Made by a program: the position numbers and the translations under genes. Positions 1-53,967 of a stretch of DNA of 53,967 nt are shown here, piece by piece. The notes under the pieces are model-generated. The model saw only the letters and a list, made by a program, of their open reading frames with translations, searched no databases and had not been told where the DNA came from. Location: contig JAJOJJ010000040.1 in the NCBI GenBank assembly GCA_021208685.1, positions 1 through 53,967 of the forward strand. Direction: 5' to 3'. How positions within the stretch are numbered: position 1 is the stretch's first letter; every line of letters begins with the position of its first letter. This stretch comes from Saccharospirillaceae bacterium. GTDB taxonomy: Bacteria > Pseudomonadota > Gammaproteobacteria > Pseudomonadales > Oceanobacteraceae.

Positions 1-111
1 CCGGACGCGCCGAAAAGAGAGGATCGGAAGGAGATACCTCTCCTTGCAGGGGGCCAGGGGCTTGCCCCGGAAAGGCGTTTCAGATTGAAAAACAGTCGTC
101 GACTAATGCTG

Positions 112-144
112 CAGTTTGGAGTGACACGATGTCACTCCAAACTG
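112..144. repeat. Perfect 14-bp inverted repeat, 5-nt loop
   Basis: Positions 112-125 and 131-144 are exact reverse complements with the loop ACGAT. No T-run follows directly on either strand, so on its own it is not a textbook terminator. It lies in the gene-free first 213 bases, which also hold two smaller hairpins (28-45 and 57-68). I recognise no coding end here. It may be the 3' end of an RNA or part of a double terminator together with 157-181. Confidence 0.6.
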
Positions 145-156
145 TGGGACAGCAGT

Positions 157-181
157 GGCCGCAATACGGCTCTTTTTTTTT
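157..181 (+). terminator. Weak intrinsic terminator for an upstream plus-strand transcript
   Basis: A short stem (157-161 with 167-171, one G-U pair) around the loop CAATA is followed by a run of nine T at 173-181. The stem is weak but the T-run is strong. It would end a transcript that enters from outside the window. Confidence 0.4.
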
Positions 182-213
182 AAACGTTATCGTTAACTGA
201 TTTTTTTTGCGTG

Positions 214-507
214 TTATTCCAGTGCCAGCATGGAACGGTTTTTATCGAGGATGGCCTTTCCAATTCCCTTTACCTGAGTAATATCGTCCACCGATTTGAA
301 CTGACCATGTTGCTGACGGTACAGGATAATAGCTTCGGCTTTCGCCTTGCCAATACCATCAAGCTGGCTGAGCTGTTCGGCGGTGGCGGTGTTGATATTA
401 ACGGCTTTGATTTCGCTGTTGGTCGGTACGGGGGCATCAGTGGCCTGTACGCTGAGGGCGCCCAGAGCCAGGCAGGCAGAAAAGATGATGTGTTTAATCC
501 ATTGCAT
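214..507 (-). CDS. ComEA-like helix-hairpin-helix protein
   Basis: A 97-residue secreted DNA-binding-type protein. Residues 1-22 form a signal peptide (MQWIKH followed by a hydrophobic stretch ending in VQA). The rest is one ComEA domain with two hairpin motifs, LDGIGKAKAEAI and VKGIGKAILDKN, preceded by VNINTATAEQL, the classical entry to this fold. ComEA proteins bind incoming DNA in the periplasm during transformation, but many short gammaproteobacterial versions have no proven role. The start at 507 is chosen because AAGGAGAG lies just upstream and a signal peptide follows. A longer reading frame upstream runs back across the topA terminator and end and is not convincing. It lies downstream of topA on the same strand, separated by a terminator at 561-601. 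Confidence 0.85.
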   Translation of the reverse strand: MQWIKHIIFSACLALGALSVQATDAPVPTNSEIKAVNINTATAEQLSQLDGIGKAKAEAIILYRQQHGQFKSVDDITQVKGIGKAILDKNRSMLALE

Positions 508-560
508 AGTGTTCTCTCCTTGAGATGGGAGCGTTGAACATAACAACGAATATTTTGCGG

Positions 561-601
561 AAAAATCCGGGAAAAGTATCAAAATAGCCGATACTCTTCC
601 C
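561..601 (-). terminator. Intrinsic terminator after topA
   Basis: Read on the minus strand, a 12-bp stem (one G-U pair; 601-590 with 580-569) closes a 9-nt loop and is followed shortly by TTTTT. It lies 16 bases after the topA stop and separates topA from the ComEA-like gene. Confidence 0.7.
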
Positions 602-616
602 AGACTTTGTCGTGAC

Positions 617-3271
617 TCAGGCTTTATCGGATTTCTTTGCCGGAGCTTTTTTCTTGTCGTTCTCAACCCATCTATTATCGACGTAATAGGCTGACCAGTT
701 GGTCGCCTTGCCGTCAGTTTCACTCATGACATACTGCTCTTTTGTTTTGCGGCTGTAACGGATGATGGCAGGGTTGCCGTCCGGATCCTGACGTGGGGCA
801 TCAAGCAGAAAATGGTATTTATGCGGCAGTTCGGCCTGATGAGGCAGTAATTCTTCGACCAGTGGCGCACGGGTTTCACGCTTTTTCGGAAATTGGCTGG
901 CGGCGAGGAATAAACCGGTCGCACCATCACGCAGAACGTAGGTGTCGTCCACTTTCTGGCATTTCAGTTCCGGCATTGCAATTGCCTCCATTTTCGGAGG
1001 GGCTGCTTCACCGCTCTTGAGCAGTTTACGGGTGTTTTTACACTCGCTGTTGGTGCAACCGAAGTACTTGCCGAAACGACCGGATTTCAGCTGCATTTCA
1101 CTGCCGCATTTGTCGCATTCAAGGGTTGGACCATCGTAGCCTTTAATCTTGAACTGGCCTGTTTCTACCGCAAATCCACTGCAGTCCGGATTGTTTCCGC
1201 AGATGTGCACCTTGCGGGTTTCATCCAGCAAATAGCTTTCCATGGCACTGTCACAGATTGTGCAGCGGCGCTTGTCCATCAGGCGGCGGCTTTCTGCTTC
1301 TTCATCTTCATCGGCAGAAATGGCTTCATCGCCTGGCACCAGATTGAGTGTTTGTGTACAGCGTTCTTTCGGTGGCAGGCTGTATCCTGAGCATCCGAGG
1401 AAAACCCCGGTTGAGCCGGTGCGGATCTGCATATGACGGCCACAGGTCGGGCATGGAATGTCGGTATCGACCGGATCATTCGGGCGCATGCCGTGCTCGC
1501 CTTCGGCCACTTCGAGTTTTTGCTGGAATCCCTGATAAAACTCATCCAGAACATCGGTCCAGTTGATATCGCCTTCAGCAATATGATCAAGCTTCTCTTC
1601 CATGCTGGCGGTGAAACCGAAATCCATCAGGTCGTCGAAGTTTTCAACCAGACGGCTGGTGACAATATCGCCCATTTTTTCGGCGTAAAAACGCCGGCCT
1701 TTCAGGCTGACGTAACCCCGTTCCTGAATCGTGGAAATAATGGAGGCATAGGTCGATGGACGGCCTATACCGCGTTTTTCCAGTTCTTTAACCAGTGCGG
1801 CTTCGGAGAAGCGCGGAGCGGGTTTGGTGAAATGTTGCTTTGGCTCCAGTTTAACCAATTGCAGGGTATCGCCTTCGTTCACATCCGGCAGCAACACGTC
1901 ATCTTCACCTTTGCCCATCGCGGCCAGCACTTTCAGGTGGCCATCAAAGCGCATAACGCGACCACGGGTTTTAAGCTCAAACTCGCCGGCTTTGATGGTG
2001 ATGCTGGTGCTGGTGAATTGTGCATCGTTGATCTGGCAGGCGACAAAACGACGCCAGATCAGATCGTACAATCGTTGTGCATCGGGTTCCATGGCGCTGA
2101 GGTCGGTGGCCCGCAGGCGAACGTCAGAAGGGCGGATCGCTTCGTGTGCTTCCTGAGCGCCTTCTTTGCTGCTGTAGCTGCGCGGTTCATCCGGCAGGTA
2201 CTGTTCACCCAGTGTATCGCTGATGTAGTCGCGTACATTGCTGACCGCTTCCTGACTCAGATTTGTCGAGTCGGTACGCATGTAGGTAATGTAACCGGCT
2301 TCGTACAGGCGTTGTGCCAGGGTCATGGTTTTCTTAACGCTGAAACCCAGGCGCGTACTGGCCGCCTGCTGCAATGTCGAGGTTATGAATGGCGCAGCCG
2401 GTTTCGAGCTGGTGGGTTTGTCTTCGCGCTTCAGAACGTCATAGCGGTGGCCGCGCAGAGCGCCAACGGCTGACAGGGTGTCGTGCTCGTTCACCGGGCG
2501 GAATTCGTTGCCATTCTGACGCATGACCTGGGCGCGTAATGCTTCTCCGCCCGGGGTGCTCAGGTCTGCGAAGGTTTCCCAGTATTCCTCTGGAATAAAG
2601 GCGCGGATTTCACGCTCGCGTTCAACAATTAAGCGTACCGCAACCGATTGCACACGACCTGCGGATAAGCCGCGGGCGACTTTGCTCCACAGCAGTGGTG
2701 ACACCATAAAGCCAACCACGCGATCAAGAAAACGCCGCGCCTGCTGGGCATTGACGCGATTCATATTCAGTTCAGAGGGGTGCTCGAATGCGCTCTGAAT
2801 GGCTTTCTTGGTAATTTCGTTAAAAACCACGCGACGGTATTGTTTTTTGTTATCGCCAATAATCTCACGAAGGTGCCAGGCGATGGCTTCTCCTTCGCGA
2901 TCCAAGTCCGTTGCGAGATAAATTTCATCGGCATCTTTTGCCAGACGCTGAAGCTCTTCAACCACTTTTTCTTTACCGGGAAGTATCTGGTAATTGGCTT
3001 CCCAATGCTTTTCAGGGTTAACCCCCATGCGGCCAATGAGTTGTTCGCGTGCTTTTTGTTTTTTGTATCCGGCCTTGTCTTCCGGCGACATTTTACGGGT
3101 AAGTGCAGCCTGTTTTGCCCGTTCTTTAGGATCACTGGGCTGTCCTGAGCCAGAGGTTGGCAGGTCGCGTACGTGGCCCACACTGGACTTAACAATAAAG
3201 TCCTTGCCCAGGTATTTGTTGATGGTTTTAGCCTTTGCAGGCGACTCCACGATAACCAGCGATTTGCCCAT
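617..3271 (-). CDS. topA: DNA topoisomerase I (type IA)
   Basis: This 884-residue protein relaxes negatively supercoiled DNA by cutting one strand through a tyrosyl link. The Toprim domain starts at once ([19 protein letters not shown]) and carries the acidic motif [15 protein letters not shown]. The catalytic tyrosine is Y330 in [12 protein letters not shown]. The C-terminal part holds three four-cysteine zinc ribbons (starting CPTCGRH, CTICDSA and CDKCGSE), the number usual in proteobacterial TopA, and ends in a lysine-rich tail ([12 protein letters not shown]). The start at 3271 gives the canonical [10 protein letters not shown]-terminus and has AAGGAA just upstream. The in-frame extension to 3355 has no support. 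Length matches the family. Confidence 0.97.
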
Positions 3272-3511
3272 ATTCCTTTGATTAACCCTTTCTTGTTGAT
3301 ATAGCCAGGCGCACAGAAGGCGACACTTTATAGGTACACCCCGGGGGGTGGTCAAGCTTCTATCGCCGCCGGAGTCCTCTGACGTTCACGGGCAGAGCGG
3401 TGAAATGTTGCTAAACTTGTCACCGGGAAGTGGCGATAGCGAAGCCATCACAAGCCTTTTAAGCAGGGGCATTATTCAGGAATAGCACAGAATACGGAGG
3501 AATCTTTTTTT

Positions 3512-4294
3512 ATGTCTGCGATTGGTTTGATAGTCGCCATTGCTCTGCCGGTTGCACTGATTTTGTTTGGTCTGGTGATGGCAGGACGCAGACAGCAGGC
3601 GCAGCAGGCCCAGCGTTTGCAGGCCCGGACCATTAAGCAGGGGGCGGATGACCTGCTCGAAGCGCTAGAGTTTTTGATTCTTGTCGATAATTTCAAAGAG
3701 GTGCAGCTGGCGATACTGGAGCGGATTGCGCAGTTGTACGTTGTTTATTATGAGGCATTGCCGAAGAAAGACAGTGCTGATGGTTCGGTTGAAGCGTTGT
3801 TCGATGCTGAACACTACCGCCGCAAAATTGAGGAGGGTAAGGGGAACCGGCGGGTTTTGAAGAGTGATCGTGAAATTCGTTTTGCCCGGCGTCAGTTTGG
3901 CCGGATTCTGAAAGCGCTGAATGTCATGGTGCGCAAACGTCTGATCTCTGAAACGGCGATGATGGAATACCGGCGTTATCTGCGTCTTACATTATTGGAA
4001 AGGGAAGTTGATACCTATACCGCTCAGGGAGATCTCGCGGCTGAACGGGGGGATGTCATTACCGCCACCAATTATTATAAAGCCGCGAAAAAGCTTCTGA
4101 TTGAGTTTGATATGCAATATCCGGAAAAGAACCAGCGCATCCGCGATCTGACGGAGCGTACTGCGTCTTTATATAGTGGGGGGGAGAAAAAGGAGGGAAA
4201 CCTTGCGCAGGCGTTATCGAAGGAGAGCAAAGACGAGCAGGATCCTTTTGGTATTCCCACCAATCCGGTCGTGTCTGAGAAGCGTAAGTTCTGA
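3512..4294 (+). CDS. Membrane-anchored protein of unknown function
   Basis: A 260-residue protein that I cannot assign to a named family. Residues 5-25 are a single hydrophobic segment followed by basic residues (GRRQQAQQAQR), so it is probably an inner-membrane anchor with a cytoplasmic C-terminal part. The rest is predicted helical, rich in Arg, Glu and Lys. A tetratricopeptide-like stretch (AERGDVITATNYYKAAKKLLIEF) is near residues 180-202. The tail is polar and probably disordered. The start has GGAG about 11 bases upstream. It is divergent from topA. Nothing in the sequence indicates an enzymatic role. Confidence 0.75.
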   Translation: MSAIGLIVAIALPVALILFGLVMAGRRQQAQQAQRLQARTIKQGADDLLEALEFLILVDNFKEVQLAILERIAQLYVVYYEALPKKDSADGSVEALFDAEHYRRKIEEGKGNRRVLKSDREIRFARRQFGRILKALNVMVRKRLISETAMMEYRRYLRLTLLEREVDTYTAQGDLAAERGDVITATNYYKAAKKLLIEFDMQYPEKNQRIRDLTERTASLYSGGEKKEGNLAQALSKESKDEQDPFGIPTNPVVSEKRKF

Positions 4295-4393
4295 TGTTGT
4301 TGTCCTGATGGGTCTGTCTGAAGGTCGCAAAATGTCAGATGGCTGAGTTCCGGATATCTTTCAAGATGTTGATATTAATAGGAAAAATCCACA

Positions 4394-4409
4394 TGTGATG
4401 TTTATCACA
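4394..4409. promoter_or_regulatory. Candidate CRP/Vfr-type site
   Basis: TGTGA-N6-TCACA is a perfect match to the two conserved half-sites of the CRP consensus. It lies 141 bases upstream of the gene at 4550, in the 255-base gap between two plus-strand genes. That is far for a class I/II activator site unless transcription starts well upstream of the gene. No other clear element is seen in this gap. Confidence 0.45.
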
Positions 4410-4549
4410 TAATGAGCACTTCGTTTGGGGTGGCGGAAACCGACCTGTCAGGATTCATGACTTTTCATTAGTGTGTCTCGCCATCGTACTTTGCGGTTAT
4501 CCCCTGACCGCCGATAACAGCCACTGAGATCATACGAACAGAGACCCCC

Positions 4550-5749
4550 ATGAGTATTCAGGAAGCCGTTTTAATCCTGCATGAGCACGACGTTGTAGAG
4601 GCTTATTGGCTGGCCGATTTCGAGCGCCTGGTGCGTCAGCAGATCCCTCTCCAGCATGCTGTTGATCATAAGGTTCAGGCGGCCTACCTGCAGATCGGCA
4701 ATCATCGTTCTGCCGAGGCGGTGGTGCTGTTTGAAGCGCCGGTCAGGAATTCTGTGATTGATGCGCGCTGGTATATGCCATTGCGCCGTCTGGCCGACAG
4801 TGCGGGGCGTGGCCCGAATATGGGCGCTGGCCGTATTCGTCTCGCCTGCCGCAGCCAGTGTTCCATCAGCTGGCACACGGATTCTTTGTGGGAGCCTGTT
4901 ACCTCGGATTTTATGGCCATCCGCAAAGCATTGCGCGGCAATACCCTGCGCACTCAGGCGACGTTAACGGAACGGGATTTGTGGCCGCAGGAGTCTGTTT
5001 CTGCGGTCGAGCGGGTCAATGTCGGAGCCGGTGCCGGTAGTCTTCTGGCCAGAAAGCATGATGATCCGGAAGTGGAAGATCTGAAGCGCACCCTGCGCAA
5101 TGAAATGGAAGCCTACCGTCGCCAGTTGCAGCAACTGCAGCAGGAAATTGAGCGGCAGAAAAGTTTAAATGAGAAGCTGGGACGTCAGGCCGGTGCTTCC
5201 GGCGAAGCCGAGCTTGAAGAGTTACGCCGGGTGCACCGTAATGAGATGGCCGCACATGACGCCGAGATTCAAAACCTGACCCAGGCGCTGGAACAGGAGC
5301 GTCAGGAAGCCGAACGGTTGCGTCAGGTTATGAATGATCATAATCCCCGGCAGGCGTCCCTTGCCGGGAGTGAAGAAGTGCTGCGTCTGCAAGAGGAAGC
5401 AGCGACGTTGCGTCATTACCTCAACACGGCTGAAGAGCAGAGTGCCGGGCGCTTTATCGGTCGGCTGGAAGGGTTGGAAGCGGTGTTGGTTGCCTTCCAT
5501 CCGGGGGTGGGCCACCTGACCATTACCCCAGCCAATATGCTGCGCTATGCTGACAACCCCTTGGCTTATGCTGCGCAGAAATGCTTTGTCAGTGAAGAGG
5601 TTTACCGTCGCTGGCTGGATCATTATGACGATCCTCACTGCCAGCAATGTAAGGCGGAAATTCCCCGTATAGAACATCCGCGTGAGTTTGATCATGACCT
5701 CAATGCCTACTGCAAACTGCACCGTCAGCTGCATCTTGCCGGTAGCTGA
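4550..5749 (+). CDS. Coiled-coil protein of unknown function
   Basis: This 399-residue cytoplasmic protein has no signal peptide or membrane segment. Three parts are visible: a globular N-terminal part (about 1-165), a long heptad-rich charged region (about 171-297, rich in Gln, Glu, Arg and Leu) that should form a coiled coil, and a small C-terminal part. The last part contains a CxxC pair (C364, C367) and C388, with His nearby, which could bind a metal. Similar proteins are sometimes labelled as chromosome-partition related, but I see no ATPase motif here. Its last 68 bases overlap the next gene if that gene uses its earliest start, so the two may be co-translated. A CRP-like site lies upstream. 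Confidence 0.75.
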   Translation: MSIQEAVLILHEHDVVEAYWLADFERLVRQQIPLQHAVDHKVQAAYLQIGNHRSAEAVVLFEAPVRNSVIDARWYMPLRRLADSAGRGPNMGAGRIRLACRSQCSISWHTDSLWEPVTSDFMAIRKALRGNTLRTQATLTERDLWPQESVSAVERVNVGAGAGSLLARKHDDPEVEDLKRTLRNEMEAYRRQLQQLQQEIERQKSLNEKLGRQAGASGEAELEELRRVHRNEMAAHDAEIQNLTQALEQERQEAERLRQVMNDHNPRQASLAGSEEVLRLQEEAATLRHYLNTAEEQSAGRFIGRLEGLEAVLVAFHPGVGHLTITPANMLRYADNPLAYAAQKCFVSEEVYRRWLDHYDDPHCQQCKAEIPRIEHPREFDHDLNAYCKLHRQLHLAGS

Positions 5750-6641
5750 CGGCTCAGCGGCTGACTGGCCGGAGCTGACGGGGCTGATTGAACCGGTCTC
5801 TGTCGTCATGGCAAAAGCCAATGTGGATATGCTTCGGCTTGATCGCTTACATCCGCATATTTCTGGCAATAAAGCGTTCAAGCTGGCGGGTTTTCTGCCG
5901 TATTTCAGGGCATCTTCAAAGCGGGCGCTGCTGAGCTTTGGCGGCCCGTACTCCAATCATCTGCATGCCCTCGCAGCTCTGGGACAGGCGCTGGATATTC
6001 CGGTGATTGCGGTGGTGCGCGGCTATGCGCACCTGCCTCTGACCGCGACGTTGCAGGATTGTCAGGCCTGGGGCGCTGAGCTGATTTTCGCCGACAAGAA
6101 AACGTACGCCCGCCGTTATGATCGGCAATGGCAGCAGGAGCTGGCTCAGCACTATGATGCCTTTGTGATTCCGGAAGGCGGTGCCGGGGAGGCCGGTGAG
6201 CAGGAATGCCGCCGGCTGGCAACGTTGTGCAATGACTATGATCAGATCTGGCTGGCGGTTGGCACCGGGACCACCGCTGTGGGGGTTGCGCAGGGGCTGC
6301 AGGCGCTCAGCATCGACTGCGAGCTGATCGGCGTGAATGCTGTCGCGGATCAGGGCGAGCGTTTGCGGCTATGGCAGCAGGTGATGCCAGCCGGTGTGCG
6401 CTGGCGTCTGCTGGATAATGCTCATCTTGGTGGCTTCGGGCGCGTATCGGCCGAGTTGCTGGCACTGATTCAGCGTTATGACCGCCAGCATTTGCCGCTG
6501 GACCCGGTATATACCGCCAAGATGATGCTGGCATTTGAGCAGGCCCTGAGCGCAGAGTCTCAGGCAACAGAATCCCGGACCGCGCGCATTTTACTGGTGC
6601 ACAGTGGCGGACTTCAGGGGCGGCGCGGTTATTCTCTCTGA
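5682..6641 (+). CDS. PLP-dependent ACC deaminase / D-cysteine desulfhydrase family enzyme
   Basis: This fold type II pyridoxal-phosphate enzyme is about 300-319 residues long. The Schiff-base lysine is in SGNKAFKLAG, equivalent to GNKxRKL in the family. LLSFGGPYSNHLHALAALG is the substrate-binding serine/asparagine loop, and LAVGTGTTAVGVAQGL is the phosphate-binding glycine loop. Members cleave D-cysteine or 1-aminocyclopropane-1-carboxylate. The many marine family members of this short form have no proven substrate, and I cannot choose from sequence. The start is uncertain: GTG at 5682, ATG at 5694 or 5700, or TTG at 5736 all fit, and the first three overlap the preceding gene by 50-68 bases. 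ATG at 5808 would cut too close to the active lysine. Confidence 0.85.
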   Translation: MSLIMTSMPTANCTVSCILPVADGSAADWPELTGLIEPVSVVMAKANVDMLRLDRLHPHISGNKAFKLAGFLPYFRASSKRALLSFGGPYSNHLHALAALGQALDIPVIAVVRGYAHLPLTATLQDCQAWGAELIFADKKTYARRYDRQWQQELAQHYDAFVIPEGGAGEAGEQECRRLATLCNDYDQIWLAVGTGTTAVGVAQGLQALSIDCELIGVNAVADQGERLRLWQQVMPAGVRWRLLDNAHLGGFGRVSAELLALIQRYDRQHLPLDPVYTAKMMLAFEQALSAESQATESRTARILLVHSGGLQGRRGYSL

Positions 6642-6661
6642 TCATTCTCGCTTTTCCTGCT

Positions 6662-7594
6662 TCAGCCCAGTTTCACCGGCAGATTTTTATGGGTGCCATT
6701 CTGTGGCCAGTCATCCGGCATAATCAGCCAGCGCTGCTGTTCGGCCCAGCCGTACGGACCCTCCTCCGTCTGTATCACACAGCAGGGATAGGTCAGGTGA
6801 CGGAAATGTGTGCGCAGATACTGCAGCAATTCCTCGCGGTGAATACTGAAAGCCACCAGCGCCGGGCTCAGCCACTGCGGTTTGGCCAGTACATACCAGT
6901 GACCTTCAGGCAGATGAGTCGCCGCCTCATGGCTGTGACACCAGTGCCCGCGCCAGTGCTGGGCGGACACTTCCGCTGGCAGGCTGGCCTGATAGAGCGG
7001 ATTTGCCGGGTAAAACAGGCAGCCGCGCATCACTGACAGGCTGGCCTGCGGCTGCCAGTCCAGTGCTGACAGTTGCTGCTGAGTGTAGGGATGTCGCCGC
7101 AGTAACAGCTGATGGTCACGGGTATGGCGGATTTTATGCACCAGCAGGTCAGCCCGGTTGGGGCCTATCCAGTGCTGACCCTGTTCATTGCCGTAGCCAA
7201 GGTAGAACTTCAGCGCCAGCTCCAGATGCCATTGCTGCCCGCCCTTATCCAGCAGCAGATCGAGTTCACCGAGGGTCTTGCCCTGATCAATAATCTGCAC
7301 ATTGGCCTGAAAGCGGATGTCGCTGAGTTGCAGATATTCCTGCCATAACTGCTCAAATATTAAGCCCAGACGCGGACTGCTGAACGCCGGAGCATGGCGG
7401 CTGACCTCTGTCGCCAACCGTTGCCAGTCGTGCGGCAGCCAGGGTTGTTGTGCCGGGCTCCAGTCGCAGTCAAGCAGTGGCGGGCCGAACAGGCTCCAGA
7501 TCAGATCACGCTGGTGCTGGCCGGGCAGGGCGAAGTAGGGGTCATCTGCGGCAAACAAGCGTTTTGAACTCCTCTGTGGTATAAAACGGGCCAT
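6662..7594 (-). CDS. DUF1853 family protein
   Basis: A 310-residue protein resembling the DUF1853 family. The central block LGELDLLL followed about ten residues later by HLELALKFYLGY has the D...ExK-like spacing of PD-(D/E)xK nuclease folds, so a nuclease-related role is possible but untested. Trp and His are frequent. There is no signal peptide. The start at 7594 (MARFIPQRSS) is preferred over the in-frame position 7639, which would run into the divergent nadK leader. The two starts are 62 bases apart, so the promoters must overlap. Confidence 0.8.
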   Translation of the reverse strand: MARFIPQRSSKRLFAADDPYFALPGQHQRDLIWSLFGPPLLDCDWSPAQQPWLPHDWQRLATEVSRHAPAFSSPRLGLIFEQLWQEYLQLSDIRFQANVQIIDQGKTLGELDLLLDKGGQQWHLELALKFYLGYGNEQGQHWIGPNRADLLVHKIRHTRDHQLLLRRHPYTQQQLSALDWQPQASLSVMRGCLFYPANPLYQASLPAEVSAQHWRGHWCHSHEAATHLPEGHWYVLAKPQWLSPALVAFSIHREELLQYLRTHFRHLTYPCCVIQTEEGPYGWAEQQRWLIMPDDWPQNGTHKNLPVKLG

Positions 7595-7656
7595 TATTCG
7601 TGGAGCTGCAGGCTGCAGTTCAGCGCATCGCCCACTCAAGTTGCCAGGTCGCAGTA

Positions 7657-8541
7657 ATGGAAGAATTTCGTAATATCGGCATGATCGGCCGACTGAACAG
7701 CAATAAAGTGATCGAGACGGTCAAGCGTCTGTCCCGTTACCTGATCGATGAAGGCTATCACGTTATTCTTGATGACCGTATTGCCGAAGTGATGCCGGGC
7801 CATGGTATGCAGGTCAGCAACGTTAACCTGCTGGGTGAAATCTGTGATCTGGTGATTGTGGTTGGCGGAGATGGCAGCCTGCTGGGGGCTGCCCGTGCGC
7901 TGGCGCGTTTCAATACGCCGGTATTGGGAATTAACCGTGGCCGTCTGGGTTTCCTGACGGATATCAGCCCGGACGAAACCATGTGTGATGCGGTGCAGGA
8001 TGTGCTCAATGGCGAATACGTCAGCGAAATGCGCTTTCTGCTCGATGCCGAGGTGAAGCGCGATGGCAACCCGATAGCCACCGCCGCTGCCCTCAATGAT
8101 GTGGTACTGCACCCTGGTAAATCAGCACGTATGATCGCGTTTGATCTGTGGATTGAAGGCCAGTACGTCTATAACCAGCGTTCTGATGGCCTGATCGTGT
8201 CAACTCCGACCGGCTCAACCGCGTATTCACTCTCCGGTGGTGGCCCGATTATGCATCCGAAACTGGATGCGCTGGTGCTGGTGCCAATGTTTCCGCACAC
8301 ACTGTCCAGCCGGCCGATTGTGGTCGATGGTAAAAGCGAGATTAAAATCGTTATCGATTCCGATCTGGGCATTTACCCGACCATCAGCTGTGACGGTCAG
8401 ACGCATATTCCCTGTGCACCCGGCGACAGCATTACCATCCGTAAGAAAGCCCATAAACTGAAGCTGATTCACCCCAAAGGCCACAATTTCTATGAAATTT
8501 GCCGGACTAAACTGGGCTGGAGTAGCAACCTGGGGGATTAA
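7657..8541 (+). CDS. nadK: NAD kinase
   Basis: A 294-residue cytoplasmic enzyme that phosphorylates NAD to NADP with ATP or polyphosphate. Diagnostic motifs are VVGGDGSLLGAAR (GGDG motif with the catalytic Asp near residue 72), INRGRLGFLTD, and STPTGSTAYSLSGGGPIMHP, the NAD-binding loop. Length equals the E. coli enzyme (292). The start at 7657 gives MEEFRNIGMIGR, the expected first strand. An earlier in-frame start at 7600 would add 19 residues outside the domain. The metallophosphoesterase gene follows after 2 bases. Confidence 0.96.
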   Translation: MEEFRNIGMIGRLNSNKVIETVKRLSRYLIDEGYHVILDDRIAEVMPGHGMQVSNVNLLGEICDLVIVVGGDGSLLGAARALARFNTPVLGINRGRLGFLTDISPDETMCDAVQDVLNGEYVSEMRFLLDAEVKRDGNPIATAAALNDVVLHPGKSARMIAFDLWIEGQYVYNQRSDGLIVSTPTGSTAYSLSGGGPIMHPKLDALVLVPMFPHTLSSRPIVVDGKSEIKIVIDSDLGIYPTISCDGQTHIPCAPGDSITIRKKAHKLKLIHPKGHNFYEICRTKLGWSSNLGD

Positions 8542-8543
8542 GC

Positions 8544-9500
8544 ATGCACCAGGGTTACGATTTAATCGGTGACATTCATGGCTGTGGCGAAACGCTGATC
8601 GAATTGCTGGAGCAAATGGGCTACAGCAAGCGTGGTGGCGTGTACCAGCACCCGAAGCGCAAGGTGGTTTTTCTCGGTGATATTGTTGATCGCGGACCGC
8701 ATATCCGTCTCGCCTGCCATGTGGTGCGTGACATGGTGGATGCCGGCCATGCCGACATTGTGATGGGTAATCACGAATACAATGTGGTGACTTACTGCAC
8801 CGAAGCGCCGCCGGGCATGCGTCAGCCTTTTCTGCGCCCGCACACCAAACGCAACAGCTTTATCGTCGAGCAGACACTCGAACAGTTTGCTAATTATCCG
8901 CACGAGTTTAATGAATTTCTCGACTGGTTTATCGACCTGCCGCTGTTCCTTGAATATGAACATTTCCGGGTGGTTCATGCCTGCTGGGATCAGGCCATGA
9001 TTGACGAATATCTGCAGCGTTATGGCGATAATAAACTGCACAAAAACATGCTGGCCGAATCGGTCAATACCAGCTCATTTATATATAAATTTCTCGACCG
9101 TATGCTGCGCGGTACATCGCTTAAATTACCTGATGGACGTTCAATGACCGCCAAAGACGGTATGGTGCGGCAGTTTTTCCGCACCAAATTCTGGGAAGGT
9201 GATCCTGAACGCTACAGCGATGTGGTTTTTCAGCCCGATCCGCTGCCGGATGATATTGAACACGCGTTATTAAGCGGCGAGGAGCGCGAGCAGTTGCTGT
9301 TTTACGGCCCGCAGGAAAAACCGCTGTTTATTGGCCACTACTGGATGCAGGGTTTACCTGCGCCCATTGTGCCCAATATCGCCTGTCTTGATTACAGTGC
9401 AGTTAAATACGGACGTCTTGCCGCTTACCGCATGGATACCGAGCGCAGTCTGCAACCGGGTAAATTTACCTGGGTACGGGTGGAGAAAAGCGAACGCTGA
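8544..9500 (+). CDS. Metallophosphoesterase (calcineurin-like)
   Basis: A 318-residue cytoplasmic phosphoesterase with the full dimetal signature: DLIGDIHGCGETL, FLGDIVDRGPHIRL and IVMGNHEYNVV, followed by VVHACWD and FIGHYWMQG. This set is shared with diadenosine tetraphosphatases and protein phosphatases of the PrpE/ApaH type, so a phosphatase on nucleotides or proteins is likely, with substrate unknown. It starts 2 bases after nadK, and its TGA overlaps the ATG of the rhomboid gene (TGATG), so the genes are translationally coupled. Confidence 0.9.
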   Translation: MHQGYDLIGDIHGCGETLIELLEQMGYSKRGGVYQHPKRKVVFLGDIVDRGPHIRLACHVVRDMVDAGHADIVMGNHEYNVVTYCTEAPPGMRQPFLRPHTKRNSFIVEQTLEQFANYPHEFNEFLDWFIDLPLFLEYEHFRVVHACWDQAMIDEYLQRYGDNKLHKNMLAESVNTSSFIYKFLDRMLRGTSLKLPDGRSMTAKDGMVRQFFRTKFWEGDPERYSDVVFQPDPLPDDIEHALLSGEEREQLLFYGPQEKPLFIGHYWMQGLPAPIVPNIACLDYSAVKYGRLAAYRMDTERSLQPGKFTWVRVEKSER

Positions 9501-10345
9501 TGGAACCGTTATTAGTTCTGGTAGCACCGGCCGGTGTTGATTTATCCCCCCTGACTCAGCGGTTATGGGCGGAGCGAATTGCGCACAGAGTCATTGCTCA
9601 GGCGGATGGCCAGCAGTGCTTATATCTGGCCGATGGTCGTTATGCGCCGCAGGTAAAACAATGGCTGGACGAATGGCGCGCCGGGCAGATCACTCCACTG
9701 CCGGCGGAGGCGGTTGAACCTAAACTCTGGCAGGGACTGTTGCAACTGATGGCAACACCTCTGACGGCCTTTATTCTACTGTTATTGCCTGTCGTTTTTA
9801 CCTGGATGCATTTTTCGCCGGATTGGCAGTACTGGCTGAATAGCGGTGCTGAACGCTGGCCTGAACAGCGCTTGAGTCCGGCCACTTACTGGCAATTGGG
9901 ATTCTGGGATTTATGGCGGCCTACCTTGCTGCATTTTTCGGTACTTCACCTGCTGTTTAATTCATTGTGGTGGTGGATTCTGGCCCGGCGGATCGAGCAG
10001 CAGGAAGGTATTGTGCCATTGCTGGTGTTGCTGTTGGCCTGTGGTCTGATCGGCAATATGGTGCAGTGGTGGTATGCCGGGCCTGCGTTTGGTGGCATTT
10101 CCGGTGTGACGCTGGGATTGCTCGGCTGGGTGGGTTTCCGTCAGCGCCGGCGTAATATCGATTACCGCCTTCCCCGCATGTTATTACCGCTGATGGTAGG
10201 CTGGCTGTTACTGACCATCAGCGCCGATACGGTTATACCGGGATTATCCGGTACGGCGCATGGAGCGCATTTAGGTGGACTGATCTGTGGTTTTATTCTG
10301 GCTGTTTTATGGCCTGCCAAAAGAGCTGTCCGTGATAGTGATTGA
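9500..10345 (+). CDS. GlpG-type rhomboid intramembrane serine protease
   Basis: A 281-residue membrane protease that cuts transmembrane segments of other proteins. The catalytic serine is S201 in FGGISGVTLG and the histidine is H257 in GAHLGGLICGF. The oxyanion motif HLLFNSLWWW matches the E. coli GlpG sequence closely. A soluble N-terminal domain (about 1-90) precedes six predicted membrane segments, as in GlpG. The gene is coupled to the phosphoesterase by a one-base overlap. Natural substrates are not evident from the neighbours. Confidence 0.92.
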   Translation: MEPLLVLVAPAGVDLSPLTQRLWAERIAHRVIAQADGQQCLYLADGRYAPQVKQWLDEWRAGQITPLPAEAVEPKLWQGLLQLMATPLTAFILLLLPVVFTWMHFSPDWQYWLNSGAERWPEQRLSPATYWQLGFWDLWRPTLLHFSVLHLLFNSLWWWILARRIEQQEGIVPLLVLLLACGLIGNMVQWWYAGPAFGGISGVTLGLLGWVGFRQRRRNIDYRLPRMLLPLMVGWLLLTISADTVIPGLSGTAHGAHLGGLICGFILAVLWPAKRAVRDSD

Positions 10346-10392
10346 TAAAAAAGAGGCTGCCATGCTCTTGGCAGATCCTCGATGAGGCTGAC

Positions 10393-10653
10393 ATGACACT
10401 GGAACAACTTATTAAATCCCTGACTCCCGATATTTATCAGAATCTGCGCACAGCCGTAGAGCTGGGGCGCTGGCCCGATGGCCGCAAGCTGGAAGTTCAG
10501 CAGCGTGAATTGTGCATGGAAGCCATTATTCACTATGAACAGATTCATGACCTGCCAGCGGAGCAGCGTGTCGGTTATATGGAAGATGCCTGTAAGTCGT
10601 CCGGTAACGATGATCATGATCATGATGATGTTCAGCCGCTGACCCTGCAGTAA
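10393..10653 (+). CDS. DUF1315 family (YeaC-like) protein
   Basis: An 86-residue soluble protein resembling the DUF1315 family: LIKSLTPDIYQNLRTAVELG, then GRWPDGRKLEVQQRELCME. Function unknown. The C-terminus carries an Asp/His-rich stretch (NDDHDHDD) that may bind metal. The start at 10393 has GAGG upstream. An in-frame start at 10342 would overlap the rhomboid gene and add an unrelated tail. The DUF2797 gene starts 3 bases later. Confidence 0.88.
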   Translation: MTLEQLIKSLTPDIYQNLRTAVELGRWPDGRKLEVQQRELCMEAIIHYEQIHDLPAEQRVGYMEDACKSSGNDDHDHDDVQPLTLQ

Positions 10654-10656
10654 TTT

Positions 10657-11499
10657 ATGACGCAGATTGTGGCCAGTGGCCTGCTCAGTAAAATGGCGTT
10701 GCAGCCGGGTAATAACGGTGAAGTGCAGTATCAGCTGGTGCTGGGGGATCAGCGGGTGGATTTAAATCCGCTGATTGGTCGTCACATTGAAATGACCTAC
10801 AGCGGTGCTATTCACTGCAGTCATTGCGGAAGGCGCACCAAAACCAGTTTCAGTCAGGGCTATTGTTATCCTTGTTTTACCACGCTTGCACAATGTGATT
10901 CGTGCATGATGAGTCCGGAAAAATGCCATTTTGCGGCAGGCACCTGCCGTGAGCCTTCATGGGCTGAGCAGGTATGTTTCAGTGACCATATCGTGTATCT
11001 GGCCAACTCCTCCGGCCTTAAAGTTGGCATCACCCGTGCGACACAAATGCCGGTTCGCTGGCTGGATCAGGGAGCGACGCAGGCATTGCCGATTGCACGG
11101 GGATAAAACCGTCGCTTATCAGGCCTGGTTGAAGATTTGCTGCGCTCACAGGTGGCCGATAAAACCAATTGGCGCACCCTGCTGAAGGGGCCGGCAACAG
11201 CGCTGAATCTGGCGCTGGAACGTGATCGCCTGCTGAAGGCGTTTGCCGAGCCGCTGGCCGCGATTGAACAGCGTGAAGGTGTCGGCAGTATCCGGTTGCT
11301 GAACGATGCGGATATCTGGCAGTTTGACTATCCGGTGACCCGGTATCCGGGCAAGATAAGCAGTTACAATTTTGATAAAAATCCTCAGGTCAGTGGTCGT
11401 CTGCTGGGCCTTAAGGGGCAGTATTTAATACTGGATGGCGGTGTGATTAATTTACGTAAATTCAGCTCATACCATATTTCATTTGCATTAAAGGATTAA
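10657..11499 (+). pseudogene. DUF2797 protein, interrupted by an in-frame stop
   Basis: The reading frame encodes a DUF2797 protein of about 280 residues but has TAA at 11104-11106. The part before it (149 residues) carries cysteine pairs typical of the family (CSHCGRR, CYPCF, CDSCM) and ends LKVGITRATQMP...TQALPIARG. The same frame continues directly with NRRLSGLVEDLL, then VADKTNWRTLLKG and a complete C-terminal half to 11499. So no length is lost: one codon has become a stop, or two indels cancel. A TTG at 11137 could restart the second half. The downstream half shows no further decay, which points to a very recent lesion or a sequence error. Confidence 0.85.
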
Positions 11500-11503
11500 G
11501 TCT

Positions 11504-14128
11504 ATGCGTGATGCACAGCCCAAAGCCATTTATCTGAAAGACTATCAACAACCGGATTACTGGATTGAGCGTACTGAGCTGACGTTTGAATTAGCAGATG
11601 AATACACACTGGTGACCGCGCAGCTCGATCTGGTGCGCAACGATCAGGCAAAGGATGGCGCCGAATTACTGCTCGCAGGGCAGGATCTGGAGTTGATCGG
11701 TCTCGTATTGGATGGTCAGGCGCTCACGGCGGAACAGTATGAGCTGGGGGAAGAAAGTCTGACCGTAAAAGGCGTTCAGCAGCGCTCACGGCTGGAAATC
11801 AAAACCCGGATTTATCCGGCGAAAAATACCGCCCTTGAAGGACTGTACCGTTCCGGTGGTATGTACTGCACTCAGTGTGAAGCAGAAGGTTTCCGCCGTA
11901 TTACCTATTATCTCGACCGTCCGGACGTGATGTCGGTTTTTACCACACACATTATTGCCGATGCGGCGCAATTTCCGGTGTTGTTATCGAACGGTAATCT
12001 GGTTGCCGACAGCGTTGAAAATGGCTTGCGTAACGTTACCTGGCACGATCCGCACAAAAAACCCGCGTATCTCTTTGCACTGGTGGCTGGCGATTTACGA
12101 GTGAAGGAAGACCGCTTTACCACCATGAGCGGGCGTGATGTGGCACTGAAAATTTTTGTCGAGCCGCAGAATATCGATAAAACCGATTATGCCCTTGATG
12201 CGTTAAAACGCTCCATGCGCTGGGACGAAGAAGTGTATGGCCGCGAATACGATCTGGATATTTTTATGATTGTCGCCGTCGATGATTTCAATATGGGCGC
12301 GATGGAAAATAAAGGTCTGAATATTTTTAATTCATCCTGTGTTCTTGCTAATCCGGCGACGGCCACCGATGCAGCTTATCAGCGTATTGAAGCGATTGTT
12401 GCACATGAATATTTTCATAACTGGTCAGGTAACCGCGTCACCTGCCGTGACTGGTTCCAGCTGAGTTTAAAAGAAGGTTTTACGGTTTTCCGTGATGCCT
12501 GTTTCTCAGCGGACATGAATTCGGCCACGGTCAAACGGATTGAAGACGCAAATATTATGCGTACCGTACAGTTTGCCGAAGATGGCGGGCCGATGGCGCA
12601 CCCGGTACAGCCGGATTCTTTTATCGAAATTTCCAACTTCTACACCGTTACCATTTATGAAAAAGGGGCAGAAGTGGTCGGTATGCTGCACAAAATTCTC
12701 GGTAAAGAAGGTTTCCGCAAAGGCTCCGATCTGTATTTTGACCGCCACGATGGTCAGGCCGTCACCATTTATGATTTTGTGCAGGCGATGGAAGACGCTA
12801 ATCATGTTGATCTGACCCTGTTCAAACGCTGGTATAAACAGGCGGGTACACCGGTTGTGACGGTCAGCAGCGAGTATGATGCTGACGCCCGGCAATTGCA
12901 CCTGACCCTGAGTCAGCGCTGCCCGGATACTCCGGGACAACGTCATAAACTGCCGCAGTGGATACCGGTACAGCTGGGCCTGATTGGTGCCGATGGCAAC
13001 GATTTGGCAATTCAGGTTGAACCGTCGACGGCCTGGACCGAAAGCAGTCAGGTGCTGCATCTGACCGAAGCCGAGCAAACCTTTGTGTTCAGTGGTGTTA
13101 CAGAAGAACCACGCTTATCACTGTTCCGTGATTTTTCGGCACCGGTCAAAGTGGAATTTGAACAATCCGACGACGACTTACTGTTTTTATTACAGCATGA
13201 CAGCGATGGTTTTAACCGCTGGGATGCCGGTCAGCGTCTGCTGCTGAACTGGATTAATACTGCCCGGAGCGGAAGTTTTGAATTACGGCCAGAGGTGCGT
13301 GAAGTATTTGCCCGCCTGCTGGCCGATGAATCCCTGGACCCGGCGATGGTCAGTTGTTTGCTGACATTACCATCGGAAGCTTACGTGGCCGAATTCTCTG
13401 CGCAGGTTGATCCGCTGGCGATTCATGCGGCGCGGAAACAGGTTCAGCAGGCAATGGCGGAATCGCTGAGCGAAGAATTTGCCGCCTGTTATCAGCGTCT
13501 GCAGTCGGCTGCTCCTTATGCACCGGAGCCTGCACAAATGTCAGCCCGCAGTCTGAAAAATCTGGCGCTTGCCTATTGGGTCAAAGGCCGTACCGATGGA
13601 CTGACTCAGGCACTGACTCAGTACCGCAATGCCGATAATATGACCGATCAAATGGCCGCTCTGGTGGCCGTGGTGAACAGCGGTGATGCCGCTCAGGCTG
13701 AGCAATTACTGGCCGATTTTTATCAGCAGTGGGCAAAGGACTCGCTGGTGGTCAATCAATGGTTGTCGGTACAGGCGGGTTCAGCCGAGTTGGGTAAGGT
13801 GGAATTTATCCAACAGCTTCTGACACATACAGCGTTCGACTGGCGTAATCCGAATAAAGTGCGCTCAGTGTTGGGCGCTTTTGCCAATCAGGCGTTGTGT
13901 CATTTTCACCGTGAAGACGGCGCCGGTTATCGCTTGTTGGCCGACGCGGTTTTGCGTCTGAATGACAGCAATCCACAAATTGCAGCGCGTCTGCTGACGC
14001 CGCTGACCAAATGGCGTCGTCTGGTGCCGGAGTTATCGGAGTTGATGAAAGCCGAGTTGCAACGCATTATGCAGCATGGCGCTTTATCCAAAGATGTGTA
14101 TGAGGTTGTCAGCAAGAGTTTGATTTGA
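11504..14128 (+). CDS. pepN: Aminopeptidase N (M1 zinc family)
   Basis: This 874-residue cytoplasmic enzyme removes N-terminal residues from peptides in the last steps of protein turnover. The zinc ligands are H301, H305 and E324 in HEYFHNWSGN...LSLKEGF, and E302 is the general base. The exopeptidase motif GAMEN is at 265-269. All are offset by four residues from E. coli PepN (870 residues), so the whole chain aligns in length. It starts 4 bases after the DUF2797 frame, with a purine-rich AAAGGATTAAG just ahead of the ATG. Confidence 0.97.
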   Translation: MRDAQPKAIYLKDYQQPDYWIERTELTFELADEYTLVTAQLDLVRNDQAKDGAELLLAGQDLELIGLVLDGQALTAEQYELGEESLTVKGVQQRSRLEIKTRIYPAKNTALEGLYRSGGMYCTQCEAEGFRRITYYLDRPDVMSVFTTHIIADAAQFPVLLSNGNLVADSVENGLRNVTWHDPHKKPAYLFALVAGDLRVKEDRFTTMSGRDVALKIFVEPQNIDKTDYALDALKRSMRWDEEVYGREYDLDIFMIVAVDDFNMGAMENKGLNIFNSSCVLANPATATDAAYQRIEAIVAHEYFHNWSGNRVTCRDWFQLSLKEGFTVFRDACFSADMNSATVKRIEDANIMRTVQFAEDGGPMAHPVQPDSFIEISNFYTVTIYEKGAEVVGMLHKILGKEGFRKGSDLYFDRHDGQAVTIYDFVQAMEDANHVDLTLFKRWYKQAGTPVVTVSSEYDADARQLHLTLSQRCPDTPGQRHKLPQWIPVQLGLIGADGNDLAIQVEPSTAWTESSQVLHLTEAEQTFVFSGVTEEPRLSLFRDFSAPVKVEFEQSDDDLLFLLQHDSDGFNRWDAGQRLLLNWINTARSGSFELRPEVREVFARLLADESLDPAMVSCLLTLPSEAYVAEFSAQVDPLAIHAARKQVQQAMAESLSEEFAACYQRLQSAAPYAPEPAQMSARSLKNLALAYWVKGRTDGLTQALTQYRNADNMTDQMAALVAVVNSGDAAQAEQLLADFYQQWAKDSLVVNQWLSVQAGSAELGKVEFIQQLLTHTAFDWRNPNKVRSVLGAFANQALCHFHREDGAGYRLLADAVLRLNDSNPQIAARLLTPLTKWRRLVPELSELMKAELQRIMQHGALSKDVYEVVSKSLI

Positions 14129-14201
14129 GCATCGCTGCAAGTTTCTTTATTCTTGCTTCGGGGAAGATTGCCGCACTCTGCGGTGTAGTTGAGGTCGCAT
14201 A

Positions 14202-15568
14202 ATGAAAAAAAATAAGTGGATAGCGGCTGGTGCATTGGCGTTGGCTTTTGTAATGCCATCGGTAATGGCGGCAGTATCCGTTAAAGAAGCGGATCGCCTG
14301 AAAGGGGAACTGACCCCGCTGGGAGCTGAGCGTGCCGGTAATGGCAGTGATATTCCACCCTGGCGTGGTGCCTGAATCTGCCACCGGTAGGCTATAACAA
14401 GCCTGGCCAGCACCATATTGATCCATTTGCCAAAGATAAACCGTTGTTTGTGATTACTGCAGCTAATTTAAAGCAGTATGAGCAGTATCTGACTCCGGGT
14501 CAGCAGGCATTGTTCAAGACCTACCCTGATACTTTTAAAATGCCGGTCTATCAGACCCGCCGTACAGCTTCAGCACCTGATTGGGTGTATGAAAATACTT
14601 ACAAAAATGCTATCCGTGCCGAATTGAACAAAGACGGCAACGGTCTGATGTACGCTTACGGTGGTATTCCTTTTCCAATAGCCAAAACGGGTCTGGAAGC
14701 CATCTGGAACCATGTGACCCGCTGGCGTGGTATCTATTTAACCCGCCGGGCGTCTGAGATTGCCGTGCATGTTGATGGTGATTTCTCCCTGGTAACGGTG
14801 CAGCAGGAAGTGGAATTTAACTTTTATCGCCGTGATAAAAGTATCGAAGACCTGAACAATATCCTGTTCTATTACCTGTCGTTTACCAAAGCTCCGGCAC
14901 GTCTGGCGGGTGGGGCGGTACTGGTCCATGAAACACTGAACCAGGTTGATGAAGCCCGTCAGGCATGGGGTTACAACGCGGGACAGCGTCGCGTCCGCCG
15001 CGCACCAAACCTGGCTTATGATACGCCAATTGCAGCGGCCGACGGTCTGCGCTATGCCGATGATACCGACATGTACAACGGTGCACCGGATCGTTATAAC
15101 TGGAAGCTGCTGGGTAAAAAGGAAATCTTCATTCCTTATAACAGCTACAGACTGAGCTCAAATAACGTCAGCTATAAAGATATTATCCAGCCTGGTCATC
15201 TTAATCCGGACTTCACCCGCTATGAAAAACACCGGGTGTGGATTGTTGAAGCAACCCTGAAAGAAGGGATGCGCCATGTGTATCACAAGCGCGTATTCTA
15301 TCTGGACGAGGATACCTGGGGGATTGCTGTTGCCGATCAATACGATTCAGCCGGTGATCTCTGGCGTGTGAATATGGCGTACATGAAAGACTACTATGAA
15401 GTTCCGGTTACCTGGACCACGATGGACGTCTTCCATGATCTGAAGGCCAAACGCTATCACGTACAAGGGCTGGATAATGAGGAGCAGGGGACAACCGACT
15501 TCAGTAATGAACCACCGGGTGACCGCTATTTTACCCCGGCAGAATTGCGCCGCCGCGGTAAGCGCTGA
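14202..15568 (+). pseudogene. DUF1329 outer-membrane/periplasmic protein, frameshifted
   Basis: The frame starting at 14202 gives a signal peptide (MKKNKWIAAGALALAF...MA) and the family N-terminus LKGELTPLGAERAGNGSDIPPWRG, then meets TGA at 14373. Shifting frame by one base near 14367-14371 restores GLNLPPVGYNKPGQHHIDPF and the remaining 370 residues with no other break. A single missing G in the run GGTGCC explains it. DUF1329 proteins are LolB/LolA-like and usually sit beside YCF48 and MMPL genes, exactly as here. If the frameshift is real the product would lack a signal peptide; if it is a sequencing error the gene is intact, about 455 residues. Confidence 0.88.
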
Positions 15569-15579
15569 CCGTACCAACA

Positions 15580-15604
15580 AACGGATGAGTTTTACTCATC
15601 CGTT
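15580..15604 (+). terminator. Stem-loop after the DUF1329 gene
   Basis: A perfect 10-bp stem (15580-15589 with 15595-15604) with the loop TTTTA. The following T content (CTGGTATTT) is poor, so it may terminate weakly or stabilise the 3' end. Confidence 0.5.
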
Positions 15605-15731
15605 CTGGTATTTAAGGAACTGAAACTGGCGTCATTCTCCTTACATTCTGTAACAACTGGACGTTAGTCAATGATAAATCCGTCGGCTAGACTAGCCGCC
15701 TTCCGACATTACTATAAAAACGGAGCTCCTT

Positions 15732-16949
15732 ATGTATTCTGATTTGGTTCAGTCTTCCGCCCGTGCTATGGGAAGAGCGCTTGCGAAAGGCTTTACCCTG
15801 ACATGGCTGATTCTGGGCGTACTTTTAAGCGCTGTTTCAGCTCATGCTGCGTGGCAGGACCCTCTTAACACCCCAGCATTACAGACTCAGCGTGCTCATC
15901 ATACGTTGCTGCTGGATGTCGTGCGGGCCGATCGTCGTCTTATTGCTGTAGGGTCACATGGTCACATTGTCTACTCTGACGATGATGGTTTAACCTGGAT
16001 GCAGGCACGTACTCCTGTTTCGGTGACGCTGACGGCGGTTTATTTTCCATCCGGTGATTATGGCTGGGCTGTGGGGCATGATGGCGTCATCCTGTACTCA
16101 TCCGATGCCGGCAAAACATGGGTAAAACAATTCGACGGCTATCAGGCCAATGATGCCATTGTTCTGGCTGCGACCAAATACAAACAGCTTGCCAGTGACC
16201 GTCTTGAGGCGGCAGAAGCCGCGGGTGACGATGTTGCTATTGAAGAAGCCGAAATGGCGCTGGAAACCATTACCTACAGTTTGCAGGATGCCCAGTACGA
16301 CCAGTCGACCGGCTCAACCAAACCTTTCCTTGACGTATGGTTCTATGATGCCAAGCGCGGTTACGCGGTCGGCGCTTACGGCATGTTTTTCTACACCCAG
16401 GATGGCGGCAGCACATGGGAAGATGTCTCCTCCCGCTTGCCTAATCCTGACCGCCTGCACCTGAATTCCATTGCCATGGTGGGTCCCCGCTCTCTGATGA
16501 TGGTGGGCGAAATGGGTATGATTCTGCGTTCTGATGATCTGGGTCAGAGCTGGCACAGTATGGACTCTCCCTATGAAGGTTCATTGTTCGGCCTGATTGC
16601 CAATGGCGATCAGCAACTCATGTTCGGCCTGCGAGGTCACGTGTTCAGTTCTGTGGATGGTGGTATCAGTTGGGATGAAAAGGCCACCGGCAGTGAGCAG
16701 ACTTTGCTGTCCGGTACCATTGGCCGCAAGCACACCCTGCTGGTCGGAAATGGTGGTTCGGTCATTATCTTTGATGCTCAGATGCAAAAACCACGGGCTT
16801 CTGTTCTGGAAGGGCGTAAAGCCTTTGCGGCGGTTGCTGAAGCATCGGACGGTAACTTTATTATTGTTGGCGAGGCGGGGGTTAAGCGCCTTAATGCTGC
16901 CGGCGAGTTGATTGATCAGACCATCAGTATGGCGGCGGGAGATTTTTAA
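15732..16949 (+). CDS. YCF48-like beta-propeller protein, secreted
   Basis: This 405-residue protein has a hydrophobic segment at about 24-42 ending in VSAHA, likely a signal peptide with a long basic N-region. The mature part shows repeated propeller blades with the YCF48/BNR pattern: GHIVYSDDDGLTWMQA, GVILYSSDAGKTWVKQ, MFFYTQDGGSTWEDV, MILRSDDLGQSWHSM and HVFSSVDGGISWDEK. These are sialidase-type Asp-box blades without catalytic residues. In the plant and cyanobacterial relative they act in complex assembly. In proteobacteria such genes sit next to MMPL exporters. The MMPL gene starts 2 bases later. Confidence 0.9.
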   Translation: MYSDLVQSSARAMGRALAKGFTLTWLILGVLLSAVSAHAAWQDPLNTPALQTQRAHHTLLLDVVRADRRLIAVGSHGHIVYSDDDGLTWMQARTPVSVTLTAVYFPSGDYGWAVGHDGVILYSSDAGKTWVKQFDGYQANDAIVLAATKYKQLASDRLEAAEAAGDDVAIEEAEMALETITYSLQDAQYDQSTGSTKPFLDVWFYDAKRGYAVGAYGMFFYTQDGGSTWEDVSSRLPNPDRLHLNSIAMVGPRSLMMVGEMGMILRSDDLGQSWHSMDSPYEGSLFGLIANGDQQLMFGLRGHVFSSVDGGISWDEKATGSEQTLLSGTIGRKHTLLVGNGGSVIIFDAQMQKPRASVLEGRKAFAAVAEASDGNFIIVGEAGVKRLNAAGELIDQTISMAAGDF

Positions 16950-16951
16950 TC

Positions 16952-19435
16952 ATGGCTGAACAAAAGCACCATTTTTCAACAGAGCCGGAACACTACATCC
17001 TGTCAAAAGAGACAGAGCCGGCTTTAGAGCGCATTCTTTTTAATAACCGCATGCTGGTGATGGTCGTTCTGGGGTTATTGACCCTGCTATTTGCCTATGG
17101 TCTGACCAAGATCAAACTGGACTCCAGCATTGAGAAATACATTCCGCTGAATCATACCTATATCCAGAATTATCTGGTGCATAAAGATGATATGAAAAGC
17201 GGTGTGGCCAATGTGAAAATTTCCATCGAAGCTCTCGAAGGCGATATTTTCACCAAAGACTATATGGAAACCCTGAGCAAAATTAACGATGACGTATTCT
17301 TCGTTAAAGGGGTGGATCGTTCCGGTATGCAGTCTTTGTGGACACCGAATACCCGCTGGACGGAAGTAACCGAAGAGGGTTTTCAGGGTGGCCCGGTGAT
17401 TCCCAGCACCTATGACGGTGGTCCGGAAAGTCTTGAGCAGGTACGTCAGAACGTACTGAAATCGGGCCAGGTAGGACGTCTGGTTTCCAACGATTTCCGT
17501 TCATCCATTATTGATGTTCCACTGGTGGAAAAAGATCCGGAAACCGGGGAAAAACTCAGTTATCAGCAGTTTTCTCAGGATCTGGAAAGTAAAATCCGCG
17601 CCAAATATGGCAATGATAAATACCGTGTTTACATCACTGGTACGCCGAAGAAACTGGGGGATCTGCTTGATGGTGCAAAATCCATCGCGTATTTCTTTTT
17701 CGCGGCGATGTTCATGACAGCGATTCTGCTGTACCTCTATTCCCGTTGCCTGAAAGGTACCTTTGTACCCATCGTTGCATCGCTGATTGCGGTGGTCTGG
17801 CAGCTGGGTGCACTGGCGTTGCTGGGATACACCGTGGATCTTTACTCGGTGCTGGTGCCTTTCCTGGTATTTGCCATTGGTATCAGCCACGCGGTACAGA
17901 TTATTAATGGTATTGCCATTGAATCCGGTAAAGGTGCTGACAAACTGCAGGCGGCTCGTCAGGCATTCCGCGGTTTGTATGTGCCGGGTATGCTGGCGCT
18001 GCTGAGTGATGCGATGGGCTTCCTGACGCTGCTGTTTATTGATATCGGCGTGATTCAGGAACTGGCGATTGCAGCGAGTATCGGTGTGGCCATGATCATT
18101 ATCACCAATCTGGTGCTGTTGCCGATTGTGATGTCTTTTATCGGCATCAGTGAGGCCGGTATTCGCCACGCCAAGAAAACTGAAAAGTCAGAACCCAAAT
18201 TGTGGAAAGCATTATCGTATTTTGCCAATCCGAAAGTGGCTCCGTTCCCGATAGTGGTTGCCATTATTATGGCGGTGTTTGGTTATCAGATGAGTCAGGG
18301 ACTGAAGATCGGTGATCTTGATAAAGGTGCGCCGGAGTTGCGTGCTGATTCGCGCTACAACCTTGATAATGACTTTATGGTATCCAATTACTCCACCAGT
18401 TCCGATGTGTTGGTGGTGATGGTGGAAACGGCTAAGGAACAATGCAACAGCTATAAGGTGATGGACGCCGTAGATCGCTTTATGTGGTACATGGAAAATG
18501 TACCGGGTGTGCAGTCGACAACCTCGCTGGTTACCGTTTCCAAGCTGGTGACCAAAGCTATGAACGAGGGCAACCTTAACTGGTCAGCGTTGTCACGTAA
18601 CCAGACTATTCTGAATACTTCTATTCAGCGTGCACCAAGCAGCTTGCTGAACCCCGACTGTTCAATGGCTCCGGTTATTATTTATCTCAACGATCACAAA
18701 GCTGAGACTCTGGAAACGGCAGTGGCAGCGGTTGAGGAATTCAAAAAGCAATATGACGATTCTGTTGATCCGAAATATTTTGGCTACAGCATGGCCGAAA
18801 TTGAGCAGGCGATTGCGGCTAACGAAATCGATTCTGTACCTGTACGTTTCCAGCTGGCCTCCGGTAACGCTGGTATCGAGGCGGCAACCAATCAGGTGAT
18901 TGCCGATGCGCAGGATACAATGCTGATCTTCGTTTATGTGGTTGTATTTGTGCTGTGTTTCATGACCTTCCGCTCGTTCACGGCGGTGGCCTGTATTCTG
19001 ATTCCGCTGGCGCTGACATCGGTATTGAGTCAGGCTCTGATGACCTACCTGGGCATTGGCGTTAAGGTCGCAACACTTCCGGTTATTGCACTGGGTGTGG
19101 GGATCGGTGTTGATTACGGTATTTATATCTACAGTCGTCTGGAAGTCATGATTATTGCCGGTAAGTCTCTGCAGGAATCTTTCCTGGAAACACTGAAATC
19201 TACTGGTAAAGCGGTAAGTTTCACCGGTGTAACTCTGGCCATTGGTGTTGCTACCTGGATTTTGTCGCCCATTAAATTCCAGGCCGATATGGGTATTCTG
19301 CTGACCTTTATGTTCCTCTGGAACATGCTGGGTGCGTTGATTCTGCTGCCGGCTCTGGCGCATTATCTGCTCAGACCAGAGCGGATTATTGCCCGCCACA
19401 AAGCCCGTCACGGAGATATTCCTCCGGCAGGCTGA
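16952..19435 (+). CDS. MMPL/RND-family exporter
   Basis: This 827-residue inner-membrane transporter has the two-fold repeat of the RND superfamily. Membrane segments lie near residues 33-53, 236-410 (six in the first half, with GISHAVQIINGIA and LLSDAMGFLTLLFIDIG), 430-450 and 650-810 (with LGVGIGVDYGIYIYSR and FTGVTLAIGVATW). Large soluble loops separate them. Family members export lipids or other hydrophobic compounds using the proton gradient. With the DUF1329 and YCF48-like genes it forms a three-gene unit that probably moves a hydrophobic substrate across the envelope. The outer-membrane DUF1302 partner often found with this set is absent here. The terminator at 19449 ends the unit. Confidence 0.9.
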   Translation: MAEQKHHFSTEPEHYILSKETEPALERILFNNRMLVMVVLGLLTLLFAYGLTKIKLDSSIEKYIPLNHTYIQNYLVHKDDMKSGVANVKISIEALEGDIFTKDYMETLSKINDDVFFVKGVDRSGMQSLWTPNTRWTEVTEEGFQGGPVIPSTYDGGPESLEQVRQNVLKSGQVGRLVSNDFRSSIIDVPLVEKDPETGEKLSYQQFSQDLESKIRAKYGNDKYRVYITGTPKKLGDLLDGAKSIAYFFFAAMFMTAILLYLYSRCLKGTFVPIVASLIAVVWQLGALALLGYTVDLYSVLVPFLVFAIGISHAVQIINGIAIESGKGADKLQAARQAFRGLYVPGMLALLSDAMGFLTLLFIDIGVIQELAIAASIGVAMIIITNLVLLPIVMSFIGISEAGIRHAKKTEKSEPKLWKALSYFANPKVAPFPIVVAIIMAVFGYQMSQGLKIGDLDKGAPELRADSRYNLDNDFMVSNYSTSSDVLVVMVETAKEQCNSYKVMDAVDRFMWYMENVPGVQSTTSLVTVSKLVTKAMNEGNLNWSALSRNQTILNTSIQRAPSSLLNPDCSMAPVIIYLNDHKAETLETAVAAVEEFKKQYDDSVDPKYFGYSMAEIEQAIAANEIDSVPVRFQLASGNAGIEAATNQVIADAQDTMLIFVYVVVFVLCFMTFRSFTAVACILIPLALTSVLSQALMTYLGIGVKVATLPVIALGVGIGVDYGIYIYSRLEVMIIAGKSLQESFLETLKSTGKAVSFTGVTLAIGVATWILSPIKFQADMGILLTFMFLWNMLGALILLPALAHYLLRPERIIARHKARHGDIPPAG

Positions 19436-19448
19436 ACCGCATAAAATC

Positions 19449-19476
19449 AAACGGTGGCGCGGCCACCGTTTTTTTT
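19449..19476 (+). terminator. Intrinsic terminator after the MMPL gene
   Basis: A 9- to 10-bp GC-rich stem (19450-19458 with 19462-19470) with a GCG loop and a run of eight T (19469-19476). Confidence 0.9.
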
Positions 19477-19497
19477 GTCTTTCGTAAGGAAACAGAA

Positions 19498-20289
19498 ATG
19501 AAAAGCCCTTTAGGACTCAGTGCCGATCTACCGGTAATGGATCTGATCACCGAAGCCATTGCTCTTTTGTGGCTAAAACGCAGTGCTGTCATCCGGATGT
19601 TTTTACCGGCAATGCTGATTCTGGCTCTGGTTGACTGGAGCAGTTCAGTTTTTCTGGCCGAGGATGATTACCTGAATAAACTCGTCTTTATTATCGTTTC
19701 AATATTTTTGAGTGTTATGTTTGCCACATCCTGCCACCGTTTTACCCTGCTGCCGAAAGAGCAGTGGGATGCTAATGCGTTGCATGGTATAGGCCGAGAA
19801 GAGTTGCGCTATCTGCTGCGTGGAATATTGCTGGCGGTTATCGCAGTGGTGGTTTTTTTTGGCACCATGCTCTTCGCGATGGTGTTTCTGGGGCAGGAAA
19901 ATGCCTGGCTTGGTGCGGTGATTGCTGTGCTGCCAGCGCTTTATTTCTGGTCCCGGCTTTCCATCACGCTACCAGAGCTGGCTTTGGGGCAGAAAAGTGA
20001 TCTTAAACGCGCCTGGTCATTAAGTGCAGGTAACGGTTCACGACTGGTTCTGGTGGTGTTTATTGCGCCAGTTGTCATGGCGTCACCTTTTTTAGCCTTG
20101 TTTATGCTGGATCATTCAGCGCTGCGTTATCTTGCGGCTTTTGGTACTTATATTACCAGTCTGATCTCGTTGGTAATGCTGTCGTTGTCTTACCGTTTTC
20201 TGCTGGATTTTTACGAGCCAACAACAGAGGCTCCAGCCGCTGAATCTGAGGCGGAAAATAAGTCTGAGACGTCGGGTTTTGATGCCTGA
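19498..20289 (+). CDS. Multi-pass membrane protein of unknown function
   Basis: A 263-residue protein with about six hydrophobic segments (near 34-55, 61-80, 105-130, 136-155, 178-200 and 210-235). A short polar tail is rich in Glu and Ser. I do not recognise the family. There is no catalytic motif; the pattern resembles integral membrane proteins of the DUF-type that lie beside transporters. AAGGAAACAGAA precedes the ATG. It is enclosed by strong terminators on both sides, so it is a single-gene transcript. Confidence 0.8.
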   Translation: MKSPLGLSADLPVMDLITEAIALLWLKRSAVIRMFLPAMLILALVDWSSSVFLAEDDYLNKLVFIIVSIFLSVMFATSCHRFTLLPKEQWDANALHGIGREELRYLLRGILLAVIAVVVFFGTMLFAMVFLGQENAWLGAVIAVLPALYFWSRLSITLPELALGQKSDLKRAWSLSAGNGSRLVLVVFIAPVVMASPFLALFMLDHSALRYLAAFGTYITSLISLVMLSLSYRFLLDFYEPTTEAPAAESEAENKSETSGFDA

Positions 20290-20308
20290 ACAAGAATTAT
20301 GACCAGAT

Positions 20309-20333
20309 AAAACCTGCTGCGGCAGGTTTTTTT
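20309..20333 (+). terminator. Intrinsic terminator
   Basis: Stem AAAACCTGC (20309-20317) with GCAGGTTTT (20322-20330), loop TGCG, T-run to 20333. It ends the transcript of the preceding membrane-protein gene. Confidence 0.9.
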
Positions 20334-20415
20334 ATACCGGTTGCAGATAGCGCAGCCTTTGCGTGTGATGCGATACACAGTAATAATGCCCGTCATGTCA
20401 TAACAGAAAAAGACC

Positions 20416-21468
20416 ATGAGACTCGGCGATATTTCGGTAGCTTATGTAGAATTAATGGCCCGCGCGGTAGAAGAGTGTGGCGCCAGGCCGCAGCCGGTAT
20501 TGGCGCAGTATCAACTGGATGAGATAAAGCTGGCATCACCGGATGCACGCATCAGCATTCCGCGTTTTATGCGTATGGGGCATGCCTGTATTCAGGAATT
20601 TTCACTGCCCTGGCTGGGGCTGGAGATGGGCCGTCTGACATCACCACCGGCGATGGGGCTGGCGGGCTTGCTGGCACAGAGTGCTGCCGATATCCGCAGT
20701 GCCTGCCGGGCGCTGACCGAGTATGAATTATTGTCGAGTTTTAATGCCCGTGGCCGTTCGCAATTTTTGCTGGAAAAGGGCCGCGGAGTGGCGCAGTTTT
20801 ATTCCATCAGCCCATATAACGAATACAACCTGTTTGTTGTCGATTCTGTATTGGCAGGCTGGAATCGTTTTATGCAGTTGCTGAGTGGCCGTAATGATCT
20901 GCTGGCGCGGGTTGAATTCGAATTTTCTGCGCCCTCTTACCGGGAACATTACCCTGATATTTTCCAATGTGAGATTCATTTTGGTGCAATGCGCAATGCG
21001 GTTGTGCTGCATGAATGGGCACTTGATCTGCCGGTTCAGCAGCGTTGCGCATCAACGTATTCCGCGCTGAAGCAACTGGCCGACCGTGAGCTTGAACGGG
21101 TGCGTCTGGGGTTAACCTTCCGTGAGATGACAGAGCGTGCCATTGGTCCTCTGCTGAACGGTCAGACTCCAACACTGGAGCAAGTCGCACAACGGCTTAA
21201 TATGGCCCCGTGGACTGTCAGACGGCGTTTGACTGAGGAAGGTTGCAGTTTTCAGCAGGTTTTAAATGATACACGGCGGGATCTTGCGGTGAGCTATGTG
21301 CGGGATACGTCGCTGACTCTGGGGGAAATCGCCTACGTGTTAGGCTTCGGATCAGCGACGGCATTTCAGCGGGCATTCAAACGCTGGACTGGCGAAGCGC
21401 CAGGGCGTTTCCGTGAACGTGCTGGCAGAGTTTACATTTCTACCGCGTCGTCCACGTCGTCTTCGTAG
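20416..21468 (+). CDS. AraC-family regulator with arabinose-binding-like N-terminal domain
   Basis: A 350-residue transcription factor. The N-terminal part (about 20-200) has the all-alpha layout of the PF12625 type (LVSPDARI-like start, EMGRLTSPPAMGLAGLLAQS). The C-terminal HTH_18 domain contains TLEQVAQRLNMAPWTVRRRLTEEG as the first helix-turn-helix and LTLGEIAYVLGFGSATAFQRAFKRWTG as the second. Relatives respond to small carbon compounds and often control nearby catabolic genes; the effector here is unknown. The last eleven residues (YISTASSTSSS) lie past the usual domain end and overlap a small gene on the other strand. It may regulate the MMPL unit upstream or the small ORF, but nothing in the sequence shows which. 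Confidence 0.93.
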   Translation: MRLGDISVAYVELMARAVEECGARPQPVLAQYQLDEIKLASPDARISIPRFMRMGHACIQEFSLPWLGLEMGRLTSPPAMGLAGLLAQSAADIRSACRALTEYELLSSFNARGRSQFLLEKGRGVAQFYSISPYNEYNLFVVDSVLAGWNRFMQLLSGRNDLLARVEFEFSAPSYREHYPDIFQCEIHFGAMRNAVVLHEWALDLPVQQRCASTYSALKQLADRELERVRLGLTFREMTERAIGPLLNGQTPTLEQVAQRLNMAPWTVRRRLTEEGCSFQQVLNDTRRDLAVSYVRDTSLTLGEIAYVLGFGSATAFQRAFKRWTGEAPGRFRERAGRVYISTASSTSSS

Positions 21469-21512
21469 TCGTCAAAACCGACGTCCAGAAGATCTTCGAT
21501 GTAGTCAGACAT
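21432..21512 (-). CDS. Candidate 26-residue acidic peptide
   Basis: The minus strand encodes MSDYIEDLLDVGF followed by DDYEDDVDDAVEM and a stop. Thirteen of 26 residues are Asp or Glu. GGAGG lies 5 bases before the ATG, and 36 bases of leader separate the ATG from the predicted start of a sigma-54-type promoter at 21559-21574. The 3' part overlaps the end of the convergent AraC gene by 37 bases. I do not recognise the peptide. The acidic composition could partly mirror the Ser-codon run of AraC on the other strand, so it needs expression or conservation evidence. Confidence 0.5.
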   Translation of the reverse strand: MSDYIEDLLDVGFDDYEDDVDDAVEM

Positions 21513-21558
21513 AACTACCTCCATGTGCAGGATTATTGTTTTTGGTCGTTTTACGTTA

Positions 21559-21574
21559 AGCACACCCTGTGCCA
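21559..21574 (-). promoter_or_regulatory. Sigma-54-like promoter ahead of the acidic peptide
   Basis: On the minus strand, TGGCACAGGGTGTGCT matches the -24/-12 consensus TGGCACG-N4-TTGCW. The GG and GC doublets are separated by exactly ten bases, and only one core base of the -12 element differs. The expected start is near 21548. The remaining 250 bases up to the tRNA genes hold no other feature I can name. Confidence 0.5.
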
Positions 21575-21831
21575 GAACGTACACCACTTGCATGTCGCCA
21601 TTCAGGCAGGAAACAGACGTTAAAGTTCCCTTGCTCAGATTATTCAGCGCTAAAGCAGGCGTAAGTTAATTCTGTACTGTTACAGCAAGATGAAACCGAT
21701 ATAGACAAAGAAAGGCAAATCAGAAAGGAGACGTGCAAATCGGGCGGTGAAAATCGGAGGATCTTTCAATAACCAGATGTTTGCCTGAACAAAACACTGG
21801 CCGGTACAGCTAAGGTAAAACGTATTTAAAA

Positions 21832-21908
21832 TGGCGGACTGGACGGGGCTCGAACCCGCGACCCCCGGCGTGACAGGCCGGTATTCTAACCAACTGAACT
21901 ACCAGTCC
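21832..21908 (-). tRNA. tRNA-Asp (GTC)
   Basis: A 77-base cloverleaf on the minus strand: acceptor GGACTGG pairs with CCAGTCC, discriminator G and encoded CCA. The D-loop sequence GTTCAGTTGGTTAGAAT and the anticodon loop CCTGTCACG give GTC. The sequence is very close to E. coli tRNA-Asp. It is the last of four tRNA genes in one transcript. Confidence 0.97.
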
Positions 21909-21946
21909 GCTGTTATCAATCTGAAAGAGCGCGTCTTTAAGACTGA

Positions 21947-22022
21947 TGGTGGGTGATGACGGGATCGAACCGCCGACCCTCTGCTTGTAAGGCAGATGCT
22001 CTCCCAGCTGAGCTAATCACCC
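21947..22022 (-). tRNA. tRNA-Val (TAC)
   Basis: A 76-base cloverleaf on the minus strand. Acceptor GGGTGAT pairs with ATCACCC, discriminator A, encoded CCA. The anticodon loop CTTACAA gives TAC. It is nearly the same as E. coli tRNA-Val(UAC). Confidence 0.97.
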
Positions 22023-22038
22023 AAAACAGTATGAAAAA

Positions 22039-22115
22039 TGGCGGACTGGACGGGGCTCGAACCCGCGACCCCCGGCGTGACAGGCCGGTATTCTAACCAA
22101 CTGAACTACCAGTCC
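22039..22115 (-). tRNA. tRNA-Asp (GTC), second copy
   Basis: The same gene as at 21832-21908 as far as I can read it, with encoded CCA. It lies 16 bases from the tRNA-Val downstream. Confidence 0.97.
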
Positions 22116-22158
22116 ATATTTTCATACAACCCTTACGGGTTATTCACATTTGCAGCGT

Positions 22159-22234
22159 TGGTGGGTGATGACGGGATCGAACCGCCGACCCTCTGCTTGT
22201 AAGGCAGATGCTCTCCCAGCTGAGCTAATCACCC
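22159..22234 (-). tRNA. tRNA-Val (TAC), second copy
   Basis: The same gene as at 21947-22022. It is the first gene of the array, with the promoter 19 bases upstream. The tail of this tRNA region contains a false open frame on the plus strand, listed among the rejected items. Confidence 0.97.
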
Positions 22235-22252
22235 CCTGCAAAGTGAGTGGGC

Positions 22253-22280
22253 ATTCTACTCATGCGGATCTTTATGTCAA
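22253..22280 (-). promoter_or_regulatory. Sigma-70 promoter of the tRNA array
   Basis: TTGACA (22280-22275) and TAGAAT (22258-22253) are 16 bases apart, near the full consensus. A GC-rich discriminator (GCCCAC) follows, as in stringently controlled stable-RNA promoters. Confidence 0.85.
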
Positions 22281-22383
22281 CGCTAATTTTCAGATTTTTT
22301 TGATTTTTTTCAGTAACTTGCAGAAATTCTTTAAAAAATTGGCCGGTGTCCGGAATGACACCAACCAATTGGATAAAGCCTGA

Positions 22384-25300
22384 TCAGACAGAGGATTTAA
22401 TACCGTTTTCACTGAGCACGGGCATTTCCCGGGTCTGGAGGTGACGCTTTTCCCCCAGAACCAGCAGGCATGGCGTCAGAATCAGTGTCAGTACCGTGGC
22501 AAAGGTCAGGCCGCCGGCAATGGCGGTCGATAATTGTGTCCACCACTGCGAGGACGGAGCGCCCACGGTAAAGTGCTGATTGAGCAGGTCGATATTCCAC
22601 TGCATCACCATCGGCAGCAGGCCTACGACGGTGGTGACCGCCGTCAGCAGCACGGGACGCAAGCGCTGAGCGCCGGTGCGCAGGGCGGCATCCACCGGGT
22701 TAAGTCCCTGACGGATGAGCACGTTGTAGGTGTCGATCAGGACGATGTTGTTATTGACCACAATACCGGCCAGGGCGATGACCCCTACACCACTCATCAC
22801 GATGCCAAACGGCTCGCCGCGGATCATCAGTCCAATCAGCACGCCGACAATGGACAGGATGATGGCGCTCATAATCAGACCGGCCTGATAGAAGCTGTTG
22901 AACTGAGTCACCAGAATGGTGGCCATCAGGAACAGGGCTATGCCAAACGCTTTACCAAGGAACGCGCCGGTTTCGCCCATTTGCTCAAAGTCGCCCCGGA
23001 AGCGCGGTTCGACACCGGCACCGCGCCAGTCGAGGTCTTTGATTTTTTCACTGAGCTGCTGAATCTTTTCCGTTGCGTTGACGCCTTCAGTGACGTTGGC
23101 GGTTAAACGATAGCGACGCTTGCCATCAATTCGCACAATGTCACCGGATTTGGCTACGGCGTTACGCTGCATGAAGTTGCTGACCGGTACCAGCCCATAG
23201 GGTGTGCTGATATTAAAGGCTTCGAACTGGTCGATGCTGCGGGTCTGCAGTGGATAGCGCAGCAGAATCTCGACTTCGTCATCGCTGAAGTCTGGCTGGA
23301 AGGTTCCGACTTTCTGGCCGCCGGTAATCATGCGGATCATCGCACCGGTACTGGCGATATCCGTGCCGTAGCGGGTGGCTTCTTCACGGTCAATCTGCAG
23401 CTGCCATTCAATGCCTTCCAGTGGCCGGTCATCGCGAATGTCTTTCAGCTCCGGGTCCGCCGCGAAGATGGCTTTGACTTCTTCCAGTAATGGCACCATG
23501 GCTTCATTGCTGGCGGCGGTAAATTGCAGCTGAATATCGGCTCCTGCAGCGGGACCTCCCTGTTTCTTCTGGGTTTCGATGATGATGCCGGCAATATCGG
23601 CAGTGCGGTGTTCGATATCGGCCAGAATCTGATTGGCGGAGCGACGGTGTTCCCAGTTCACCAGTTCAAGCTGAATGCGGCCGATGACATCGGCGGCGGA
23701 ATCCGAGGGCGCTTTGACAAAGGTAGCCGTGTAGAGCGACTGGATTTCTGCCATATCGAAGATGCGTTTTTCGACCTGCTGTACCAGTGCTTCACGTTCC
23801 AGCAGTGACAGATTACCGCGGGCGCGGACATCGACCATGCCGATGTCGGCATCCACATCCGGGAAAAATTCAACACCGTGGCCCAGTGCGCCATACAAAA
23901 CGAAGGAACTGATCAGCGCGGCAATGGCCATGCCCAGCACCTGCAGCGGGTATTTGAGCGCTTTCGACAGCAGGCGCACATAGCCGCCGGTAAAGCCTTT
24001 CAGTTCGTCGAAGCGACCCTGTTCAGCGGCTTCGATGGCGCTCAGGGCTCCGGTGTTATGGTGGCCGTCTTTTCCCATCACCGCGCCAATGGTCGGCACC
24101 ACGATGAGCGCCATAATCAGTGAGGCGCTGAGAGTGTAGAGCAGGGTCAGCGGCAGGAATTTCATAAATTCGCCGGTAGTGCCTGGCCAGAACAGGAGTG
24201 GCAGAAAAACCGCCAGTGTGGTGGCGGTTGAAGCGATAATCGGCCAGGCCATGCGCTTGGCGGCCTCGCTGTATGCCTGCCATTTATTTGCGCCTTCGGC
24301 CAGACGGCGATCAGCAAATTCGGTGACAACAATCGCACCGTCGACCAACATGCCGACGGACAGAATCAGCGAGAACAGCACCACCATATTGAGGGTGTAG
24401 CCTGTCATGCTGAGTACAATCAGGGCCATGAGGAAGGCTCCGGGGATGGCCATGCCCACCATCAGAGAGCTGCGCAGTCCGAGGCTGCCAAGCACCAGGA
24501 TCATCACCAGTAATGTCGCCACCAGAACGTTATTGAACAGGTCGTTGAGCATTTCCTGGATCTGTACGGATTCGTCCTGGGTCACGCCCACATCGATGCC
24601 AGCCGGCCAGTAAGGCTTTACTTCATGAATGATGCCTTTTACCTGATCCAGGGTGTCGATGATGTTGGAACCAATGCGCTTTTTGATCTCCAGCGTGACC
24701 GCGGGCTTTCCATTCACCCGTGCGGCATTTTTACGGTCTTTGTAAGCCAGGCGGCCGACGGCAATATCCTGAAACAGTACAACGGTGTCGCCATCCGCTT
24801 TGACTGGCAGTTTGAGAATATCGGGTATGTTTTCAATCAGACCGGGCACTTTAACGCCAAAACGTCCGGCGCCGGTATCGAGGTCTTCACTGGCGACCAG
24901 CTGATTGTTGTTGCCGACCAGGCGTGCCAGATCGTTGAACGACAGGTTGTAGTTATCCATGCGCGCCGGATCGACGATGATCTCGGCGATTTCGTCGCGC
25001 TTACCCTGAATGGTGGCTTCCAGCACGCCGGGCAGGGCTTCGAGACGATCCTGCAGATCTTCGGCCACGGCATAGAGCGCTGATTCATTCACTTCGCCGG
25101 ACAGTGTGACCACCATCACCGGGAACAGCGCCACGTTGATTTCTTTGACTTTGGGTTCTTTGCTGTCCGTGGGCAGCTCGCCTTTGGCGTCATCAACCTT
25201 TTGCCGTACATCCAGCAACGCCTGATCGATGTTGACGTCGGTGTAGAATTCCAGGGTGATCGACAGGTGGCCGCTGGTGGCGGTGGACACCATTTCCTTC

Positions 25301-25533
25301 AGTCCGTCGATGGAGCGCAGCTCTTTTTCCAGCGGCTTATAAATCAGGGCATCGGCATCTTCCGGTGAAATTCCATCATGTACTACTGAGACATAAACGA
25401 AAGGAACGGTAATGTCCGGATTACTTTCTTTCGGAATCGTGATGAGGGTGGTGATACCAATCAGTGCGATCAGGCAAAACAGCATCAGTACCGTACGCGA
25501 GCGCTGCAGGGATGCATCAATGAATGAATTCAT
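22384..25533 (-). CDS. RND efflux pump inner-membrane permease
   Basis: This 1049-residue transporter belongs to the AcrB/MexB/CusA superfamily. The N-terminus (MNSFIDASLQRSRTVLMLF) enters the first membrane segment. Periplasmic porter loops follow (about 35-330), then six segments with GMLVDGAIVVTEFADRR, which holds the proton-relay Asp region. A second porter region and a final block contain VVNNNIVLIDTYN and GAQRLRPVLLTAVTTVVGLLP. Length is normal. It exports drugs, solvents or metals. The absence of the copper/silver methionine motifs argues for organic substrates, but not strongly. It lies 3 bases after the adaptor gene on the same strand. No outer-membrane channel gene is present, so it probably uses a TolC from elsewhere. 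Confidence 0.95.
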   Translation of the reverse strand: MNSFIDASLQRSRTVLMLFCLIALIGITTLITIPKESNPDITVPFVYVSVVHDGISPEDADALIYKPLEKELRSIDGLKEMVSTATSGHLSITLEFYTDVNIDQALLDVRQKVDDAKGELPTDSKEPKVKEINVALFPVMVVTLSGEVNESALYAVAEDLQDRLEALPGVLEATIQGKRDEIAEIIVDPARMDNYNLSFNDLARLVGNNNQLVASEDLDTGAGRFGVKVPGLIENIPDILKLPVKADGDTVVLFQDIAVGRLAYKDRKNAARVNGKPAVTLEIKKRIGSNIIDTLDQVKGIIHEVKPYWPAGIDVGVTQDESVQIQEMLNDLFNNVLVATLLVMILVLGSLGLRSSLMVGMAIPGAFLMALIVLSMTGYTLNMVVLFSLILSVGMLVDGAIVVTEFADRRLAEGANKWQAYSEAAKRMAWPIIASTATTLAVFLPLLFWPGTTGEFMKFLPLTLLYTLSASLIMALIVVPTIGAVMGKDGHHNTGALSAIEAAEQGRFDELKGFTGGYVRLLSKALKYPLQVLGMAIAALISSFVLYGALGHGVEFFPDVDADIGMVDVRARGNLSLLEREALVQQVEKRIFDMAEIQSLYTATFVKAPSDSAADVIGRIQLELVNWEHRRSANQILADIEHRTADIAGIIIETQKKQGGPAAGADIQLQFTAASNEAMVPLLEEVKAIFAADPELKDIRDDRPLEGIEWQLQIDREEATRYGTDIASTGAMIRMITGGQKVGTFQPDFSDDEVEILLRYPLQTRSIDQFEAFNISTPYGLVPVSNFMQRNAVAKSGDIVRIDGKRRYRLTANVTEGVNATEKIQQLSEKIKDLDWRGAGVEPRFRGDFEQMGETGAFLGKAFGIALFLMATILVTQFNSFYQAGLIMSAIILSIVGVLIGLMIRGEPFGIVMSGVGVIALAGIVVNNNIVLIDTYNVLIRQGLNPVDAALRTGAQRLRPVLLTAVTTVVGLLPMVMQWNIDLLNQHFTVGAPSSQWWTQLSTAIAGGLTFATVLTLILTPCLLVLGEKRHLQTREMPVLSENGIKSSV

Positions 25534-25536
25534 GCG

Positions 25537-26676
25537 TTACCCCGCACTTAAAACAGTGGCGTCAGCGTCACTTGCGGGCGCATCTGGCTGCGCACTGATC
25601 TCGGTGTCTTGCATATAGACAGGCTCAACCTGCTGACCGTATTCAACAAATCCCTGTCCGACGGTGATGATGTTGGCTTCAGAACCCAGACCATAAACCC
25701 AGATGCCTTTGTTATCGGCTTTCAACAGGTTTACGCCGCGGAATACAACGCGGTTCTGTTCGTCGATACCTTTCAGGCCCAAATGGCCTTCGTCATCAAG
25801 AATCAGCAGCGACGGAGAAATAAAGTAGGCGTAGGTCGCCGGTTGCGGAATATGCAGTTTGGCGGTCAGGCCACTGGTCATGCTGCCGCCGGGGTTGGTG
25901 ATTTCCAGCTCCAGCGGGAAGGTGCGGGTTTTGGCATCGGCTTCGGCGGCGATAAAACGTACCCGGCCATCAACGCGATCGCCGTTGATCAGCTCAGCAT
26001 AACCGGCGTCGCCGATGTTGATGTCGGCGGCGTCGCGTTCAGACACCTGGCCTTTAATCAGAAACGGGGTGAAATCGAGTATGGTCAGTAAAGGAGAGCT
26101 GTCTTTAACAAAATCGCCGATTTCAACCAGCCGCTGGTCAATAATACCGGCAAAGGGGGCACGGATTCTGGTGGCGTTCAGCTGGATTCGGGCGTTGGTG
26201 AGCTCGGCTTCAGCGTTGGCCAGTGCGGTAGCGGCCTGAGCGAGTTGCGACTCGTTGGCCAGACCACGTTCGTTAAGCTGGCGGGCGCTGCGGGCCTCAA
26301 GCTGGCGTTGCTGCAGATTGGCTTCCGCCTGTTTAACCCGCGCCGGCCAGTCGCGCGCGTCCAGCTCCAGCAACAGTTCGCCTTCTTTAACCGCAGCCCC
26401 TTTATCTTTATGCACAGCGATGACGGTGCCGCGGATTTCGGATTTCAGTTCAACCCTGCGGTTGGCGGCTGTATGGGCTGAAATGGTGATGTCGCGGTTG
26501 ACCAGTTCACCTTTCATCCGTTCAACCTGTACCCGGGTAAGGCCGCTGTCCATGACCAGCGGGCGGGGATTTTCAAAGGGCGTGTCGGCGGAAAATGAAC
26601 CTGCTCCCATCCAGATGAGTAAGGCCAGAGCGATGATCAGAGCGGCAATATGTCCCTGATTCAGATGTATTGTCAT
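25537..26676 (-). CDS. RND periplasmic adaptor (membrane fusion protein)
   Basis: A 379-residue adaptor that links the permease to an outer-membrane channel. Residues 10-30 are an N-terminal membrane anchor/signal segment (AALIIALALLIWMGAGSFSA). The lipoyl-like half motifs are visible: SEIRGTVIAVHKDKGAAVKEGELLLELD and, after the coiled coil (about 115-175, rich in Ala, Gln and Arg), IRAPFAGIIDQRLVEIGDFV. The beta-barrel domain then follows. It is the first gene of the efflux operon. The 225-base gap to the divergent uup gene holds a candidate repressor site. Confidence 0.94.
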   Translation of the reverse strand: MTIHLNQGHIAALIIALALLIWMGAGSFSADTPFENPRPLVMDSGLTRVQVERMKGELVNRDITISAHTAANRRVELKSEIRGTVIAVHKDKGAAVKEGELLLELDARDWPARVKQAEANLQQRQLEARSARQLNERGLANESQLAQAATALANAEAELTNARIQLNATRIRAPFAGIIDQRLVEIGDFVKDSSPLLTILDFTPFLIKGQVSERDAADINIGDAGYAELINGDRVDGRVRFIAAEADAKTRTFPLELEITNPGGSMTSGLTAKLHIPQPATYAYFISPSLLILDDEGHLGLKGIDEQNRVVFRGVNLLKADNKGIWVYGLGSEANIITVGQGFVEYGQQVEPVYMQDTEISAQPDAPASDADATVLSAG

Positions 26677-26766
26677 TATTATGTACCGGTTATGAGAACG
26701 AAATGCACAAAAGGCAACGCAGCTGTTTAACGGTTGCCGCGAACAGATGCAATAGTATTACTTACA

Positions 26767-26785
26767 AGTCTATTTAAAACAGACT
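26767..26785. promoter_or_regulatory. Candidate operator of the efflux operon
   Basis: AGTCT-N9-AGACT, a short inverted repeat in an A/T-rich segment, lies 91 bases upstream of the adaptor start and within the shared intergenic gap. TetR-type repressors use such sites for RND pumps, but no regulator gene is adjacent. Confidence 0.25.
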
Positions 26786-26901
26786 GTCTTTTATTTGATA
26801 CGAATGTTCGCTTTTCTGTCAGGCCGCCTTATCCCGCACTTGGATGGGACATCCTCATGTATACTGTCGGCCTTTTCTCAGGCGGTAAGGTTTAAGGCAA
26901 C

Positions 26902-28548
26902 ATGGTATTAGTGCGTTTGAAACAGGCTGAGCTGGCGTTCGGCGATCACGTTCTGCTCGATAAAGTCGATCTGGATATCCAAAGCGGCGAGCGGCTGTGT
27001 GTGGTTGGCCGCAATGGCGAGGGTAAATCGACGCTGCTGAAAATTCTTAACCGTCAGGTTCAGCCGGATGATGGTCGCGTGGAGTACCGTGATCTGCTGC
27101 GGGTCAGTGCGTTACAGCAGGAGCTGCCGCAGACGACGCATACTCCGGTCTATGATGTGATTGCCGAGGGACTGGGAGATGTTGGTCAGGCGATTGCCCG
27201 CTATCACGATGAAAGCGCCAAAGGCGCTGACGCCGATCTGAAAAAACTTGAGCAACTCCAAACCCGCATTGAAGCAGCAGATGGCTGGCGCTGGCAGCAG
27301 AAAGTGGAATCCATCATCCAGAAACTGAATCTGCCGGGTGAAGCCATGTTTTCTGAATTGTCCGGTGGCTGGCAGCGTCGGGTAATGCTGGCCCGGGCTT
27401 TAGTCGTTGAGCCGGATCTGTTGATTCTCGATGAACCGACCAACCATATGGACGTGGCCACCATCGAATGGCTGGAAGAGCAACTCAAACAATTTAATGG
27501 CGCGCTGGTCTTTATCAGCCACGACCGGGCATTTGTACAGAACCTGGCGACCCGCATTGTTGAACTTGATCGTGGTCATCTGTATCAGTGGCAGGGCGAT
27601 TATCTGAGTTTTGTTGAATACCGCGAAAAGCGTCTGGAAGACGAGGCCACTCAGAACGCTTTATTTGATAAACGCCTGAGTGAAGAGGAAAAGTGGATCC
27701 GTCAGGGCGTTAAAGCCCGCCGTACGCGTAACGAAGGCCGGGTTGAGCGGCTGAAAGAAATGCGCAAAGAACGCAAGGCCCGACGCGAAGTACAGGGCAG
27801 TGCCAACATCAGCATGAATGCGGCGGAGTCTTCCGGTAAGCAGGTATTTGAAATCGAACACCTGACTTACGCCTGGAAAGACGTCCTGCAGGTGAACGAT
27901 TTTTCCACCACCGTGATGCGCGGAGACCGGATCGGTCTGGTCGGGCCCAATGGTGTAGGCAAGAGTACGCTGCTGAAATTATTGCTGGGCAAACTTGAGC
28001 CGCAATCCGGCACCATTAAGTGCGGTACCCGACTTGAGGTTGCTTATTTTGATCAGGCGCGGCATCAGCTGGACGAAGAAAAATCCATCGCCGATAACGT
28101 CGCCGATGGTAAAGATCAAGTCGAAGTGAATGGCCAGAGCCGTCATATTATCGGCTATCTGGGAGACTTTCTGTTTGCTCCGGCGCGGGCACGTACACCG
28201 GTTAAAGCTTTGTCAGGTGGTGAGCGTAACCGCGTGCTGCTGGCCAAATTATTCCTGAAACCCTGCAACCTGCTGGTGATGGACGAGCCAACCAACGATC
28301 TGGACGTGGAAACCCTGGAACTTCTGGAAGAGCGCCTGATGGAATACAAGGCCACGCTGCTGCTGGTCAGCCACGACCGTGCTTTTATCGATAACGTCGT
28401 GACGCAATTGTGGGTGTTTGGTGAAAACGGCGTCATCGACGAGCAGGTCGGTGGATATTCCGACTGGCAGGAGCGTATGAAAGCCCGTGCTGCAGCCGGC
28501 AGCAGTGTGCCAGTGGCGTCGAATGCAAAACCGGACAAAAAAAGATGA
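26902..28548 (+). CDS. uup: Uup-type ABC-F ATPase, C-terminus lost by frameshift
   Basis: An ABC-F protein with two ATPase cassettes and no membrane domain. First cassette: Walker A GRNGEGKSTLLK, signature ELSGGWQRRVMLARAL, Walker B LLILDEPTNHMD. Second cassette: GPNGVGKSTLLK, signature ALSGGERNRVLLAKL, Walker B LLVMDEPTNDLD. The linker has the basic ABC-F pattern (KWIRQGVKARRTRNEGRVERL). Uup proteins act on stalled replication or recombination intermediates and bind DNA or ribosomes; the detachable C-terminal coiled coil binds DNA. Here the frame ends at TGA 28546 right after the run AAAAAAA at 28537-28543. With six A it would continue into the coiled coil. As written the product is 548 residues. 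Confidence 0.9.
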   Translation: MVLVRLKQAELAFGDHVLLDKVDLDIQSGERLCVVGRNGEGKSTLLKILNRQVQPDDGRVEYRDLLRVSALQQELPQTTHTPVYDVIAEGLGDVGQAIARYHDESAKGADADLKKLEQLQTRIEAADGWRWQQKVESIIQKLNLPGEAMFSELSGGWQRRVMLARALVVEPDLLILDEPTNHMDVATIEWLEEQLKQFNGALVFISHDRAFVQNLATRIVELDRGHLYQWQGDYLSFVEYREKRLEDEATQNALFDKRLSEEEKWIRQGVKARRTRNEGRVERLKEMRKERKARREVQGSANISMNAAESSGKQVFEIEHLTYAWKDVLQVNDFSTTVMRGDRIGLVGPNGVGKSTLLKLLLGKLEPQSGTIKCGTRLEVAYFDQARHQLDEEKSIADNVADGKDQVEVNGQSRHIIGYLGDFLFAPARARTPVKALSGGERNRVLLAKLFLKPCNLLVMDEPTNDLDVETLELLEERLMEYKATLLLVSHDRAFIDNVVTQLWVFGENGVIDEQVGGYSDWQERMKARAAAGSSVPVASNAKPDKKR

Positions 28549-28801
28549 GCCGGTCACGGTTGTTGCCGAGCCAAAGAAAAAGCTGTCGTACAAACTGCAG
28601 CGCGAACTGGATCTGCTTCCTGAACAGATTGCCGCAGCGGAAGCGAAACGTGATGCGCTGGCAGCCCAGACCGCTGATGCCGGTTTTTACAGCCGCGATG
28701 CGGAACAGATTCAGACCGTTCTGGCGCAACTTGCAGATGCCGAAGCAGCCCTTGAAGCGCTGGAAGAGCGCTGGCTGGAACTGGAGGAGATGACATCATG
28801 A
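28549..28801 (+). pseudogene. Detached C-terminal coiled-coil domain of the Uup protein
   Basis: In the frame one base over, a stretch encodes PVTVVAEPKKKLSYKLQREL, then LDLLPEQIAAAEAKRDALAA, GFYSRDAEQIQTVLAQL and a heptad-rich end. This is the standard Uup C-terminal domain, which normally follows the second cassette. It has no good start of its own. The TGA at 28799-28801 overlaps the start of the next gene (ATGA), showing that the genuine frame is read through to this point. Confidence 0.8.
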
Positions 28802-29268
28802 TCTGGTTATTTGTCAGTATCGGCGTTCTGACCATTATCGGATCCGTGATGATGCTGAGACCGAGTCCGCGCGATACCCGTCTGGCGGCGTTGCGTTTTG
28901 ATGCCATTCGTAATGGTCTGCAGGTACGCAGCTTTACGTTTAAGACCGATCCTGCCAAAACGGGAGTCCGCGATGACATTCCAGGCACCGGTTACACCCT
29001 CTGGCGAAATGCCAAACGGCAGGACGGAGCGCTCAGGTTCCGTATCGTGAAGCAGGCAGGCTGGGACAATGAAGGCCTGCCCGAAGGGTTTAGCTGGCAT
29101 AATCAGGGCAGCGCTGAAGATGCGGAGTTGATCAGCCGTATGCTGCCGCAGTTGCAGGATGACCTGCTCATGCTCGAGGTTTATGAAAACCGCGTAACCC
29201 TGATGGCGGCAGAAAACCAAACGGCCAGTGCTGCGGCCTATCAGCACTTTCTGGAAGCGTTTTTTTAA
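28798..29268 (+). CDS. Small membrane-anchored protein of unknown function
   Basis: A 156-residue protein with a hydrophobic N-terminal segment (residues 2-20, IWLFVSIGVLTIIGSVMML) and a soluble domain that starts with PSPRDTRLAALRFDAIRNGLQV. I do not recognise a named domain. The start ATGA overlaps the end of the Uup C-terminal part, so it is translationally coupled to uup if that frame is intact. Its 3' end overlaps one arm of an inverted repeat (29253-29296). Confidence 0.8.
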   Translation: MIWLFVSIGVLTIIGSVMMLRPSPRDTRLAALRFDAIRNGLQVRSFTFKTDPAKTGVRDDIPGTGYTLWRNAKRQDGALRFRIVKQAGWDNEGLPEGFSWHNQGSAEDAELISRMLPQLQDDLLMLEVYENRVTLMAAENQTASAAAYQHFLEAFF

Positions 29269-29296
29269 GCGTTTCCGCGCCATAAAAAACGCTTCC
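29253..29296 (+). terminator. Inverted repeat at the end of the preceding gene
   Basis: GGAAGCGTTTTTT (29253-29265) is the exact reverse complement of AAAAAACGCTTCC (29284-29296), with 18 bases between. The first arm lies inside the last codons of the gene. It can form a 13-bp stem and may help stop transcription, though no T-run follows on the plus strand. Confidence 0.4.
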
Positions 29297-29299
29297 GGC

Positions 29300-29319
29300 A
29301 ATGCTGTTCACTCAAGCAA
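29300..29319 (+). repeat. Dispersed 20-bp repeat, copy 1
   Basis: AATGCTGTTCACTCAAGCAA. The reverse complement of 51632-51651 matches it at 19 of 20 bases. Confidence 0.6.
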
Positions 29320-29387
29320 ACGGATGGTCTGAGATAACATGCCTCAACCTCAGTCGTTTCGAACCGCGGCTGAGCGGATTGCTTTTA

Positions 29388-29575
29388 TCTGATTCCCACG
29401 CTCGCATCTGACTCCCACGCTCTGCGTGGTAGCCTTTGCCGGAACCGTTGCTTTCCCTCGCGGAGCGTGGGAACGAGAAAAAGCTGCATCTGTGGGAACG
29501 GCTTTCAGCCGTGATAGGGGGTGCATCTGGCTTCCACGCTCGCATCTGGCTCCCACGCTCTGCGTGGGAACGAAA
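29388..29575. repeat. REP-like palindromic repeat cluster
   Basis: Several copies of a unit centred on TCCCACGCTCTGCGTGGGA. The best copy (29551-29569) is an 8-bp stem with a TCT loop; a partial copy is at 29413-29429, and an inverted relative near 29450-29475 (CCTCGCGGAGCGTGGGAACG). Single half-units (TTCCCACGCTCGCATCTG) sit between. This type of extragenic palindrome is common in gammaproteobacteria and is usually mobilised by RAYT transposases. The gap between the genes at 29269-29607 is filled with it. Confidence 0.75.
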
Positions 29576-29607
29576 ACCATATGGCGTGCAGCCGTTATAG
29601 GTAACGC

Positions 29608-30399
29608 TTACTGAAACATTGATTCCAGTTCTTCCAGATGCTCAATGATCCGGTCGTTATAACTGACGACCAGAAACGGCACGGTATTCTCGTTGTAATT
29701 CTTGATACGTTCTTCCATGAAGCGCCATTTGCTCTTTACGCTGCCCATCAGAACATCGGTTTTCTGTGCCTTGACCATACCTTCGAGCTCAGCCAGTTGC
29801 TGCTGAAAGTCGTCTGCCATTTCGGTCAGGGTGCGGGAATAGTTACCCATAAATACCTGGCCCAGGTTGGTCGTGCCACGGGCCGCATACTGGGACGTTA
29901 TTTCTTCCATCAGTAGTGCCAGATCACGGGCTTTTTGCACGATAGGGCTGGGCTTGATGCCACTGCTCTGTTCCAGTTGAGTGTAGGCAGCCGATGCTTT
30001 GTTCACGATCTCTGCACTTTTGCGGCCCATCTCGTCAACCAGACGGACATTAGGGTAGCCCTGTTTCAGCATATCGTTCCGGTTGGTCATCATCAGCTCA
30101 GACAGTGTTTTCCAGTCTGCATCAATGCTGGCGATGCTTTCGCCCATATTATTGATGGCAGCAAGCTGGCGGGCGCTGCTCAGGCTGTCGTTGAACTTTT
30201 TCATGCTTTGATCAATCAGGCGCTCGTATTTACTGTCGGCATCCAGACCCGAGAACATATAAAAGTTTGTCACCGCATTGGTGGCGGCAAGACGCATGTG
30301 TTGCAAGTCCGTCAGTAATTGTTGAGGGGTTGCCAGTGCGGCATGGCTCAGTAACAACAGAACCACCAGTCGTGCGGTGTTGAGGGCTAGACGCATCAT
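29608..30399 (-). CDS. Secreted helical protein, possibly PilJ-type N-terminal domain
   Basis: A 263-residue protein with a signal peptide (MMRLALNTARLVVLLLLSHAALA). The mature part is entirely helical, rich in Ala, Glu and Met, with LQHMRLAATNAVTNFYMFSG and ARDLALLMEEITSQYAA. This resembles the ligand-binding N-terminal domain of type IV pilus chemoreceptors (PF13675), but without the membrane and signalling parts, and I am not sure of it. The start at 30399 gives the signal peptide and has AAGAAG upstream. The in-frame extension to 30507 is unlikely. Confidence 0.7.
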   Translation of the reverse strand: MMRLALNTARLVVLLLLSHAALATPQQLLTDLQHMRLAATNAVTNFYMFSGLDADSKYERLIDQSMKKFNDSLSSARQLAAINNMGESIASIDADWKTLSELMMTNRNDMLKQGYPNVRLVDEMGRKSAEIVNKASAAYTQLEQSSGIKPSPIVQKARDLALLMEEITSQYAARGTTNLGQVFMGNYSRTLTEMADDFQQQLAELEGMVKAQKTDVLMGSVKSKWRFMEERIKNYNENTVPFLVVSYNDRIIEHLEELESMFQ

Positions 30400-30768
30400 G
30401 TTTTCTTCTTGTTTTATATAGTTGTCGTAAAAGAATAATATTCTTTCCCTAGGCCAGTGTATGAGATAGGTCATTTTATCCCTATAGGACATTACAAACA
30501 GTAACAAAAATGAACAAAAAGTAGCTTAGCTCATAACTGTCGTTTCTCGTCTCGTACCTTTTGGCGGGATGCAGGAATGCGCCTGTGAGTCGCGCGCAGA
30601 GGTTAACCCCCCGTTTGGGATGATCGACTTTCAACACGATTGACTCTTTACCTGTTAGAATGCCAGCGTTCAGGATTGCCGTTTGTGCAGAAAATAAGCA
30701 GCATCGCCGTCAATTCCTGCTTCTCTATTGACTTTCAAACCGCTTTCCCCGAATGTGTGCCACTCAGA

Positions 30769-30786
30769 TTCAAACGCTCGTATGAA
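30769..30786. promoter_or_regulatory. Candidate operator upstream of fadBA
   Basis: TTCAAACGCTCGTATGAA is a near-perfect palindrome (half-sites 7 of 8 matched). A second short one, GTTC-N7-GAAC, follows at 30789-30803. Both are about 90-125 bases before fadB. TetR-type fatty-acid regulators such as PsrA bind sites with an AAAC-type core in this position, but the match is loose. The rest of the 494-base gap (30400-30893) contains no gene I can support. Confidence 0.35.
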
Positions 30787-30893
30787 TTGTTCGTTTTATG
30801 AACATCAGTGGGCGTTGTTTCACCAACAGGCAGAATGCTGATCCGCCCCCGGGCAGACCAGTCAATAGCTAACCACCATGTGGAGATCAGTTG

Positions 30894-34242
<3,349 letters not shown>

Positions 34243-34295
34243 TTCTGGTCTGCTGCGCTCGGCCAGCCTTTGTTGGAAGTTTCTTCGAAATGCTC

Positions 34296-34601
34296 AGGTA
34301 GGACATCTACATTGTGCTTTCTCAGAAACTTCCGCCGCGGCTGACCGTCGCTCGCAACGCCCAGAAAGCATTGCTTTCCAGATATAAAAAACCGGCTTCG
34401 GCCGGTTTTTTTGTGCCTGCAGGGCTTCGGAATGTGACCGCCATGGATGGCGGAAATGCAGACTTTACAGGAGCAAAAATCTGCCTCATGTAGGACTGCT
34501 ACACTCCGCTTGCTCAATGGTCTTCGCCTTGGCCAGCTATCGCTCGTTGCGTTCGTATCCGCTGACTGATACGTAAAAAACCGGTTTCGGCCGTTTTTTT
34601 T
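34296..34601 (+). repeat. Diverged tandem copy of a sequence with terminators
   Basis: The segment around 34296-34413 (AGGTAGGACATCTACA ... ending in a terminator) resembles 34487-34601 (CATGTAGGACTGCTACA ... ending in a degenerate terminator at 34574-34601). Shared blocks are a GTAGGAC-N2-CTAC core, a GCTTgCTCA block, a CTATCGCTCG-like block and the final A-run/CCGG/T-run. Function unknown. It fills the gap between fadA and the riboswitch. Confidence 0.45.
34387..34413 (+). terminator. Intrinsic terminator of fadBA
   Basis: Stem AACCGGC (34391-34397) with GCCGGTT (34402-34408) and a TTCG tetraloop, extended by A/T pairs, with a T-run to 34413. Confidence 0.92.
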
Positions 34602-34691
34602 ATGTCTGGATTCCGGTGGACGAGGATATAAAACTGATCGTTCGTTCAGTGTCTGGTGTTCTGTGGCCCGATTGTCTACAATGGCGACCCC

Positions 34692-34905
34692 GCAGGAGAG
34701 TGGTGTGTGCTTTGTCACTAAAAGTGGCATACAGCAGCGCATCCGCCGAAGGCGCAAACTCCCATAAACGCTCAGGCTACCGGACTGCGGGTTCATTGAC
34801 AGGCCATCTGGAGAGAGGCTGCACCTGATGCAGTCCACCGAAGGAGCAAGCCGGCGGACCATTCCGCACGGTTAAACTCTCAGGTACACAGGACAGGGGG
34901 AGGGG
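34692..34905 (+). promoter_or_regulatory. Tandem glycine riboswitch
   Basis: Two glycine aptamers in a row. The first has GGAGAG at 34695, GCCGAAGG at 34745 and CTCAGGCTACCGGACTGC at 34771-34788. The second has TCTGGAGAG at 34806, ACCGAAGGAGCAAGC at 34837 and AACTCTCAGGTACACAGGACAG at about 34875. The linker is short. These are the conserved P1-P3 elements of the class. The ribosome-binding site of the next gene (CAGGAG at 34917) lies right after it, so it most likely controls translation or termination of the channel gene according to glycine. Confidence 0.93.
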
Positions 34906-34928
34906 CACAGGTTACGCAGGAGTTCTGT

Positions 34929-35549
34929 GTGCTGACCACTGTCTATTTAATTGCTATTACCGCTGAAGCCATGTCCGGTGCGCTCGCCGCCGGTCGTCGT
35001 AATATGGATATGTTTGGTGTCGCCTTAATCGCCTTTTTAACGGCGTTGGGTGGCGGTACCGTGCGCGATGTGCTGCTGGGTAATTTCCCGGTGACCTGGA
35101 CTCAGCATCCCCCTTATATTTACCTCACTATATCCGCCGGTTTGCTGACCATGGTGGTTGCGCGTTTTATGCATCGTTTACAGCGCTTATTTTTAATTCT
35201 TGATGCTATGGGTCTGGTGGCTTTTACCATTATTGGCTGCAATGTGGCGCTGACGCTGGATTACAGCCTGCCAGTGGTGGTGATGGCGGGCATTATTACC
35301 GGTATTTTTGGCGGTATTCTGCGCGATATTCTCTGTAATCAGACCCCGCAGGTGTTGTGCCACGAGTTATACGCCAGCGTTTCTTTACTGGTTGCGCTGC
35401 TGTATTTAACGTTGTTGCATTTTGGTGTGAATGAAAGCGTCACCATGCTGGCGGCTTTTTCGGTTGGCCTGGCCATGCGTCTGGCGGCTATTCGCTGGCG
35501 CTGGTCGTTACCGGTATTTTCTTATGCGCCAGAGCGCTGGCAGAACTGA
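34929..35549 (+). CDS. UPF0126 / TRIC-type membrane protein, glycine-riboswitch controlled
   Basis: A 206-residue protein with seven predicted membrane helices. Two repeats have the family motif: LTALGGGTVRDVLLG and ITGIFGGILRDILCN, each glycine-rich with RD. PF03458 members are related to eukaryotic trimeric intracellular cation channels. Because glycine riboswitches often precede them, they are thought to export or import glycine. The start is GTG at 34929, six bases after CAGGAG. Convergent with the kinase gene at 35596, 46 bases away. Confidence 0.92.
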   Translation: MLTTVYLIAITAEAMSGALAAGRRNMDMFGVALIAFLTALGGGTVRDVLLGNFPVTWTQHPPYIYLTISAGLLTMVVARFMHRLQRLFLILDAMGLVAFTIIGCNVALTLDYSLPVVVMAGIITGIFGGILRDILCNQTPQVLCHELYASVSLLVALLYLTLLHFGVNESVTMLAAFSVGLAMRLAAIRWRWSLPVFSYAPERWQN

Positions 35550-35567
35550 AACACCCCCGGCGATCTT

Positions 35568-35600
35568 GCCGTGTTAGCGCCGTGTTAGCGCCGTGTTAGT
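35568..35600 (-). repeat. Three tandem copies of an 11-bp repeat
   Basis: GCCGTGTTAGC at 35568, repeated at 35579 and, with one change, at 35590. The last copy covers the stop codon of the kinase gene (TAA at 35596-35598). It looks like a recent slippage expansion between convergent genes. Confidence 0.85.
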
Positions 35601-37368
35601 GCAACAGCTTCCAGCTCAGCCAGACCACCGCCAGCAGCAGTATGGCGGTGGTTGATTGCCAGAACAGCAGAGGATTGCGTTCTATTAAAGGCGGCTTCTG
35701 TTGCCGCACATAATCCTCAGCGGGCTGATTAAGATTAAAAATAAACTCCGATAATTCCGCAGTGCGTTTATGCGGCAGAGGCTGCAATGCTTTTGCCAGA
35801 GCCGTGTCGATCCATGGCGGAATATTACGGCCAGACAAGGCCAGCGGGCGGTATTGCAGCCGTCGCTGTGCCTGCACTGTTTGCGCTTTCGCGACGTTCA
35901 GACCGTAAGGCAGTTCGCCGCCGCTGAGCATCTGATAGGTGATGACTGCGAGAGAAAACAGGTCGGAATGCGGGCCGGTATAACCGTCACAAAAATACTC
36001 CGGTGCCATATATTGCACGGTGCCCGGAAAAGGATTTTCAGCCGGAGACTGGTGTGTTTCTGCCAGACCGGCGACCTGCACGGCGCCAAAATCAATGATT
36101 TTTATGCAGCCGTTGCCATCCATCATAATGTTGTCGGGCTTTAAATCCTGATGCAGCATTTCCAGCCGGTGAAAGGCCCTGAGTCCTTTGGCAATCTGGG
36201 CAACGATATCCCGTATTGTCATTAAATCGGGCTGTGGATTATCCAGCATCCACTGGCGCAGTGTCCGGCCTTCAACCCACTCCGTTGCATTGTACAAATA
36301 TCGTTTCTGCCGGTTAATCGCGGCAGCACGTAAAACAGCGGGGCTTTGAATACGCCGGGCAATCCAGTCTTCCAGTAAAAAGCGTTCCAGAGCGGTGTTA
36401 TCAGCCTGAATATCCGAGGCCGGAAATTTTAGAACAACGTTTTCTCCATTAGCCTGATCACGGGCCAGATACACATGACTGCGGCCACTGATATGCAAAC
36501 GGCGCAGCAGGGTAAAACCATCGAAGTCAGCCCCTTCTTCCAGTGATGGTGGTAACGTCAGTTGCTGTAATTGCTGTTGCCATTCATTCATGTCGGTATC
36601 GGGCAGCGAGGTGACATGAACCAGCTGAATGCTGATGTTATCGTCGCTGCCCTGGCTCAATGCCAGTTCAGCAAGCTGTTGTGCGCACAGATCCAGACTG
36701 TTTTCGCGGTTAATTCCCAGCGCCTGCGCAACGGCTTCTGTGATTTGTCCGTGGCTGACAAATTCATACAATCCGTCGGTGGCAAGAATAAAAACATCGC
36801 CTTTTGTCAGAGGCAGATTGTGGTAATCAATATCCAGCTGCTGGTCCATGCCCAGTGCACGGGCTAAATAATGGTGTTCGGCAGAAATCTGTACCCGGTG
36901 ATCCTGGGTTAATTGCTCCAGCGAGTGTCCCTGCAGATGATAAACCCGGCAGTCACCGCAATGAACAATATGCGCCTGAGTGGATTTCAGAATCAGCGCT
37001 GAAAAAGTACAGATATAACCTTTATCCCGTTCCCAGGCGTACTGACTGCGCCGCGTCTGGCTGTAAAGCCAGGAATTACTGGCCTGAATAACCCGCTGCG
37101 CTGATTTGCGTACGCTCCAGACATCAGGAGTGCAGTAATAATCGTCCAGAAAACCTTTAACCGCCGCCGCACTGGCAATCTGACTGACGTTACTGCTGCT
37201 GATGCCATCGGCGAGCACAATGGCAATGCCTTTGCGTTCTTTCTGCAGGTTATCGGCAAGACAGGCACCGTAAAAATCCTGATTAATGGCTTTGCGTCCG
37301 GCGGTTGAATACTGGCCAAGGCGGATATTAAGGGAAGAAGTCATTGGCGTTGCCAGGGGTATCTGCAT
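35596..37368 (-). CDS. Fused PP2C-type phosphatase and serine/threonine protein kinase
   Basis: A 590-residue protein with two signalling domains. Residues 20-250 form a PP2C phosphatase: AGRKAINQDFYGACLAD, IVLADGISSSNVSQIA, HCGDCRVYHL, FILATDGLYEFV, SQGSDDNISIQLV. These carry the metal-binding Asp residues. Residues 280-560 form a protein kinase: VVLKFPASD (ATP lysine), LHQDLKPDNIMM (catalytic loop, HQD in place of HRD), KIIDFGAVQ and GTVQYMAPEYF. The last segment (about 566-588, LLFWQSTTAILLLAVVWLSW) is a membrane anchor. The partner gene upstream is a nitrite/formate channel; a similar pair is known to me from Pseudomonas nitrate-assimilation loci. Alternative start at 37344 (MTSSLNIRLG) avoids the hairpin that covers the first codons. 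Confidence 0.92.
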   Translation of the reverse strand: MQIPLATPMTSSLNIRLGQYSTAGRKAINQDFYGACLADNLQKERKGIAIVLADGISSSNVSQIASAAAVKGFLDDYYCTPDVWSVRKSAQRVIQASNSWLYSQTRRSQYAWERDKGYICTFSALILKSTQAHIVHCGDCRVYHLQGHSLEQLTQDHRVQISAEHHYLARALGMDQQLDIDYHNLPLTKGDVFILATDGLYEFVSHGQITEAVAQALGINRENSLDLCAQQLAELALSQGSDDNISIQLVHVTSLPDTDMNEWQQQLQQLTLPPSLEEGADFDGFTLLRRLHISGRSHVYLARDQANGENVVLKFPASDIQADNTALERFLLEDWIARRIQSPAVLRAAAINRQKRYLYNATEWVEGRTLRQWMLDNPQPDLMTIRDIVAQIAKGLRAFHRLEMLHQDLKPDNIMMDGNGCIKIIDFGAVQVAGLAETHQSPAENPFPGTVQYMAPEYFCDGYTGPHSDLFSLAVITYQMLSGGELPYGLNVAKAQTVQAQRRLQYRPLALSGRNIPPWIDTALAKALQPLPHKRTAELSEFIFNLNQPAEDYVRQQKPPLIERNPLLFWQSTTAILLLAVVWLSWKLLH

Positions 37369-37401
37369 TAAAACCCCGGCAATATTATCCGGGGTTTTAA
37401 T
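37367..37401 (-). terminator. Strong hairpin between the channel and the kinase gene
   Basis: A perfect 13-bp stem ATTAAAACCCCGG (37367-37379) with CCGGGGTTTTAAT (37389-37401) and a 9-base loop. On the minus strand the stem ends in TTTTAAT and overlaps the ATG at 37368. It may reduce read-through into the kinase gene or hide its start, giving unequal levels from one operon. Confidence 0.7.
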
Positions 37402-37411
37402 GCTCAGCTGT

Positions 37412-38248
37412 TTACATCTGTGGCTGTGCCTGAGTGCTCATCAGTGCACGCTTTTTGGCCGTGCGGACGTGGGTGGCGTACAGGGTTAAACCGGTAAAGG
37501 CCAGACCACCGACGAGGTTACCCAATGCAGTCGGAATTTCATTCCAGATAAAATAATCCATAACGGAAAAATCACCGCCCATAATCAGACCGAACGGAAA
37601 CAGAAACATATTCACGACCGAATGTTCAAAACCCATAAAGAAGAACAGCATTATCGGCATCCACATAGCAATGACTTTTCCGCTGACATTGGTGGAGATC
37701 ATGGCTCCGACCACGCCCATAGAAACCATCCAGTTACACAACATGCCGCGGATAAAAATGGTAAACCAGCCGGCGACACCGTATTGGGCATAACCGAGGG
37801 TGCGGGATTCGCCAATGTGGGCAACTTTTTCGGCAATGGCACCGCCATCCGTGTTGTAGCCGTAAGTGAAAATAAAGGACATCAGAAAGGCAACGGTTAA
37901 GGCACCAGCGAAATTCCCCAGAAAAACCAGACCCCAGTTGCGCAGAATCTGTCCCCAGGTCACCCCGGGACGGCGATCAAGCCAGGCCAGGGGGGTCAGC
38001 ATGAAAACACCGGTCAGAAGATCGAAGCCCATCAGGTAGAGCATGCAGAAACCGACCGGAAACAGAATGGAGCCGATCAGATGGGAGCCGGTGGCGACAG
38101 CTACCGTGACGGCAAACACCGCCGCCAGTGCGAGAATGGCACCGGCCATAAATGCGCGCACCAGGGTATCGCGGGTCGACATATAAATTTTTGCTTCGCC
38201 GGCATCTACCATTTTGGTGGCAAATTCGGCAGGCATCAGATAAGACAT
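37412..38248 (-). CDS. Formate/nitrite transporter family channel
   Basis: This 278-residue membrane protein is of the FocA/NirC type, with six hydrophobic segments. Family motifs are LLTGVFMLTPLAWLDRRPG, NFAGALTVAFL, GMLCNWMVSMGVV and FMGFEHSVVNMFLFPFGLI; the His in FEHSVVNM is the central pore histidine. Such pentameric channels conduct nitrite or formate. The leader with nitrogen-type control and the neighbouring kinase favour nitrite. GAGG lies before the ATG at 38248. There is no nitrite reductase gene in the window. Confidence 0.9.
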   Translation of the reverse strand: MSYLMPAEFATKMVDAGEAKIYMSTRDTLVRAFMAGAILALAAVFAVTVAVATGSHLIGSILFPVGFCMLYLMGFDLLTGVFMLTPLAWLDRRPGVTWGQILRNWGLVFLGNFAGALTVAFLMSFIFTYGYNTDGGAIAEKVAHIGESRTLGYAQYGVAGWFTIFIRGMLCNWMVSMGVVGAMISTNVSGKVIAMWMPIMLFFFMGFEHSVVNMFLFPFGLIMGGDFSVMDYFIWNEIPTALGNLVGGLAFTGLTLYATHVRTAKKRALMSTQAQPQM

Positions 38249-38294
38249 GGCATTACCTCATTCATATTGGAGAAATTTTTCAACAGCAATCCGG

Positions 38295-38390
38295 AAACAA
38301 AAACGGCGTCCTTCCGTCTGCAGTGAGCAAACGAAGTGGACGCCGTTATCCGGAATTCGGGTTGTGTTCCATATCGCCGTTGATGTGGAA
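38295..38390 (-). promoter_or_regulatory. ANTAR-type antitermination leader with overlapping terminator
   Basis: On the minus strand, hairpin 1 (38390-38367) is TTCCA-C-ATC, loop AACGGC, GAT-A-TGGAA. Hairpin 2 (38351-38338) is GGAT, loop AACGGC, GTCC. Both six-base loops have A at position 1 and G at position 4, the rule for ANTAR-protein targets. The 3' half of hairpin 2 is also the 5' arm of a large terminator (38347-38338 with 38311-38302, inner stem GTTTGC/GCAGAC, T-run TTTTTGTTT to 38295). So forming hairpin 2 excludes the terminator. The leader begins about where the sigma-54 promoter would start transcription. Confidence 0.75.
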
Positions 38391-38402
38391 TGCAGTATCT
38401 TC

Positions 38403-38418
38403 AGCAGAAGCTGTGCCA
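38403..38418 (-). promoter_or_regulatory. Sigma-54 promoter of the nitrite channel operon
   Basis: TGGCACAGCTTCTGCT on the minus strand: GG and GC separated by ten bases, and all of TGGCAC present. The -12 part is CTGCT against TTGCW. The start of transcription would be near 38392, right before leader hairpin 1. The remaining sequence up to the EamA gene (38419-38611) contains no other element I can name. Confidence 0.65.
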
Positions 38419-38611
38419 GTTTTATCTTTTTGCGGTGTGCGGTGATTTTTCAGGGTTTTTATTCATTACTCGGGTATTTGGTTCGCTAAGTCGCCCCTTT
38501 TTTGCGCAATAAAAATCACAATGCGTCGTTCTGATTCATTTTTCGCAGTACTGACTGGCCTTGTCTTTGCGAATTCGTAGTATGGTTCAGTCGATCAGCA
38601 CAGAGTTCATT

Positions 38612-39469
38612 ATGTCGTTTATGTTGGTATCGGCGCTGGCCTGGTCGCTGTTGGATCTGGCGCGCAAAAAGCTGACCGCTTATGCGCAGCCATTAACATT
38701 AGCTATCTGGCTCAGCGCCGGTGTTACGCCGCTGTATTTATTGTTGTGGTTGTTTCAGGGAGCCTCTCTGCCAGACGCCGGGTACTGGCTTCCGGGGCTG
38801 GTTTCACTGCTGGTGTCTGCCTTGGCCAGCGTCTGTTATATCCGGGCACTGAGTGTCGGGCGCATTGCTTTGCTGATACCTGTGCTGGCGTTTACCCCGG
38901 TTGTGGCGGCGTTGCTCAGCGTGGGTTTGTTGGGGGAGCGGCTGAGCGGGGTGCAGTGGCTGGCGATGCTGAGCATTGTGCTGGCGATTTTTCTGCTGCA
39001 CTCGGGCTGGAATATATTGCTCAGGCCAAAAGAAGCCGGTGCAGGTCTTGGTCTGATGCTGGTTGTGGCTTTGTGCTTGGGCACGGGCATTGTGTTTGAC
39101 ACGATGGCGCTGACATCGGCCACCGTCTTTTTTCACGGACTGATTCAGAGTGCCGGTATGTGTCTGGTGTTGCTGCTGGCTTACAGCGCAGATTCATTGC
39201 GTCGTAGCGGTCGTTTGTCTGTGCCGAATTACTCTGGTCCATGGGGGTTGCTGGTGTTGGCGTTGCTGGTGTTTATTCTGGCGGTCAGTGGTCAGTGGCT
39301 GGCGTTGGATGACGTTCATCCGGGCATTGTCGAAACGGTAAAGCGCAGCATTGGCATTATCGGTGCTGCCTGCTGGGGGGTGTGGATTTTCGGGGAAACA
39401 GTAAAGCCGTGGCAAGGGTTGCTGATGCTGTTGATCATCGTTGCCACGGCGGGTCTGGCGTTGTACTGA
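38612..39469 (+). CDS. EamA/DMT-family permease
   Basis: A protein of about 285 residues with ten predicted membrane helices arranged as two EamA halves, typical of drug/metabolite transporters. The end of the first half shows VLAFTPVVAALLSVGLLGERLSGVQWLAMLSIVLAI and the second ends with GVWIFGETVKPWQGLLMLLIIVATAGLALY. Substrate cannot be predicted. The start at 38612 (MSFMLVSALAWSLLDLARKK) fits the first helix; 38582 and 38561 are in-frame alternatives. Confidence 0.85.
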   Translation: MSFMLVSALAWSLLDLARKKLTAYAQPLTLAIWLSAGVTPLYLLLWLFQGASLPDAGYWLPGLVSLLVSALASVCYIRALSVGRIALLIPVLAFTPVVAALLSVGLLGERLSGVQWLAMLSIVLAIFLLHSGWNILLRPKEAGAGLGLMLVVALCLGTGIVFDTMALTSATVFFHGLIQSAGMCLVLLLAYSADSLRRSGRLSVPNYSGPWGLLVLALLVFILAVSGQWLALDDVHPGIVETVKRSIGIIGAACWGVWIFGETVKPWQGLLMLLIIVATAGLALY

Positions 39470-39499
39470 GCCGGTGTCGGCTCAGGAGCCGGGCCTGTA

Positions 39500-40621
39500 T
39501 CAGCTGCTTTGCAATTGGTGCTCTTCGCCTTTGTAGTAGTGTTCAACGCGCGGATTCATCACCCGGAACCACAGTGGCGGAATCATTGCCAGCACCACCA
39601 TGGTGGCGTAACCGCTGGGCAGTTGCGGGCTGACATCGTGATGACGCAAAACCTGATAGCGGCGCTTTGGGTAGGCGTGATGATCGGAGTGGCGCTGAAG
39701 CTGAAACAGAAACAGATTGGTCAGCAGGTAATTACTGTTCCAGGAATGCTCGATATCCGGCCGCTCGTAACGGCCATTCTCCAGTGTACGGCGATGCAGG
39801 CCGTAATGCTCAACATAGTTGATCACTTCCAGCAGACTGAAGGCAAAGAAGCTCTGAGCCGCAAAAAACAGCACACCCATCCAGCCCCATAAGGCTCCGC
39901 ACAGGGCTGCTAATAACAGACTGAAGCCATACCACCAGATGAGTTCATTACGCCAGCTGAACGGCGAGTGGCCTTTGTTACGCAAACGTTTGGCTTCCAG
40001 TTTCCAGGCATTGAGAAAATTGTGCACATAAGCATGTGGCAGAAACTGGTACAGACTCTGGCCGTAGCGTGACGATGACGCATCGGCGGGGGTGGAAACA
40101 TGCACATGGTGGCCACGAACGTGCTCTACCTTAAAACCACCATAAGACACACTGGCCAGCAACAGACCACCGGCCCATTGTTCAATTTTCGGATCTTTAT
40201 GAATCAGCTCATGGCCGACGTTAATCGCAATAATCGCGCCGACAGTACCTATCGACATCAGCCAGCCCAGCTTGCCCACCCAACTCAGTTCAGCCGTCAT
40301 AAAGACATGCCCGGCATAGAACATCACCACCAGATACATGGGCAGACACAGCAGGGTCAGCAGACGATAAAAGCGCTCTTCAGACAGTTTCGGAACTTCC
40401 ACTGCTTCGTCCGGATTGACCGGGTCTTTGCCGATGATGTGATCAAAAACCGGTATGATGCCGTAGACAAACAGCAGCGGGAAGAAGGCGAGCAGGTTGG
40501 CGTAACCGACGCTTTCCCACAGCCATTGTGACAGCGGCAGCAGCAGTGGCGGCACGACAACCAGCAGGTAGGCATACTTTTTAAGTGTCAGCATGCGCGA
40601 GGTTGGCACGTGTTCAGACAT
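39500..40621 (-). CDS. alkB: Alkane 1-monooxygenase (AlkB type)
   Basis: This 373-residue integral-membrane diiron enzyme hydroxylates the terminal carbon of n-alkanes with electrons from rubredoxin. Six hydrophobic segments and all four histidine motifs are present: HELIHK (137-142), EHVRGHHVHV (166-175), NYVEHYGL (268-275) and LQRHSDHHA (308-316). The 40621 start is chosen because GAGGAG ends 7 bases before the ATG (starts at 40672 and 40627 are possible). The gene order alkB-GntR-smc-zipA-ligA corresponds to the alkB2 locus of P. aeruginosa (from memory). A perfect palindrome at 40661-40673 lies in its leader. Rubredoxin is not in the window. Confidence 0.95.
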   Translation of the reverse strand: MSEHVPTSRMLTLKKYAYLLVVVPPLLLPLSQWLWESVGYANLLAFFPLLFVYGIIPVFDHIIGKDPVNPDEAVEVPKLSEERFYRLLTLLCLPMYLVVMFYAGHVFMTAELSWVGKLGWLMSIGTVGAIIAINVGHELIHKDPKIEQWAGGLLLASVSYGGFKVEHVRGHHVHVSTPADASSSRYGQSLYQFLPHAYVHNFLNAWKLEAKRLRNKGHSPFSWRNELIWWYGFSLLLAALCGALWGWMGVLFFAAQSFFAFSLLEVINYVEHYGLHRRTLENGRYERPDIEHSWNSNYLLTNLFLFQLQRHSDHHAYPKRRYQVLRHHDVSPQLPSGYATMVVLAMIPPLWFRVMNPRVEHYYKGEEHQLQSS

Positions 40622-40660
40622 CGACATCTCCTCATGGGCTTTGTTGTTATTGTGTGTAGG

Positions 40661-40673
40661 ATTGTCGGACAAT
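40661..40673. promoter_or_regulatory. Perfect palindrome between alkB and the GntR gene
   Basis: ATTGTCGGACAAT (ATTGTC-G-GACAAT) has the TTGTC-N-GACAA form typical of FadR-subfamily GntR operators. It lies 40 bases upstream of the alkB ATG and overlaps a possible -35 (TTGTCC) for alkB with TAACAA 17 bases on. Repression of alkB by the GntR protein is therefore likely. Confidence 0.6.
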
Positions 40674-40804
40674 TTTGCGTGAGTCGCCGTTGTTTTTTCT
40701 GGTCATTTGCGGTCAGTTGCGGCGGCTGTAAGTGCGGCACAGCAGTGGCATCATTCTGTGCTAATATCGCCGCCGGATTTTTTTACCAACAGAGAACAGC
40801 CCTG

Positions 40805-41476
40805 ATGAGTTTTTCTGCGCCTGAAAGCCTTTCCGAACAGATTGCCCGTTATCTGGCGCAACGCATTATTCAGGGGCAGCTTAAGTCCGGTGAACGGATT
40901 CAGGAAACCCGCGTTGTCAGTGAACTGGAAGTGAGCCGCGGTTCTGTGCGTGAAGCGCTGCTCATACTTGAAAGCCGTCACCTGATCGACATCTTGCCGC
41001 GCCGTGGTGCCGTGGTCGCCATGCTGACTGAGGAAGGGGTCCGCAGTTTATACGATCTGTATATCCACCTGCTGACCATGCTGGCGCAGAACGTTGCGAA
41101 ACACTGGAACGATCACAATATCCAGCCGCTGCTGGCGCAGGTTCATGCTATACAGGCGCTGCAGCAAAGTGACGACAAAATGGCCTTTGTGGAATCCGGA
41201 TTTGTGCTGATGCGAATGGCCTTTGCCGTGGCCGGCAATCAGTATCTGGCGGATATTCTGGAAGACCTTCAGCCGGTATTACACCGTACCTATTCGCTGG
41301 CAATCCGCCGCTCACCGCACGAAACCGAATACGCAGCGCGTTTTTTTGCCGGTCTGATGGACGCCGTGTTGTCGCGTAATCAGGACGCTTTACCGGGGTT
41401 ATTACAGGATTATGGCCGGCATCAGCGCGAACTGGTTCTGGCTGCAATGGCAGAGGAGGCCTGTCCATGCGTTTAA
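40805..41476 (+). CDS. GntR-family regulator (FadR/FCD subfamily)
   Basis: A 223-residue repressor. The winged helix is at 8-73: LSEQIARYLAQRIIQGQLKSGERIQE and VSELEVSRGSVREALLILES. The rest is the helical FCD effector domain (about 80-215). Divergent to alkB with a palindrome in the shared region, and coupled to smc by a 10-base overlap of its stop with the smc start. The likely signal is an alkane-derived fatty acid or acyl-CoA, inferred from the neighbour and subfamily. The start at 40805 is preferred over 40610, which has no domain before it. Confidence 0.9.
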   Translation: MSFSAPESLSEQIARYLAQRIIQGQLKSGERIQETRVVSELEVSRGSVREALLILESRHLIDILPRRGAVVAMLTEEGVRSLYDLYIHLLTMLAQNVAKHWNDHNIQPLLAQVHAIQALQQSDDKMAFVESGFVLMRMAFAVAGNQYLADILEDLQPVLHRTYSLAIRRSPHETEYAARFFAGLMDAVLSRNQDALPGLLQDYGRHQRELVLAAMAEEACPCV

Positions 41477-44400
41477 AAGCCATCAAACTGGCGGGTTTTA
41501 AATCCTTTGTTGATCCGACCACGGTGCCCTTCAGCACCAACATGACCGGTATTGTCGGCCCCAATGGCTGTGGTAAATCCAACACCATTGATGCCGTGCG
41601 CTGGGTGATGGGCGAAAGCTCCGCCAAATACCTGCGCGGTGATGCCATGACCGACGTCATTTTTAACGGCTCGTCCGAGCGAAAACCGGTCAGTAAGGCC
41701 AGTGTTGATCTGATTTTTGATAACAGCGACGGCACCCTGCGCGGTGAATACGCCGGTTATGCCGAAGTCAGCCTGCGTCGCCAGGTTACCCGCGATGGAC
41801 AGTCGAGCTACTTCCTCAATGGCAGCAAATGCCGGCGTAAAGACATCACCGATATCTTCCTCGGCACGGGTCTTGGTCCGCGCTCCTACGCCATCATCGA
41901 GCAGGGCATGATCTCACGCCTGATCGAAGCCAAACCGGAAGAGTTGCGGGTATACGTCGAAGAAGCCGCCGGTATTTCCAAATACAAAGAGCGTCGCCGC
42001 GAAACCGAAAACCGCATGCGCCGCACCCATGAAAACCTCGAACGTCTGCAGGATATCCGTCAGGAACTGGAACGGCAGTTATCTCACCTGCAGCGTCAGG
42101 CCCAGGCTGCGGAAAAATACAAAGAATTAAAAACCCAGGAGCGCGAGAAAAAGGCGCAGCTGCAAGCTCTGAAATGGCAGGCGCTGGATGCAGACTACCG
42201 TGTGCGCGAGCTGACAATTGCCGAACATCAGACCCGGTTCGAAGCCCACATGGCTGAACAGCGCGCCGCCGATGCCGAAATTGAAGGTCTGCGTCAGGAG
42301 CATCAGGAAAAAGGCGAACTGTTCAACCACGCGCAGAGCAAATACTACGAAGTCGGTGCTCACATTGCCCGCCATGAGCAAAAGCTTGAACATCAGGCCC
42401 AAATGGCGCTGCAGCTTGATCAGGACATGGCCGAAGCAGAAAAAGCCATCCTCGAAACGCAGAAATCACTGGAAGAAGATCAGCTGGCGCGTGAAGCCGT
42501 TGGCGAAGAGCTGATGCTGCTGGAACCGGAGCTGGAAATGCTGCTGGCTGGTGAAGAAGAATCCGCCGCCATGCTGCTGGAAGCCGAAGAATCTCAGGCC
42601 CGCTGGCAGGATGCCTGGGACAGCTTCACCCAGCGTGCCAGTGAGCCAACCCGTCAGGCCGAAGTGGCACAGACCCGTATTCAGAACAGCGAGCAGCAGC
42701 TTACCCGTCTCGACCAGCAGATTCGTCGTCTGGAAGAAGAGCTGCAGCAACTGAAAGACAACCCGGAGCTGGAAGAAATCCAGCTTCTGGCCGAAGACGT
42801 CAGCGAGCAGGAACTGGCCGCTGAGCACCAGCAGGAACGCCTCGACAGCCTGCAGGAGCAGGTAACCGCCGGACGCGAACAGCTGGAGCAGCAACGCCGT
42901 CAGCTGGACGAAGGTAAAGCGCAACTGCAGCAGTTGCTGAACCGCAAAGCCACCCTTGATGCCTTGCAAAAGGCTGCTTTGGGGCAGGGATCAGAGGCTG
43001 TCAGTCACTGGCTGGAAAGTCATCAGCTGGCGCGCAAACCACGGCTGGCCGAACAGCTGCAGGTTGAAAGTGGCTGGGAACGGGCGGTTGAAACCGTGCT
43101 GGGCGATTATCTGCAGGCGGTCATGATTGACCAGCTCGATCCGGCCCAGCACTGGCTGGGCAGTTTCAAAGAAGGGCATCTCAGCCTGTGGCAGCAAGGG
43201 CAGGGCAACTCCGCAGAGAACCGTGCCGCCGCCGATACGCTGGCCGCCAAAGTGCAGAGCCGTCAGGATGTAAGCGGCCTGCTGGCCGGGGTTAAAACAG
43301 CTCGCGATCTGGCCACTGCGCTGGCTGCGCGGACTCATCTGGCCGCTGATGAATCCATAATTACCGCAGAGGCTATCTGGCTCGGTCCGAACTGGTTGCG
43401 CGTTGCCCGCGCCGCCGACGGTGAAGGCGGTGTATTGGCGCGTCAGCAGGAGCTGGACGTACTGGAAGATCAGATTGAAGAACTGGATATTCAGGTCGAA
43501 GAATGGGACGCCGACCTCGATGCCGATCAGCTCAGGCTGCGCTCGCTGGAACAGCAGCGTGAGACGGCTCAGCGCGAGCAGCAGCAGGTCAGCCAGAGAC
43601 TGATCACTCTGAAATCCCAGCTGTCCGGTAAACAGGCCCGTGCTGAACAGTTTGCCCTGCGCACTGACAAACTGAATCAGGATATCCGCGAAGCCCGTCA
43701 GCTGCAGGCATTGGAGCGCGAAGCGCTGGAAGAGCTACGCCTGACCTGGCAGGAAGCGATGAGCGCCATCGATGAAGATACCGACGAGCGCGAGCGCTTA
43801 CAGACCGAGCGTAATCAGGTACAGCAACGGCTGGAGCGGGCGCGTATGGAATCGCGTCAACAGCAGGACAAAACGCATCAGTTGCAATTGAAAGTGCAAA
43901 CGCTGAAGAGCCGCGAACAGGGACTGCAACAGGCGATTGAGCGTCTGGCTGCGCAGATGCAGCGTCTGCGTGAACGTAAGCAGCAGATTCTCGACAACCA
44001 GAACCGCGATCACAGCGCCGATCTTGACGAGCTGAAAGCGGAAATGCAGGTGCTGCTGGAACGTCGTCTTGAAGCCGAACAGATTATGTCGGCCGCGCGT
44101 CATGCACTGGAAGCCGTGGATTCGCGCTTGCGTGAACTGGAACAGGCCCGTGCTGACGCCGAGAGAAAAGCGCTTGAAGTGCGCAACGAACTGGAAAAAG
44201 TGCGCATGGAATGTCAGGCGCTGGATATTCGCCGTCAGGCGCTGGTAGAAAACCTGCAGGAAGAAAAGCTCACCTTAAAAGACGTGCTCGACAATATGCC
44301 GGAAGAGGCGGATGCCGACAGCTGGCAGGAAGAGCTGGCACGCATCGCCGAGCGTATTCAGCGTCTGGGGGCCATTAACCTCGCCGCCATTGATGAATAC

Positions 44401-44979
44401 CGCATTCAGTCCGAGCGCAAAGTGTATCTGGATGCGCAGAACGCCGATCTGGAAAAAGCCCTGAGCACGCTGGAAGGGGCGATCCAGAAAATCGACCGCG
44501 AAACCCGCACCCGCTTTCAGGAAACCTTCGACAAAATGAACGCTGGCCTGGCTGAACTGTTCCCGAAAGTGTTTGGCGGTGGGCATGCCTGTCTGGAACT
44601 CACGGATGAAGACCTGCTGACCACCGGAGTGGCCATCATGGCGCGCCCACCGGGTAAGAAAAACAGCACCATTCACCTGCTGTCCGGTGGTGAAAAAGCC
44701 CTGACCGCGATTGCGCTGGTCTTCTCCATCTTCCAGCTCAACCCGGCACCTTTCTGCATGCTCGATGAGGTGGATGCGCCGCTGGATGATGCCAACGTTG
44801 GCCGCTATGCGCGACTGGTAAAAGCCATGTCGGAAAAAGTGCAGTTTATCTATATCACCCACAATAAAATTGCCATGGAGATGGCGTCTCAGTTAATGGG
44901 TGTAACCATGCACGAACCGGGTGTTTCCCGTCTGGTGTCGGTGGATGTGGAAGAAGCGGCAGAAATGATTGAGGCCTGA
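41467..44979 (+). CDS. smc: Chromosome segregation protein SMC
   Basis: A 1170-residue condensin ATPase that organises and separates sister chromosomes. N-terminal Walker A GPNGCGKSNTIDAVRWVMGE, followed by the Q-loop region. Two long heptad-rich arms (about 170-500 and 660-1000) flank a hinge (about 505-660). C-terminal signature LLSGGEKALTAIALVFSIF and Walker B PFCMLDEVDAPLDD. Length is normal. It starts within the GntR gene end. ZipA and LigA follow. Confidence 0.97.
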   Translation: MRLKAIKLAGFKSFVDPTTVPFSTNMTGIVGPNGCGKSNTIDAVRWVMGESSAKYLRGDAMTDVIFNGSSERKPVSKASVDLIFDNSDGTLRGEYAGYAEVSLRRQVTRDGQSSYFLNGSKCRRKDITDIFLGTGLGPRSYAIIEQGMISRLIEAKPEELRVYVEEAAGISKYKERRRETENRMRRTHENLERLQDIRQELERQLSHLQRQAQAAEKYKELKTQEREKKAQLQALKWQALDADYRVRELTIAEHQTRFEAHMAEQRAADAEIEGLRQEHQEKGELFNHAQSKYYEVGAHIARHEQKLEHQAQMALQLDQDMAEAEKAILETQKSLEEDQLAREAVGEELMLLEPELEMLLAGEEESAAMLLEAEESQARWQDAWDSFTQRASEPTRQAEVAQTRIQNSEQQLTRLDQQIRRLEEELQQLKDNPELEEIQLLAEDVSEQELAAEHQQERLDSLQEQVTAGREQLEQQRRQLDEGKAQLQQLLNRKATLDALQKAALGQGSEAVSHWLESHQLARKPRLAEQLQVESGWERAVETVLGDYLQAVMIDQLDPAQHWLGSFKEGHLSLWQQGQGNSAENRAAADTLAAKVQSRQDVSGLLAGVKTARDLATALAARTHLAADESIITAEAIWLGPNWLRVARAADGEGGVLARQQELDVLEDQIEELDIQVEEWDADLDADQLRLRSLEQQRETAQREQQQVSQRLITLKSQLSGKQARAEQFALRTDKLNQDIREARQLQALEREALEELRLTWQEAMSAIDEDTDERERLQTERNQVQQRLERARMESRQQQDKTHQLQLKVQTLKSREQGLQQAIERLAAQMQRLRERKQQILDNQNRDHSADLDELKAEMQVLLERRLEAEQIMSAARHALEAVDSRLRELEQARADAERKALEVRNELEKVRMECQALDIRRQALVENLQEEKLTLKDVLDNMPEEADADSWQEELARIAERIQRLGAINLAAIDEYRIQSERKVYLDAQNADLEKALSTLEGAIQKIDRETRTRFQETFDKMNAGLAELFPKVFGGGHACLELTDEDLLTTGVAIMARPPGKKNSTIHLLSGGEKALTAIALVFSIFQLNPAPFCMLDEVDAPLDDANVGRYARLVKAMSEKVQFIYITHNKIAMEMASQLMGVTMHEPGVSRLVSVDVEEAAEMIEA

Positions 44980-45157
44980 CCGTGCATGGGGCCATCGTGC
45001 CCGTGCCGACGGCAAAAAAGAGGCCAAAAGCTTAGTCCGGGGTCTGTTTTCGAGTGAATCGTTGTGTAACACTTAAAACCAAATAACCCTGCCGTTCTGA
45101 TGTTCCACCGAGTTCTTTTCCGGAATGGCAAACAGCAAATGAAGGTCTGAGGCAACT

Positions 45158-46579
45158 ATGGAATGGAGTTGGCGAACCGTCCTGATCCTGATCGGATTAT
45201 TAGTGATGGTGGCAATATTAATTGATGGTTTTCGCCGTATGCGCCGGGCGCGTGCCGAAGCGCTTCGTCTGGACGTCGGCCAACATTTCCGTTTCCCGGA
45301 CGACGAACACAACCCGGAGTTGCCGGGCGCTGTCAGGGTTGTCAATAAAGCGACAGCCCCAGCACCGGCAGCGGAGCACTCAGCCGCAGATGAGGACGAT
45401 GCACTGCTGGGTTTCCGTTCTGCCCAGCAACGTGCCGCCGCCGCACAGGAACCCCTCCGTCATACGATTCAGGAGCCGGTATTCACAGAGCTGGACGGCA
45501 ATTTTTCAACTGAAGAAGAACCGGTCATTCCCTGGGATGATGAACTCAGCCCGGTTCGGGTGGTGAAATCAGCGGTTGTCGTCAAACCCGCACCTGCACC
45601 AACCGTTTCCATCGCAGACAACGCCAGTGCATCAGAGGATGACGCTCTGGCTGCCGACGCAGCGCAGCAACATGCCGCTCAGGACGGATTGCCTCTGCGT
45701 CACAGTCAGGAGATTCATGTCCGTGCTGCTCAGGCCAGACGTGAACACCCGGTAGAAGATCTGGATATTCCACCGTCACCGCTGATTCCCAAAGCGCGTC
45801 CGGTCAATCTGGATGAACAATTCCCGGTACTGCTGGACGTTGAAGAGCTGGGTGACGACGACATCAAACCGCAGATTGATCATCAGGCGGCGGAAGAGCT
45901 GCGTTATGACAATGCCGCTGAGGCTGCTGAACATCAGGCCGAGTCCTCTGAGCCGGTTGTTGCCGCAACCGGCGCTGAGGCATCCACAGCGGATGCGGAT
46001 GATCTGACAGCCGAGAATGATCCGCATCTGGAAGACGAAGTGGATACGCTGCCATCGGAACTGCCTTTACAGCCGGTCAATTTTGCCGGTGCCAATGCCG
46101 AGCGGCTTGCCAGTCGCGGAATTCCCGAACTGGTGCTGGAAATACACGCCATTGCACGTGACCCGGCCGGTTTTTCCGGCAAAGACATTTTATTCCTGTT
46201 TAACAGTTGTGATCTGCGCTTTGGCGAAAAAGACATATTTCACCGTTTTGAGCAGGCTGACGGTGAAGGCTGCATTCAGTTCTCGGTCGCGCAAAGTTAT
46301 GAACCCGGTATTTTTGTTCCGGCGGCCATGGCGCAGCAGCACTTTCGCGGACTGAGTTTCTTTATGAGTCTGCCGGGGGCGAAAAACCCCCGCGAAGCTT
46401 ACGAAGCCATGTCGGAAATGGCGCTGGTGGTTGCGCGCAAATTACGCGCGGATGTCTATGATGGTGCCCGCAGTGCATTAACCCCGCAGACCATGGAACA
46501 CGACCGCCAGCAGATCATGGATTTTGAACGGCGCCAGCGTCTGGCCCTGAAAAAGCAAGCGAAGGGTGCCTCTGAATAA
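45158..46579 (+). CDS. zipA: Cell division protein ZipA
   Basis: A 473-residue inner-membrane protein that ties FtsZ to the membrane. Residues 5-24 form the single membrane segment (WRTVLILIGLLVMVAILIDG), then a basic patch (FRRMRRARAEALR). The linker (about 45-320) is long, acidic and rich in Ala, Pro, Glu and Asp, as usual for ZipA but longer than in E. coli (328 residues in all). The C-terminal ZipA domain (about 325-460) has LVLEIHAIARDPAGFSG, FLFNSCDLRFGEKDIFHRF and FVPAAMAQQHFRGLSFFMSLPG. The 178-base gap to smc contains nothing I can name. Confidence 0.95.
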   Translation: MEWSWRTVLILIGLLVMVAILIDGFRRMRRARAEALRLDVGQHFRFPDDEHNPELPGAVRVVNKATAPAPAAEHSAADEDDALLGFRSAQQRAAAAQEPLRHTIQEPVFTELDGNFSTEEEPVIPWDDELSPVRVVKSAVVVKPAPAPTVSIADNASASEDDALAADAAQQHAAQDGLPLRHSQEIHVRAAQARREHPVEDLDIPPSPLIPKARPVNLDEQFPVLLDVEELGDDDIKPQIDHQAAEELRYDNAAEAAEHQAESSEPVVAATGAEASTADADDLTAENDPHLEDEVDTLPSELPLQPVNFAGANAERLASRGIPELVLEIHAIARDPAGFSGKDILFLFNSCDLRFGEKDIFHRFEQADGEGCIQFSVAQSYEPGIFVPAAMAQQHFRGLSFFMSLPGAKNPREAYEAMSEMALVVARKLRADVYDGARSALTPQTMEHDRQQIMDFERRQRLALKKQAKGASE

Positions 46580-46735
46580 TTCAGTGACCGTTCCGGTTTA
46601 TTGAAATGATTGAGATCAGGCGCCACGCTGAACGCATAACCGGTTACGCCCAATGGTGGCAACAATCAGCCGGATGCTGTCAGCAAGCCTCACCGCGTAT
46701 GGACTGCAGCACTCAGGCGATGCTGTACAGAATGA

Positions 46736-48862
<2,127 letters not shown>

Positions 48863-48902
48863 AGCAGGGCGGTGAGGCGATACAGAACAACAAGGAACAG
48901 GC

Positions 48903-49592
48903 ATGAGCCGGACCGTTATTCAAATATTGGCATTGGCAGCGTTGCTGTTGCTGGCAGGTTGCTCAACCCCGCAACCGAAGAACATCAACGATGTGTGCGA
49001 AATCTACGATGAATATTATGACTGGTATAACGCCTCCAAAGCCGTGAAGAAAAAGTACGGCATTCCGGAATCGGTCACCATGGCGTTTATTCATCAGGAA
49101 TCCAAATTCATTGATGACAACCGGCCGCCGCGGAAATGGTATTTGTGGATTATCCCTGGTCCACGGCCATCTTCGGCTTATGGCTATGCTCAGGCACTGG
49201 ATCCGACCTGGGAAGAATATATGCGTCTGACCGGTAACTGGGGGGCAGATCGCGATGATTTTGAAGACGCGGTTGATTTTATTGGCTGGTACAACGCCCG
49301 TACCATCCAACGCACCGGCATAAGACCTCATGATGCCTATAACCTTTACCTCGCATATCACGACGGCGCGGGCGGCTATCTGCGCGGTACCTACAAGAAA
49401 AAGCCCTGGCTTATGCAGGTGGCGAAGAAAGTCGAACGCCGGGCGAAACAATACCAACAGCAGCTGGTTCGCTGTCAGGAAGATCTCGACAGTCACTGGT
49501 TCTGGCGCTCCCTGTTTGGGCAAGACAGCATTAACCAGCCACCGCCACGGTATTCCGCGTTGGCTGACCGGGTCCGCGCTGAGCGCGGCTGA
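48903..49592 (+). CDS. Lipoprotein lytic transglycosylase-like protein
   Basis: A 229-residue lipoprotein: signal with lipobox LLLLAGCS, cysteine at residue 20. The soluble part has the SLT fold pattern: VTMAFIHQESKFIDDNRPP (catalytic Glu in HQES), SSAYGYAQALDPTWEEY and NLYLAYHDGAGGYLRGTYKK. It should cleave murein glycan strands between MurNAc and GlcNAc at the outer membrane. It lies 40 bases after ligA. Confidence 0.88.
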   Translation: MSRTVIQILALAALLLLAGCSTPQPKNINDVCEIYDEYYDWYNASKAVKKKYGIPESVTMAFIHQESKFIDDNRPPRKWYLWIIPGPRPSSAYGYAQALDPTWEEYMRLTGNWGADRDDFEDAVDFIGWYNARTIQRTGIRPHDAYNLYLAYHDGAGGYLRGTYKKKPWLMQVAKKVERRAKQYQQQLVRCQEDLDSHWFWRSLFGQDSINQPPPRYSALADRVRAERG

Positions 49593-49721
49593 TCGACAAA
49601 AGCGGGCTGCGCTCTGACGCTTTGCTGCTAGGCTTAAATGCAATCCCGGAGCGGATTGTTGCCATGCGGTGAAGTTGTACGCATTTTCCTGGCAGGACAG
49701 GTTTTCTGTAATGGAGTATGC

Positions 49722-51593
49722 ATGGACGTTTTACCCTGGCTACTGTTGGTGGTCGTCATCATCAGCGCTGTTATGCTGCAGCGTCGCCGTCCGCGTGTGT
49801 TGCCCGCTGAACCTTTGTTTGAGCTGAGTCCTGATCCGGTATTGCTGGCCGACAGTCACGGCATTATCCGTATGGCTAACCGGGCGGTGCATCATTTTCT
49901 TGGCTACCCTGAGGGCGATATGAGCGGGCAGCCGGTCGATATTCTGGTGCCTGCCGAGATCCGCAGTCAGCATCATCATCTGGTGGCATTATTCTTTTCT
50001 TCGATTGGCGAACGGCGGATGAATAACCGCATCTGGATCAGCGATGCCCGTGGTCAGAAAATCAATGCTGAGATACATCTGGCTCTGGTGGATTACGGCG
50101 GTGAGCCGATGGCGATTGCCAGTATTCTGGACACCAGCGGATTATGGATTGCTGAGCGAAAATTGCGTGAGCAGCAAAAAGCGTATGATGAGTTGTTTGA
50201 GCATTCCGCCGTGGGAATCTGCAGTGTCAGCCTGGGGGGGCGCTTTCTGCGGGTAAATCGCCGCCTGTGTGACTTGTTGGGATACAGCGGAGAAGAATTG
50301 CTGGAACGCTGCTTTCAGGATCTTACCCATCCGCAAGACCTGGAAGCGGACATTGGTAAAATTAATGGATTACTGAACAGCTGCGCGAATTCTTACACCA
50401 TCGAAAAGCGTTACCGGCATCAGGACGGGAGCTATTTCTGGGCCAATCTGACGGTCACCCTGATCCGGGATGAGCAGAACTTTCCGGATTACTTTATTTC
50501 CGTTATTGAAGACATCAGCAACCGCAAAGAGTCGGAGTTATTGCTGCAACAGTCGGAAACCAAATTCCGTACGATCGCTGAAACCATCCAGTCCGTGGTG
50601 TGGATGTCAACGCCGGGGGTGGAGCGTATGCTGTTTGTGAACCCGGCGTATGAGCATGTCTGGGGGCGCAGCTGCGCCAGCCTGTATAACAACCCGCAGA
50701 GTTTTCTGGAAGGCATTTGTGCTGACGACAGGGAGCGGGTAGTCAAAGAGATTGAGCGGCATAAGCACGGTTACTGGGAAATCGAATACCGTGTGGAGCA
50801 CCCCGAACGCGGTATCCGCTCTATTTTTGATACTGGCAAAGGTGTGTATAACAGCGCCGGAAAGCTGGAATACATGATTGGTCTGGCGACGGATATCAGT
50901 GATCAGGTCAAAGCCAAAGCCGATATGGCCAGAGCCCTGGAGCAGGCGCATCAGGCAACGGAGCGGCTCAATCTGTTAATCCGTACCGATCCGCTGACCG
51001 GTTGCCTGAACCGTCAGGCTCTGTACGAAGAGCTGGAGCATCAGCTGGAACTGTACCGCCGCTATCAGACACCGTGCTCGCTGCTGTTTATTGATCTGAA
51101 TGACTTTAAACAGATTAACGATACTTTCGGCCACATTGCCGGTGATGAGGCCCTGCAGGCACTGGCCGAACATATTCGTCAGCATATCCGTGCCACGGAT
51201 ATTCTTGCACGCTATGCCGGCGACGAATTTGTGGTGGTGTTGCCACAGAGTAATGTGCGTGAAGCCTCACTGGCCTTGCGAAATTTGCGCACTAACGTGC
51301 TGCGCCATCAGACCCCGACAGAAGACTTTATGGTGCACTTCAGTATCGGGTTAGCCTATGTCGGATATCCGGATGTCACCGACGCCAGCAGCTGGATTGG
51401 CGTGGCTGATCAGGCCATGTATCTCGATAAGACCGCGAATTCCGGCAGTCAGGCACCGGTCAGTGCTCCGCCCCGGCAGGCTTGCGACCAGTCTGTCGAC
51501 AGGACGCTGCCGTTGCCCGCGACGGATGAGAATAACCCGGGTTGTGCATCAGAAGACGGTCCGTCATGGTCTGACGGAGAACATCCCGGCTAA
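49722..51593 (+). CDS. PAS-PAS-PAS-GGDEF diguanylate cyclase
   Basis: A 623-residue membrane-anchored signalling protein. Residues 3-18 are hydrophobic (VLPWLLLVVVIISAVML). Three PAS domains follow: about 30-145, 155-280 (HSAVGICSVSLGGRFLRVNR) and 285-410. The last 170 residues form a GGDEF domain (LTGCLNRQALYEELE, LLFIDLNDFKQINDTFGHIAGDEAL). The active-site loop reads AGDEF rather than GGDEF. An RATD motif five residues upstream fits the inhibitory I-site. AGDEF variants can still be active. It makes c-di-GMP if active. The start at 49722 has GGAG upstream; the earlier start 49638 adds 28 residues without support. Confidence 0.9.
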   Translation: MDVLPWLLLVVVIISAVMLQRRRPRVLPAEPLFELSPDPVLLADSHGIIRMANRAVHHFLGYPEGDMSGQPVDILVPAEIRSQHHHLVALFFSSIGERRMNNRIWISDARGQKINAEIHLALVDYGGEPMAIASILDTSGLWIAERKLREQQKAYDELFEHSAVGICSVSLGGRFLRVNRRLCDLLGYSGEELLERCFQDLTHPQDLEADIGKINGLLNSCANSYTIEKRYRHQDGSYFWANLTVTLIRDEQNFPDYFISVIEDISNRKESELLLQQSETKFRTIAETIQSVVWMSTPGVERMLFVNPAYEHVWGRSCASLYNNPQSFLEGICADDRERVVKEIERHKHGYWEIEYRVEHPERGIRSIFDTGKGVYNSAGKLEYMIGLATDISDQVKAKADMARALEQAHQATERLNLLIRTDPLTGCLNRQALYEELEHQLELYRRYQTPCSLLFIDLNDFKQINDTFGHIAGDEALQALAEHIRQHIRATDILARYAGDEFVVVLPQSNVREASLALRNLRTNVLRHQTPTEDFMVHFSIGLAYVGYPDVTDASSWIGVADQAMYLDKTANSGSQAPVSAPPRQACDQSVDRTLPLPATDENNPGCASEDGPSWSDGEHPG

Positions 51594-51664
51594 TACGCTA
51601 ATGCTGTTCAGATGCAGTCAGCGCTGGCTGGTTGCTTAAGTGAACAGCATTACGGCTAATACGC
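51587..51664. repeat. Miniature element: inverted repeats between direct repeats
   Basis: The 12-bp CGGCTAATACGC occurs at 51587-51598 and again at 51653-51664. Between them, TAATGCTGTTCA (51599-51610) and TGAACAGCATTA (51641-51652) are exact inverted repeats. The first direct repeat holds the stop codon of the GGDEF gene (TAA at 51591-51593). The inner right arm, together with neighbouring bases, matches the dispersed repeat at 29300. This has the form of a small inserted element with target duplication. Confidence 0.6.
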
Positions 51665-51740
51665 AGGCTTATCCGTCCGGCGCATCCAGCAACATGCTGT
51701 TGTGTACCCTGCCGTTTACGTGGTTGTTTGCCGCATTGCT

Positions 51741-53477
51741 TTACAGGGGATACAGCGAAGCCCGGGGTTGCGTGCTCTCAGCACGTTGTCGCTGTTGTTT
51801 GAGCAGCGACAGCAGATTCTGGCCGTTGAAGGCTGAATTGACCGTGGGTGAATACAGATACGCATCCAGCTCTGCCAGGGCCGCTTTAAGCTTTGGCTCT
51901 GCCAGAAGCCCGGCAATCGGATGCAGACTGGTCAGCGGCAAATGCGCAGCGTCAGGCGCAGGGGATAACCCGCTGGTGCTTAAACCTCCGGCATTGACCC
52001 AGCCGAGCAGGGCGCTGCGGATGGCATGGGCATCCCCTTTCTGACAGGCCTTCGTCAGCGCCTGCCAGCATTGCGTAAGGGTCTTTGCGCGGTTGTCTGA
52101 AGGGTTATCGTGCCTGTCGGCCACCGACTGAGGCCGTTGGCGCTGCGCCCGCCACCATAAAACCGCAAACAGTACATTGCTCACTATCAGCAGGCCGCAC
52201 ACCATTTGCCAGAGGAACACTGACGGTTGCTCAGCCGTTACGGTGACGGTGGCGGGTGTCTGCATTGCCGTTGCGTCAGCGGGCTCCGGTCGTGGCATGG
52301 GCGTGGATGTGCTGGCGTCACGGGCCGGCTTCACCTGAATGCTGTGCGCCGGTAATACAGCATATTCCAGAGTACCGCTACGGGTGTTCCACCAGGGGAT
52401 GCGGATTTCCGGCAGCAAAATACGGCCACTGCTGCCCGGTACCAGGGCGATAGATTGTTCTGAGGTTCCGGTCAGGCCCTCATCGCTGCTTTGTTCGTTC
52501 TGCTGAGTCTGATCCGGGTAGTAACGCAGATTATCAACCACCGGCAGGGCAATGGCCGGCAGCTGACTGCCGGGTAAACCTTTGGCGGTCAGGATCAGCG
52601 TACGCGTAACCGGCTCGCCGGCCACCCATTGTTGTGGCGGTGTGCTGAAGGTTTCGCTGATGCTCAGGTTTTCAGCCGGAATCCAGGGGGCCTGCGGATA
52701 ATCCGGTGGAATAGCTTTAACCTGCAGGGTAATCGGCTTGCTGACGGCAGAGCCCTGACGGCCACGGCTCCAGCGGTCGTAAGGGTTGCTGATACGGGCG
52801 CTGAAGCGCTGGCCGGGAATCACCAGCTCGCCGCTTTCTTCCGGGAAAATAGCAAAGCGTCGTTCGTACACGCCCAGACGCTGACCATCAACAACGGTGG
52901 TGTACTGGCGCACATCCCCCAACGGCTGTACCAGAGCATCGGTGACTTTAAATTCCGACAGGGTGGCGTCTTCGTGGTTGACGCTGTAATACAGTTTTTC
53001 GGTGTAAAGAATCTGCCCCTGAACGTAATAACTATCCTGTTGGCTGACTTCAATATCGAAGAAAAACTCTTTGGCGATCTGCGCTTTCACGTCTGCCGAC
53101 AGTTCTCGGACGATGATCGTAATGGGCTGCGTCTGCTGATTTTCAAAGCGGACAGGAGGAATGGTCAGCTTGCCATTGCGCTTGGGGGTCAGTGTCAGAG
53201 TCCATTCGGTAAAGGACTCGCTCTTGCCGTTGATGGAGCGGAACTGATTGGAGCGCTGCTGGTTCAGCACCTGAAAATCCTGTTCCAGCGGCGTTAAATC
53301 CGGTGAGCCAAACCCCACCTGTTCACTGTAACGCAGCGTTAAATTAAACGTGTCGTGTTCAGCGACTTCTTTGCGGTCAACGCTGGCACTGAAGGTGGCT
53401 GCCTGAACCTGAATGGCACACAGCAGCAGCGCCAACAGCCAGTGAATGCGGTTAAACAGCAGATCACGCATCACCAT
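51741..53477 (-). CDS. batD: BatD-type oxygen-tolerance protein
   Basis: A 578-residue exported membrane protein. Signal peptide at residues 9-27 (NRIHWLLALLLCAIQVQA). BatD-type Ig-like domains follow: TFSASVDRKEVAEHDTFNLTL, LEQDFQVLNQQRSNQFRSING and FPEESGELVIPGQRF. A later membrane segment (about 422-444, VFLWQMVCGLLIVSNVLFAVLWW) precedes a cytoplasmic helical tail. Bat operons encode VWA proteins and this domain set and are linked to aerotolerance or envelope stress. It overlaps the end of the preceding Bat gene by seven bases. Confidence 0.9.
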   Translation of the reverse strand: MVMRDLLFNRIHWLLALLLCAIQVQAATFSASVDRKEVAEHDTFNLTLRYSEQVGFGSPDLTPLEQDFQVLNQQRSNQFRSINGKSESFTEWTLTLTPKRNGKLTIPPVRFENQQTQPITIIVRELSADVKAQIAKEFFFDIEVSQQDSYYVQGQILYTEKLYYSVNHEDATLSEFKVTDALVQPLGDVRQYTTVVDGQRLGVYERRFAIFPEESGELVIPGQRFSARISNPYDRWSRGRQGSAVSKPITLQVKAIPPDYPQAPWIPAENLSISETFSTPPQQWVAGEPVTRTLILTAKGLPGSQLPAIALPVVDNLRYYPDQTQQNEQSSDEGLTGTSEQSIALVPGSSGRILLPEIRIPWWNTRSGTLEYAVLPAHSIQVKPARDASTSTPMPRPEPADATAMQTPATVTVTAEQPSVFLWQMVCGLLIVSNVLFAVLWWRAQRQRPQSVADRHDNPSDNRAKTLTQCWQALTKACQKGDAHAIRSALLGWVNAGGLSTSGLSPAPDAAHLPLTSLHPIAGLLAEPKLKAALAELDAYLYSPTVNSAFNGQNLLSLLKQQRQRAESTQPRASLYPL

Positions 53478-53967
53478 AAAACATCCTCACTTTCCTGATC
53501 GGCCTGTTGCCGGTACTGGTATAAAAACTTACGTTGCAGCAGGTTGCCGGGATTATCCGGCACCCGGTTCAGCCACTGCTGCATGGCCGCCTGTTCTTCA
53601 CGACTGAGGCCGTTGAGCGGCTGTTCGGCGGCACCGGATTGCTTTTCCGGATTTGCCGCCTGTTCCTGAGCGGTTTGCTGAACAGCAGCCTGTTTATTCC
53701 GTTCATCGGCGGCCTGTTCCTGCTTTTCTCCGGCACTCTGTACCGCGCTTTCTTCAGGCGTTTCTTCGGCGGATTCATTGTCAGGCTGAGCGGTTGCACC
53801 GTTTTGATTCTGGTGCTGCGGGTCTTTGGCCTGTTGGGCCAGCTTATCAGCCTGCTGTTGGGCAAAGGCATCGTCTGCACGTTGATCCTGACCGTTCTGC
53901 GGCTGGCCGCTCTGTTGCTGGCCGCTCTGCTGCTGGCCGTCCTGCTGCTGGCCGTCCTGCTGCTGGC
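53471..53967 (-). CDS. Bat-operon protein (BatC/VWA-type), 3' part only
   Basis: Only the last 165 residues are inside the window; the start lies beyond position 53967. The visible part begins with three-fold repeats of five residues (QQQDG, QQQDG, QQQSG, QQQSG), then a Gln/Glu/Ala-rich disordered region and ends in QQWLNRVPDNPGNLLQRKFLYQY and DQESEDVLW. Such a tail is known from TPR/VWA proteins placed before batD. Its stop (TGA at 53471-53473) lies inside the start of batD. Confidence 0.75.
   Translation of the reverse strand, partial: QQQDGQQQDGQQQSGQQQSGQPQNGQDQRADDAFAQQQADKLAQQAKDPQHQNQNGATAQPDNESAEETPEESAVQSAGEKQEQAADERNKQAAVQQTAQEQAANPEKQSGAAEQPLNGLSREEQAAMQQWLNRVPDNPGNLLQRKFLYQYRQQADQESEDVLW

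Follow-up and report, generated by a model that had tools for sequence, protein, structure and literature searches.

Leader upstream of the FNT channel gene

The marine oil-degrading bacterium studied here carries a gene for a channel of the formate/nitrite transporter (FNT) family, followed by a gene for a fusion of a PP2C phosphatase and a Ser/Thr kinase. The region upstream of the channel gene raises the question of which signal and which regulator switch this gene on. In the window, i.e. the whole analysed stretch of 53,967 bases, a sigma-54 promoter, two hairpins with the identical loop AACGGC and a terminator overlapping the second hairpin lie 5′ of the channel gene on the minus strand, all as claimed in the preliminary description. 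The −24/−12 promoter TGGCACAGCTTCTGCT (38403..38418, minus strand) has GG-N10-GC inside TGGCAY..YTGCW and is the one perfect match to TGGCAYRNNNNYTGCW in the whole window. Allowing one mismatch yields seven occurrences in the window versus 6.2 expected, which is chance level, so that the site on its own is little proof. A loose pattern for NtrC-type activator sites gave 222 matches versus 287 expected by chance.

Hairpin 1 (38367..38390, minus strand; loop at 38376-38381) has the stem TTCCAcATC/GATaTGGAA with one C-A mismatch, while hairpin 2 (38338..38351, minus strand; loop at 38342-38347) reads GGAT[AACGGC]GTCC and has the stem GGAT/GTCC. Both are supported by predicted folding and covariation, and both hexaloops carry the A at position 1 and the G at position 4 (A1/G4) that characterise ANTAR targets. 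The Klebsiella NasR protein prefers RNAs with two A1/G4-hexaloop hairpins, and SELEX with this protein favoured a C-G closing pair (PMC7496416). Such a pair is found in hairpin 1 of the window, whereas hairpin 2 is closed by U-G. Across the 16 distinct rows of our leader alignment, U-G closes hairpin 2 in 11 and C-G in five.

The intrinsic terminator (38295..38347, minus strand) was recognised by folding energies and by covariation of the terminator form. Its 5′ arm AACGGCGTCC (38347-38338) consists of the loop and the 3′ side of hairpin 2; the 3′ arm GGACGCCGTT (38311-38302) is followed by a T-rich tail up to 38295. The channel gene on the minus strand and the next gene on the plus strand (open reading frame from 38561) diverge, and the terminator between them is therefore not merely the end of a neighbouring gene.

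Folding and covariation of the leader

The 164 bases from 38255 to 38418 fold 5.5 standard deviations below shuffled sequences, none of 200 shuffles being as low. In this longer fold hairpin 1 is lost, and its loop and 3′ side pair with sequence past the terminator. For an RNA ending at hairpin 2, the predicted structure consists of both hairpins (−10.9 kcal/mol). When the 3′ arm is included the terminator form is preferred (−41.1 vs. −23.9 kcal/mol, a predicted difference of about 17 kcal/mol). By sequence and by predicted energies, terminator and hairpin 2 are mutually exclusive.

Two A1/G4 hexaloop hairpins together with an overlapping terminator were found in 13 of 30 regions upstream of related channel genes, the window being one of them, and in 0 of 3,000 shuffles. 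The motif scan tolerates a stem mismatch; a mismatch-free version had missed the Thalassolituus leader. A comparable sigma-54 site was present at 29 of the 30 related channel loci versus 10.6% of shuffles. Loop 1 lies 37 nt from the sigma-54 site in the window and 36-37 nt from it in 7/7 scan-found Pseudomonas-type leaders; among the 13 loci with the full motif this spacing is 32-39 nt in 12 and 56 nt in one.

Covariation in related genomes had been set beforehand as a check, and the helices do covary. The alignment comprises 17 leaders (16 distinct) drawn from 30 loci. A row was admitted if a stem of 3 bp or more enclosed an A..G.. loop, a criterion that favours the loops and the innermost three pairs, so that the outer pairs and the terminator are the part unaffected by row choice. 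In hairpins 1 and 2, 91.3% of the cells pair as compared with 74.4% after shuffling, 7 of 10 pairs changed on both sides, and 35 double-change cells stand against 11.4 in shuffled alignments. This signal vanishes on sliding by 1-3 columns, and the terminator form covaries likewise. A T-run is missing from L036 and L037, which belong to the alignment, and from L100, which was scored as a leader. Two loci outside the alignment, L020 and L027, later reached 37.9 and 23.8 bits with covariance model R1; L020, which has no canonical loop 1, was scored as a leader and L027 as no leader.

Model R2 was trained on nine leaders from outside the window's genus, with L036 and L037 left out as well. It matched the whole leader at 38296..38395 (minus strand; 50.4 bits, E 1e-9), and its own alignment covaries too. 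Together with the absence of the full motif from 3,000 shuffles, this match bears out the earlier proposal of an ANTAR-type leader. The same model found eight places in three Pseudomonas-type loci, with 21.7-30.2 bits. Model R1, trained partly on the window's genus, matched 38299-38395 (minus strand) with 75.4 bits, and its further matches in the whole genome were weak (E 0.2 and worse).

NasR as the likely regulator

It had been predicted that a NasT-like protein encoded elsewhere acts on the leader. A search of the genome (4.0 Mb, 46 contigs, 99.55% complete) indeed returned an ANTAR protein, as a single match (62.5 bits vs. a cut-off of 27.3). This protein of 430 aa has a NIT domain (PF08376, 164.2 bits) fused to an ANTAR domain (PF03861, 58.9 bits), both over cut-off, which is the domain combination of NasR. 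Its closest solved relative is 4akk, a nitrate regulatory protein (144.7 bits). NasT, a receiver-ANTAR protein, was not found in this genome. As the one ANTAR match is a NIT-ANTAR protein, NasT is unsupported as regulator of the window's leader and NasR is the likely one.

The nasR gene sits on another contig than the channel gene, where it is followed directly by a nasF-like transport operon. Close by are genes which, by sequence recognition, we take to be nirB-like, nitrate reductase-like and cobA-like; the name of the nasF-like operon has the same basis. This operon has a sigma-54-like site and a leader of its own with the loops AATGGC and AAAGGC, both of the A1/G4 type. R2 gave this leader 32.9 bits (E 2e-5); the whole-genome search with R1 did not recover it, targeted scans did. 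NtrC (763.5 bits) and sigma-54/RpoN (238.6 bits) are also encoded in the genome.

The closest described system is nasF/NasR of Klebsiella oxytoca. It shares the NIT-ANTAR protein, the two A1/G4 hexaloops, the terminator overlapping hairpin 2 and the link to nitrate assimilation (PMC7496416, PMC3369931). It differs in that the target in the window is an FNT channel and then a PP2C-kinase, in that the regulator gene lies on another contig, and in the U-G closing pair of hairpin 2. NasS-NasT antitermination is likewise reported to have an RNA-binding regulator of nitrate assimilation that is controlled by nitrate/nitrite (PMC3795266), but NasT was not found in the window's genome. In Halomonas, NasR and NasS-NasT are reported to be almost mutually exclusive between clades (PMC8014003).

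Leader and NasR in related genomes

A kinase search of 93 genomes gave matches at 1e-60 in 59. In all 30 top loci an FNT gene (65-100% identity) lies upstream of the kinase gene, with a gap of more than 500 bp in three. A leader is present in 18 of these best 30 channel-kinase loci, and NasR was found in 17 of the 18 genomes with a leader versus 0 of the 12 without, the assignment to NasR or NasT in the relatives being based on the length of the open frame (420 aa or more vs. under about 260 aa). A set of 40 loci, which adds seven leader-bearing and three leaderless loci, contains 24 with leader and NasR, one with a leader but no NasR (genome G028) and 15 with neither (Fisher 4e-10). Because the additions are mostly leader-bearing, the figure for the top 30 is the fairer one. 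On the tree the association corresponds to 2-3 independent changes and is not significant by a sign test (p 0.5).

Three of the leaderless loci (L025, L031, L042) were represented by 119-153 bases upstream of the gene, and R1 found no match anywhere in these genomes. A sigma-54-like site occurs in 11 of the 12 leaderless loci of the top 30, within 90 bp of the gene in nine. At L021 in G028 the FNT leader is kept, and the ANTAR protein found there is only of NasT length; it is possible that control has switched from NasR to NasT in this genome.

Across the 93 genomes R1 gave 34 matches in 26. Among the 30 that were examined, 25 precede FNT genes (in 24 genomes; 17 of these 25 are training rows of R1), four precede nasF-like genes and one, in G063, precedes a pair of an MFS transporter and a PP2C-kinase. 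The FNT leaders outside the training of R1 (n = 9, namely eight of the 25 and L199) have both A1/G4 loops in seven cases and the second loop only in two.

In nine genomes nasR lies 179-891 bp upstream of the FNT leader on the same strand. The gap is below 250 bp and free of any open reading frame of 50 aa in G001, G005, G006, G007 and G021; at least one such frame intervenes in G010, G025, G029 and G033. The nasR gene is divergent in G090. In Marinobacter oulmenensis it lies beyond the kinase gene, and the leader match there is weak (23.9 bits) and has no canonical loops. In G010 (L102, L096) nasR is placed between two FNT genes of the same strand, both of which have an R1-type leader of their own.

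The channel, the PP2C-kinase and the gap between them

The channel (278 aa; 37412..38248, minus strand) gave the genome's single FNT match and exceeds the Pfam cut-off of the family (PF01226, 228.6 bits). The NCBIfam equivalog cut-offs were not reached, with 50.9 bits vs. 293 for NirC and 136.6 vs. 290.1 for FocA (TIGR04060); the scores are nearer to FocA than to NirC. Its closest solved relative is LCIA (108.6 bits), followed by FocA (79.7) and NirC (41.5). The earlier designation as a nitrite channel is plausible and holds at the level of the FNT family, but does not extend to either equivalog; nitrite is the likely substrate. A nirB gene is found near the FNT/kinase genes in L120-L122, L124 and L130.

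The PP2C phosphatase-Ser/Thr kinase fusion (35596..37368, minus strand; PF13672 and PF00069 over cut-off) ends in a hydrophobic helix. The alignment with most relatives begins only near residue 9, so that the ATG at 37344 may be the true start codon. In an alignment of 15 relatives the kinase lysine, the catalytic-loop motif D..P.N, DFG and the PP2C motifs DG and DN are invariant. The C terminus is the most hydrophobic stretch in 14 of the 15 kinases, which suggests a membrane anchor at this end. The catalytic loop of the aligned kinases reads QD in 10/10 FNT-linked rows and RD in the four MFS-linked rows; QD is also found in L108, where a transporter was not seen upstream.

A terminator-like hairpin with a short U-tract (37371..37400, minus strand; tail TTTTAATG) lies between the channel and kinase genes. 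A generic terminator scan, in which the loop limit of 8 is below the loop of 9 found here, did not list it. Such a hairpin occurs in the gap of 24 of 39 loci, the window included and four of the 24 gaps being longer than 500 bp, versus 0.5% of mononucleotide shuffles; its position is conserved across loci, its sequence is not. With a terminator so often placed between the two genes, the kinase level may be lower than that of the channel. The expectation that both genes are induced jointly has therefore to be narrowed to a kinase that may be partly co-expressed. The gene pairing and the anchor suggest that the kinase may act on the transporter.

Transporter-kinase pairs, narK RNA and P11

Of at least 80 named kinase loci, 51 were analysed; L162-L189 and L191, weaker and mostly kinase-part matches, were left out. 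An FNT gene lies upstream in 14 of the 51 and an MFS transporter gene in 29. The ANTAR motif scan was positive in 1/14 FNT loci (Thalassolituus), in 0/14 loci of one MFS type and in 7/15 of the other; in the MFS1 motif figures L132 is to be disregarded, as a wrong upstream slice (5,537 bases) was used. The leader is not general to FNT-kinase loci. Thalassolituus alkanivorans has, close to its channel-kinase locus, two glycine riboswitch matches side by side (L112:6421-6643, minus strand).

An Rfam scan at gathering threshold covered 15 loci (14 of the 51 and L106), mostly chosen for R1 matches. It placed narK RNA before the MFS/kinase pair in 12 of the 15 and P11 between the kinase gene and nirB in 11. 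The narK and P11 loci concerned are L147, L148, L150-L155, L158, L159, L190 and L106. In seven Pseudomonas-type narK loci nasT lies in the upstream flank. The narK consensus has a −24/−12 site, an AACGGC hairpin and CGAC-AAAGAC-GUCG in this order; the latter forms a second A1/G4 hexaloop hairpin, which is unpaired in the structure line of Rfam. Both Rfam models open with the −24/−12 site and contain hexaloop hairpins resembling those of ANTAR targets. Judged by sequence, narK RNA and P11 look like ANTAR leaders of the same kind, the models of which include promoter DNA.

The window's leader is the top match of the genome to both families, but with 30.2 bits for narK (RF03032; gathering 43.2) and 29.2 bits for P11 (RF00625; gathering 70) membership in either was rejected. 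With narK RNA it shares the sigma-54 site, the AACGGC hairpin, the second A1/G4 hairpin, the 36-37 nt spacing and a transporter with a PP2C-kinase downstream, and it differs by FNT instead of MFS and NasR instead of NasT. With P11 it shares the sigma-54-like start of the model, an AACG hairpin and the terminator GGCGUCC...GGACGCC, and it differs in the downstream gene, which is nirB there and FNT here.

Given narK RNA before MFS/PP2C-kinase pairs and nasT upstream in seven of these loci, the earlier statement that no NasT target before a PP2C-kinase pair was known is too strong, and a leader before such a transporter pair is not new as such. The new part is an FNT target combined with NasR; the switch is of a familiar type, its location is new. 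In the open-access titles and abstract openings searched, none of the matches listed described an ANTAR leader ahead of an FNT/PP2C-kinase pair.

Proposed mechanism and alternatives

We consider it highly probable that the locus combines a sigma-54 promoter with a downstream ANTAR antitermination leader, which is served by NasR and makes the FNT channel switchable by nitrate/nitrite. This reading builds on the elements, their covariation and recurrence, the kind of ANTAR protein and the NtrC and sigma-54 genes. Under nitrogen limitation sigma-54 polymerase, presumably activated by NtrC, would start near 38392, just before hairpin 1. Without nitrate or nitrite the terminator would form and the transcript would end after about 95 nt. 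In their presence NasR would bind both AACGGC hairpins and hold hairpin 2, which would block the terminator and allow the channel gene to be read. A fraction of the polymerases would continue through the second terminator into the gene of the membrane-anchored PP2C-kinase, and this kinase may adjust the channel post-translationally.

Among other explanations, it is unlikely that the terminated leader acts mainly as a small RNA, the class under which Rfam lists P11, or as a sponge that sequesters an ANTAR protein in trans. A leader terminated after about 95 nt would resemble a small RNA and the window does contain a sub-threshold match to P11, but the position before the channel gene is conserved in relatives, where the terminator overlaps hairpin 2 as well, and the intergenic region is divergent. 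Still less probable is an ANTAR target whose regulator would be NasT or a different ANTAR protein instead of the resident NasR. This possibility draws on G028, with its leader and only an ANTAR protein of NasT length, and on similar leaders near nasT in Pseudomonas-type loci; against it speak the lone NIT-ANTAR match in a genome of 99.55% completeness and the nasR genes near the channel leader in nine relatives. Least credible of all are chance inverted repeats or a constitutive attenuator operating without an ANTAR protein. Single elements are common, as the chance-level frequency of the one-mismatch sigma-54 pattern illustrates, yet their combination appeared in none of the 3,000 shuffles, the helices covary and a model from other genera detects the leader.

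Served by NasR, the leader of the window would add an FNT channel and its PP2C-kinase to the targets of NasR-type antitermination, and a similar RNA switch together with the same kinase partner would stand beside two unrelated transporter families. In addition, narK RNA and P11 become readable as a sigma-54 promoter with an ANTAR leader. More tentatively, these loci may form an interchangeable module for nitrogen oxyanions. In such a module an FNT or MFS transporter would be joined to an anchored PP2C-kinase behind a sigma-54 promoter and an ANTAR switch, a second terminator would lower the kinase level, and kinase and phosphatase would gate the transporter post-translationally. Uptake would then be switched at two levels, by RNA and by phosphorylation. 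In many bacteria the PP2C-kinase is found alongside transporters of nitrate and nitrite, and its role in nitrate-assimilation loci is now testable, the predicted target being the adjacent transporter.
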